64,000 nt of DNA from Albugo candida (Eukaryota; Oomycota; Peronosporomycetes; Albuginales; Albuginaceae): NCBI GenBank assembly GCA_905220665.1, contig CAJNAR010000010.1, positions 335,745 to 399,744 on the forward strand, written 5' to 3'. The notes under the pieces are model-generated. The model made no database searches, was not told the origin of the DNA, and saw only the letters and a list, made by a program, of their open reading frames with translations. This document shows positions 1 through 64,000 of the stretch, one piece after another; within the stretch, counting starts at the first letter, position 1, and each line of letters opens with the position of its first letter. A program made the translations under genes and the position numbers.

Positions 1-1488
1 CGTCCAATTGTAAAGAGTCACCTTTGCTTCAACAGGGCTGGTCTCGCTATAATCGCTGGATAATGTACTCGCCATGTTTTCATTTGAACGCAAATTCAAA
101 TCGCTGTTCATCTTGATGCAGTCTAATTCATAAAGGCATACTATATCCGGCACAAGGTTCGCTTCTACGCAGTGATAATTTCGAAATAAATGGAACTCCT
201 GATTAAAGCTACCCTTTGCGTTTCCAGATAATGATACTAAGAATGCGATGGACGAAAGTTTCAGGGTTAAATATTTCGAAAATAATGCGTGGCATTTGGA
301 CTCTTCGTTGAGTGCATGTTGTATCAGAAAACACTCGTGTTGATGATTCGACACACGATTGCCATTCTTTGCACTTTCGTTCCCAATCATTGTTGCAAAA
401 ATATCATGCGTAGGTGTCAAAGTGTCCACATGGTCAGCACCCAACATGCAGTGATCATCAAACTCCACTTCTCCACATCCCTTTTTGCAATTTGAATCAG
501 CGGGGTCGAAATTTTCGGCGAAAAGATAAATCAGAAATTTCCCAATTCCAGGCTTTCCGAACGTTTGGATTTGATCGAGTACAACCATTCCTCCAAATTG
601 TTTCCGTAAGCAGCTCCAGCAATTCACGCTATCAAGATGCGGATTTGTTGTTGAAATACAGTAGGAGTGAAGCAGAATGTTGCGTAGAACGACCTCGGAG
701 CTTAGTGCATAATTGTACCGGCGTAGGGGTGAAGGCCAAATCTTATATTCATCACCAACCGTATCCATTGGAGGAAGCATATCAACGTTTTCTTGCTGGA
801 ATTTTGTGGGTGCTATCTTGTGTCGGAAAATCTTGCAAAGGTTTTCTGAGAACTCAATGGTTTCTCCTCTGCACATTTGAAATCTGTGACACGATCTGAC
901 AAATTTGTCAGTATCCGATGCGTACACTACATATATATGACCCATTCTCATATTGAAAATAGCGTATTTTTCTATGCTGCCGGTGACACTTTTTGCTTTG
1001 AAACATGCTTCACACAACGAGGAATAAAATACGTTGGGCCTGTAAAGGCACAGCGGTTTGAAATCCTGTGTTATGAGCATTGAACTTGTCGGCATTATTG
1101 GGAGAGGGGTCCTTGCTTTTTTCAGAGAATCGATCGGGTATGATGGTAGCTGCTTCACATTATTAGGCACAAATATTGATCGCTCCCATTCATTACTTAG
1201 CAACACGACTGGGATGGAATTGAATCTTCGGCATCGCTCCATAGTGCAGCAAGTGATTAGATTTGTTTTGATATAATCTATCAATCCCAGTACCACGTAG
1301 CTTGTGAATTTACTTCCTCCTCCGTCAACTTCTTCGACTTGAATTGCTCCCGCGTCTCTTAATAAGCATTTCTGACAACTTTCGAAGTTTTTTGTCTGCG
1401 CGGTGATTTTTATCGATCCAAATGGAGCAGCGTAAAATCCACAAAAACGATAGAGTATGGCTATGCAAATGATCCTGCTAGACCTCAT
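1..1488 (-). CDS. Candidate CCG-class secreted effector, C-terminus beyond window
   Basis: I translated the minus strand codon by codon from 1551 to base 1 and found no stop, so at least 496 residues are open from the ATG at 1488 (517 from the ATG at 1551). An in-frame TAA lies at 1596-1594; ATGs at 1575, 1551 and 1488 are possible starts. I prefer 1488 because MRSSRIICIAILYRFCGFYA is a classical signal peptide. Residues 38-47 read CQKCLLRDAG, i.e. C-x2-C-x5-G, soon after the predicted cleavage site. From memory, that motif defines the CCG effector class of Albugo candida. The mature protein has many scattered cysteines and no catalytic motif I recognise. The inferred role is secretion into the plant interface; the biochemical function is unknown. 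Shorter plus-strand frames over this stretch are shadows. Confidence 0.75.
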   Translation of the reverse strand, partial: MRSSRIICIAILYRFCGFYAAPFGSIKITAQTKNFESCQKCLLRDAGAIQVEEVDGGGSKFTSYVVLGLIDYIKTNLITCCTMERCRRFNSIPVVLLSNEWERSIFVPNNVKQLPSYPIDSLKKARTPLPIMPTSSMLITQDFKPLCLYRPNVFYSSLCEACFKAKSVTGSIEKYAIFNMRMGHIYVVYASDTDKFVRSCHRFQMCRGETIEFSENLCKIFRHKIAPTKFQQENVDMLPPMDTVGDEYKIWPSPLRRYNYALSSEVVLRNILLHSYCISTTNPHLDSVNCWSCLRKQFGGMVVLDQIQTFGKPGIGKFLIYLFAENFDPADSNCKKGCGEVEFDDHCMLGADHVDTLTPTHDIFATMIGNESAKNGNRVSNHQHECFLIQHALNEESKCHALFSKYLTLKLSSIAFLVSLSGNAKGSFNQEFHLFRNYHCVEANLVPDIVCLYELDCIKMNSDLNLRSNENMASTLSSDYSETSPVEAKVTLYNWT

Positions 1489-1599
1489 TATGACAATTTC
1501 AATTATGAACAAAATGACTCCAATGCCAGCAAATGGTGCCTGCAAATGCATAATATAGTAAAGTATAGAATGCATTGTGAAAGGTTCATACAATTACAT

Positions 1600-4460
1600 A
1601 GCGTTCGTCACTTCAAAAGCTGATTAGATGTAGGCATCACCAGTGTCATTATTATTTTCCCATGTAGTGCACGTTTCGAATTTCTCATAATCGTAAAAAT
1701 AGAAGAAACGGCGGTATCAAAAAATGTGCTGAGATGAGCGGTGACACGATTGAATCATTTTCTGGGTTCGATCTTATGTGAGAAAGGGTAGTTATGTAGC
1801 TTTTTTGGCAGACACTTTGTGTCTGTTCGATGGTTTAGGTTTGTATAATTTGATCAATCTGCCAGCATTGACCCATTGGGTTGAATGTAAAATAGTGTTA
1901 TGTGGCTAAATAGTTGGAGAGGGTGCGTATCATAGTCGCAAGGTACCGAGATCAAGGGAATGAAAATTTGTGGGGTGCAAACTTTACGTGATATGTGAAT
2001 TCCGTTCCTTGCTTTTCTTCAGCAGAGTAGAAATCTCTCTCAAAACGTTCTATTGCTGCTTCATGCTGCAAAGAACTTCTTGTTAAAAATGCGGATGCTC
2101 GTCTTGATCAACGCTGTGAGTTGCATTATAGCACGCTTTATAGACTTTTGAGTTATGATCGCTAAGTAGTTTGGCAAGAAGTAATCTACTTTTCAAATTG
2201 GGCTGGAGAGTGCCACATACCATTTGTTATGAATTTTGTAGGACGGGTGTTGAGCAGACCAATAATAAATGTGAAAACAAGGTCCCTATTGATTGCATGA
2301 TCACCACGCTTTGGTATATTATGTGTCTCAACGACGACTTTTGTTTGCGGAAATGGATTTGGATAGGTATGATTATTATCTAGTCGCGGCGCAGTAAAAA
2401 ATCCGTACGATTTGCTCCATTTATATGAGCCCTGATCAATTGGATGGTAATTACTTCACGGAAAGAGTAATCACGTGAAGCGTCTCCTACCCGTCGAAAA
2501 AGGTCCGATACAAGTATCTATAAGTGCTTACAAACAATCCAGGCTTTTTGGAGGAAACTAAGTTATGCATGAGGATCTTCGCATTGTGGATGTCTCATGA
2601 GGGATCAACATAACCGAGCTAATATATTAATCGCCCTAAGAGAGAAAACGACCTGGAGGGTATGTGTCTCCGTTTCTTGCATAAAGTAACATCGTGGCCA
2701 GTTGGTGTAAATTGTGAATCGAACCCCACTTAATGTAGGGCTTGATTAATGATGAAGCGTTCGGATAGCAATCATTCCAATTGTGATTGTAGTTGGCGTA
2801 TTCCAGCAGATATGTCATCTACTTTCATTCTCTGAAGCCTATCTCATTTGAATCTTGTCTGGACTTTGTTGCCATGTGTTGAATCACATCATGCTGGTCC
2901 GTTTCCTCGCGTAATTCAAGCTTCATTCATAAAAAATCATATTCGAGGAAGAGTCAGAAAATGAGTAAAAGCTTAATCTTACTTTTCCACGTGCAGTCGT
3001 ATCGTACACTGTTCTGGTAAATGCGGTCTGTCAGTTTGCTCAATTTGCTCAATTCACTGCGCTTCACTTGCTACACATATCACGAAATTTCGCTTAAAAC
3101 AACTCCAATCTCATCACTATCAACGTACTGTACCGAGAATAAAAAAATGCTTGTGATATTCTTCATCATCAATCGCTCCACCGCGCTACTTGTCTTTCAT
3201 GGTGTAAACTGATTGACTTGTGTGATATGACATGTAGAGTGGTAGAGACTACAATCCAAACGATCGTAAGAAATCCGCACCATCATGTGTGGCAGCTCGT
3301 CTTCATAAGCGCATATCGTCCAAAATTAATCCATCGTTAGCAATCAATGCTATAACAAATGATTCGTGACGTCGTTGGCAACTACAATTTCGCGCTCCAA
3401 GAAAAACACAAAGCAAAAACGAACGACCATGCCACTGACAGACTGACAATCTCAATATTGCAGGCAGGCGCATGAGGCGTTCAACGCTAAGACAGCGAAT
3501 TTAAAAGGCTGCAAGCAGTGAGGTCGAAATGATCTGTCCGCTGCTTATTTGAGGAATTGACTGACGTGAGCTTAATGCATCAAGAAGAGAATATTTCGAA
3601 TTTTTTGACCAACCAGCAATTAATGTTCCACAGATTCCTAATGAAACTTGGTACATGACGATGGAACGGGTACAGCACCGCGTGTCGCCATTAACACCTT
3701 GACGTGATGTTTCCAAACAGTATGTGTGTAAAAGCGCCAAAGACCGGACCGCAATGTCTGTAACGTTGGAACAAGCGCGACACATATGTAAACGAAATAC
3801 GTGAAGTGTATTAAGCCGTCTCGTGACAAGGAAGCTGCTCAGTAAATACCAGCAATCATTCCTCCTGGTTGAGAAGCTCCTTAAGACAAGCACCGTCAAG
3901 GAGATAGTTTGACTAGACTGACGATCATACCTACCGTGAGTCACAGCATCGCTGTAAGTATCTTATTACTTAGGCGTGTTCTGCAACCTGGTGATAAATT
4001 CGCACTGATCGATAAATCCCAAGGTAGACACCCAGACCAGGATCTCTTAGGGCTATAAAAGCTTAAAGTGAATAACCGAGGTAGATTCTGCATCTAGCGA
4101 TAAGAAAGTGTTCTCTTTTGGACAAATTAATGTCATGCTTGATCAGCGTACATATTTTACAATAAGGTAATCAGTTCTTGGCGTTATCACTCGTAAAACG
4201 CCACATGAGGCACGAATGTAGTGCAAAAACCACGATGCCAATTTGTATTTTTATGAGATAATGTATTGGGTGTTCCACAAGTCGCGCGTTATGTCATGCC
4301 AAAGTTATATTCAAAAAGCAAATTGCATCTGATTAAGTAGCCGTGAAATTTGACTGATACACTTGAAGTATTCCAACTTGAGAGACAGTAAAGTCTTCGG
4401 TGTATCTACTGTTGAGATGTCACTTCTCTCTGCTGTGCCACGATTCACGTTTCCTTAGGA
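1600..4460. other. No supportable gene; scattered short frames
   Basis: Several short frames look partly protein-like but have no recognisable motif and are closed by stops on both sides. They are minus-strand pieces around 1980-2110 and 2636-2818, and a minus frame of 147 codons at 3501-3944. They may be old gene relics. I cannot name any of them. Confidence 0.3.
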
Positions 4461-4466
4461 CACTGA

Positions 4467-4664
4467 TTATGAGATAGTACTGAATAACACTTCCGTCCAT
4501 TGCTTGTGCAACTCCACTGAAGCAATCAATCCATGGAAGGCCACGAATATTCTCTGACTCGTATCTATTACGTAAATCCGTTGAGTTTCTCCAGAATCAG
4601 TCGAGATTATCCGCTTTTTCTTTAGGATGTTTATATCCTCACAACTAAAAATTGGTATTCCCAC
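4467..4664 (-). pseudogene. Short relic, possibly class-3 lipase-like
   Basis: The frame contains QRIYVIDTSQRIFVAFHG, which loosely resembles the 'V-D-x-x-x-R-x-x-V-A-F-R-G' strand of class-3 lipases ahead of their serine elbow. No GxSxG motif follows within the preserved piece, and the frame ends after 65 codons. It lies directly next to the A-rich 3' end of the SINE. The lipase suggestion is weak; it could be an unrelated fragment. Confidence 0.2.
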
Positions 4665-4667
4665 AGC

Positions 4668-4982
4668 TTTTTTTTGTATTACATTTTTATTTCACAAATT
4701 ACATTTCTGTGTGGCCGTCAGGCGAGTGTTTCAAGGATTTCATTACACTGTTTATCTGGTTCTTTAACTGCCTTCTTTATCCTATCATGAGGCCCTGACC
4801 GTGTGAATATCACTTAAGTCTGACTTCAAGCCTAGGGAGGCAGATATTTTCCAAGCTTACTGCTTGTGTGGGCTCAAACCGCTGCCCACACTGCCGGGGA
4901 TCGAACCAACGACCTCCAGCAGGGGGTCCGTGCGCTCAAGTGCATAACCGACTGAGCTGGGTACGGACCCCGTCGGGGCGCT
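4668..4982 (-). mobile_element. tRNA-headed SINE
   Basis: Read on the minus strand, the element opens with TACCCAGCTCAGTCGG, close to an RNA polymerase III box A. It then has GGTTCGATCCC, a box B, about 60 bases on, as in a tRNA. The body runs to an A-rich end (a run of eight A near 4670). The spacing and an insertion in the D-loop region make a functional tRNA unlikely, so I read it as a tRNA-derived SINE. Its head directly abuts the 3' end of LINE-1. Part of the same family recurs near 12145-12196. Confidence 0.55.
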
Positions 4983-5123
4983 TAGTTGAAGTTGTCTACA
5001 TTACTAGAATTAGACGTAAATGACTTCTCTAATGCCTAAACTACAATAAATAAACAAAATGAATGCTATGTTGGCCTAGAAAGCCGCAGCGAGGCTCAGC
5101 GACTGAACTAAGATAGTACTGAG

Positions 5124-8100
5124 TTAGAAACACCCCGCATCACCGACTGAGCAATGTTGACGGTGTCGAACTTGAAGCAGGCTGGGCCGAGTAGAGAAAT
5201 ACCTCCTGGCTGAACCAGTGTGTTGATAAGACGTTAATACTTGTGTCAACTGCTCGAGCTGCTCCGTATCATAACACTGCCGTTGAAAATATCGGATATG
5301 GGCACTCAGTGTGCTATAAATCACCGAAACAGCTGGGGCAGTTGGCGTCGAAGTGCCGTGGGCGAAAAGTCTGCGATTCCGATCCGTCCAAATAAAATGA
5401 ATCGTGACCGCGACTAATGGAAACCAAAGATCCTCCAGCACCACCCGAAAAGGCTTCCACGCATCACGAAGTGCAGGAAGCCGTGCACACGCGATGTGTG
5501 ACCATCGCGGGCGAACAGAAAAAAAGATTGTTCACGACGGAAAGAGCTCTTCCCATATAGGACTTGTCCTGTTGCAATCAAAAAACAAATGCTGGTAGCT
5601 TTCGACTGCACCACAATGCTTATGAGTGCACAGGATGATTTCCGGATGTGATTGTTGTAAAAACCAAAATCGTGCCCGAACTGGTAGGATACAGAAGGAT
5701 AGTCGGAACTGGACATCCGAATAGATCGGTAGAAAACGTCTGCGAAGACGTTTGAATAACTTGTAAAAATCTTTCACCCATGTTGACGTCCCACTTCGAT
5801 CACGTTCTGATACGTGAAGCAACATTGGGTGGGGTTTATTCGGTGGCAATGCCTTCCCAACAACGCGATAAAGGTTATTTCGAGGTATCATCGGAAAGAA
5901 AAACTTCTTGTCCGAGAGTTGAATGCCAAAATGAACCGGATAAGCGTGTGCCATTTCCCTTACGGAACAGCGTAATATGTCAGCAGGTTGAGCTCGTCGC
6001 AGAATTTGCGTTGCTTCGACGTGCAACCGGCGTAAAGACTTCGATTGAGACTGATCGGGCGGCTGCCCAACCTCCGTTGTACTAAAACGCAAAATGAATT
6101 CGAGATCATAGGCGAACCAGTCCGTTCGTCCGCCAAACAAGTCACGTAGAGACCGTATTTTAAACGCTTGAGCGAAGCGCATCCGAAAACTACGCGCTGG
6201 TTCGGGCACCATTCCCAGACATCGACGATGAGCAGAGACACTCGTGGACCGTCGTCTCTTCTCAAAATGCAGATGAGGGTCGATATGAAACCATATGGGA
6301 GCATCCAACATCATGAAAAATCGCTCCTGTTGTGATAGTTCTTTGTCGGTAAGATCCCAATGACTTTGGTGGAACGAAATACAGGTCTGCTTCCACCATG
6401 GTGACGCTATATTCCAATGCACCATGGTACTATGCCGACGTGGTGATATCGTGAGGATATCGAGTGATCGATATGGCCCAAAATTGGGCAAGATGCATCG
6501 TGTGATCCATTCCAGGAAGTGTCCACCTGCTGGGTAAAGCCGTACTAAATGAACTAGAAATTGTTGTAAAAACTAAAAGCGTTGTTTCTTCAGCTGTTTT
6601 GAGATAAGCGGAACCTGAAAACCACCCTCTGAATGAGGTAGGTACAAGAAGTCCGACTTGATCAGTTGAACGTGTGTTGAATCGCGCTCATACTTCCGAC
6701 TCAAAACGAATCGATTGAGCATCGATTGCCAGCGTCGAACGAAATGCTGCGGGATGTTGAAATGAGTTGTAAGATGCCATAAACGTGATAACACCATAGT
6801 TTGTGCCACCAGTAATCTTCCACGAACTGTTCTGGCTCGACGAAACCACTGACGGAATCCACCATAAAAACGATCTTCTAAGAATTCGATCATCAACTCA
6901 CCAACGGGTGATTGACTGAATGGAACTACCAAATATTTTACCGACTCGCTCGGTGAGAGTACTTTCACATGTGCAAGCGGTTGACCTACGTGGTGTCGAT
7001 TCAGTGGGAGCAAGGTGGACTTGGACAAGTTAAGCTTTGCTCCTGAACCATCGCAATACCTCTGGACGATCTCGAGCTGCGCCTCCACTCCACTGAGCGA
7101 AGACGATAACAATGTCGAGTCGTCCGCAAAAAATAAACTCGTTGCTGTATTCGTTGGAGTGATGCATATTCCAGGTCCTTCATGCCTCCGCAACAAATTT
7201 CCCAGCGGCTCAATCGTCATGAGAAATAGCAAAGTGGACAGTGGGTCTCCCTGTTTAACACCCCTCGACGGAGTGATTTTTGGCGAAAGCGTGCCATTCA
7301 GCAACAACGATACAGTCGTGTTGGTGTACAGAAGCTTTGTCCACTGGATGAAAGAATTTCCACACTTCATTTTCGATAAAACTGCAAACATGTACGACCA
7401 ATCCACTCGATCGTACGCTTTCTCAAAATCGAGAAATGTTGCGTATGCTTCTTCATCACGATGAGTGACTAGATCCTGCAGATCACTCATATACCGAATG
7501 TGATGATGGATGGAACGTCCTCGCAGAAATGCTTTTTGGTCCTCGTGGATCAATTTCGGAAGCACATGCTGAAGTTGGTACGCGAGTACCTTCGACAGCA
7601 CTTTCACATCCACGCATATCAAGGCAATTGAACGATAGTTACCAGGATCAGCACGGGATCCTTTTTTGTATAGCAACGTGATTGCTGAACTACGTTGAGA
7701 ACGCAGCAAAGAGCCTCGACGAAGATGGTGTTCGAAGACAAGTTACAAACATTCACCAAAAACACTCGGAGCGAGTTGGTAGAAAGCTGCCGGCGATCCA
7801 TCCATTCCAGGTGACGAGTATCCACGCATCCTTTTTATTGCTTCTTCCATCTCCAGTTTGGTTAATGGAGCGGACAAAAAGGATTCATCAGGGCTGGACA
7901 ATGTTTCTGTGATCGAGTGAAGCAATGTGTGTTGTTGTGTCGCGCATGGACGCAAACGAAGTCCAGCTGCACTTTTTGGATCTCCCATGATACCACCCCA
8001 GTGATCTGTGAACTGAAGAGTGATATCAATAGGGTTCGTTGAGACTTGTTCATTAGGAAGTATAACTTCTTCCAAGGGTACACGATGACAGGTTGAGTCC

Positions 8101-9501
8101 ACTGGCCGAAAGAAACGGCGAGTTGATTTCTCCATGTTGTTCAAGTGGTAATCGAACATGGAGTCTTGATTATACTTGGACGAGCTCCTGACCCTGTCAT
8201 GATAAGAGCGAAGTGCGTCTTCGTACAGCTTCTGTTCTTGTTCTTGATGGGATTGTCAAAAGGACGCTGCAGCTTCGTCCAACTCAGCACGAGCGCGGGT
8301 GACATCCAAATCTTCCTGTCGACGATCTTCTTTTAAACTTGCTGTAATAATTTTTTGTCTGCTTCTTCCAAGTCTCCCAGTCTGTTCCAGGATGAGAGGA
8401 AACACGAAGCTTTGCTAAGATACGATCCGCCTCCTCCTCGATCGCTTCTTTGATTACTGGATAGTCGAATAATGATAAAGGACATTTCCAATAACCACGA
8501 CCATGGAGTAGAGATGGATTTGCGAACTTTACAACATGATCCAGATGATCACCCGTGTGTGGGAGTGAAACGTAACTGGACTCCTTGCACACTGACTGGA
8601 AAAGAGGTTCCGACAAAAGGATGTAATCCAGCCGGTTTTTCCTGGGGTGGGGGCCAGTAAAGATACGTGCTTCAGGATGATGTTGACGCCAAGCATCCAG
8701 CACACCCAAGTTGGAAAGCCATTCCAAACATGAGAGGCGACTTGTCTCGTGCCTATATACACCACTGGAGCAATCCAAACTGGGACAAAAGGCTGTGTTC
8801 AAATCGCCACAAACGATGTGCGTTGCGCTGTGTTCAAAAGATCCCGTTGGAAGTTGATCGAAAAATGTTTTGCGTTCCGCTGGATTCACCGGAGCATAAA
8901 AGTTATGGATATATACTGGAGCTCCAAGAATCGCCAAACGTACAACCAAATATCCGTCGGGTACGGAGACAGAGGTAAGAGCTTGTGCAGAGTCAGATCC
9001 GGGAAAATCGTGACGAATAATTGTCATAACCCCGTTTACTCGTTCCCTAACGGGATGAGAGTGAAGACTATTCGAGTCACTGACAAAAAGATGATGTCGG
9101 AATGGGAAAGCCAAGTGAAACTGAATAGTCTCCAGGTGGTGACGGTCGCGAAAATGAGTTTCTTGTACGCAACAAATAGCGTATTTCGATAGTGTGCGTT
9201 GTATCAATAGATGACCATTCTTTTTGATTCCGTTTGTATTAACGGAAAGAACGGTTTGATTTGTCCACGAAAGAATGTCGGTTGAGCTGCCCTTAGTATT
9301 GAACTGAAAGGGGTCCAACGACGAGTTTTTCAACTCCGTCTTCATTCTAGAGCTGTAGTATGAAAGCTTCGTCGGTAAGAAGAAGGTTCGACGACTGTAA
9401 CTGCACCAAGTCATCGAAAATTGGACTCTCCCACTTTGCGTCAAACCACTCGCTGAGACAAAGTGTACCCAGTGGTGAGCGCAAAATGTGCAACAACACA
9501 T
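5124..9501 (-). pseudogene. LINE-1 ORF2, endonuclease-reverse transcriptase, frameshifted
   Basis: The element would nick target DNA and copy its RNA there. Frame 8284-9501 is an APE-type endonuclease with VNTNG, QET, FYAPV, GDLNT, NRLDYIL and the terminal GDHLDHV. Frame 7743-8159 is the linker into the reverse transcriptase (SSPGMDGSPAAFYQL). Frame 6573-7709 holds the RT palm with DQKAFLRGRS, FLDFEKAYDRVDW, GVKQGDPLS and the catalytic FADD. Frames 5532-6491 and 5124-5444 contain the C-terminal knuckle (HCGAVESYQHLFFDC) and tail. The domains are in the right order but in different frames, so at least three frameshifts separate them. The catalytic residues themselves are preserved, suggesting moderately recent inactivation. 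Confidence 0.85.
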
Positions 9502-11761
9502 TCGTGTGAAGCAGACGGCAGTGGTGAGTTGGAATCCACAACACCGGCTGACCAGTAACGTATTGAATCCAGTGGTCGCTATGATATATTGCTGGTGCCG
9601 TGCACATAAACATTAGCTCGAAGAACGAGAGGGAGTATGTTGCACGTGTCAATCCTTCCACTTCCACTGATGTAGTCCACCAGTTGTCCACCGTTTCAAG
9701 CATATTTTTCCGAACGGCCGAAACGTAACCACCGACTTGCTTTGACCATTTTTTGCTGAACGTGGTATCCGAGTTCGGCTCGGATGCTGCAAGTATACGG
9801 TTTATGGTGTGTATTCGAACCACTTGCTACGATTTAGCACTCCATGCAGTGCAATCGGATGGTCCAGGGCAAAGTGAAGAATGCTGTCTCCGTTGGAGGT
9901 GAAACCAACATGCTTGCTTGCTTTGGCCACATGAACATCCTCTTCCAATAAAGTATCCGGTCTAGGGGGAGTTTGAGCTGTTTTCAAATCTTGAATCAGG
10001 AAGTCCACCATCTCTGCCACTCGAGTAGGACGATCGTCCTTTTCGATTCGGGTGTGGTTTTTCTCCATGAAATGAGACGCTTCTTTGGAATTAGCCAGAT
10101 CATTTTTAACCACGAGCTTGGATGGTACAATCTGGTACCTCTTTCCAAAGTCGCCTTTCGTTGTTACGTCGATTTTCCGAAATCCACGTCGACCGAGCCA
10201 AGCACATTAAAGTAATTGCTTGTAGCAAAACCTTCCAGCGATTTTGAGGGGCATTGCTTAGTAAACTCTGAAAGCGGTCGAGCGAGCGATTGCGCTTGTT
10301 GCGTGGTCGAACTGGAGTCCACGTATCCACAGTAGACTGTGACGATGCTTTTTCTGCAAGTTTTTGTTCATTGTCGTTGACATCCGGAACAGCAGAAGGA
10401 ATATCCTGTTGGGATGGATCCGAGTTGGGTAGTTCGGAAACGTTTCCATCAGCGACATTTCGAACAGAAGAGACTTTACGAGCTGGAAGCTTGTTTGTGG
10501 GACTTTGTTCAGATACTTCAGGCATGTTTACGTTGATGCTGTCTGGTTTTTGTGGCCGTTGGGACTTCACGGGCTGACTTTCAGCCGATGTAGCCGATTT
10601 GGTTTTTTTGTGCCGATTCGATTGAGGAGTGTTCACCGGCAGCAGTAAGCAGTGCGGACTGCGCCGACCCATCCTCAACCGGGAGGGGAGAAGCTTTTCC
10701 TCATGCCAAGTAGTATCTCCCCTCGATACATATTTGCTCACACACTTTGCCGCCAACACTGAGCTACTCAGGACAGCTTGTGCCGCAAAAGTACACTCTC
10801 CAAGTCGACATGGAAAGTCTTCTGGAAGCCACTGCTTCGCGAAAATTCTCATACAGAACATCGCAACCAAGACGATGCAATGACGACGCAAGTTTTAGAG
10901 TGGACATTTCCGGTCCAATTCCGAAAATATCCAAAAAGAACGTGAACCGAGAATATCAAATTCTCGGAAGGAGTAGCTGTTACCGAGAATCCTTACTTTT
11001 TCATTGGCCAATCTCTGGCAGACTTCCTCTTCGGTAACAAGTAGTCTCAAATTACCACCAGGTAATTTTGCCAATTGGCCAATTTTTTCAGCTTCAAAAA
11101 GCTCCTCGACTATCACATTACCATGATCTCGAACAAAAGATTGCAAAATGTGCGCTGGTGGGGTTCGAACCAACGCTTGTCCAGTCTCCAATACAACCGA
11201 GAATTTGGCGCTCGGTAATACGAAAGGTTTGGCTGCAGTTAAGTGAGCAGACAAAACCTCCCAACCTGGACGGCCCTCTTCGAACAGCTTTTCAATTGCG
11301 CGTAGATCCGACGCTAAAGGCTTGGGCATTTCAACCTTCCAGGTTGTTTTTTTAGCCGCTTTATCCTTGCGGATGTCCTCATGACCCTTCAGGATATCGG
11401 CGAGACTTGGCCGATTACCGGTTTTCTTTCCTTGCTCAACCGGTTTCCGAGGTGCTGACGGCGACGCGTCATCCACCTCCATTGCGACTGGCTGATTGGC
11501 AGGAATTGGAATGGGAGAGAGAGGTGGCTCAATCTCCATATCGGCCTCTGATTGGCCAATGACCACGGCAGCCGGTAAAGGGTTGGACGGGATAGGTGAG
11601 GACGTGGGTGCATCCTTTACAGGTAACTGGTCACTAACGGACGAGTTACGAGGAGACGATTGACCCACATCCGGTGAGGTAAGGGACAAGTTGTTAGGAT
11701 ACGGGTGGTCAGCATCCGGTGAGGTGACGGAAGGAAGGCTTGAGATGTCAATAGAAACCAT
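9347..11761 (-). pseudogene. LINE-1 ORF1, RNA-binding gag-like protein, frameshifted
   Basis: The start is set at the ATG at 11761, because the first residues (MVSIDISSLPSV) match those of LINE-2 ORF1 (MVQVDISTQPSV). The N-terminal third is Ser/Pro-rich. It is followed by a conserved block (KPFVLP...ETGQALVRTPP) and an RRM-like segment around SFREFDILGSRSF. The protein then shifts frame near 10891 and again near 10110. The last part (GLTRATYSL...HWIQYVTGQPVLWIP) matches LINE-2 closely. It presumably coats element RNA. The function is inferred from position and the LINE-2 pairing, not from a named domain hit. Confidence 0.65.
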
Positions 11762-11830
11762 TATCTTCGACAGGGTAGAAAGTTTGTTGTATTTTGTTTG
11801 GCAGGTACGGAACAGCTGGCAATTAGAGAA

Positions 11831-11908
11831 GTGACCGTCGGGGGGCTTAGCGGATAGTACACATGTATTCCGACCATGTGTGCCCCGGTTCGAATCCCGG
11901 CGGTGGCA
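11831..11908 (+). tRNA. tRNA-like sequence, probably pseudo-tRNA or SINE head
   Basis: The ends GTGACCG (11831-11837) and CGGTGGC (11901-11907) pair with one mismatch. A long anticodon-type stem, ACACATG/CATGTGT, encloses nine bases including TTCC. A good box B (GGTTCGAATCC) is present, with one mismatch in the T-stem. The D-arm pairs poorly and the anticodon loop is too long, so a working tRNA is doubtful. It sits head-to-head with the 5' end of LINE-1. Confidence 0.4.
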
Positions 11909-12144
11909 AAAGGGCTGCGATGGGGCCCCTCGGCGGAGGTAAAGATTCCTACACGTAAATATCAACCTACTCAATGAAGATATGGACGTGTCAAGACCGC
12001 TGGCAACTACACCAGAAAATAACTGTACAGGAGTTGGACCGGGCTCTTCAGAGCGTTACATACTAGTGATTAGAATAGAGTAGATAACCACCAAACTGTA
12101 CTAACAGAACGGTGTCTAAATAAAAGTACTACGGGCGAACACTC

Positions 12145-12196
12145 TTAACTGAGCTGGGTACGGAACCCCTAGTGGCCGTCAGGCGAGTGCTCTAGG
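12145..12196 (-). repeat. Partial copy of the SINE family
   Basis: Minus-strand CCGTACCCAGCTCAGT matches the SINE head near 4960. GTGGCCGTCAGGCGAGTG (plus strand, 12172-12189) matches the SINE tail region at 4711-4728. Tail and head are adjacent here in the opposite order from the 4.7-kb copy, as if two copies were joined tail to head. Confidence 0.45.
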
Positions 12197-12611
12197 AAGC
12201 TGCGGTTGCTGCTCCAGATTCATCTTTGGTATCTTCAGGTGCTTTAAGCGACTCTTTATGTGGCTGAATTGCTGCGTTTTCATCGATGTGTCTATACATA
12301 ACTCGCATACACAAAAGAAGATTAGCTATATACTGAAACGATAGAAAGTTTAATCAGAATCGGAATCGGTGCAACTAATTTTTGATGCCACACAAAGATG
12401 TAATTAAATTAAAAAAAAGGAATCGTTATGCAGCCACCACCTTTTCTGTGACCAGCCTACAGCCTTCATAAATCAATAGTATATTGGCTTCTGTTTGGTT
12501 TGAATAAATATAGCAGAATGAATAAATTAAATTAAGGGAATCGTTATTCAGCCCCCATGTGGCCTCTAATTGGTCTGAAGAAGTGCAACGAAATAAATAA
12601 AAAACATATGA

Positions 12612-13145
12612 ATCACACTGTTACCTCCTGCAACTTCAATTTACTTTTAGGCTTGTTGACATCTAGAATGGGCTATCCTTTCGCCCATGCTTTTTTCAAC
12701 AAGTAATGCTGCTGTCTTTAATGATTTGATCAGCTTTGGTGGCTGGTACAGCTAATGCCAATTCGAATTGAGGCTGAGACGATGCCAATTGGAACTGAAA
12801 AAGCACTGAAGAGAATGACTGATGAGTATGAGAATGCTTGCAATCATCGTAAGCGTGTGCTGTAAGACTATATCTTGGGAGTCCCATAGACATAATTTCG
12901 CGATCCTGCGCAAGTGCGCACGCGTGGTAGGCCGTCGAGCTCAGCGCAGCGACTTTCATCGAAGTTTGATCATTTCACTTCCTCTTCGGATGCTCTTTTG
13001 TATCGCCGGAGATGTCGGAAATACCAAAAGACAGGTCAAAATGCAAGAACCTGCCGTCAAGAAGCACCAACAGCACTACAACACAAGCAGCAATAGATCT
13101 AGATATAGACCTAGATTAAGTCCGACCAACCTGAGGCCGCGATCT
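12612..13145 (+). repeat. Left arm of inverted repeat: decayed MULE-type transposase C-terminus
   Basis: Frames here read RTRGRPSSSAQRL and, after a frame change, RCRKYQKTGQNARTC. The latter resembles the 'CxxCxKxGHNxRTC' knuckle at the C-terminus of MULE and SWIM transposases, with the second cysteine replaced by Tyr and His by Gln. The arm is about 88% alike (by eye) to the inverted copy at 13436-13960. Both arms lack the catalytic DDE domain. Confidence 0.55.
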
Positions 13146-13435
13146 ACATCAATTTAAGGAGGTTGAGGGCTTAATAACGATTCCCGTGATTTAATTTTGG
13201 GAATCCTTTTTCAGCACTCACCTTTTCTTTGATCAGAACTCAGCCTCCATAATTAATGGCAATTGTGACCTCTGATTGGTTTAAACAAATATAAGAGAAC
13301 AAATAAAAACAAATGACGGGAATTGTTTAATCAGCCCCCACCCCTCATAAAATTATGAAAAATTTGGCTTCTGATTGGTCTGAATAAAGGCAACGAAATG
13401 AGAACAATCAAATGGAAAAGCTTTTTTTTATGCAA

Positions 13436-13960
13436 ATTTTGTACTACTTATTCTAAGTCTGTATCTAAATCTACTGCTGCAAGTGTTGCTGGTGCTGTTG
13501 GTGCTGGTGTTGCTTCTTGACGGCAGGTTCTTGCATTGTGACCTGTCTTTTGGCATTTCCGCATCTCCGGCGATGCAAAAGAGCATCCGAAGCAGAAGTG
13601 ACATGCTCAAACTTGGATGGAAGTCGCTGCGCTGAGCTCGATGGCCTACCACGCGTGCGCATTTGCGCAGGATCCCGAATTTTTATCTATGGGACTGGCG
13701 GAATATAGTCTTACTGCACACGCTTACGATGATTGCAAGAATCCTCATACTCATCAGTAATTCTCTTCACTGCTTTCTCAATTCCAATTGGCATGGTCCC
13801 AGCCTTAATATGAACTGGCATTGGCTGTACCAGCCACGACTGCTGATCAACATCATTAACAGACAGCGGTATTAATTGATAACGAATAGCATGGGTGCAA
13901 GAATAGCCCATTGAAGATGTCAACAAGCCTACTGGTAAATTGAAGTTGCCGGAGACAACA
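13436..13960 (-). repeat. Right arm of inverted repeat: decayed MULE-type transposase C-terminus
   Basis: Read on the minus strand, this arm gives MGYSCTHAIRYQL, like a SWIM zinc-binding segment, then RTRGRPSSSAQRLPSKFEHV and a knuckle-like piece. A Gln/His-rich tail from a CAG-type repeat ends the arm near 13490. It is the inverted partner of 12612-13145, with a spacer of about 290 bases. Stops and frameshifts interrupt both copies. Confidence 0.55.
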
Positions 13961-14205
13961 GTGTCATTTATACTTTTTTATTTATTCCGTTGCATCTATT
14001 CGGATCAATCAGAGGCTACAAGTGCCATTAATTTGTGGAGGGTGGGAGCTGAACAACGATTCCCGTAATTTTGATTTTTTTATTCTGTTATACTTATTTT
14101 AACCAATGAAAAGCCACTAAGCTATTAACCTATGGAGGCTGAGTGCTGATGGAAGAAAAGGGGAGTGCTGAATAACGATTCCCTTTTATTTTAGGGAACC
14201 GTTAA

Positions 14206-14537
14206 AATCCCCTCGGTTTGATCGAGACGATTCGATATGATTAGCTAATTCCGGAGACTTAGAATTCAACCATATCGACTGCGAAAAAGGCTATCATTCT
14301 CGTCCGGAAACTATCTTTAAAGACCAAGTTTATAGAATATAAGTTGTTTATGTCATGAAATGACCCGTACACAGTTAAATATTGGATCTCAGTTTACAGA
14401 ATAGAATATTTTTGTGTTATCAACAAACCATGAACTACGAAATAGTCTAACAACAATGAGCTACGCGAACAAACGCGAACGCTAACTGAACGCAAGACTG
14501 AGCGCAAAATAGTTCACGTCGAAAAGTAGTGGACAGT
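14206..14537. mobile_element. Truncated copy of the 28.3-kb MITE, fused to LINE-2
   Basis: From CCCTCGGTTTGAT onward this stretch tracks the element at 28303-28720. Shared blocks include GAATTCAACCATATCGACTG and CAAAATAGTTCACGTCGAAA. It loses homology at about 14524-14538, where LINE-2 RT sequence begins. The right-hand terminal inverted repeat is missing. Confidence 0.75.
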
Positions 14538-16570
14538 GGTATCTCCATTAATCATCAACTGTGCCTTTGTTTTATTGTATAAAAGACGAACCCAGTCGAT
14601 GAAACTTTTTCCAACGCCCATTTGTTCCAAAACGCGAAACATGTACGTCCAATTGACTCGATCATAAGATTTCTCAAAGTCGAGAAAAGTCGCATAAGCT
14701 TCCTCCCCACGATGAGTGACCAAGTCTTGGATGTCGGTGAGATGTCGAATATGATGATGCATCGACCTTCCTCGCACAAATGCTTTTTGATCTTGATGGA
14801 TCAATTTTGGCAAAAAACGCTGCAATCGATACGCCAACACTTTTGATAGTAATTTCCCATCGACGCAAAGCAGTGCGATCGGTCTATAGTTGCCAGGAGC
14901 ACGTAGTGATCCTTTTTTGTATAAAAGTGTGATTGCTGAGTGACGTTGTGATCGAAGTAAAATTCCTTTTTTCAGCTGATATTCGAACACGATCTTCAGA
15001 CACGCACCAAACGTTTCCGGATCAAGCTGATAGAATGCAGCTGGTACTTTATCCATACCTGGAGAAGAACGACTCCACATGTGCTTGATCGCTTCCGCCA
15101 TCTCGGTCGTACTTAAGCGAGTTGAGAGACGGTCTTGCTCTGCTGAGGCAAGGGAAACTTGAATCGAATCGAGTAACTTTTTTTGCTTTTTTTTCATATG
15201 GATCAGTTGAGTCGGTCTCAGAGCTATAAAGAAAGCCCATGACACCACCCCAATGATCTCTGAATTCGTCAATAATCTCCCTCGGGTTCGATATCACGGT
15301 GCCACATTTTTTGATGACATTTTCGATCGGCACGCGACGACAAGAACTATCGAGGGCGAAAAAAATGCTTGGAAGAGTTCTCCATATGCTTCACGTGTTT
15401 GTCGAAGCTTTCATCTTGGTTGCATTTCGCATTGTTTTCGACTGAAATTCTAAATTGTTCGAGACTCGATTCGTAAAAATACCGTGACTCATTGGTGTCT
15501 TGAATGCGATATCGAGCTGCTGAGACTTCCAAAACACGCTGGCTAGACTCAACATCACGTCGGCTATCTTTTGCAACCTTTTTTTCGATTCCTTGAAGCT
15601 GTTTCTTGATTTTCGTCTTCCAACTTTCCCACATTTTACTGGGATTCGAAGTTGTCCGCAACTGTTCGAGCACCAAATTCGCTTCCAATTTGATTGCTTC
15701 GAGAACTTTAGGATATTCAAATAGTCGTAATGAACATTTCTAATATCCTCGACCCGGAGATTGAGTTGGATTTGCAAAAGTTACTTTTTGGGCCAGATGA
15801 TCTCCCGCATGTCGTGGACGAAAATACTCAGAGGTTTCGTATACCATATTGAATAGCTCTTCCGACATGCAGATATAATCTAATCGATTCTTGCGCGGTA
15901 ATGGTCCTGTAAATACTTTTTCAGTCGGATGTTGAATTCGCCAAGCGTCTACCACACCCAACTGTGAAAGCCATTCCAAACACGCTAATCGACTTGGTTC
16001 GTGTCGAATTGTTCCACTCGAAGCATCGATAGCTGGATCGAGTGGTGTGTTGAAATCACCAAATACGATATGTGTTGCGGTCGATTCGAAAGTTTTGGAA
16101 AGCAATAACTCATAAAAACCCACTCGTTCCTCGGCCTTGACCGGTGCATATACATTGTGAAGATACACCGGTGCATCGTGAATGAGAGGACGCAAAACCA
16201 AATAACGATTTCGAATACTTCGTTCGGTGAGTTCTTCAGCTGTCGAATAACCGGGAAAGTCCGAACGAAGAATTGTCATGACGCCGCCACTGCGGTTGTG
16301 AGTCGGATGTAGAAATGCACTGTTGTGATCATTGACAAACATTTTGTGCTGCATTTTTGAGGATAATAAAAACTGAAATGAGTCCAGTTGGTTGTGATCG
16401 TGAAACTTGGTTTCTTGAACACAACAAATGGAGTGTTGTGATAGGATGTGGTCGATAAAAAGATGACCATTTTTATGCATTCCATTAACATTCACTGTGA
16501 GTGCTGAGATATTGTTCCACGTTGAAATAATCGAGGAGCCCTTAGCATTCACGCTGAAGTGGACCAGCAA
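14538..16570 (-). pseudogene. LINE-2 ORF2, endonuclease and truncated reverse transcriptase
   Basis: Frame 15740-16570 is a good APE endonuclease (VNVNG, QETKF, VYAPV, GDFNTP, NRLDYI, HAGDHL). The linker at 15347-15688 is lysine-rich. The RT begins in frame 15049-15333 (IIDEFRDHWGGVMG) and continues, one base out of frame, in 14514-15272 (SSPGMDKVPAAFYQL, DQKAFVRGRS, FLDFEKSYDRVNW). The frame changes inside two adenine runs of eight and seven. The FADD box and zinc knuckle are lost with the 3' deletion. Enzyme activity is therefore impossible from this copy. Confidence 0.8.
14824..15349 (-). repeat. 526-bp tract identical to LINE-3 (46705-47230), inverted
   Basis: I compared the reverse complement of most of this stretch with 46705-47230 line by line and saw no difference. 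Immediately outside, differences appear at roughly one base in eight to ten. It covers the RT N-terminus. Confidence 0.8.
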
Positions 16571-16574
16571 TCAA

Positions 16575-19042
16575 CCTCATTTCACCATCTTCTTTCGAGA
16601 GGTGAAGTGTTGCTTTCTCTTCAGGGAAAAAACTGAGATTGACTGAGAGCTCGCCGATATCGCCACAGAGAAGTCCTTGCCATTTACCACCAAACCATTG
16701 CGACCAACACTTTATGCCCACGTCGGAGCGTAACAACAAGATAAGCACATTGATGGGAGTAAACGACAATGGTGACCCGGAATCCAGATCACTGGTCTAT
16801 CGGTGAGATAGTGGATCCAGTGATCGTTTGTGTAAAATGTCGGGGCAGTAGACATAAATAACAATTCCACTAATGCGAGAGCTTTGGTCGCCCGAGTCAA
16901 ACCGTGAACAGTGTCCGGCACTGACTTCCACCAAGGCATGACTTTCTCGAACAATACAGCTCTCTTGGAGGGAACTTTGCCACCAACGTGGCGATTCCAT
17001 CGCGTCGTGAATGTGACATCTTCGCCGAGATTGTGCGCTGCAAAAACGCGATTGATGAGAAGTAGATGTGCTACTTCGTCCAACGCAGGATCATTCGACT
17101 CCATGCATGAAATAAGCACCCCATGCATGGTGATGGGATGATCTAATGCTGCCCGGATGATTTGGTCCGGGTTAGTACAAAATTGTACCAGCCTACGCAC
17201 ATGTGGGATGCACGCATCGGCTTGGACCAGCTTGTCCGGTCGAATCTGGTGAAGTGCATTTTTGCATTTCCATGAGCTCTCCGATTTCACCAATTCGAGT
17301 TGGTCGCTCTGCTTTTTCCACCGTTGTATGACGCTTCTTATAAAAGTGTGCCGCCTCTTTCGAAGTGGCTACCTCTTTTGGCATCCGTGCTTTCACGGGA
17401 ATAATTTGAATGCGATTGCCATGCGCCGGATTGGCAACCGCTTGAACTTCTTCGACGTCCACCTCCATGGTTGCGAGCACAGCAAAGTACTTGCTTGTCG
17501 CCAACGCTGGGAGCGCACGAGGTGGTGCATTGGAAACCATTTGGTCGAACGGCTCAGTCCGATTACGCTTTCCTCGCGTCCATGCCAACTGCATGTATCT
17601 ATCACCATCCTTCTCCACCCGTGGATGCGAAGATGATTGACTTTTCAAATGTAGGATGGGGGGAGTGGGCTGTGATAAGTCTGGCGACCCTGGTGGTGTG
17701 ATAGAGGGAGGAGTATTGAGCTCCAACGAAATTTGGTCGGAGTGTTTTCGCTCCGGTCGCTTCGCCTCCAATTCCTGACTGGGAACTGGCTTCTCCACCG
17801 TTTGTGGGACCACCGCGACTGTCTTTGGCGTGGTTTTTTGTTTTTGTTTTGCTTGTTGCGGTTTTGCTTGTTTTAGGTACTGATGTTGAGTTTGATGCGT
17901 GTTTGGTTGTTTTGTTTGTTCTTTTTGTTTTCGGTTGGTTGTTGCCGTGTTCCCAAGGCTAATGCAGCACCCAAATCCAAGCAGTAAGGACCACGTTGAC
18001 CAAAACGTGGTCGTTCCGTTGGAATAGGAGCATTCTTACCCCGTACTGGGTAGAGCTGCTTGTCGTAAGCGATTTGTTCAATCACTTTACCAACTCGAAC
18101 CAGTTGTAGGGGGCACGTCAAACTACCGAAGTAAACTCGCCAAGTCGACATCACCACTTCCCTAGTGGGAATCGTCTCGCGGAAGGTGTCATACACCACT
18201 TGACATCCGGGCTGGTGAAGAGCGCGGAGAATGTTGGTCCGTTCTTCCTCCACACCCACACCGAAAACATCGAGGTAGTACTTTGTTTCAAGAGTATCAA
18301 ACTCCCGAAAAAAGTACTTTTCCCCAAGGATAGTCACCGGCTGACACTCCAACTGTTGGCAGGCATCCGCTGTGGTGACCATCACCCTGATGTTTCCCCC
18401 AGGCATTTTGGATACCTGAGCGATGGAACGGCTCTCCAGTAAACTTTCAAAAGACCGGGTTGCCGTGGTCTCGCATAAGGGAGGATAAAATTTTCCCATT
18501 TGGAGTACGGGTCAAGGACTGGCCCGTCTCCAACACCATTGGAAAGGTTGCTTTCCGGATTTGAAAAGGTTTTGCTGCTTCCAGTTTCGCAGACAACACT
18601 GACCAATCCGGGTGCTCCCCATCAGCATACAGCTGCAGTATAGTCTCGATATCCGAGGCTTTCGGCTTTGGGAGCTCCACGCGAAATTTCGCCCGAGCTC
18701 TAGCCTGGTCCTTACGCAAGGACTCCTGTGACTTGATCAGGTCAGCAAGTGTGGGACTATTAGTGTCGTCCACACTTGCAATTGCAGTTTCCTTTGGTTC
18801 ACCCTGTGACGAGGCAACGGCAGTACCACATGTACCACCGGTACTGCATCCTACACCGGTAGTACCGGTATTACCCTGTACCGTCACACTGGGGTGGGGG
18901 TACTTTCCACGTCATCACATAGGGGTGATGACTCATCAACAATCATGCAGTCACCCAAAACAGGGTGACTCATGAGGGTTGCCACGTCACTACAAGTGGA
19001 CGCTAGAACACTGGGTTGTGTCGATATGTCGACTTGAACCAT
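16575..19042 (-). pseudogene. LINE-2 ORF1, gag-like protein, frameshifted
   Basis: The ATG at 19042 starts MVQVDISTQPSV and runs about 55 codons to a stop. The adjacent frame then continues at 18447-18887 (TLADLIKSQESLRKDQ, FRVELPKPKASD, LETGQSLTRTPNG). Frame 17873-18499 carries the RRM-like part (GEKYFFREFDTLETKYYL) and a conserved GCQVVYDTFRETIP block. Frames 17193-17813 and 16712-17293 give the Pro/Ser-rich linker and the C-terminus (GLTRATKALAL, HWIHYLTDRPVIWIPGHHC). Order and text parallel LINE-1 ORF1, so this is the element's RNA-binding protein, disrupted by several frameshifts. Confidence 0.7.
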
Positions 19043-19135
19043 TGTTTTCGAGAGGAAGGAGTTGAAAAAAGTTGTTTTTTCGAGTTGTTTTTCCTAAATT
19101 GGCGGGTTATTTAGTAGCCGGCAAATTGAGAAGTT

Positions 19136-19794
19136 GTTAGGTACCCCATATATAGTGTTTCAAGGTAGGAAGTATTCCTTTCCGTCAAACATCACCGGTA
19201 TCTCTCAGTACCTCAGATTTAGACGGTCTACCAAAGTGTTCTGGAAGCCTCCTTCCCATGCTTTGTGTAAAAGGGCTTGCTGAGGAAAATTGAGACCTTT
19301 GCATTGCTGTACGTTTAAGCTGTAAAGACGAAGAAATGTATGTCGGTCACTTGTAACCTTCAAAAGAATAGAAGGAGGTTTGGGTGCAGAAAGCGCTCAT
19401 GAGTAATACATCGAGTTTCCTTCTTCCTGTCGAAGTACTACCGAACGACTGCGGACTGTGCAGAACTCGATACAAATGCTCAAGTCGCTACTGATTACTT
19501 TGTACTTGTCTTTCTTGTAGTGGCTGCTCGCTAATCATGAAAACGTTATTTGAAGTCCGAGTACTAGTTGAGAAAGCATTCAATAGCGCGTATGATTGAA
19601 CCCAGTAGTCAGTGTGCAGAGTAAATCGATCATGGAACCTTCTGAGTAAGACAAAAAGCCATCAGTCCGTTACGATTGAGAAACCACCAGACGATGCGAT
19701 CGCTAGATAGTCTTCGAATTCAGAAAAATATCTCGTTTCAACGATCAAGGTCATGACAGACGACACAATGATTAAATAATTCGCTTAATAAATA
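19136..19794. other. No gene seen
   Basis: A+T-rich DNA upstream of LINE-2 with no frame or repeat I can support. Confidence 0.4.
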
Positions 19795-20395
19795 TCAATT
19801 AAGACTTCGGATTTCTGAGACTTTGTTGTACGAATTCACCAATACAAGATCCTCTTGAACGCCTTGACCAAAAATGTGCATTTCGGTGAGATTATTCGAG
19901 GCTTGACGGAATTCACGATCGGCAGCTTGCGAATAGTATTGATATACAACATGATAATCTCGCTCGACTCCGTCTCCACGACAGAACATGAAGATCAAAT
20001 CGTAAAATGCATCGACACTTCCAGCAATGGCAGCTTCGTTGTACGATCTTTGCGTAGCGTCTAGATCCTTTTTGTACGGATCCGATGGTAATATATCGGC
20101 CAAGCAGAAAAAGAGCATCGGCTTTCTCCAAGCAACTGTGGATCCAAATACTGTCGTCTTTTAAGAGTATCGACTGGAGTATTTTCTCACATCGAACGGA
20201 GCAATCCAGCCAAGAAGAACAAAGCGCCGTTCTGCCCTTTTTTGCTGCGGTTTCGACCATCATCATAACGCTCGAAATATTTGCTGCAACATGAAATTCT
20301 TCTAATCGTGGAACAACAGCGTAACAACGAATAACTGAGCTGCAGTATCGCTCAACTCGGCGGCTTTGACATGACACTATACGGAAGAAGGTCAA
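19795..20395 (-). pseudogene. Sel1-repeat (TPR-like) protein relic
   Basis: Two Sel1-like units are visible in frame 19795-20118: CRGDGVERDYHVVYQYYSQA and IFGQGVQEDLV. These have the family's G-x-G-V-x-x-D/N core and small-residue helix spacing. The upstream frame (19913-20395) supplies earlier helices (LEKADALFLL). It joins the first only through a one-base frameshift near 20105. The last unit breaks off after VNSYNKVSEI. Sel1 proteins are usually scaffolds in ER or signalling complexes. The partner cannot be told here, and the copy is broken. Confidence 0.55.
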
Positions 20396-21072
20396 TTAGA
20401 AAGTTGTAGTTCCATAGCGGCTTCATGATTCGGATATGTAACGACTTTTATGATGGTCCAGATCGACGTCCGTAGAACAGGACTCGAAGTTGATGGACAT
20501 TAATGTGTATAAATCGGGTGATTCGCAGCCTCATAAGTAAGGAGCCTGGAATTGACAAGTGCAACACAAATTGCTTCAAGGCTAGCGCTGCTCACAGGTG
20601 GCTACATCACTGGTGATTTGCGATGCCTAATACTATAAAAACCTGGTTTTGGTACCTTCGAAGTATTTGTTGTACGACTTTACCTGCTTTAAGAACGTTA
20701 CTCCAGCTTGTGTTGCATTCATGGTCACAAAGTACCTCTTGCCAGTTTGTTTACTTGATAAATGTATTAGCTAGGTAAAAATCAATCATGCCAAGGTGTT
20801 TAGATGAACTGGGAGTATTGATTAGATCAATATTGCTCACGTGAGGAGGTAAAAATACGGATACAGTACTGTGCACCCAAGTATCGCACGTTCACGGCTC
20901 GTTTGGATGCTCTCAGGGTAAGTATGCGATAGTTTTGAAACGTTTTCCACGAGGCGTGGACCCTCCGGGAATGTTAGGGGCTCGCATCGCATGCAAGTAT
21001 CAGCTAGATATACAAAACATATCGTTACTTGCAGAGATCATCTATCTAGCTTTCTACATCAAAGTTGTTCAC

Positions 21073-21339
21073 TTACGAGGTAGCGACTATACATCTAGGT
21101 ATCTCTCCTGCACGATCACAGTTCGCTTCATATACCTGGAAAATATTACCAATTTGTGTACTTGGTGAGATGTCTTGTCTAAGTACTTCCACAAATAAAA
21201 ACCTTGCCTGATATTTGACTATGCGTTCAGGCAGGGGTGGAACTCCCAATGACCACGCCGGGATATAATTCAAGTTGTGGGAAACGAAAAGTTGAGCTGG
21301 CGATTTGAAACATACCTTGTCGAATGGATCATTAATCAA
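21073..21339 (-). CDS. Unidentified protein-like frame, possibly one exon
   Basis: The frame reads like real protein (PAWSLGVPPLPERIVKYQ, FQVYEANCDRAGEIPRCIV) but has no ATG at its start. It ends at TCGTAAGT, which doubles as a canonical splice donor. Upstream on the same strand, another GTAAGT donor lies near 21388, after a short ATG-started frame with a hydrophobic N-terminus (ATG at 21549). A spliced secreted protein is possible. However, the opposite strand carries the better-supported coding signal over 21362-22268. No family is recognised. Confidence 0.2.
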   Translation of the reverse strand: MINDPFDKVCFKSPAQLFVSHNLNYIPAWSLGVPPLPERIVKYQARFLFVEVLRQDISPSTQIGNIFQVYEANCDRAGEIPRCIVATS

Positions 21340-21361
21340 AAATCAATCAACAGTCAACACG

Positions 21362-22268
21362 ATGAAGAACCTTCGTTTGGATACTTACATTTTCACCATG
21401 TTTGCCCTCTCGTCGTCGTCGGCAGAATACTTTATGAATTTGCACAGGTTGGAGTCTGAAGAATTATAACCTACATGGGGGTTGACGGTAGATATTGCGC
21501 AGATAAATAACGTGGAATATGTGATGGCTTTTATATGGATCATGCACATGACTATCTGGCTGCTTTGAGACGTTGCTGGTCTGATACGGAAATGGAAGTG
21601 TCACTGGCTAAAAACAGCCTTAAAGGTTACAAAAGCTGCGATATGCTCCTCTATCTGACAAATCTTTAGTGCATGACGCATTCGGGCACTATGACCCAGA
21701 AAGCATGCGAGATGCGGAGGATCAAAGTACGATCAAACACTCTATCATACCAGGTTGTTGGAAAATGTCCCCGTCTCATCTGGAGAATCTGTACAATAAA
21801 GGGAAGCTGCCACGCAAAGATCATTTCATGATGGGTTTGGAAGCTGATGAGTTCTTAGAATTGGCTGTAAGGGGAACCTACTCGTTTGAATGGGATGAAT
21901 CAAAAGATATTTGGTTCACCCCTGTGGATGACAGCGATTTCAAACTTCAGCGCGATCTATTCTTCCCTGTTGTCAAATATGGTGGTACACAATCTAAGGA
22001 TCAACACATTCAGATTCATCGTGGTAATGATCTAATCAAACCACCACGAGGTGCTTATAAAAAGGTTCTGGATAAACTTCAACAGAAAACTCACCTCGCA
22101 TCCGAAGAGCCTGAATATAAACAAATTCCCAGTGATGATCCCGATGATGCTAACTTTGCCAGCACGGAAATCACATTTCAGGCAAACTTAGAACAACTTG
22201 CGTCACACAACGAAATCCTCCTCGAATTGCTTCGAACGGCGACGTCAATTTCTGTCAAGCGAATGTGA
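21362..22268 (+). pseudogene. Decayed secreted-protein gene
   Basis: The ATG at 21362 opens a signal-peptide-like start (MKNLRLDTYIFTMFALSSSS). The frame meets a TAA after 35 codons and continues in the same frame past it. It then shifts frame near 21535 into DGFYMDHAHDYLAALRRCW, and again near 21655 into a long open stretch to 22268 (about 200 codons; LEADEFLELAVRGTYSFEW, PPRGAYKKVLDKLQQKTH). The last part is hydrophilic and well composed. No catalytic motif is seen. Short introns could explain some breaks, but none of the candidate GT-AG pairs I tried keeps the frame, so I call it a pseudogene of a secreted, host-interaction-type protein. Confidence 0.45.
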
Positions 22269-22699
22269 TTATTGGGTGCTAGGCGGTGGATTTCTGTCGA
22301 TGCTCAAGGTCAGCATCGATACAAAGAGCAAAGCGAAAAAGTACCAAATCACCCCATACGAGGGCAACAATCTATGAAGCGCAGTAAGAAATGGGGTGGT
22401 CGCAGGCAAGTCGAGCAGTACGATACGATATAGAGCACGTGGTGTCAGCCACCCGACTTCTTCGGGATCTCCGTTTACTTAGCACGTCCAGATCGCTCAT
22501 GGTCACGAGGTAGATCACTTTCAAGACAACATCAATGCTCAATTCATATCTCGGATATATTTGCATGCCTTAACCAAGATTGTAGACGAGCTCTACTGTA
22601 GTACGATTCTGTACCAAGTGTCCTGTTTCTTCGAATGTTTTCAAAGATGAAAACTAGAACAACAGTATAAGTCTATCAAGGAGGACACTACAGCACGCA

Positions 22700-24530
22700 C
22701 GTGAACCCCAACGACTGATTGCGATCGCTCAACAAGATCGATTTTGTGAACATCGTCAGCTTTGCAAATTGCCAATATGCTTGTTAGTGACCATCACGAG
22801 CTGCGAGATGTACTGCTGTTTGATGATGTTTCAGCTCTTCAAGTATTGAAAAGAGCATCGACAATCAGATCGTCTCTACGATCCGCAATATTGATAAATC
22901 TTCGGCGTTGACGATATTAGGTGTACACCGGACCTCCAGCAGCATCAAAGCAACTTGTTCATCTCTTGCCAGCATATAATGAAGTATTCCCATTGCATCG
23001 GCGTCTTGTGTGATACGTCTTTATCCAATCCAGCTGAATTCCCACTACTTGAACGGTGTCATGTAGCGATCAAGAACATTGGAGTTGTAGTCATTTTGTA
23101 GCAAACGTAACTCGTTGTGACATGAATGCAATTGGCAGCGACATGCAAGATCGACCCAGGGATTTGAAATGACTGACCGCGCTATTAATGGCGTCTTCAT
23201 CGTCGAACACGAAATCTCTACTCAATCGCAGTCGCAAAGTTCCACGATCATTCAATTCTGCGATACTTTCCAGTGATATTGCGGTTGATCGAGAGCTTTC
23301 GTCGGAGGAGTCATCGGACATTGGGTCTGAACTTCCTTGCCTTGCACGAATGAGCTTGGGATCGTTCGAAGATGCCTCGTCTTTCAACTTCAGAAGCTGA
23401 CTAACTCTATCAGTTTGTGTGTTGCCGCTCGATGAATTGATATCCGACGAAACTTTTCGAATTAAGCTGCAGATTCAAACGCAAGCGATTTCTAACGACT
23501 GAATTGATGAATCTGTACACATACGTGTACCCTTGCCTGGACACTTTCGATAAACTCTACTTTCCATTTTGCTAGCTGTGATACAACGAATTGTTTGACT
23601 GCTAGATTGATGATGAATCATTCAATCAGGGTATCTGAACGAATTCATATTCACAGCTTCCAGCATATCGCCAGCGCGTAATTGATCATAAATATGTCTG
23701 GAAAAAACTTGGAAAATATTGTGGTGTCGTTGGGCTTGGGCATCGCACATAATGGCAACCGGTGACTCCAACTGTATAACCAACTCAGTCAACTGATTCC
23801 AAAAATGGTCCTTAAACTACACTAATTTGTCACATTATCATTGGTGCTAGCTTGACGTGAAAGCTGCATCCGTCTGCTTCTTGCGAGAACCAAATTTCTA
23901 TTCCGGATGGAAATTGTCATCAAACTGGCAACAAAGGGCTTCGTTGATCGCTTGATAAAGTTGATAGGTTACGAGCAGAGCGCATCTTGATCTTCTGACA
24001 AAAGCCAAATGTATCACATACCGCTTGAGCTGCGTAATGATGAATAACAAATAAGTGGATGGCTTGGTGGGTACTATAGGCAGTGAAATGAGGAGATTCA
24101 CCATGTTGACGATACAATTTCGATGCAAAGTTTTGTTGATTCCCTCGGGGGACTATACATTTCCTCATCCAAAATAGTCAGAATACCGCATGGTTTCGCT
24201 TGAATGAGATCTATGCGCGCGCTGTTGTCGGGAAAATTAATAAAGCTCCATTCAATCGCTTCACAACAACACATTTCTTGTGCAATAAGGTAACGATTCG
24301 TGTAAAGTGTTGCTAAGTCTCTCGTTGGCATAATTGATACAAAGCTGCTCGACAGAATAATGGCTCCAATCCTCGAACCCAGAAATATCTAGCAAGCCGA
24401 AAATGAGCTTCTCCGTCTCATCTTCAAACGTGACTCGTCGAATGTTGCGATGCATGAGTCAGTTGAACAGCTGACCGTATGTATATCGTGCCATCGCGTC
24501 CCGTGTCTTCCACACGCTGGCTTAACACAT
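22700..24530 (-). pseudogene. Myosin heavy-chain relic with ankyrin-repeat tail
   Basis: The motor text is clear despite frameshifts: RDAMARYTYGQLFN near 24490; GLLDISGFEDWSHYSVEQL then CINYANERL (24261-24455), the relay region of myosins; INFPDNSARIDLIQAKP and GILTILDEEM (24098-24331); and NFASKLYRQHGESPHF with HHYAAQAVCDTFGF (23920-24168). Downstream, a Ser/Asp-rich tail (23091-23500) leads to ankyrin-like text (GILHYMLARDEQVALMLLEV, TAVHLAARDGH) near 22780-23010. Myosins move on actin; oomycetes have several lineage-specific tail types. The P-loop and switch I parts are not found. An in-frame TGA follows GQLFN, so it cannot encode a motor. Confidence 0.7.
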
Positions 24531-26590
24531 GTGTCTCATATTTTGGTCACATAATTGGATCCATTGTTGACGATTTCGTGTTCGCATGAACATGGATCCT
24601 TTCATTCGAAACTGCACAATTGCAACTTCATTGATCATCTGATTCCCCAAAGGCGATAGCATGGCCAATGCCCGGAATTGGCATTAATTAAAAGCCATCA
24701 CTTCCATAGCTACTTTCAAATTATCAAAAAGCGTTCGATCATCAATCGATCCTTCGTATGGAAGCAAGTAATATAGGGAATATAATTCAATCGATTTGGA
24801 TGAAAGAAACTAACGCTTCTTAACTTCGGCATTGGCTCGAGGCAGCAATTCAGGTGCAATAATTGCCTTCCGTTTTCGCTTAATATGCTAGACGAACATT
24901 TTTTGGCCAGCGGGAGAGAATAGGTAGATGGTTATAGCGCATTTGTACGTCTGCAATAACGATGCCAAGTACCCAGATGATGTGTCCGAGTACCGTAGTG
25001 TAGTACGCAAAGAACAAACGTACCTGAACATCTGTCTACCTTAAGGCTATAAAAGTACAATTATTCCCATTATAACGTCATGGAACGGGTTATCAGATTT
25101 CGTGAACTCTACTGTCCACGAGACATAGCTCCAGGCCGCTTTTTGTAAAACTCCGATATCGACGTTGATTCGCGTGGGTTTGGCTAGATGCGAGCTATCC
25201 AATCCAAGTGCTTCAGCATGACTGTTATGTGGCGCTATCACCGGGGAACCGAAGCTGGTGGATGTTGTTTTTACAAGGGCGCACTTCAAGTGGACTCTAC
25301 GATAAGCTTGAAACTTACGCTTGGTCACATCGACTGCATACTTCGCAATTATTTTAAGAAAGGATTTTGTAGGGAATTCCAGGCTCTCTTCTCATGTTAA
25401 AAGTTCTCAAAGGTTTTCGATGCAGATGGTGCGAATAAGTCATAAAGCTGCCAGAAGAATCCTTGCTGTAGTCCGTCTGGAAGTTTCACAAGCGACGTCA
25501 AAACAAGTGATGGTGGTCCTACGTTGATGTATCGATTACAGCGAAACGATAAAATTATACAATTTCGACATTGTGTGGAATCATTTACAAATTGTCAAGA
25601 TTCGACATTCTGCAGAGAGCTTATTCTGATGAGTTTGTGTTGCGAAATTTTAATGGACACTGTATCAAGCCGCGTATGACTAGTACAAGTGAACCAAAGC
25701 TGTTCAAGTAAACGATCACAAAACGTATACAAATGCACAAGTGGGTCTAGTATCTGTGCATAATGGAAGCTTATGGTACAATTTACATCCGCGACAACAA
25801 AGGCGTCATGTATGTTCAATTCATTTTCTGATGACTGGGCTCCATCCCAGAAGACCTTTTAGCTTTGATTGAGGTCTTACAACAACCGATTCAGCTCGCC
25901 TCATTCCAGGGAACTTGACATGTTTTCCGTCAGCCAAAGAAAGATGTTGTAATAAATTGGTGCCCAGCCAAGTACACGTTTGGCGAACATCGAACATGCA
26001 TTTATTAGATGACACGCGAACTGTGCGTGCAAGCACGCTACGACAGATGGAAGATGTACAGGAACAAGGCGTAAATCGGGATCACTTCTTGTGCCTCTGA
26101 AGCTGACAGAAGCTTACTGAAATTACCTCTCGAGAACCCCGTCTCCAAACTTGGTGATCATACAGCTGATCTCTAATCCATGGTGCGCTTTGTTGACAGG
26201 CTCCATCGAGAAGAACTGATTCCTCGGTCTAACTACTTGGCAAAGCGTTCCTTTACGTACGGATCAAACTAGTTACTGCGAACAAATGGCAACGCAAACA
26301 TCAGCGGATAGCACGATTGCACAGTGCGTTTGAGTCGCCAAGCCATAGACACTGATGTACTTTTTCATGCAATCACTCTTGAACAGCAGGGATCTGAAAC
26401 GTATAGGATGGTGCCACGTAAGATTCCGCGTGAAGTTAAAAGTACGGTTCTGAATACCCGCAGGAGAAAAATTGATATGTATTGAGTGATTATGATGTCT
26501 TAGAATCAAAGAACCTCGTAATTGTCCTTTTGATGCACGCAGAACGGATTTCCGGGCGTTGAGGAATCACATACCCAATTAACTCATCTT
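24531..26590. other. Unidentified relics, no supportable gene
   Basis: Minus-strand frames at 25047-25328 (INVDIGVLQKAAWSYVSW), 25821-26036 and 26273-26509 look partly protein-like, but they lack ATG starts, family motifs or continuity. They may be further decayed host genes. The N-terminal myosin motor would be expected near 24600-25000 but is not readable. Confidence 0.3.
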
Positions 26591-26595
26591 TGTGC

Positions 26596-27714
26596 TCAGC
26601 TCTCCCACGCTCCACTCATCTGCTTCTCTTTCCTTTTTTTTTCTTCTTCGGTACTCTCCTTTGGCAAGATAAATTTATATCTGCGTCGGCCAGCGCTATT
26701 ATCGATGATGATGGTATAACCCTTGAAAAGGCTGTAAGGCAGCCCCCATTCATTTCTCTGTCGGCGAATATACGAACGAACGTCTTTTCCATCTTCAGAA
26801 CACATTGGGACGGCGATGTGTACTGGTGGCTTGCTTGAAATTGTCATCGTCAGTACGTCTACATGAGTAACGTCCTTAGTTAAATAATTTAAGCATCCCG
26901 TACGTTTGCAGAGGTCACCTTCTTTTGAAACTTGAGTATCCTTGAGATACTCTTCCGGAATTCCGAGCGTATCAGCAAAGGTAAAATCTTGATCGGAGTA
27001 TTGTTTATCTTTGAATGCAACATTGGCAAGCTTAGTTTCCAAATAGTATATGAAGCCAGATTCGACGTGACCGGAGGTTTTCTGAGCACCTGACTTATCT
27101 CCTACGTAAATCGTTTCACTCTCATCCGTTATTTCATAGAAGTAGATCTCTGGTGGAGCATTGCTGAGGAAAGTTTCGAGATCGAGTAGTGCGACGGTTC
27201 CATCCTTTGTTTCTCGCATGCCGTTGAGCCACGCGGGCGGGAAAAACACTTGTTTATCACTCAGAATATCTTCGAAGAAGCCCGTAACTCTCCAACACGG
27301 ACCAAATCCACCATTCGGAACCGTTTTTTTTAATTCTTTCCATTGAGGAGCTGTAGGCCGGTTACTTGGATCATAGAGATGTGATTTTATATCGTCAGGG
27401 GTGGCTATTACAGTTACTTTTATCTGTATGGCTTCACCTTTGAGATCATTATGTTGCACAATTACTTTCTTTCCAGGCCAGCACTTTTCCAAAGCACCCT
27501 CAGGGTTAAAATCACCACTACGATAGAAAGTCATCACATGATACATTAAATCTTCATGTTCATCATGTACGTTCGCGATTTCTACAGCCATCCCTACTCG
27601 AAAGCTTGCGGGACCTTCGGGTTTGATCAATTTGATGTAATAACCGCTCACGAAATGATGATACGCTACCGAAACTCCAAGCAGGGCTATATAATACGCC
27701 TTTAATCGATACAT
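26596..27714 (-). CDS. Intact secreted protein, 372 aa, candidate effector
   Basis: This is an uninterrupted frame from the ATG at 27714 to a stop at 26596. Residues 1-24 form a signal peptide (MYRLKAYYIALLGVSVAYHH, then FVSG). The mature part is hydrophilic, with only a few cysteines and a strongly basic/acidic C-terminus (EEEKKRKEKQ). There is no transmembrane segment after the signal, no C-x2-C-x5-G motif and no enzymatic motif that I recognise. It is the only complete intact non-transposon gene in the window and is surrounded by pseudogenes. That context suggests selection keeps it open, as expected for a host-interaction protein. Function is unknown; the effector role is inference from secretion and location. 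Confidence 0.7.
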   Translation of the reverse strand: MYRLKAYYIALLGVSVAYHHFVSGYYIKLIKPEGPASFRVGMAVEIANVHDEHEDLMYHVMTFYRSGDFNPEGALEKCWPGKKVIVQHNDLKGEAIQIKVTVIATPDDIKSHLYDPSNRPTAPQWKELKKTVPNGGFGPCWRVTGFFEDILSDKQVFFPPAWLNGMRETKDGTVALLDLETFLSNAPPEIYFYEITDESETIYVGDKSGAQKTSGHVESGFIYYLETKLANVAFKDKQYSDQDFTFADTLGIPEEYLKDTQVSKEGDLCKRTGCLNYLTKDVTHVDVLTMTISSKPPVHIAVPMCSEDGKDVRSYIRRQRNEWGLPYSLFKGYTIIIDNSAGRRRYKFILPKESTEEEKKRKEKQMSGAWES

Positions 27715-27944
27715 CTTGACTGTGTCGAATGTCCGTCGAGTATTTGATTATGGGTAAGAGTTTCCGGGTGATACAATATGGAAGCTTTTTTATTCCCGCC
27801 GTCCAGTTGTAAATTCCTACAGCTGGTAACAACGTTTTTCCGAAGCATCGCTTTGCGAGCATGGAAGCAAACTTACAAAAGGCAGGTTAGGCACATAGGT
27901 GTACAGTGCTGTAATCGTGTTTTTTGCCCGCAAATGGACAGCTT

Positions 27945-28290
27945 TAGTGTAATTGAATGCGTATCTTCCAGAAGTCAAAGAAAAAACATACCCTATTTGA
28001 AAATATGGAAAGAAACTTACAACGTTTTACACCTGGGAGGCAACGTAATCATTCCTTACTCAACGATTACCTACTTTCTAAATAAAATATACAAGCGCAA
28101 CAATTATTACAGTAAGATTGCGCACCTGGTACGCAAAGGTGCACGGTATACCAGTCGTGCTCGGCTTCCTACAAATAGACAACTTTGATTTGATAAAATG
28201 CGTATCTGGCGAAAATAGAACAAGAAGCTTACAACATTTTAAAGCTGGGAGGTAATGTAATCATTCGCCTCACCTAGCCATCATGTACTG
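27945..28290 (+). repeat. Imperfect direct repeat
   Basis: Text around 27955-28055 (GCGTATCTTCC...GAAACTTACAACGTTTTA...CTGGGAGGCAACGTAATCATTC) recurs at 28198-28268 with scattered changes. The offset is about 220-240 bases. The 136-codon plus frame over 27778-28188 spans the first copy and is probably fortuitous. Confidence 0.5.
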
Positions 28291-28302
28291 TACATAAAAA
28301 TT

Positions 28303-28720
28303 CCCTCAGTTTGATATGATTGGCTATGTTCGAGACGTTTCAATATGATTGGCTAATACCGAGACTGAGAATTCAACCATATCGACTGCGAAAGAGGCTA
28401 TCATTCTCACCCGGAAACATCTTTAAAGACCAGGTTTATAGACCATGAGTTTCTTATGTCATGAATGACCCCTACACAGTTAAATATTAGGTCACAGTTT
28501 ACAGAATAGAATAGTTTTGTGTTATTAACAAACCGTGAACTACGAAATATTCCAACAACACTGAGCTAGACGAACAAACTCGAACGCTAACTGAACACAA
28601 AATTGAGCGCAAAATAGTTCACGTCGAAAAGTAGCGGGCAGTGCAATCATTTTGTCCCTTAACTAGGCGTACGTTAGCACTATCCAAGCATGAAATTAGC
28701 CAATCATATCAAACTGAGGG
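28303..28720. mobile_element. MITE with perfect 24-bp terminal inverted repeats
   Basis: The first 24 bases (28303-28326, beginning CCCTCAGTTTGATATG) are the exact reverse complement of 28697-28720. No coding capacity lies within the 418 bases. An inner copy of ATATGATTGGCTA follows the left end. I see no convincing target duplication. A truncated relative lies at 14206-14537. The autonomous partner is not in the window. Confidence 0.75.
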
Positions 28721-28749
28721 GGTTTTACCGGTTCCCTTTTTTATATTAT

Positions 28750-31700
28750 TTATGAAAATAATAATACGCTCCTAGATTGTTGGTCGCCTTAAGGTAAAAA
28801 AGCACATCAAACGCAAGCAACTCCTTCACATCGTAACGTAAGAGCGCCCAAATCGAATATCTCTTTCTCGGTATGGGTCCCACGCGCACAAGAAACAGAA
28901 TACGAAACAATTTGGCCGTGGAATCGATCGCGTAATTTGAAAAAATGGACAAAGAAGCGCCAAGTGAGCAGCGAATGAATTGCTGTCGGAAGTCTCAATC
29001 ACAGTCAGAAAGGTTTCTTCTTCCACTCGGCTGTACGCTCTCCTCTGATACCAAATAATCCAATCGGACAAAGTCCATTCCTGCTCCCTCAAAATCCGAT
29101 CCCAGCACGAGCCTCGCGGTCTCGACTTTGAATCAGTTTGCTGCTTTAATCCAGTCGCATCAGTTGTCTGCAGGTCGCGTAATCGACCTCTTGTTCCCAT
29201 TTCCATGACATTATTCCTTGTAATGTATCGTACAATGTGACAAGACCCGCGATCGTATTGAGATTTGGTGATACATCAGGTCGTGAGGCGCGCAATAGCT
29301 CATGTATATTCTCTTCCAAATTTAATTCGGACTCAATCGTCTTTGGATCAGCCACAGTCTGGAACGCAAATGCAAAATCCACGTCCGTGTATGAAGGTCA
29401 TCCGTCAAAGATAAGGTCGTACAATTGTTGTTCTCGCTCATGAGTGCGGTAATGAAGCAGAATGGCTTGAGCGAGCATCAGGCCTTGAGCGCCGGAATTA
29501 GTGTCGACGCATCTTGCAATTTCATGCAGCCATGGGACTCGACCACATTCGAAAGCGGTTGATTTTTCCAGCATCATGTCCGTCGAAAGGATCGTATACA
29601 CTGCCTATATTTGAGATAACACTTGGCTTGTACCTGCGTCAAGCGATCGTGTGCAGCTCCATTCCAGAAAAAGCAACAGTTCGTTCATTTCTGGAGGACC
29701 ATTAACGTACAGGAAGACGAATTCACCGCTTGGAATCTGATGTGTTAGCTGCCGTCCACTCGCCATTTTGACTGTCATATCTTTCAGCATCTCCATTACC
29801 ATCTCAAAGCGTTTTTGTGTCCAGGACAATCGCAAGGGTTGTTCATCCCACAGAAACAACACCGTTAGCATTATCATGATCTGGGCTTCCTGAACAGACA
29901 TCATCTCTCTGACAACGCGGACGAACCTCTTTTGATCGCGTGTTTATTTTATTTTCTCAAGCACGCCAGTACATCGCCAACCTCAATATGCGTCTTCAGT
30001 ATCAATTCCATCCAGCCAGTATCACCAGCATCTCGTTGAAGAAGCCACAATGCATTCAGCAGTATATCCCTCTTTATCTTTTCGTCTTTGCGTCCTCGTA
30101 TTCGTGACACGAGATCTAGACGCACTTTCAACTGCTTTTCCGTATCAGCTGATCACCGACTCGCTGTAAATACTGGAATTATGTGCTTTTTTTCGATGAC
30201 ATCATTGAGCCCACAAACGCTCCGTGAAAGTTGATCCGGTTTTCATCGGATACCACGGGAAGAAAGGGAGAGCTCGCCTCTTACAAATCCGCCGGTGATT
30301 CCATCCGCTCACACATTTCATGCAGATAAAGCAAACGAACGTGCTCACAGGTATATGATGTAATTGTAGTAGCATCTTACTGATGAGTTGATGTTTTGCG
30401 CCAATACAAATGGGAGTACTGCTTTGAGCGGGACGCTATGAGTCGGACAGCAAGTATCTCTCATCAGCGCTTCTCTGTTCTCCCTTTCGGCCATGAGCTC
30501 AAAGTCGATACGCTGTTCAGAGAGGTCTTGAGTCCTTTGAGACAAGCATAAAGCAGCGTTCATCGTCGATAACATGCGTCCGAGAGCTTCAAATCTAAAG
30601 TCGTTGATGACTTTTCTGCAGGCGTTTATAACAACCCAACAGCGTTCGAAATACAAAAATGAGAGTCGTGTAATCCGTCCCACTCAATTCATCATAAATA
30701 TTGAGCAGAAATGGCACGAGTCTATTCGGTTGAGTAAGAGCTTCTTGAACAGGATGCACGGAATCAAACGGTTGAAGCGGCTGCGACGTTGTAAAAGCAT
30801 GCTCAATGTATGCGAGAAGACAGGTGTACGGGTCAATCTCAAACTGAATTGCAAATGACATGGCGATCGAGTACGTTCTTTGTTGTGTTGCGAGTGACTC
30901 CAGTACATGACTGCGATAAATTGCGTCCTTGTCGAATCAATCGACTTGAAGATTTGAAAGTGCTTCTTCAAGTGATGAAAGTGTGTCCACACGGGTCGAT
31001 GATTGGATTTGTGACTCGCAAGGTCGGGTGAGCTCCGTCAGGCGACGAATCTCATTCTCAAGCTCACAGAATAGCGTAAGGAAAGCTGATAGCTGAGGAT
31101 GACTCAACTTCTTAATGTGCTCCTTCCAATAGGGCAGTAGCGTCTGAAATCCGTCTTCGTTCTTCGAAGAATGAATAATCCAATGTGATGGTACGTGACA
31201 ATCGTAAATGCGCCTGCTTTGATAGTTGACTTACATAGAGCCTGGAGCCACCCAACTTTATCGGTTGCGTTAGTCAAGCCAAGTTGAAGTCGTATGTATC
31301 GTTCGTTTGAAGCGTGATTCTCAAGTACAGCTAGATCGAGTCCAGCTGAAAGTTCCAATTGCCAAAGTCTGTTCAGTATCGACTTGAGACGATATCGAGG
31401 ACAAATTTGTAGTACGATGATGACCAAACGTTCCGAAACAGATTCATTTCCAGTGTTTTTGCGAGCACTCAAAATGCACCGATCTTTTCCTCTTCTGAGA
31501 AACAAGAATCGATTATAATCTCCATACAGAGCGACTTCTGATCAACAAGGCATGAACACTCAACCTTTATAGCTCTTGTCTTGACTGAACGATCACCGGA
31601 CGTTCAAAAGATGGAGTGAATACTTCCAGGTTAAACGTGTGGATGTATTATCACCAGCTGCATACGATCTTCTGCAGACATCTTTTGCCACTCTCCAAAT

Positions 31701-32820
31701 CTCACTCCAATACTCAATCTATAGCGATAAGCGGCTGTATAAAGCTGCTCGGTAGCCTCCCTGACTGATGCCAAACAAGGATGCGACGAGAGCTGCGATG
31801 GTAATAGCTCTAGCACCTCGTACATGATGGCCAGCTGCCCAAATGTATCATAAAAAATCTAATAAACGCCGACGTCATCTCTTCCATTCGATGCGTATAC
31901 GATAAGGACGTGTACTGGCTGATAGCTCGCAGATCTTCACCCGATAGATCTATTCTCTTGTTATCGTCTTGTTCCAGCTCAAGCTTCATCACGTCGCTTG
32001 CAGCATTCAGACCGTAAAAGACCGCATCACCGAAGCGATTACGGGAATCCATTCTGTATGGGTGTGCGGTGAGGTTGGGAGACACGCTAAGATGCTCAAT
32101 CGATGACGCACGAGATTCCATTCATTACGCATCCACGAAACCTTCAGTGCGTCAATATCTTTCGCTGAAGCCAAAAGCATCGCCATGTCCACAAGATTGA
32201 TATCACGAACTTTGAGATACCAGTAAGAGTCATATCGTTCCGCTTGTGGACGCTAGTAACTTCATTGTGCCCAAGCGGTATAGCCATCATCTGCGTTTTA
32301 AGGTTGCGAATACAGAGTCTCGTGTGCGGCCCAATTGAGGCATTCGTTCCATACTTTTGGCCGTGGATAAGATTGTGCAGAGACTCTGCTGTTCGACAAA
32401 GGAATCGTACTGGATATTTGGTAGTGCTCTGAAAGTAGCCTCTTGTGTTGGTGCATCATGTGCGAAACCATACGTCGAAAACGATGAGGAAGATTGGCGA
32501 AAATACTGCTCCCAAACACGTTCATAACCTTCTTCAGGGCTTAATTCATCAGAGCAAGGGTTATCTCCAGCAAAGCAACAGCTTTATCCAATAAATCTTC
32601 TGCTACCAGCGCCATAATCCCACTGAAGACTTTGGTAAGGAATGTGTGGATACAAAGGCTGTTTTGGATCCCATTACGGATACCGCCATATCAATTGGTG
32701 GCCATGAGGCTCGGGAGCAGTCAAGTAAACCATCGACTGGGTGCCAAACACTTCAAAGTGGGCGAGTGATGCGGTAGAACTGGGAATTGCTTTAATGCAG
32801 CACTGCTGATGACAGCTATT
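28750..32820 (-). pseudogene. Large alpha-solenoid protein relic, Sec39/NBAS-like or Rod-like
   Basis: More than ten consecutive minus-strand frames switch every 200-400 bases, yet together read as one long helical protein. The clearest block (32007-32192) reads DIDALKVSWMRNEWNLVRHR then LSILACLPTSPHTHTEW. This resembles the 'D-A-L...HRL-x-IL-x-x-P-x-T' segment of NBAS/Sec39 proteins, which tether Golgi-to-ER vesicles with RINT1 and ZW10. The related kinetochore protein Rod is the main alternative. Other readable pieces are PYTCLLAYIEHAF with LVPFLLNIYDELSGTDYTTL (30595-30861) and FLWDEQPLRLSWTQKRFEMV (29605-29904). Frameshifts and stops throughout mean no protein is made. Confidence 0.45.
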
Positions 32821-34188
32821 GCGTCCCATTGTTTCGTCTCCACTGTATTACATTCTCACAAACTTCTCATTTTCGCGAATTGCAATATACCCATCTCCAT
32901 GGTGCATGCAGAGCTTTGATCATCGACCAAGAAGCTCTGATCCACAATATTCCCATGGATCGTTTTGGAATGTTCAATTTCCGTTGGACCAAGAATCAAG
33001 GTACTGTCGAACAGCTCCTGCGATGTGGATACGCAGTCAAGTGTTGGGACCTGCTACAGACTACAAGATGATGCTCCTTGTGACTGCGAACACTCTGTTG
33101 CTGAGATATCTCAACTGAATGCCAATGTGTCTGTATACTGATGAAATGCAAAGGAAACCAGCCTACAATGCCATTTCCGAGCATCCGACAGTAACTTTCC
33201 CGATACGATGTCCTGAACGTAATGGTATGCGATTTTCGCCTCACGCAACACGACTAAGAAGTGCTTTTCTCCGTGGCCAAATTGCGATAGAATGGTTTAC
33301 TGAGTGCTCCATTGGAAATCCAATATGTCATCCGGAAAGAGCTGCGAGCATTGGAGTCTGTACTGCGACTCGCCTTGCTCGTCTGGTGACAGGATCCAAA
33401 AGCGAGAGGCCACAACAGTCTCCGCTTTCATTTCGAGAGAAGTTACCAGTAGATTCTGTGCGTAAGAGCTTTATGTAATTTTCCATCTATTAGAGGAGAA
33501 TGTGGCCGTTGGGGATGGAGAGCTCAGCTTGGAAGTGTCAGTCGGAAGGTCGCCTCATATTGAATGATGCGAAAATTGCATGCAGTTGATTGGGGAGATA
33601 CATGAAGGCTATACACAGCGCTTCAGAGTCATTCGTATCGCAAGATGCCACGACATGGAGGAGATCAGTGTCATTAGGAAATTTACACGTTCTTTGACTG
33701 TTCAGATAGCACGGTGTCCTGAGGGAAGGATGTGATTGGGTATAATGCGACCGTGTATGCATTCGATGTGATTTGGTGGGGAAAAAGCGGTCAAGAAGCA
33801 GTTTAGGGATTTTTTGGTACCCTGCTTTGTCTCGATAAATATAGTAATGTTGATGTTATGAATGTATGCGCTTGTAATATACAGTAGAGGCGATAGAAGT
33901 CGTAATAATCACGAACGCGTTTTATTAGAAAGATTTTGATACAGGGATTAGTTTGAGGATAAAAGAATAAAGTGAATCGAATGATGAGAGTTTTATTACC
34001 TACGTAAAGCTATATATTAGAACAGAAAATGAAGGAAGTTTGAATGTTTTGAACGTCAGTACCCAAGTATAGCTAGATATTACATTATACAATATACAAA
34101 GTGTTGATGTTATGAATGTATATACGTATACTATGTTGAATTGAAAGGGGCTTGGATAGAAGATAATAAGGGGCACGACGTCCGAGAA
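32821..34188. other. Unidentified; no supportable gene
   Basis: Plus-strand frames at 32829-33071 (MDRFGMFNFRWTKNQGTVEQ) and 33119-33478 look like another decayed gene, but I cannot place the family. The motif GTTGATGTTATGAATGTAT occurs at about 33850 and again at about 34102. Confidence 0.3.
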
Positions 34189-34197
34189 AAATGTAAA

Positions 34198-36374
34198 GGG
34201 AATTGCTATTTTCACCCACCAATGTAATTTTTTGACCAATCAGATTATGACGTTATTATCACACCAACGTGACTTTCTGACCAATCGGATTACGGCGTTA
34301 TTTCCACCCAACTTTTTACTACCTCCACCCACCTTTATCAATGTCCTATTTCATCGATTGCAACCAATCTTTTGCCACTCGTTGTGATCTCATTGAACAT
34401 GTTCGCCACGTGTGTCATGAGTCTAGCTATGGGGCGTCGATAAAACGTTCAGATGAAGACAGGCGAGTTTTGCTTGCTTGTGATCTTGGTGTGGAGTATA
34501 GGAGACGCTCTGCTGGAAACGTTGAGGGAAAGACACGAAAAACAGGAACCAGACTGCAGGGGTGTCCTCGGGAGGCTTTTGAGAAAAAAATAGAGATGGT
34601 TGCTGGAAGTTCATAATGCGCAACATCCAACACAATCAAGAACCTTCAGAGAGTATGACTGGGCAGCCAGGATGCCGAAGAATGATTGAAGAAGAAAAGG
34701 GCCGCGTACACGAACTCGTATCAGCTGGAGTCTCCGCACGTCAGGGTTAACTCTTTTGCGTCGTGAATTTCCCGAATCTTTGGCTACGACGAAAACCTTC
34801 TACAACGCCAAAGCGCAATGTTGTTTGAAGGAATTGGCAGGCAGGCCCCCGATCCAGGCTTTGATGGATGAACTCACATCGAGCACGTAAGCGTATAGTG
34901 TTAAAACCACCAGTGATGGGTGCGTCACACATTTGTTCATGGCCCATCCAACGTCCATCCGTTTAACTCGCCGTTATTGTGGGATTCTTCTCTTGGATTG
35001 TACGTACATAGCGAACAGATCCAGGATGCATCTGCTGAGCATTGTTGGACGAACGGGAATGAACTCAACATTTTACTTGGCTTTTGCATTTTTATCAGGG
35101 GAGGGGAAGGCATATTTTATCTGGGCACTTGAGCAGTTGCGAAACAAGTTGGTACAAACTCCAGACGTTCTGGTGACAGATCGCGAAGTGGCACTAGCTG
35201 GTGCCATTGAAGAAATATTTCCGGACTGCACACATCTCCTATGCATGCGGCACATCGAAAGAAAATGTACTTGCGAATTGCAAGAAAGAATTTGGCACGT
35301 ACGAGGAATGGGAGATTTTTTGGAAAGCTGGGCAAAATGTTTCTAGTTTAAAGACAATTGCAAACTATGATGCAGGATGGAGTACATTTAAAATTAAGTA
35401 TGCTGGAAAATCGGACGTTGTCAGCTATTTGGAAAAAACCTGGATTCCGCATAAAGCAAAATTTGTACGTGCCTGTACAGACAAGGTGATGCATTTTCAA
35501 AATACTTCGACCTCGGCGGTTGAAGGAGCGCATTCAGCTTTGAAGCGGTACCTACAAACATCTACTGGAAATCTGGATCTTGTTCAGGCAAGAATGAAGA
35601 AAGCGATTGAGCACCAAGCCCGGGAGCTTGAAGAAAACATTGCTAGCGAACGCATCCGAATCCCACATGTATCCCATGGTAGTGTAAGTTATGAGCAGCT
35701 GGCTGGACGCGTCTCCGTTTTTGCTTTGAAAAAAATCGAAGAGCGATTTAATAGACCGGAAGAGAATTTGAAGAATGCCTGCAGTCATACGTTGCGGAGT
35801 ACTATGGGATTACCATGTGTGCTTGAAATTCGTGATCTTTGTAACAGCCCCATACCCTTAACATTGATCCACCAGCATTGGCACCTAGGTGACATTAATT
35901 ACAATGCAATAACGGAAGGGGCCAAGCAAGTTTCCATCATGCCGAACAACATCGCATCCTTTCAGCTCTACTTGAAAGCACTGGAAAGCCGCTATTTAAA
36001 TTGTTCGCCAGCCCAACAGTCAATCATTCATGCTAAAATTTCGAAATTGGTAAGTGGGAATTTTTCGATCCTTGCTGAACCTTCTGTCTTGAAGGCGAAA
36101 GGACGTCCACTTGGGGCCCAGAATAAGGTTCTCAATTCATCAACAAGCGCGAACCGTCAGCATTTGAGCATGCAATGAAGCCTAAGCGGCGATGTAAAAA
36201 ATGTAACAGGGAGGGACATAACTGAATTTGCATATACTAATTTTGCCCAATCATATAATAAAAAGGTAGGTGGAATAGTAGAAATTGGTGTGGCAATAAC
36301 GTCGTAATTTGATTGGTCAAAAATTACATTGGTGGGTGGAAATAGCAAAAAGCTGGGTGGAAATAGCAATTCCC
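34198..36374 (+). mobile_element. MULE DNA transposon with terminal inverted repeats
   Basis: The left end (GGGAATTGCTATTTTCACCC from 34198) and the complement of the right end (up to 36374) match for about 70-100 bases, with small gaps. The 9-base flanks AAATGTAAA (34189-34197) and AAATGGAAA (36375-36383) differ at one base, which fits the 9-bp target duplication typical of Mutator-like elements. The transposase lies inside in the same orientation. Confidence 0.8.
34341..36178 (+). pseudogene. MULE transposase with FAR1-type N-terminus, frameshifted
   Basis: The N-terminal frame (34341-34616) resembles the FAR1-type DNA-binding region of MULE transposases (SFATRCDLIEHVRHVC, RKTGTRLQGCPREAF). 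Frame 34933-35346 holds the DDE catalytic domain (GILLLDCTYIANRSRMHLLS, DVLVTDREVALAGAIEEIFP, HLLCMRHIERK). Frame 35201-36178 continues it (EFGTYEEWEIFWKAG, STSAVEGAHSALKRYLQTST) to a basic C-terminus (KAKGRPLGAQNK). The last two join if one adenine is removed from a run near 35268. Further stops and shifts lie at 34617-34930. The second half is 325 codons without a break, so inactivation looks fairly recent. It would cut and paste the element. Confidence 0.8.
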
Positions 36375-36383
36375 AAATGGAAA

Positions 36384-37926
36384 GTGCATTGTTTAGGTTT
36401 TAGATTGCTAAGTACAGTAATTGTTACATATGAATCTCCAGCAAGCCTTTAGTGTTTCGATCTACACCATCATCAAAATGTCAGACAGCGGAGTAAATAG
36501 GTCTTAGACACTTTGATTCACTAGTAAGAGCAAAAGCTAACCAACTTGTGTAATCTCGGAACTTCTTGTCAGACCTAGGCATCGCTGTGGTCTTCCCTTC
36601 CACATAGAGACAGTGAAGTATCTGTGTGATCCTTCGGATGTGTCGTTATGTGTTGAAAAACAGATTTATAAAATAAAATAAGACTGCAAAACCTAATTTC
36701 TTTATCAACTTTATTTTGATTCTAGCCTAATATGATTACAGCTCTCAAAATATAGGAACCGATCTTGTCTAGTCACGCAGAATTCTGGATAGATCAGAAA
36801 CTGCCACCGAGTTATCTTGCGAATGTTTTGTGGCTCATTCCTCGGGGGTATGGGTTAATCTTCGGCGTTGCGATTTCCTGCTTCGACAAAACCTTGAATC
36901 GTAAAAACGGTCCTATCCGTGACGTTTCCCACGAATGCTTTACGTCAGGATCTGAACAATACAAGATGGAATAATAGAGAACGACAATTCAATATATGTT
37001 GTGACATACCTTGCTCTAAATAACGCTGTTCTTGACATTATAAATAGTTTCGCACTCGTTCCTAGATGGCTGATGGATGTGATACCGCAGCCTTTGAGAT
37101 GAGTTCATGCGTCTGCTGTCCGCCATCCTTCGGTACCACATCACTCGCACTGCAACTCCACAGTATTTCACTGTAAGAAATTATACAAGGTGAATATGCA
37201 CAAAAACTAAGTGAAGTATATGTTTACCTCTTTTTTTGTTCTGGCGATATTCCAATGCCTCAGTGCTGACTGGGGAAACCTGAGAGCCCCAAATGAGCGC
37301 ATGTGTCTACTATCTGAGACTCTCATGCACCGGTCAGCTTTTGAAATGGTAAAGGTATAGCAACTCTCGGAGATCCGTTATAGAAAGTTACAATTACCAG
37401 CTGTTAACGAGCTTCACACTCACATCAGTCAACATTCCATAGTTTGTAATATTATTGAATTTTTCTATATTTCTACCATATCTTAAACATAGAAAAGCTG
37501 AGAGGGTTTTCTTTTATTTCTTATGTTCTTTCTTGATCTAATCATATGCTTGTAGCTTATAAATGAACCTCACAAACAACATACACTGTCTATGACTGTT
37601 TTTCTCTATAGTGACCACGAGTGTAGAAAACGTCCCTTTGCAACAGACTGTTCGGGTGTCCCCCCATGGGGAAGGTACGTACGGTTTGGAATTTAGCCAA
37701 TAAGTGACCATAGAACGCAAACTTTATACAAGCGGGCATATGACAGGTCAGTACAACTAAACATTGTGACGTGTCTCAAAAGTGCTCAGCTGAAACAGTA
37801 TTCATATGCCAGTTTCGTGATATAATCATGTAAAAGCGACTGCGTTAGCATCTTAGAAATGTTTATTCAATTATCACACTGTGTCACTTCATTAAAGTGT
37901 AATCTATATAATATAGTACTTCATAA
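36384..37926. other. No gene seen
   Basis: Short frames at 36765-36974 and 37538-37720 have no recognisable content. The composition is A+T-rich and repeat-poor to the eye. Confidence 0.35.
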
Positions 37927-38474
37927 GTGTAACAGGGTTACACGTCGGTTAGTAACCGTTATGCAGTGTGCTACAAATTTGGGACGCTTTGGGTTATTGG
38001 CTTTGGGAGCTGACGCGTGTCAGCCACCGGACATTAGTACCTAGGTTAGGTACGTTTAGCGTAAGGTACCTTTAAAAAAATAAAAATAAAGAACAGTTCC
38101 CCTTTTGATCAGTTAAAGACACGTGCCTGCTTCAGGCGTCTCAGATCTTGTGCACTTTGTGCTGTGTTATCGATTCCCTGAATCATTAGGTCTCTTGAAC
38201 AAGGACCTTGAGCTTTAAAGCTTGTTGACTCATTGAGTCTAGTTCTTTTAAGGAACTAAGTTGCTCGTTGAGCAGATAGCCTTCCTCTGGCAAGGAGCTA
38301 AAGTAGCTCCGCTACAATTGGGTTTGGTGTATGCGAAGTAAGTCGGCTGGTAAAGTGTATTTCTCTATAATATAGTGTATTTGAAAATCATAAGGTTTAT
38401 GTGTATGCAGTAGTTCACTTTAAGCTGTATAAGAAACGGTTACCTCTCGGATAATCCTTCCGCATTAAGCGGAA
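37927..38474. repeat. Array of short perfect hairpins, mostly three-base loops
   Basis: At least twelve separate inverted repeats fall in 548 bases. Stem / loop / position: 7/AGG at 37927; 5/AGT at 37946; 6/GCGT at 38009; 7/GGT at 38037; 5/CTT at 38125; 4/TTT at 38152; 5/CCT at 38172; 5 (nested) at 38188; a 12-base palindrome at 38211; 5/ATT at 38227; 5/7 bases at 38241; 5/GTT at 38262; 7/AAG at 38294; 6/ATTAA at 38458. All listed stems are perfect. The sequence begins GTGTAAC, and a GGTTAC near the end is loosely LTR-like, so a solo LTR is one possible identity. No coding frame spans it. Confidence 0.7.
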
Positions 38475-40047
38475 ATGTGTTTTTGCCGGTCTAAACGATT
38501 GTACCAAATGCCTCCCCAATCTCGTCTTCAGGTTAAATCCATCCGCACATTACAGAAATTCTGTCGCGTTTGCATCGCTTGTCGGCGAGTACAGCGTCTT
38601 CAAGCAGCTGTATGGAATGCTGCAGCTGGACAAATACACAAAGATGTTGGCGGAAATACGCTGCTAAACGTCGTGCGGCAGCCTATCAGCAAAGTTTCAT
38701 CGTCATTCGAGCTCACTGTTGAGTTTTTCACACGCGAAAACTCCAAAAAAGCGACCACAAATTCTTTATCAGAAATTTGCTTTGAAGATTCCGCGTTTTT
38801 ATGTATAGAGAGTGGCATTCACGAATGTTTCCACGCTCAACGATTCTCTGCGGCTCGACTCATCCAATTTTGATAGATCTCTAAACTCTGCACAAAGGGA
38901 TACCGTCATCGTCGCATAATGGCAACAAGTCGAGTCGGTTCCGAGCCACACAATGAAGTCCTCCTTCACGAAATCGCCCGATTGAAAAATCTCTGGATAC
39001 AAGACGCAACTAAAGCTTTGACGCACGAAAGCAAAAAGCTGGATCCTTCTTACAAGATCAGTCAGACTCAAGCAGCAGAGCTTTGAATCCCACGATCTAT
39101 GTGAGAGCGAACGAGAGCAATCGCAGCAAGATTAGAACCCATCCAACGGATGACCAGGATGGCATTCAGCTTCCCAGTCGTAAAATTGACGATTTGACAT
39201 TGAAATGCGATTTTTTGAGATTTACTGTCGAAGAACGGACACGAGACAAACTTGGGTGGAAATCATCGAAACTTATTCGACACTGAACGAAAATTCACGC
39301 AGTTTCATGACGTTCATGTACCTCCAGAGAGAACCTCAGAGATCTTGTAGGAAATGCATATATAATGAAAGTCATCCTGCAATCGTTAAACAATCGACCT
39401 TATCGAGATCGAGAACGTTTAATCGATTCGGTGTCGAGATCTCGACCTATTCGAACGTATTCGGTGTCGACGTTCATATCATTTAGTCAGGATCCTTGCA
39501 CCGAGCTGGAAGTAGAGCGTGAAGAAACTGACAAAAAACAAAACCGAGAAGAGTAACGATGGGGACACGACCCAGCACGCTAATGCATAATCGTTAGACG
39601 AAGCAAATGTCCGTTCATCTGATTGTGATACAAATTCCCCCGTGCGTTTGAGCGAAATCACAAGCTACAATTGAGCTGTTGATACAATGAGTAGCAGTTG
39701 ATCTCCATCGTCCCCGAAACCTCGCGACACTTTCGAATATCAAAGTAGGCACTCAGTTCGAAATGTTACGAATATCACCAAGCATTCAATCTGTTTGTTG
39801 GGCGTCATCATTGCCGGCTCTGTGAGGACTCATTCTGCCACGGTACATGCTCCTTCTTTTACTACTTTCCGCTCGTTCATTCCTTCTGTAGAGCAATCCA
39901 GTCGACGTGTCCCGCTGATCGCTACAATGTATGACAATGATCCAGTTCGAGTATGTGACAAGTGCTATGCCGAATACCAAATTTTTCGCATGCAGCAAAT
40001 GTCAGCTGGAATGAGTCACACTCGCTCCTTTATGCGGCAGACGTAAC
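38475..40047 (+). pseudogene. Relic of an IQ-motif / FYVE-finger protein
   Basis: The first frame (ATG at 38475, directly after the last hairpin) has an IQ-like stretch: IRTLQKFCRVCIACRRVQRL. It is followed by helical text around 38930-39240 (HNEVLLHEIARLKNLW). Near 39785-39980 a FYVE-like zinc finger is visible across two frames: VGRHHCRLCEDSFCHGTCS and then RVCDKCYAEYQ. FYVE fingers bind PI3P on endosomes. Oomycetes combine FYVE with myosin or START domains, so a myosin tail is a possible source. The R(R/K)HHCR core is present, but the inner cysteine spacing is damaged and frames change repeatedly. Confidence 0.4.
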
Positions 40048-40517
40048 CTCTACATGTCATACCACAATCGTGAAACAGTACGCTGAAAGCCGCGACTGCG
40101 ATCTTTCCACAAAGTGATCAAAATCACAGCCCGCGTGTCACCAATCCCTGCATCAGCTTGGGTCAATTGTGTCGTCACAACGCCTTTTACACACGAGCGA
40201 GGATATAACTCCCTCAAATATGTTTGGTTCCGTTACAGCTTGCAGCAAAGCTTTTGTCGCCACATCATCGACGACCGGCCTTCATTCGGAAAGAGATGAG
40301 ATTGAAGGCAAGATGTATGATTTGGACCAAATGACCATACATCGACGCATCCAATGATGATCTGGAGGATAAAACGACCCACAAGGCAACGATGCAGGAA
40401 TCATCAACTCACTCAAGCTCACGTAAAGATGCACCAGGTTTGAGGCTCTGCACACCCGAATAGATATATTCTCAACTAGTTGGTCGGAACCATCCTTTCG
40501 AGTCTCCTTTTGGGCTG

Positions 40518-42974
40518 ATGCTAATCTGTTATGAGGACTATATGGCAAGCAGAAGATCTCTTGAATGTATCGAACGCCGTATTTATCAACGAGTCTTGCC
40601 ATTTTACGTCAACACGCATACGACTACTTCCATCACGGTACTACAAAGAACATGCTACCGTCATGAAGAGCGTCAAATCATTGCTGAAGCCGTCACACAT
40701 ACAGAATGTGTCTTACTTGCTGGTCAGTGTACCATTGCAGCGGACAATAAACTTGTCAATCTTCTCGGGTTAGAATCGTGTTCGTCTATATCGCCCGTGG
40801 CGACAAGACCTGTCATACTTGTGGGGCCTTTCGAGCACCATTCCAACCTTCTTCCGTGGCGAGAGAGTTTAGCAGATGTTGTGACAATCAACGAAAACAA
40901 AATGGACTCATCGCTCTAGAGGACTCGGAGAAAGAACTGACTGAGTACCCTTCACGATCCTTACGTATTAGTGCCTTTTCTCTTCCTTCAATGTAACTGG
41001 CCTTTTGGTGTGGATGCAGTCACAGTGATATTGCATCGATATGGAGCAATAGCTACATGTAATTACGTATCGGCAGCTCCATATATTCCGATCAATGCAA
41101 ACCCTGTCAAAATGCTCCAATGTAGAAGACCGACCGTATTTGTATGAGGAAGTGATATTTTTGCCGGGAATAAATTTGTTGGTGGACCAGGATTACCTGG
41201 CGTGTATGTGGAAAAAAAGAGACTTGTCCAGAGCACGATTCCCTCTGCACCAGATGGTGGGACTATATATTTCTTGAGATAATCAGATAATCGGTATCCA
41301 TCGAGTTGAGAAGAGAGAGAAGAAAGAAGAAGTCCAGACTTACTGGGAAGCACTCGCCTTGGTCTTGCATTCGAGATCAAACACCGCATCGGAACCCAGC
41401 GAATTGCTGAACCTGAGTAAAAGCATGTGCTTGAGGTCACAGATCTTTAGAAAGCAATGAGAACATTGTCGTACTGGACCTTCAACTGGTGTTCGTCAAC
41501 TTCCCATCATACGTTTCTTATCCGCTTTCATGAACATTTCTCCATTACAACTTCGTTTGTGCGCTTTTGAACGATCTATATGGCATCCAATCTCGTAGTG
41601 GATGTGCTTGTGACGGTCGTTACAGCATGCGCGTGGTTGGGAACTGCAAAGAACGATATCTTTGCAGTAGAGCAGGCTTTGATTTCTTACAAAGAAGTTC
41701 TTCGAACAGGGTTTACTCGACTTAAGATTCCATATTTCATGCAAGATGCAGAAGTTGATTTATCCTCAATGTGATACTTTTTATTGCAAATCACGGCTGG
41801 AAGTTCTTGGTTCATTATCGCTCCAACCATGAGAGCGTAGAATAGAAGCATGTGTTTCGCTTCACAAAACACCGATCGATAAAGGCTTTCTCATTTCTTT
41901 TCTGATGCAGCTCTATCGAACATGAGTACAGACGTGGAAGACGATATTGATATAACCTCCGAGTTTGGGACGTCTATATAGTGGATGATTGCACTCGGTT
42001 GGCGAGACAGTCTCCGATTACTCCATCGGCAGCTTAAATGCTGGAAGATCATACGAGAATTTGCGATGGTTTGTATATCCTTTCGAAGTCGTTTGCCTTT
42101 TGCAGGGAGACTTTTGTGAGATTCGAACTTTGAAAGCTACCATAGGGCCTATTCAACTAAATCGTTATAGGGTGAGATACTTGCATAAGCAGTTGGAGTC
42201 AGACGACTTGGAGAAGCCGGAACAAGACCACGGCACTGTATCAAAGTCCTTTGTACCTGAAATCTCGATTTGAAAAACTGATGGGATGAAGATTGATACA
42301 GAGCGATTTCAAGGTGGGAAGTATCCGCTACGTCTTCGTAATGATGCTAAAAACAACCAGATGGCTTTTTTGCGAGTCAATGAGACGATCGTAGCGATTA
42401 CCAAGACAATGAGCGCTGTTACAATGTTAATACTTCATTCTGTGTGCGAGGCAATTATCCAGTGGAAGATGATTCAAAATGGAGATCGTCTGCTGCTTGA
42501 TGTATCTGGAGGAAAAGCTTCTCTCAGCCTTTTTCATATTCCCCTGCATCTACAAAAGCGTGCTCCAGTGAAATCTGATCTCGCATGTGCCACAGTGGAT
42601 CCACAGACAGCGTCATACGATCCAAGCCCAATGAAGAATTACATGAAGGACTTGGGTGTGGAGTATCATTACTTGTCAGAAAACATTATTTCGCACGCGA
42701 GCTGTGAGCTGAATGGTACTTCCATCTGCATCTACTGCTCACGGATGAAGCGAGGTCTATTATATCAGTGAGCATTTAGACGATATTGCTTAGAGTTTTT
42801 CCAAAAGAACGGGCAAGAGTGAAGAAATTACTGGCGCAAGAAGAAATTGTACTTCCACAGATGTTTCATTGCATCCGGAAAGGACTTGTCTCGCTATTGT
42901 ATGACCATGTGTACGGATATCTCAATCTCGCAAGATTGGATCCTAAGTACAGTAAAAGAATCGTCTTTTTGTGA
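40518..42974 (+). pseudogene. Aminotransferase class V / TtcA-like PP-loop fusion, decayed
   Basis: The first part matches the cysteine-desulfurase-like aminotransferase family: YMASRRSLECIERRIYQRVL, NTHTTTSITVLQ, VNLLGL, RPVILVGPFEHHSNLLPWRE (40518-40919), then VEDRPYLYEEVIFLPG (41125 on). Near 41600 come LVVDV... and NDIFAVEQALISYKEVLRTG, then FMQDAEVDLS. The second part (42286-42974) is TtcA-like: LLLDVSGGKASLSLFHIPLH (PP-loop SGGKxSL), ASYDPSPMKNYMKDLG, NGTSICIYCSRMKRGLLYQ, and KERARVKKLLAQEE at the end. TtcA enzymes thiolate tRNA cytidine using sulfur from a desulfurase, so the fusion would join donor and acceptor steps. Stops and frameshifts break the aminotransferase half; the PP-loop half is open for 160 codons. 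The lysine motif of the active site is lost. Confidence 0.7.
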
Positions 42975-45900
42975 CAAAATATGATGTAAATGGGCCTACT
43001 TTTTGCGACAGAATGATCGTTAGGCCGCTATTGGGTGTTGTGGGCTTAGGGCGATGCTGTATCAAAACGTAGCGGACACGTAAGACCTTTTTCGTACCTG
43101 TTTGCTGTGAAGTAGCGAGGTGGCAGGAGGATGCAGCAAAAATTACGCACAATAAGTTCTGAATATACAAAATCTAAGTAAGGATTTCATGACCGACGAG
43201 CAAGATTCAGACAGCAGACAGAGCCTGTTGCTAAAGAAAGCCATCCGATTTCGAGTGGAGAAAGAGCTGATTCTCGAGTACCAGATGCGACATCTTGCAT
43301 ATTCTCACGGCCTCAAACCCGGTTAACGTGCACGTACATTGATTTCAACTTCGTGTAGACCAGACATGTTGAGATGGAATTGGTGTGTCCAGTGACTCCA
43401 TCGACACACATACCCTCCGAACATTTATCGAGTACGTCCGGTCCAATAGGTCGTGATCAATTAACTATTGGACTACGCGTGGGAAAGATTGTTCTCCGAA
43501 AGTCTTACATCTCAGTGTGATAATACTCATATAGAATAGCTGGGACGGATTTTGGTTTTGTTTTGTGATAGCAGAGATAGTTAATGCAAACAGTCACATT
43601 TTACCATATTGCTATTACTCCAAATGTTTTGATACTAAACACAAGCATGGAAAGCAAGACCATTTCCAATCATCCGACGTACGATGTAGCTCATTAAAAC
43701 ATCAAATACATAGGTTGTATTCTTTATCAATCTTGCTCGAGTAATCGATTGCTTGTGCTCCTAGTCTGGATAAAGCGACATTCCTTATTTCAGACATATA
43801 CTCCAATTAATTGTAGCGCTAATATCAAATACAAGACATCAAGCAATAGAAGCATGCATGCCAGCAAACTCGATTCCTTACTTGTATTTTTTACCAAACA
43901 TATCGAGGTGTACAGTCTCGTTTTGATGCGATGCTCTTAGTAGCATTGCTAATGGACATGAAATCGTCAATCACTAGGATACACAGATACCGAATCATCG
44001 CTCTTCTCGATTATGAGATAGGATAAACTCTCCGTAACAGCGTGACTAAGCTGGACGCGATGATTTATTCCATTGATGCTGACAGGAATTGATATTTCAA
44101 AACTGTGCGCACTGTTTAAAACAAAGCAACTTACTTCCGGGAAACTACCGTATAGAGGTTATTGTGCGGTTAACATGGAAGCGAGAAAAAGAAGATCCCC
44201 TAGTCGCCTCGTAGAGTTGGGGTTCCAGTTTTCTATGTTCATCTTTTATAATGGTACTGGCTAACATTTTGCAAAATTGCTGCTTGGACGAACGACTTAA
44301 TCAGACTGTTCATGCATACATGATAAGGACACGCTTCATTTGGTAGGAATAGAAAGAATTGATTCATGTTTAGACTGAACAGAGTTGACTTAAGCATGTT
44401 AAACATTATCACGCAATTTGTCTCTAAAAACGTAGAATTGACTACAACTCTATCATAGGGGAAAAGCCATCACGTATCTCCTCTCCAATCATGTGCTCCT
44501 CAACGTGATAATAGAGCATCTGTCTTTTTTCACTTCCAAATTTGCCACAAAATAAGCAAGTGTCTTTGAAGCCACCTCTTTGACGGAAGCAAACGAGCAT
44601 GAAATCAATTTTTGCGATCTGCATTGGAATTCACGCATGCTTATGGTGCGGTTATCGTAACATATAAGTACATGTTCCGAAACCCAATCAAGTCGAAAAT
44701 TCAAAGGCCATATATGGGCTCCCTGGTTACGGAGATTATGTTCCATAAACAAAATATTTTATTGTCCGTTCGTGTGGCATCCATCGTACTTGGAGATGAT
44801 TTGGCAGGATTGAATCGCAAAATAGAAGCCCAGCTGATTTTGTTCAAGGCCGATCTCACGCGCCCGGATCTAGTGTAGCTCTTATTCCTATGCAAGATAA
44901 CCATCCGTGTCTACATGACGGCCGGAGGTATATTTTTGAGTCACCGAAGCACAGCGCCCGCACTCGGCAGCATCTCTTCATCACTTCTTTTTTTACTGAA
45001 ACGCTGCGAGTGATACATCAATTAGTGTGCTATACGCGATGGCATACTGTTGTTCACCAAAACAATCTAGCGCATTCCATTTTGCTCGACAGCAATGCTT
45101 TCTACTCTTACCTATGGAATAAATCCATCACAGGCAGTCATGAAAAATCCAAAACTAAATTATAATCTCATTTCTTGCTGGTTTGGTGGGTGATCTAAGA
45201 CCGAATGCACTCCTTAGAGTTACGAGTACTCGACGAGCTGTTTTTCGACCCGTTAATCTTTCCCATTAACGATACAGATGAGGTTGAAAAATCTGACGGA
45301 GCATAGTTTGATATTTTCTTCCTTCGAACGTGCTGGGCTATCTCCAGGAATGAGGACGGCCCTTTAGTATCTATTTTATTCGACACTTTTCGAGGTAATT
45401 TTTACAGAACGCTTGTGGCCTGACACTGATAATGGTGCATCTGCAAATTATCAGCTGTGACTTGTGTCGCTAACAACGATGGAATTTGAATATGTCATGG
45501 CGTGGACGGGAATGATTATACGATTCTTTGATATCCCACTACAAAATTGCTACCTCTACGGCCCCGTGCAAGCTCATGTCCTAGCATGACAGGTACGCAC
45601 AAATACATTTGCAACAACGTGAAAGAATCTCTCAATCGCACCCTTTCATGACACTTCGTATACGGCAAGTGGACTCGTTTACTATAGTAATCGTAAATCC
45701 TATTGATTGTCAGTTATAGTAAAGGATTGATAGCAGGTGACCATTTGACTACTGGTTTTGGTTCCTTTACGAAAACGTCCGACCTCTTCCAATGCACCGC
45801 TCTCATATTATAATTTTCCGATTTCTTAGGTCTTTATACTTCTCATGGAGTGTTGAGACGGATTGTCTGCCTTGGGTGATAAATGTTTCATCGATGGCCG

Positions 45901-46275
45901 AAGCCCAAAGTGACCATAACGACATTAGGCGCCTAGTTTCTGAAGTGTTATCGTCCTTTCCAATGGTCCATCTGCTCGTCAAGTCCAAAAATAAGGTATT
46001 ATAGAGCGCATTCTTGTAGCCTAAGACTTATTTTGCAGATGATTATCAATGCGATTACGATATATGTTGCTAAAAGAAAAAGGTATATATTTTCAAATGA
46101 TTCTTGGGCTGTGACTCAAACGAAGCAAAACTCGTTTTCATGGCGTGGAAATAATGCTAGAGATTGTAGTGCGACTTATATATTCGGAAGATAGAAATGT
46201 ATAAATGATGAGGAAGATGCATGCACCATTTTCGTTAATGAGGTACAAGCAACCATAAATGATCTCCCCGTGTTC
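42975..46275. other. Unidentified relics; possible C2H2 finger at 44489-44624
   Basis: Only one motif stands out: minus-strand CLFCGKFGSEKRQMLYYHVE followed by EH, with C-x2-C-x13-H-x3-H spacing, like a C2H2 zinc finger. A plus frame at 45792-46004 has a hydrophobic start but no ATG-signal-peptide logic I trust. The rest is A+T-rich with short frames I cannot assign. Confidence 0.3.
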
Positions 46276-46299
46276 AAATCCAACTCAACCTCCGTGTCG

Positions 46300-49200
46300 A
46301 GGATATTGGAAATGTTCATTACGACTGTTTGAATATCCTCAAGTTGTCGAAGCAATCCAATTAGAAGCGACTTTGGTGCTCGAACAGTTGCGGATAACTT
46401 CGAATCTCGGACAATGTGGGAAAGTTGAACGACGAAAATCAAGACACAGCTTCAACGCATCGAAAAAAAGTAAGCACAAAAAAGTCCTCCTGATGTTAAG
46501 TCTATCCAGCGTATTTCAAAAGTCGCAGCAGCTCGATGTCGCAGTCAAGACACCAATGAGTCCCGATATTTTTACGAATCGAATTTTGAAGGAGTCCGAA
46601 TTTCGTTCGAAAACCATGGCAAATACAACGAAGATGATGAAAGATTCGCCCGTTACGTGAAGCATATGGAGAACTCTTTCAAGCATTTTTTTCGTCATCC
46701 GGGTTAGTTCTTGTCGTCGCGTGCCGATCGAAAATGTCATCAAAAAATGTGGCACCGTGATATCGAACCCGAGGGAGATTATTGACGAATTCAGAGATCA
46801 TTGGGGTGGTGTCATGGGCTTTCTTTATAGCTCTGAGACCGACTCAACTGATCCATATGAAAAAAAAGCAAAAAAAGTTACTCGATTCGATTCAAGTTTC
46901 CCTTGCCTCAGCAGAGCAAGACCGTCTCTCAACTCGCTTAAGTACGACCGAGATGGCGGAAGCGATCAAGCACATGTGGAGTCGTTCTTCTCCAGGTATG
47001 GATAAAGTACCAGCTGCATTCTATCAGCTTGATCCGGAAACGTTTGGTGCGTGTCTGAAGATCGTGTTCGAATATCAGCTGAAAAAAGGAATTTTACTTC
47101 GATCACAACGTCACTCAGCAATCACACTTTTATACAAAAAAGGATCACTACGTGCTCCTGGCAACTATAGACCGATCGCACTGCTTTGCGTCGATGGGAA
47201 ATTACTATCAAAAGTGTTGGCGTATCGATTTCAACAATTTTTGCCAAAATTAATCCATCAAGATCAAAAAGCATTTGTGCGAGGAAGGTCAATGCATCAC
47301 GATATTCGACAACTCGCTGACATTGAAGACTTGGACACTCATCGTAGGGTGGAAGCGTATGCGACTTTTCTCGACTTTGAGAAAGCTTATGATCGAGTCA
47401 ATTGGACGTACATGTTTCGCGTTTTGGAAAAAGTGGGTGTTGGAAAAAGTTTCATTGACTGGGTTCGTCTTTTGTACCATAACACAAAGGCGCAGTTGAT
47501 AATCAATGGAAATATCACACCGTCCATTACACCACAACGTGGAGTGAAACAAGGTGATCCTCTCTCAGCATTACCTTTCTAATGACGATCGAACCTGTGG
47601 GAAATCTACTTCGACAACATGAAGAATATGGCATTTGGATTAATGGCACGACTGTCGCAACTGGATTATTTTTTGCGGACGATCGACATTGCTTTCAGCG
47701 ACACCAAATGGTGTTTTGACGCAACTCGAACTCGTCCAAGTCTATTGCGATGGATCGGGTGCGAAAATCAACTTGAGTAAATCATCTTCGTTCTCGTTGA
47801 ATCATACCAAGCCATGTCCACGTATTCCCAATTTGACCATAATGGGTCCGGAGGATTCGGTTAAGTATTTGGGTATTCCGTTCGGCCAGACACCGACTCA
47901 TTCGATGGTTATCTCAACTCTCGACAAGCGTTTTTACGATGGGTTTGGTGTATGGTTTCGACGAGCACGAACTGTCCGTGGTCGACTAATGATTGCGCAG
48001 ACGATGATTTTATCACGTTTGTGGCATTATACGATGCACGTAAATATACCAGCAGAGACTATTCGACAATGGCAATCGATGTTAAATCGCTTTGTGCTTG
48101 GTCGGAAACACATATCTTCGCAGACAAGATGGTGGACTACAAGTTCCCTTTTTGGTGGGACGACTAAAGCTACAACGTATTCAATTCCTTCAGCAGTTCG
48201 CATCCGATGCGTCAACAAGTATTCCTGCGAATTGGACAACTGCTTCGACGGAATTATTACAACTTATCCAACCTTCCTTTGGACCACACAAGCCGATGGA
48301 TATATTCACCATCGCACCAAATCGACATGGGAAAACGATTCAATGGGAGAGCATGTCGTCATGGTGGAAACACGCATTTAAAATGTGGTATCAGATGGAT
48401 TGGAGCATTTCAATATCAGATTTGAATGTTTCACAACGCCTTCAGTACTACATGGAACAACCGATGTGGTTTCACTGCGACTACAAGTTACATTACGAAG
48501 CTGCTACTCGCCATCCGAGTACGCAAAACGGTTGGTACAATCTTGGCATGGTGGATAAACCACATCGAACATTTCGGAAATCGTTTGCTACACTTTTCGA
48601 CTTTCGAAGTCTGCAAGACTTTTTCCGGGAAAGCGACACATGGCCAACGAAGGAAGATTACGTCGCCAACTTTTACAACGAGAAGAACTAAACACATCGC
48701 ATATGTCTGAAGAAAAGTTGCTGAGTCGACTTTACAATGAAGTCACTCAGATACTCCAGCGTCTCCACTCGACGATTGGTCTCATCACTTGGATTACACC
48801 AACCACAAATGGCAGATCATTTTATGTGGGAGTAAAAAGAAAGGAAAGGAAACATCATTTCCCATCTATTCCACGCTCACAACTCTCACGAATCGTCTGG
48901 AAACCTCCCGAACAAACCAAGAGTCATCCGATGTCGACACATTGGTCAACACGGGAAGAGATCGGACGCACTGGATCCAGAACGAGTTCGAACTTTTATG
49001 GCTAGATCACGGCAACTTCGGAAAGGTGTATTACCAATTTTCGAAGATTTAAAGTTTCGTCTAGCCTTTCGAATGTTGCCAGTTCGATCTCGTTTCTGGT
49101 TCTTGAAGGATATCCAGTCCGACATTATATTGTGCATGCAGCCTTCGTGTGGGGCAGTGGAATCTGATCAACATCTCTTTTTAGAGTGCGATCACACGAC

Positions 49201-49551
49201 ACAGTTATGGAGGGAGTTACTACCTAGTTGGGATCCGTTTTTCTCCTCTCGACCACGTTGGACGCATATTGCATGTGCAATCGTACCAACACTACGGTCG
49301 GATTGGAAAGATTATTTAGCAATTATATCAGATTTATGGCTTGCATTGCAAGTGGTTACTACACCACGTTTAGTGCGCACGTTCGGTACTGTCGAAGACA
49401 GTGGTACGACCAAGAGCAACGCATTTGGCTTGCAAAGGTGCTGGATCAACTCGCAACGCAAGGATCATTTGGTAGATTATTCAGAAGCCGAAGATCATTA
49501 CTGCGGGTACGGCGTAGACAAGTCAAAATACAAATGCAGCTCAGATCCTAG
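46300..49551 (+). pseudogene. LINE-3 ORF2, reverse transcriptase and zinc knuckle, frameshifted
   Basis: Frame 46782-47582 carries the RT fingers and palm start (SSPGMDKVPAAFYQL, LLYKKGSLRAPGNYRPIALL, DQKAFVRGRS, FLDFEKAYDRVNW, GVKQGDPLS). It stops just after SALPF. The catalytic FADD (near 47670) is followed by a one-base shift that destroys the next residues. The frame resumes at 47689-48381 (CDGSGAKINLSKSS, YLGIPFGQTP, RRARTVRGRLMIAQTMILSRLW). The thumb and connection follow in 48092-48691. The knuckle (CMQPSCGAVESDQHLFLECD) and tail lie in 48998-49551. Domain order is complete from RT to the C-terminus, but the frame is broken at least four times. Confidence 0.8.
46705..47230 (+). repeat. 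526-bp tract identical to LINE-2 (14824-15349), inverted
   Basis: This is the partner of the LINE-2 tract. Left of TAGTTCTTG and right of TATCGATT the two copies differ at once (for example TCAACA against GCAGCG). Confidence 0.8.
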
Positions 49552-49904
49552 TCCTAGTTGGATGGCATTATTCCGCCTAGTGTGGTGCACCCCAATTTGC
49601 AAACCTCGGTACTTTTGGACCATTTTTATAATTTTACAACTTTACAACTTTACAGCATTTCACAAGCTGGACACAGTCTCGTATTACGGTGGCTGTGGCT
49701 ACTGCGATACGGGATTGTCAACGAGAAGACATATAATCATCTCTCACAAGGTATTTCACGAAACGTTTTTTATATGTATATATGTTATTTGAGATAGCCT
49801 AGGCAACTAGAGAAGTCAGTTAGTCTAATTCTAGTAGTAATATTGACACCTTCAATTGAACAGAAAAGAAACAACTCGCTCTTAATCAGATTCAGACATT
49901 CACA

Positions 49905-50400
49905 AAATAGTAAGTTTTCACAACTCGCATCAAAAATCTAATTAAGCAATCGAAACATGATAGAAAAATGCGAAGGTGTTCACGAACCTTTTCGGGATTG
50001 AGCGCGAGGACAATGTGCGTATTCGATCGGGAGCGTGAGACGAAGAGCGAATACTCGTAAAAAGCTCTTTGAGAAAAGGCGACAGAATCCAATGCGTCCT
50101 GAATTTGACCGAGCTCTTCCCCGCTCCACAGACTCGATGCATCGCCAGTGTTTAGGACAGCGTTCAGATCATCTAAGAAATATTCTCGCACGACTGACAA
50201 TCGAATAAGAGGGAGACGGTCGGAATATTCTCTGCGCCGGATTGTCGTAACACACGCGTAACATCTATTTCCACCTGGTTAGCCATGCGATCGATCTATT
50301 TGCAGCTGGACGAGAAGATACTTTGACATAAACGCGACCAAAATCTTAAAGGATCGATGACCACTGCCTCTCATTCCGACCACAATCGTGTGGCTGTACG
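49905..50400 (-). pseudogene. Dynein heavy chain fragment, AAA4 region
   Basis: Frame 49892-50200 reads REYFLDDLNAVLNTGDASSL, GEELGQIQDAL and SNTHIVLALNPEKVREHLR. These match the 'LEDINNLLNSGEVPxLF' and 'R-x-NLHIVLxxSPVG' segments of the dynein AAA4 module. Just upstream, LRQSGAENIPTVSLLFDCQ and a damaged P-loop (VVGMRGSGHRS) fit the same module. Dynein is the minus-end microtubule motor. Only this module is present; it is frameshifted and lies directly against LINE-3. Confidence 0.65.
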
Positions 50401-50899
50401 GCTGGTGGGATACTTGTGAGTTTAGTATATTTATTATTATTATGAGCTGTTTCGCGGCGGTATTGAGTCCGTATTAGCGAACTCTAACTTTCGCTTACGC
50501 CTGACTTTTTCTTTATTCCGGTAAGTTTGAGATTCGTAAAGTCTGTTCATTAGGATTTGAAATTAAACCAAGTCCATCGGTCGCTCTCGGCTAAATATAC
50601 GCTTCCAAAGAAGTCTCGTTAACCCTCTAGAGCATTTGAGGATTGTTCAAGTTCACGTACGGCTTCCTTCCGTCAAAATGAAGTTGAAATTCCCGTGCAA
50701 AATTGTGGGAGTCGGACCGAAGAGTATCCTATACTCGAGGTTGAGTTCTTGGTTACGGCCGCCGCTAAGGTCGTGCAGAACGGTGTCGATCGTCACCGTT
50801 GGTAACCGACTTCAGAAGAAACGCAGGAATACATGACCTCATAAAGGTACGAGATCATCAGCTTCATTAACTGTCTGGGGTATACCTTGCGTGACCCCT

Positions 50900-52258
50900 T
50901 GAAACACCTTGGACATGTAGCGAAGATAAATGTGTAATGTGATCGCGCTGATGTTGGTAAAAGAAAGCAGGGTTCTGATGCTAGATATCAGAAGTCTCCT
51001 GAACGATTCCTTTTGCGGCTTGGGAAGCGGTAGCGTTGTTGAAAGAAGGGAGACACCGCGCCGTAATGTGGGAAAACATCACACTCAACCAACTTCGGTC
51101 AAACGGAAGAGAATGAAGAAAACGCCGAGTCGAGCTGCGCTAAGTGGTTCGAGATAGGAAGCCCCCTGGAGGCTCATATCTTCAATGAAGTGGACGTCCA
51201 CAAGTTTGGTGATCAGTGTCTTTGAGGCTTTACCATCTTCTGTGATGTATCACACGATTATGACTGTGCGAGGTCAAGTTAGTGATGAAGAAACGGATGG
51301 TGATAAGAGTTTGGTATTAGCGTCGGCTATTACTGACTTTGAAGCATGTTGCGCGGAATTTTTCTCTCTTGTCTGACGTGACGTGGTGGAAGTCACGGCC
51401 CCGCTGCTGATGTAGGAACACGATCTTTTTGTGGTTATTTTGCTGCAAGAATGCAGTAAAATGATTGTGTTGTTGGAGGAGATTAAGACTTTATTGAGTG
51501 ATTTGAAAAGAAATTGGATGGACAATTATATATGTCACCTGCTATGGAAGACCTCGCGACCGCAATCGGACTCAATGAAGTACCGGGGCGACATTCATTC
51601 TCGCTTTGTAAATGAGTGAAGAGAGCCTGGCCATCCAAGAAACTGATTTCAAGCAGGTTCCAAGATATGATATTGCATTCCCCACTGCTGGAAGGGTGGA
51701 AATCCGACTTAAACACGCCATATTCTATGTAGCTTCCGGGTCTGTTCAATCCAACAGCGTTCACAATTGCGTGCTTACAAGAAACTAGCCGTCACCGATT
51801 GCTCCGTTGAACCAAATGACAGTGGAAACTCACGTGGTAGTGTTCGATGATGTTTCGCAAATCAATTATTATCCCGATCACGGCGTCTTTGTCCACGGAC
51901 TCATTCTCGAAGGATCGTGATGGAGCACATCCGATGAGATTGTCGATCGGATATATGTGGGCGAACAACCCGCCCAGAATGCGGGTGAATGTTTCTCGAC
52001 AGCTTTCCAAATCAATTGCTTCGACCCCTGCCGATGACATACGTCAAAGCTGTTCATGCAAAGCCACAATGGAAGCCGACTTCTATCGGGTATTTGCGTC
52101 ATGATCCGAGTCTGTATGAATGCCCAGTGGATCTGACGCGATTTCGTGGAACCACATATATATTCCTGGCCACTTTACCCACAGAACAGGGTCGAGAGAA
52201 ATGGATTTTTTGTGGTGTCGCGATCATTTTCAAATGTGAAAATAAGCCGCTCATCTAA
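50900..52258 (+). pseudogene. Dynein heavy chain fragment, C-terminal region
   Basis: The last frame (51989-52258) has YVKAVHAKPQWKPTSIGYLR, HDPSLYECPVDLTRFRGTTY, and IFLATLPTEQGREKW, which is the typical end of dynein heavy chains. Upstream, LLQECSKMIVLLEEIKTLLS (near 51440) matches the helix after AAA6. MWANNPPR near 51950 fits the stretch before the C-terminal sheet. Stops interrupt everything between. The orientation is opposite to the AAA4 fragment at 49905-50400. Confidence 0.75.
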
Positions 52259-53480
52259 CTCTGGAAGTATTCAATAATGTGATTTAGAGTGGTGTCATTT
52301 ATAGCTTCAAGATAGCTTTTGGCCGACTTATGTTTACAAAGACAAACATCGTAGAGTAATGCTAGGCGGAGGTTGCACGTAGAGCACAGGTTTTCAGATT
52401 GGACGATATGCAGTGAAGAAATACTTTGTAAAAGCCATTCCCATATAAAATCGCGGCGTCAATACGACCAGCCGATTCGTACCCGCTGAAAATTAGATCA
52501 GCAATGTGGCCAGCTGACGGGATTCCAACGGCGTGCAATCACAATGGTTGTGATACATTTCGATGGCTCCTTTGGGCTCATACATGGACACGAGTCGTAT
52601 ATGTTGCGGTACAAATGAAAGGCTTTGGTCGCTGGTATCATACTTTCCATTCACATCAATCTCAGATTCTTTACGTTTGCTGGTTCTACAACCTGTCCCA
52701 AAGTATCAAATTCCAAAACTATTTCAGCAGTCTTTGCATAGTTTTGCCTCCACTCAATAGCCTTTCCAGGGTCAAATATGTAGCATACTAATTAACAAGC
52801 GCAAAAGCTGTGAACTAGTACGCCGTCGTGCTCGTGGGAGTTTCATGTGAAAGCTTGAATGAATAGCTTAGAGATCCATTGAAACGGCTGCTAAAAAGCG
52901 CGATGATAGCGGACACATATCGTCCAGGCAGTATGTTGTCGACTCGGATCTGTTTTGTAACGTCAAAGGCATCGGCATGCTTTTTGATGAAAGGCTGTAA
53001 CCGCAATGAGAGCGCTAACTCGCGAGTTTGTTGAGAGATCCGCCCACGTCCATGTTCCTCGATCAAAGACATATGCGACAGCCTAAAAATGTTCCCAGAA
53101 TGCGGTCACGCTGTTGGATCAAAATTCGATCTGTCGTTTGCTTTGTCGGACCATTTGGATAGAGCAAGCTCCGAATACTGGAATGCGATCAAGGACGAAA
53201 CTGAGGCTTGTGATGCCGAGAAGATAGCGACACGCTCGAGAAAAAATTCCTCTTTTATCAGCAGTTTTCAGCAAGCCCTCGAGCCGCCGAAGAGCTTCCT
53301 CTTCATGCTGTGCTGCATCCTACACCAGCACAGTCGCCATTCCAAGAAAGCTCGAATTGGAAAACAGTGAACGATCTTGCCTAAGGCACTCGAGAGCCTT
53401 TTTCGGCTTCCTTTCGTTCAAATTGGCCATTTTCAATCGTTCTCTCTGTGGCATTTTCTGTAAATTATTTCCAGCGAGAA
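52259..53480. other. Unidentified; one ATG-started minus frame
   Basis: The minus frame 52815-53072 (ATG at 53072) encodes 85 residues that look protein-like (RELALSLRLQPFIKKHADAF), but no family is recognised. It may be an extension of the TPR relic. Plus frames at 52504-52791 have no visible motif. Confidence 0.3.
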
Positions 53481-55457
53481 TCATTGCAGACATCCGATTT
53501 CCATCAATCTGAACGATCCATACCCCGTGGGAATCACTAGAAAGTAGCTCTTTTGTCCTAGTGAATACCTGTGCACTTTGTCGATATAAGTATAATTCCG
53601 AGTAATAAAGCGCAACGCCAAATGTATTTCAAGCGATTGCATTGAATGGATCGCTTTAGAGAAGTTTGTGAAGAGAAAACACCACTCCTGCGTGAATACC
53701 GAGTCCATTCTCTGTTTCCAAGTCGTTTGCTCGATAGAGTAGTGCGAACGAAAGACCCAATAAGGTGTCCGTATCAAAGTCGAGTCTAAGAGCACATGCG
53801 GACGCTTGGATGGTAAGGTGAGCTGCTTGATATGATTTCTCAAATTGATGAAAAAGCCATAGCCGAGCCATATTCCCGTATGATCAGAATTCACATCTTG
53901 CAGCTTGAGAAACACTTCTTTTGCTAAAAGCAAAAGACCTTGTTTTTGTCGATTGTAAAGTGTATTTTCGGAAAGAAAGCCTAAATTTGCCCAAGCTACG
54001 TCCTAAAATGCATAATGTATTGCCTTAATCCAGAAGGATTGCTTCAAAATGACATTTCCATGCACATTTCCGATTCCGTTCCATGCAAATAAAAAACTGC
54101 GTTTTTTATCCATCTCCAGTGCTTTTAGAAATGCCTCCTGCTTGTAGTCTTCAACTCGGTCACTTTTGATACTGTAGTATCTCTGAGGAAGGAGAATTGA
54201 TCGGCTATGACCCGAAAGCCTGAATGAAGATACCCGAGCGTCAGATGGGAGCAACGGATTCGTACCAGTATCCCGTGGAAATGAGGAGATGCATATCGAT
54301 CGTCAGCTGCTTACTATTACTCGTTTTCATCAGCTTTATACCCAGATCACGTGCGTGTCGTGCATGTGAAATGAACGGTAGCCAGGAATCCGATTGACCC
54401 GTTTGTATAGGAAGTCGAGTCATATGGGTCTCTGAGAACTTTAAAAGCTCTTCTCAAATTGGAGACAGCGCCCCCATAATGCCCTTGATCCTGGAAAGAT
54501 TTGGATTTGACGTAGAGGACATCAGCGAGATGCAGTGAGACGATGCCGCATTGCTCGAGTCTTGAAGCAAGAATAGATTCTGACACGACACGAGCTAATT
54601 CACAGCGGAGCCAACAGGAATCGGCGCTCAATTCCATCGTTCGAAGGTTTGTTGAGGAGGCATATTTTCCAAAATGCTGATACAAATGCGCCAGTGTCAC
54701 GTAATGAGTTGCGGTGTTTGGATCACGTCCAAGAGCTATAAGCATGGCATTTAGGGCTCCTTCCTCGTCTTGATTCACGTAATATTGCACTAGACAGAGA
54801 AGTTCCCATTTTGTGCCATTTCTCTCTCTTTTGTGAGAGCTTCTCTAAAGTACGTTAAGATGCTGGCGCTCTGTAGTGTTGTAAGGCGAGGAAGGAGCTA
54901 CGACGAGATAGTTCCAGAGCTCGTAGAAAACACTTTTTCGCCCTCACGGAATCTTTATGTACCTCCACATACCATTTTACAATGTACGAAAAAGCCTATC
55001 GTCGGCTTTGAGCCATGCCGCTTGCAAGAAACAAGTCAGAGTACAACTTGTTCAAACGATAATCTAAACCCCGAGGTTCCAGTATACAATTCCGAGTCGT
55101 TTCAGCGCGAGACCGTGATTCTTTTTGTCTGAAGCACCAACGTGACTCTCGAGTTCGAGTCTGGTGGCATCATTTTGATTCAAATATGTAAGACACCACA
55201 CGTGTTGGCAATGGAGAAGAGTCTGAGAAGATTGTGAAGCGTTGACTGATCTAGATATCATTTGATCGATGAATGGGAGCGCTTTGGTGGAATTGTGAGC
55301 CGGTTAGATTTCCGAGACACAAATGGCCGCGGTAATAGCAATAAATTCGTTTATCGCTTCTGATACATTTTTTGTAAAGATTGAGATCCGAATCACTATT
55401 TCCAGGAATGGTATACGTTTTAGCCGTAATAAATTTATCGATTGTACCAGAGTGCAT
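53481..55457 (-). pseudogene. Large TPR protein relic, possibly Ski3/TTC37-like
   Basis: Frame 54347-54790 contains TPR-type helices: EGALNAMLIALGRDPNTATH, YVTLAHLYQHFGKYASSTNL, SLHLADVLYVKSKSFQDQGH, YGGAVSNLRRAFKVL. Frame 55064-55261 adds GLALKRLGIVYWNLG. Frame 53481-53933 and the piece at 54003-54254 continue the same strand with weaker repeat text. The many-repeat layout with 'LRRAFKVL.DP' spacing suggests Ski3/TTC37, the scaffold of the cytoplasmic exosome-feeding Ski complex. Other TPR scaffolds cannot be excluded. Frameshifts separate all pieces. Confidence 0.45.
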
Positions 55458-57584
55458 GCATAGACAATGAATGAAATGAGCTTTACGAAATAGAAGCGCT
55501 TACACTGAGGGATGAGGAGTTAGCGGCACCAAATGCTGTGAGCTCTTGATCTCTCCCAAAACCGCCAGAATCTGATAAAAATTTTGCTCCTCGACATAAA
55601 TCTACGCCAATAAAGTGTACATTCAGAGACATGGTCCAAGAAGGCCTGAGACACTTTGCCATAGAGCACTCATAAGCGTTTCTCGAGCCGATGACAATTT
55701 TTGCTCTTCATATTGCTGTAAAGTCTGAGCCAACAGACTGCATCGCGACTTGGGTTCAATGACGACAAGTCGACAAGTGAGATCGCTTCTATCGTTCCAC
55801 ATTAAAACTACAAATCAAGCGATCAGATTGAGGCCTTTTTCATGAAATGAATAATGTACCTGCGTCTTCATCCTCTGTTCGATACAAAGCGTGCTTAAGA
55901 GCAAGGTAGCAATCGGAAAGCACTGCAAGACTCTATTTACCGAAACATTCCACTTCTGTTTTGTGAATTTCCTTCTTCAGATTTTAGACTTTTTTGAGAT
56001 CGTTTATCATACGACTTGGGCAGAATGTGACACTTTTGGGAGTTTTTTTATTCATACACTTAAACGCTCTGAGTCGTATTTCCAGCTTCGATATTTCCCG
56101 AAAGCGCGAATGAATTCTCGTGTAAGTTTTGTTCGGGAAAACGAAGAATTAGCCCATTTTTCGAGATCGAAAACTGGATGCTATCACCACAAATAATTGA
56201 GTAGAGCTTCCTTGATGACAATCAATACATACTTTCAGCAAATCGACGAGCTGCAGCCATATTTTGTATGGGAGATATATTCGGAACATGAAACAGAGAA
56301 AAGATTTTGTTCTCGCGATGCACAAGCGAGTAGAATGCATCAAAGGCCTCCACATCAAAAGACATAGTAAGTCACTCATAGCGGAGTGTTTTTGAACGAT
56401 ACCGTTGAGAGTATGTGAGCCTTTAGAGTAGATTGTGCGAGTTTCAGTGTTGGTTTCTGAGAAGCCTTTATCATTCAGGTGCTGCATCCAATAAGTCAGA
56501 GAGATTCAGATGTTCGATAAAAGGCTCCCCTCTTCAAAATGGTGCAAAGAACTTCCACTGAGTCGACCTATTTGACCGATTATCTTGTTTGTCATACCGA
56601 TCTGAAAGAGACTAAAGTGGCAATAAGATTGGTAGAAACTGGGGGAGATGACATTCGTACTTTCCAAGCTGCGGGGAATCCGGTTCTGAGCTGTGTTACT
56701 CGGAGGAAGGCTTTTTAGCATTCTTCCCACTGAAAAGTATCAGTTTGTGGCTTCCGCAATGATTGAGGGAATGATAATATTTCTACGGAGAATTTGGATT
56801 TTTCAATAATCATAAGAGCATTCGTATTGTGCGATCCATGCAAAGCGACTTTCTTCCTGACTGGGAATGATCGCTTCTTGACACTTTTCTTGCTTGATAG
56901 GCGCTAGAACTTCTTCCAACCAATGGACCATAGCAATGAGAATAGCCATTGATCGCACAATTGTCGCAAATACAGCCGCTTTATTACAACCCTGCAAGTA
57001 ATCAATGCGTTCAATCTTCGTCATTGACTGAAGAGATAATGTCTAACTTCTCATTTACTATTGACTACTCGTCGTTGGAAATTCACTCGGTGGTGACATC
57101 ATACCTCGCGGTGGCGGTTCGCATCCTTGGATCATTCCAGGACGGAGTGAGGTTGGTGTTTCAAGCAAAGGAACACGTAACTAAGCGCCAGCTATTGACA
57201 TCACACTATTAGATGATGTAACATGCTATCTTTCTCGCCATGAGCATTGCACATTGCCACCAGTATTCAGTATCTTTTGATTCGCTAACAACGAGTATTT
57301 GTGTAGAGATATGAGAACAATTTTGAATCCAAGCACACAAAGCACTTGTGTTTCTATCCTCGATTGCGTTGCTTCCTACCAGCTTGCTCCACATGAATCC
57401 CATCATATATTATTTATGTGCCACATGTCCTCAAATGACTGCACCGAATCATGTGTTAGATACGTAATAATATCGCGGCATAATGCTTCACGACAGACAC
57501 TACCGTAAATTTCAAATTTTCTACTCCCTATTCTGTCTTGCATCTAATCCATACACTGATAACGAATACCTTAGACAATAGAGA
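55458..57584. other. Unidentified relics, no supportable gene
   Basis: Short frames on both strands (55891-56196 plus; 56149-56487, 56803-57024 and 57209-57406 minus) have no recognisable motif and change frame often. Confidence 0.3.
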
Positions 57585-57589
57585 ATGGT

Positions 57590-58476
<887 letters not shown>

Positions 58477-61300
58477 AGAAGAACGTTTAACGTGAATATC
58501 ATAGCCGCAAATGATTTGGGAGTGGAAGGAGGTGTGACCATTGAGTGTAGCCAATCGGTTCCACTGTCCGAGGATAGCCATTGTCCAACATATTTTCTAG
58601 AAGCTATTTTAACTCCAGAAGAAGATTGGTTGTACCTGAGAAGGAGTGCGTGCACCTGGTACACCATCAAGAAGTTCTCAGTGAGAAAATGTCTGTCAAC
58701 CTCGCCAAAGGTGTCGTCAAATACGGCCGACTTGCGATACGAAAATCCAATTACAAGTCCAGGCGAATCTGATTAAGGAAAGCTCCAATCAAATATCGAC
58801 TAGCGGTATCAGACATCAGAATCGCGTAACTCGCTCGTGACTTGGCGAGGGAAAAACAACTTATCGTTAAAGAAACTGATGATGTAGTCGTGGGATCAAG
58901 TGGTGAGGGATGGGGTATCGATTTGGTCACGATAATTGCTTATTTTAGCAAGATGTCATTAGCAAACGCTACGACTTGTGCGTCCACGCCAATGCTTTCA
59001 ATGAGCACGGCCCTGTTAAATGTCAATAATCGATAGTAATTGGCTCACGGCAGCCATTCAGGTTGGCTAACTGAAGCATGAAATGTCTTATACGAAGTAG
59101 ACGCTCGCTTGGGACCAGAAACATCCGGGGTGGGTATGATAATGAACATGGATTCGGTCATATTCGCAAAAGAAGACGCTTGCATCAGCTAGTTCACAGT
59201 AGGACGACGTTAGATTCAAAACTACAGTCATAGAAGCAATTTGTCAGCTCTGAAATATCTGATGATCACATTGTTTGCCTTCTCCAAAAGTGACTTCATT
59301 CACTATGAACATGATACCATCAATATACCTGCGTTAACTTTGGCTGTGATCTTTCTCGGCTCGATAGTCTCGTAGGACAATATCCTTGAGTATCTGAATG
59401 TGTTCCACAATCGCAATTCCCTGATCAGACTCATACTGATATTATCCACGGAAATGTATGGTTCGTACAGAGTTCACAATCGTATTGTACTCCATCTCTA
59501 TAATGAAGCGATGTAGGATAACTCACAACAGATTAGTACGACTGTACCCTCATTCTTGAGCCAAATGGACGTTATCGCACACTTATTCAGTCAATCTAAT
59601 ATACATCTAAGTTTTTTTTCAATCTTTCCAAGAATTCATATATCCTCAGGAAGCGTTTCTCTTTCGCTAGAAACGCCGCCTGAAGTCGAGTGCGTTGGGA
59701 ACGTGAGAGTGTTACAGCACCGTGTCTGCGGAGAGCAGCAATAGATGTTCCAACGTGATTTTATGGGAAGGTTTTTTTCACGGTGTAGACTGTCCACTCC
59801 GATATATTGCACATCTGGACGCAATTATTACTTGATTGGAAGCAGTTAGGGTATACTGCTTGGAATTTGGAGTCGTTCATTTGTGTTGGAGGCCGATGCA
59901 GCATTCATTTAAGATGACTAGGATCCATGCTCCGGTATTTGCAAACTAAAAAGATATTGGTATCATGTGTGGCAAAATCTTTAGAAACACGCCAAGTACG
60001 TATAGGAGATGTTTGGTACACGTTCGAATGTTCGCAAGTGTACATTGCAGCGTAAGGTTGTGGACTTATGCTTGCCACAGACCCTATTGGTACACAGCCA
60101 ACGCTTTGCAACAAGCCCAGAGCAATTGTATTTGTCAAGTGAAGTCGTTGGATAGAAACACCTGAATAAAAAAAAAACTTGTACTTATTAAAAAGTAGCG
60201 ATGGCAACAGTCATCAACTCGGTACAATTGAGTAGCCTTTATGCTTCAATTTGTCTGCAGCGAGGCCAAAGGAGAAAGCAGACTGATTACAATAAAGAAT
60301 GGACCATATCCGCAACCATGGATAGAAACGGAGTCAAAAATTAAAAATGGATGAAATGTCGCAGTATGAAGCGGCATTTAAAGCATACGGGGAGGACGCA
60401 AAGTGATTCATGTTAAGCAGGTACCATGCAAGTAAGATACGATGGGGCGTTACGATCTTCACGTTCACCAAGTTTTTTAGGCTTGAAGTAAATGCACAGC
60501 GGAACCATTTCCAACTCTCTCTAACCGCTCAGAAAACTGTCAAACGCCAACACCACGATCGACAGAAACATATTTATCTGATCTGGGGCGTTACGATTAC
60601 CGCCAGATTGGATCAAGACAGCCTCCTACACAAACGACAATCCATTGATGAAAGTCAGTGCTCTGTTCATTTGGTATCGAAGTAAGCAGTTAGCATACTA
60701 ATCTCCAGACATATTGGTAAATTATCGGTTAGCAGGGGTCGAGACTTTCCATTTGAGTGGTTCAACGAGTCGAACCTAGATAATGGATGCAGGCTCTCAA
60801 ACGCCCACACCAGCTCTCGCAAATAATTTTCTTCAATTACAACCTCTTACATTCGGGGCATTCCTGGATGGAAAAAAATAGTCGAATCATCCTCTTCCAG
60901 TACTCACACTCAAACACGTCGAGACAATCCAAGAAGAAACATTCGTGTCCATCCTTGTAACACTTGGTCATCCAAACGATCACCCAATTTCTCTCAACAC
61001 TTGTGTCAAACATCAGAGTCGGATCTCACTGGAAGCATCACCGGATCTGGATTATAATCCTTACTCAATACCAAGCAATTGGAGAGGGTAACACATGTGA
61101 CGCTGAATATTGTGCTCTTATCTCATCAACGAGCGAGTGGCAATACAACGCATCTAGACCGCGTCACACGTGCTATCAGGGCGGATACACACACTGAAGA
61201 TGGGAGAATCATGAGTAAGAGGGGTGATTTGATCGGTATCACTGCAGTGCGAGTGCCCACCAAAGCCGTCGATGGTTGTGAATCCAGCGCTGATGGATAA
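58477..61300. other. No supportable gene
   Basis: Open stretches at 58270-58776 (end), 58842-59036, 60410-60685 and 60964-61197 do not show family motifs. Some may belong to the upstream end of the calpain-like relic, but this cannot be shown from the text. Confidence 0.3.
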
Positions 61301-61879
61301 GGTACAGGGCTTTTGATGAAGAATGAGACTGCTGTTGCTGGTTGCCTGCTCTTGTACATTACAAACGAAATATCGACAAAAACACACACTTTTCAACACG
61401 AGAGGTTGCGTCACTGAAGATGAAATCGCACACCATGCGGAAAGGAGTGCAGAGAAGCTTTACGTCGAGATCAGTGATGAAGTAGACTTGTATTCAATGT
61501 TAGGCGTCTCTGCTGACGTAATCGAAGGGACACAATCCTCAAACGATCAGATGCCACCCAATTTTCTGTCTCACAAACTCATTGTCCAGCCGGAAGAATG
61601 ATGTCGTTTTTCCCGCTAGAATTAATCCATCTAGCGCTGTATTTCCTGAAGAAAATCTCATTCGATTGGCATTTACTGCAAACGGAAGAGACAGAGATGA
61701 AAACCACAGGATCGAAATCGAATCTTTCGCTTCGTACGGGGCTTTGATTGTGCCTTCAACTGAAGAATTTCAAATAAAAGAACGTTTGAACTCCAAATAG
61801 GCTCTAAAAGGTCCCCATTAAATGCCATCTATTGCCTCAGCATTCGTATCAAAACTGTGTGGGAAAACGAACCGAAAAC

Positions 61880-62700
61880 AACGTAAAACGATGTCATTCA
61901 CACAACGTTAAATGGCAGAATAATCCGAAATTCTCTATCAATAAAAAAAACGTTCGACCCGCACGAGTTCATATCAATTGCCCTGTCCAAGTTGGATGGA
62001 AAAAGACGCAGTGGGGAGTATGATTGGATTCAATGTGTTGCAATCGGCACATTGATTAATTCGAATTGGTCACACATTACCACTACGGAAAAATGGCGCG
62101 AAAATTCCGTTTATGATTCACGTCGATGGGAGACCGTGGAGTGAGACTGTAGTCCTTCTGCTGAACAGTGAGATCTCTCCGCCGTCGCTGACGCTCATAT
62201 CCACAATTATGGATCCTTGTATGATAATGCCTGCGACTTATGATGCTGGAAAGTGTGGACATTTTGTATTGTCGATGCAATGCGACGCCAATTTCAAATT
62301 TATCTCAGCGGAGCAATACGTCAATTTTTGAGAAGAATTGCGATTGGAATAATATCTGGTACGTTTATAGAAGCATGTATTTAGAATATCGCTATCAATA
62401 ACAGTTCATGGATAGTGCCAACAGTATTGAAAAGATTACATGCTCGATGTGGATGTCTCAGTACCGTGCGAGTTTACTATTCGATCGGATATTCAAACCG
62501 GATATCTGTGTGTGTTAGTCGTTTTTCAGCGGTGGTGGCACGACCAAAAAAAAAAGTCGACGAGTCGATGTGACTGTAATGAAGGCTGGTGCATGCTCGA
62601 TGAAGCCACGACTCACTGCAGAGCGACGGTAGATCAGACCGCGTATGGCCATAAATTGTTATATAAACCGACCCGATGTCTTAACTGTTGATTTTGTAGA
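61880..62700 (+). pseudogene. Calpain-like protease relic, C-terminal beta-sandwich domains
   Basis: The text WQNNPKFSIN...VRPARVHIN (near 61915-61975) followed by MIMPATYDAGKCGHFVLSMQ (near 62220-62280) resembles calpain domain III, where 'W..NP.F.L' opens and 'Y.I.PSTF..G..G.F.L.V' closes the sandwich. A similar closing phrase, YGALIVPSTEEF, lies at 61735-61770. The Cys-His-Asn protease core is not found. The assignment rests on two short phrases; another C2-like domain protein is possible. Confidence 0.4.
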
Positions 62701-63088
62701 CCACACTAGATACCGAAGGCCATGCTAAAAAATCCAATATTATATACACTGTAGTTAGCAGTCTACAACTTGATAAATCTACTTTTTGTTTCTCTCGAAC
62801 GTTGTGTCCGGAACCATCTCTTTCAGAAGGTCTTTCTTCGACATCAACTTCGTCGAACCACTGGTCGCTGTATCGATCCCGACAATGCATCTAATCCCTA
62901 CAAACCACCGGTCCCTGCGTCGATAACGACATATGCCTAAACTGTTGATGGCGTAGATCACATTGGACACTAAGGGCCATGCTAAAGATTTTAATATTGC
63001 ATTTACTGTAGTTAGCAATCTAAAACTCAATAAACGTACTTTTCATTTTCGCGACCGTAATGTCCCGAACCATCTCCTCCTGAAGCCC
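62681..63088. repeat. Imperfect tandem duplication, offset 257 bases
   Basis: About 150 bases starting at 62681 recur from 62938 with roughly three quarters of bases kept. Shared words include AACTGTTGAT, GGCCATGCTAAA, ACTGTAGTTAGCA and GAACCATCTC. Between the copies a shorter 33-base unit (ACCACTGGTCGCTG against ACCACCGGTCCCTG) is also doubled. Minus-strand frames through both copies read CRLLTTV...LAWP, as if an exon was duplicated. Confidence 0.6.
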
Positions 63089-63697
63089 CTTCACAAAAGA
63101 AATCACAGCTCGCAGTCTCATAAACCTATATATTGTTAAACAGCACGATATATTGTAAAAATTACACTAATATCTTAGCTACTCCAAGTTCTCCAAAAAC
63201 GCACTTTGATGATTGAATGGACACTGTGAGAACACATACTCAAACAAGCGGGTTTACACGCCATGAATATCTCTGAGACACGCATCAAGTTATACTGTAC
63301 TGACTTGTCTTTTTTTTTGCTCGTGTTGTAAAGTGCGCGTTCAATGATCCATTATTGGATGAATGTAAAACGTGCATACTCCACGTATCTACGTATGTAA
63401 AGTCCATGATCAGCAACCCGGGTAGTGCGTTTTCTCATTCTCCAAGCTTAAGAGTACGTTTGTACAAGTCAGTGAGTAAATAGATACATTAAACTCGAAT
63501 GGAAGAACACCTTCGGAATTTCTCTATTTGATATTTCTACTAATCATGCATATGTATTTATTTTTATGAAACAATACTCTAGGCTTTAGGGCTCTGGAAG
63601 GTGGGGGAGAAGCCCGAACGAGAACTGTCGTAACTCAAAAGAGCCTGAGATTCTGTTAGACAATTAACGCAGTAGTTAACAGACTATATAGTAAAGC
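63089..63697. other. Subtelomeric DNA without visible genes
   Basis: A+T-rich sequence between the last duplication and the telomere. No frame, repeat or RNA gene is supportable. Confidence 0.4.
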
Positions 63698-64000
63698 TAG
63701 GGTTTAGGGTTTAGGGTTTAGGGTTTAGGGTTTAGGGTTTAGGGTTTAGGGTTTAGGGTTTAGGGTTTAGGGTTTAGGGTTTAGGGTTTAGGGTTTAGGG
63801 TTTAGGGTTTAGGGTTTAGGGTTTAGGGTTTAGGGTTTAGGGTTTAGGGTTTAGGGTTTAGGGTTTAGGGTTTAGGGTTTAGGGTTTAGGGTTTAGGGTT
63901 TAGGGTTTAGGGTTTAGGGTTTAGGGTTTAGGGTTTAGGGTTTAGGGTTTAGGGTTTAGGGTTTAGGGTTTAGGGTTTAGGGTTTTAGGGTTTAGGGTTT
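63698..64000 (+). repeat. Telomere, (TTTAGGG)n
   Basis: About 43 uninterrupted units of TTTAGGG run 5'->3' toward the right edge, which is the orientation of a true right chromosome end. One unit near 63981-63990 has an extra T (TTTTAGGG). This heptamer is used by plants and by oomycetes; the rest of the window decides for oomycete. Confidence 0.95.

Follow-up and report, generated by a model that had tools for sequence, protein, structure and literature searches.

The window considered here is a 64,000-nucleotide stretch of the Albugo candida genome, and at positions 37927-38474 it holds a crowd of small hairpins, most of which close a loop of three bases. What kind of sequence carries such an array, and how did its hairpins arise? 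The array itself, claimed in a preliminary description of the letters, is real: perfect stems of at least 4 bp with a 3-base loop number 13 in this stretch (2000 dinucleotide shuffles give a mean of 2.4 and at most 10), and those of at least 5 bp number 10 (mean 0.61, maximum 5). In neither class do any of the 2000 shuffles match the observed count, so shuffled sequence does not yield the similar counts that would speak against an array. With a stem of at least 5 bp and a loop of 3, this is the densest spot of the 64-kb window, having 9 hairpins in 390 bp where the runner-up has 4. All nine of the loop sequences named in that description are present, as are the seven near-adjacent hairpins that it placed at 38172-38310 (38172-38184, 38188-38208, 38211-38222, 38227-38239, 38241-38257, 38261-38275 and 38294-38310). 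When 37927-38474 is folded as RNA the z score is -3.59, and none of 100 shuffles is equally stable. The hairpins used, to which no strand is assigned, leave out H5, which overlaps H4, and include H10 in shortened form:

37928..37942, no strand: H1, 6-bp stem, loop AGG, contains the 5' terminus of the long terminal repeat (LTR) described below
37946..37958, no strand: H2, 5-bp stem, loop AGT
38009..38024, no strand: H3, 6-bp stem, 4-base loop
38037..38053, no strand: H4, 7-bp stem, loop GGT
38125..38137, no strand: H6, 5-bp stem, loop CTT
38152..38162, no strand: H7, 4-bp stem, loop TTT
38172..38184, no strand: H8, 5-bp stem, loop CCT
38188..38208, no strand: H9, stem with one bulge
38211..38222, no strand: H10, 4-bp stem, 4-base loop
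38227..38239, no strand: H11, 5-bp stem, loop ATT
38241..38257, no strand: H12, 7 pairs, one of them G-T in the window copy, 3-base loop
38261..38275, no strand: H13, 5-bp stem with an outer T-G pair, loop GTT
38294..38310, no strand: H15, 7-bp stem, loop AAG, overlapped by an alternative hairpin at 38303-38315 with loop TCC

The stretch from 37928 to 38316 is almost certainly a solo LTR, what remains after a Ty3/Gypsy (Metaviridae-type) retrotransposon recombined out. This identification follows from repeat copies, paired LTRs, an empty site, and gag, RT and integrase domains, and together with the TG...CA ends these lend strong support to the LTR option among those first suggested. The extent first given to the array is correct in part: 37928-38316 is the repeat unit, and the hairpins at 38365, 38389 and 38458 sit in its right flank. 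The features of the locus are the following:

37928..38316, plus strand: solo LTR, 389 bp, TGTAAC...GCTACA, boundaries set by the genome copies and the paralogous empty site
37923..37927, no strand: left target-site duplication ATAAG, from the empty site in L027
38317..38321, no strand: right target-site duplication ATTGG, 3 of 5 positions identical to ATAAG and presumably decayed, from the empty site in L027
38085..38090, plus strand: AATAAA, candidate polyadenylation signal

A search of the organism's own genome with 37700-38700 gives 45 match rows, nearly all of which end at 37927/37928 and at about 38316-38321; 40 of the 65 candidates were scored, so that copy counts are lower bounds. Among the scored candidates, the best other copies are 91-92% identical over the full length. 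Perfect 5-bp target-site duplications, picked out by eye rather than systematically from 50 match rows, occur at L002, L005, L006, L008 and L032. The empty site is a paralogous stretch in L027, which matches the window up to CATAAG and then continues with the sequence found to the right of the LTR. This right flank matches three places, none of which is an element interior. Other LTR copies are paired in direct orientation about 6-8.5 kb apart: those of L021 (1148-1538 and 7367-7765) are 92.9% identical, and direct pairs are also found at L022, L023, L024 and L025. Several right-hand (3') LTRs are preceded by a candidate polypurine tract, GGTGGGGGAGAG or near variants, and several left-hand (5') LTRs are followed by CTTGGTAGCACTTG-like sequence, a putative primer-binding site.

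The sequence between the paired LTRs encodes, in broken frames, gag, protease, RT, integrase and SH3_Tf2-1 domains (PF03732, PF19259 Ty3_capsid, RVP_2, RVT_1, Integrase_H2C2, rve, SH3_Tf2-1). Against the PDB, the integrase finds Ty3-G gag-pol at 1.3e-30; its closest relatives, among the best 120 of 1173 proteins with E <= 0.001, are oomycete proteins, including one of Peronospora effusa with 83% identity over 81% of the query. The family thus resembles the oomycete Ty3/Gypsy elements known through their integrases from P. effusa and Phytophthora, in gag, protease, RT, H2C2-rve integrase and Tf2-1-like SH3 as well as in TG...CA LTRs and 5-bp duplications. A tRNA-derived element was considered and rejected, since searches of the window, L021 and L024 yielded no tRNA. 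One further locus, L026 (G000:C7), has two LTRs in inverted orientation (1014-1408 and 5359-5753) with identical flanking letters, which points either to inverted duplication or to an error of assembly.

The hairpins are very probably not a property of the LTR as such: LTR and coding interior alike carry a several-fold excess of exact Watson-Crick short inverted repeats with loops of 0-6 bases. In 34 aligned LTR rows, all related and some partial, stems of at least 5 bp with these loops number 289, against 73.8 in shuffles; with loops of 8-14 the count is 82 against 66.6. For the interiors of L021, L022, L023, L024 and L025, exact 5-position stems with loops 3-6 number 93, 84, 86, 78 and 84, where shuffles predict 24.8, 22.7, 23.0, 24.9 and 33.2, giving ratios of 3.71, 3.74, 3.13, 3.75 and 2.53. 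With the five copies pooled, the excess starts at 4-bp stems, which are about twofold enriched at loops 3-5, and 5-bp stems reach 5.6, 3.0, 3.6 and 2.3 times expectation at loops 3, 4, 5 and 6. At loop 7 the ratio is 0.8, and across loops 7-20 it scatters around 1 (0.7-1.7). A single element, L024, has roughly a hundred hairpins throughout its length, and hairpins are spread over coding sequence and LTR with no preference of position. Eight open stretches, two of which share about 100 bases in different frames, contain 85 hairpins (33.6 expected from synonymous codon shuffling, 27.2 from codon shuffling) with no preference for codon phase. Gag and integrase account for most of the coding excess. 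In RT, which is the best conserved of the coding pieces, there is little (2 vs 1.6 and 6 vs 3.4), and in three of the eight stretches loops of 8-14 also exceed expectation (11/5.3, 8/3.2, 6/3.3); both observations count against the copying origin proposed below.

Outside the element the excess largely vanishes. In 62 kb of the window there are 304 exact 5-position stems with loops 3-6 (281.8 expected), flat across loops, and the masked flanks of 19 other copies have 301 short-loop hairpins (272.2), with loops 8-14 equally raised at 282 (250.9). A host-wide property is therefore rejected, window remainder and masked flanks both being near chance. Of the further Gypsy loci, L049 does not depart from chance (ratio 1.03), and L050 (1.30), L051 (1.31) and L048 (1.31, with a telomere-like array) show mild excess. 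Older, more diverged relatives of the hairpin-rich family, L052-L055, have lower ratios of 1.89-2.17, and the distant L056 has 1.26. An excess common to every Gypsy family is contradicted by L049, and by L048, L050, L051 and L056 with only 1.26-1.31; because of the values for L049 and for L048, L050 and L051, the excess is seen as strongest in the family of the window LTR and may extend beyond it. L049 and L051, which have no strong hairpin excess, belong to a different Gypsy family with LTRs of about 180 bp that start with TGTAAC and are followed by similar GGTAGCACTTG. In L048 the array (5843-6351), at the end of contig G000:C3, consists of TTTAGGG-like repeats. Viral contigs and bacterial and archaeal genome contigs searched for relatives gave pattern matches and no confirmed relative.

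A second retroelement in the window carries the same signature. Positions 17901-19100 (minus strand) lie upstream of an Exo_endo_phos frame and form the 5' part of an element from an abundant LINE-like family (336 candidates, 40 of them scored, 87-94% identical). This region has 27 hairpins with loops 0-6, where about 7.2 are expected, with stems of up to 9 bp; loops of 7 or more, and the remainder of the same LINE, are near background. For loops 3-6, exact stems number 27 vs 5.7, whereas stems with one G-U pair fall below chance (3 vs 6.7). Across 22 copies of the region the excess is confined to hairpins found in at least 5 copies; rarer ones are at chance (22 vs 21.2 in one copy, 11 vs 10.0 in two to four), which counts against copying. 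Two other retroelement-like stretches of the window are 5532-12055, with an Exo_endo_phos frame at 8287-9612 (minus) and a hairpin ratio of 1.43, and 46701-49800, with an RVT_1 frame at 46761-47579 (plus) and a ratio of 1.23.

Comparison of copies should reveal whether hairpins are kept or newly made. The expectation that other copies would conserve the pairing is borne out in part: for 75 named pairs among 34 LTR copies, with the structure derived from one copy, 90.7% of cells are paired against 29-42% for slid controls, but compensatory change is not convincing. Changes on both sides of a pair number 11, within the range of the slid controls (7-16). The covariation score of 0.075 exceeds that of the slid controls (at most 0.038), as is expected when the structure is derived from one aligned sequence. 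The alternative states that at least 3 LTR copies carry are A-C 11 times, G-U 7, other 7 and Watson-Crick 2, and the pairs are not kept between subfamilies of the LTR. Diversity is 0.134 in LTR stems and 0.158 elsewhere; in the interiors, short-loop stems differ at 0.120 per site and chance stems at 0.151-0.153. In a stricter clade comparison stems change as chance stems do (0.057 vs 0.059), and a fixed-site clade comparison has 28 and 3 comparable hairpins, too few for use. Hairpins that have changed and are still perfect make up 26 of 409 with triloops and 21 of 2318 with loops 15-39, in pairwise copies that are not independent. Private hairpins that need at least two changes number 52 vs 36.0 in the Gypsy copies, and clade-specific hairpins 8 vs 1.6 in one clade, where two of the eight are one TACG simple repeat, and 4 vs 3.0 in the other. 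The evidence for new births is thus weak and mixed, and the comparisons fit both the making and the keeping of hairpins and do not decide between them.

Four explanations other than the copying origin have to be weighed. Chance or an artefact of composition, which could be invoked on the grounds that the arrays were chosen by eye and that mild excess occurs elsewhere (the 1.30-1.31 of L048, L050 and L051, and 1.43 at 5.5-12 kb of the window), can practically be dismissed: for LTR and element it is refuted by the 0 of 2000 dinucleotide shuffles that reach the count and by the longer loops which, as an internal control in the same sequences, are near chance. A host mutational or repair process, rather than an enzyme of the element, might be responsible for the short exact inverted repeats of retroelements, acting on their DNA or RNA, or a genome with that property might have been the source of the element. 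The presence of the signature in two unrelated retroelements, the Gypsy family and the LINE 5' region, would suit this idea, but its absence from the window remainder, from the flanks of the 19 copies and from L049 makes it improbable. Selection for RNA structure would keep the genomic RNA folded into many small hairpins, in the manner of RNA viruses, whose genome-scale ordered structure is an excess of structure along the whole genome, coding regions included, or as packaging or dimerisation signals. It is consistent with the fold z of the 548-nt stretch, with an excess that grows with predicted stability and is carried in large part by synonymous codon choice, and with the mean fold z over 150-nt windows of three elements, which is -0.83, -0.85 and -1.03 in sense against -0.02 for L049. 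The antisense strands are equally structured (-1.04, -1.37, -0.92), however, and the flanks of L022 equally negative (-1.48), which makes fold energy a coarse measure. Stems common to at least 3 of 6 copies, with chance taken from loops 8-42 and scaled, are enriched 5.3-fold when Watson-Crick (88 vs 16.6) and only 1.41-fold with one G-U (33 vs 23.4), 1.27-fold with one A-C (21 vs 16.6) and 1.37-fold with another mismatch. Below -4 kcal/mol, Watson-Crick stems are enriched 3.3-fold in sense and 3.55-fold in antisense, and G-U-bearing stems of equal stability 1.55- and 1.56-fold, an antisense G-U being a sense A-C. G-U does have small advantages that suit selection on RNA and count against the copying origin: raw added G-U exceeds added A-C in all five interiors, the first outer pair is G-U 112 times and A-C 76 times, and double-G-U stems are enriched 1.1-1.4x vs 0.8-1.25x (6 positions). 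We conclude that the enriched quantity is exact complementarity, not RNA stability. Because G-U stems hardly surpass their A-C mirror and both strands behave alike, selection for folded RNA looks unlikely, and genome-scale ordered RNA structure is rejected, with sense equal to antisense and only a small residual G-U advantage. The structured non-coding RNA suggested for the array is also abandoned: between 36000 and 41000 no match passes the gathering threshold of an Rfam family, both-side changes are no more frequent than in slid controls, and pairing among the 34 copies is barely better kept than the surroundings.

Selection at the level of DNA would act on an element that needs many small exact hairpins in its single-stranded cDNA or duplex DNA, for example in nucleocapsid binding, strand transfer or integration. 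Exact Watson-Crick, strand-symmetric pairing speaks for it, interior stems vary somewhat less than chance stems, and the lack of visible births among the LINE copies fits hairpins that are ancient and kept. It is nevertheless doubtful: LTR stems are hardly more conserved than their surroundings, among the states present in at least 3 copies those that break a pair (A-C and other) are as common as those that preserve it (G-U and Watson-Crick), the stricter clade comparison finds stems equal to chance stems, and the hairpins cross coding sequence and LTR without preference of position. The origin that we prefer, tentatively, is mutational, the array being an old footprint of hairpin-templated copying, with reverse transcription as the putative maker. 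In an active lineage, the growing cDNA end would sometimes fold back on itself during reverse transcription, prime the synthesis of a few bases on the strand already made and then return to the template. Such quasi-palindrome correction would turn chance inverted repeats of 3-4 bp into exact ones of 5-8 bp; changes tolerated by the proteins would accumulate, and once a copy was dead its hairpins would decay. Copying of this kind could proceed slowly, or could belong to the past. Fold-back copying is suggested by the exact pairing, strand symmetry, tight loop limit and indifference to codon phase, and by the fact that two unrelated retroelements share an excess that their surroundings hardly show; the lower excess in older, more diverged copies supports it. 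It gives no reason for the loop limit at 6 bases, which counts against it. The hairpin-copying process first envisaged for the array is therefore retained as the preferred origin, changed to cover the whole element, and unproven, births being weak and mixed. More generally, and with slightly greater reserve, reverse transcription may have altered some retroelement lineages of this oomycete step by step, leaving along the whole element, in coding and regulatory DNA, a strand-symmetric footprint of exact mini-hairpins with loops of at most 6, common to the Gypsy family and the 5' region of the LINE, that is new to the literature searched.

Known systems resemble this signature in part. Like the ordered structure of RNA viruses, it runs the whole length of the element, but it is strand-symmetric and makes little use of G-U. 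Fungal mitochondrial double-hairpin elements are side-by-side hairpins with short loops; the window hairpins differ from one another, are nuclear and form part of an LTR retrotransposon, and nothing in the nuclear sequences analysed points to the mitochondrial elements. In yeast, according to PMC8604942, DNA polymerases switch template between short inverted repeats, and quasi-palindrome correction makes the arms exact, coding regions included; the events are single, with arms of at least 7 bp and spacers of up to 70 bp. Exact arms and a short spacer are common to both systems, whereas in the retroelements described here arms of 4-8 bp with spacers of at most 6 are present in standing excess, with the events themselves not caught. 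In Ty3, as described in PMC11381356, the 5' end of the genomic RNA has six palindromes, one of them functional in dimerisation; these are short and near the 5' end, and in the window family hairpins number about a hundred along an entire element (L024). The literature searched, largely open-access and covered in part (including PMC5348765, PMC8604942, PMC3601003 and PMC11381356), yielded no description of element-wide short hairpins.

If the signature is a footprint of copying, hairpin statistics would allow the history and fidelity of reverse transcription to be read from dead copies, and fold-back copying would be able to mould coding sequences in their entirety; should selection be the cause instead, the signature represents an unusual constraint on a retrotransposon at the level of nucleic acid. 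Under either origin, plain LTR annotation would miss the excess, and screens by eye or by folding will take such elements for structured RNAs. Two insertions among the LTR copies may be recorded here: L019, L020 and L031 have one in common that resembles an imperfect hairpin, and in the LTR of L037 (881-1278) another forms a new 7-bp triloop hairpin, AAGATAC-cga-GTATCTT.
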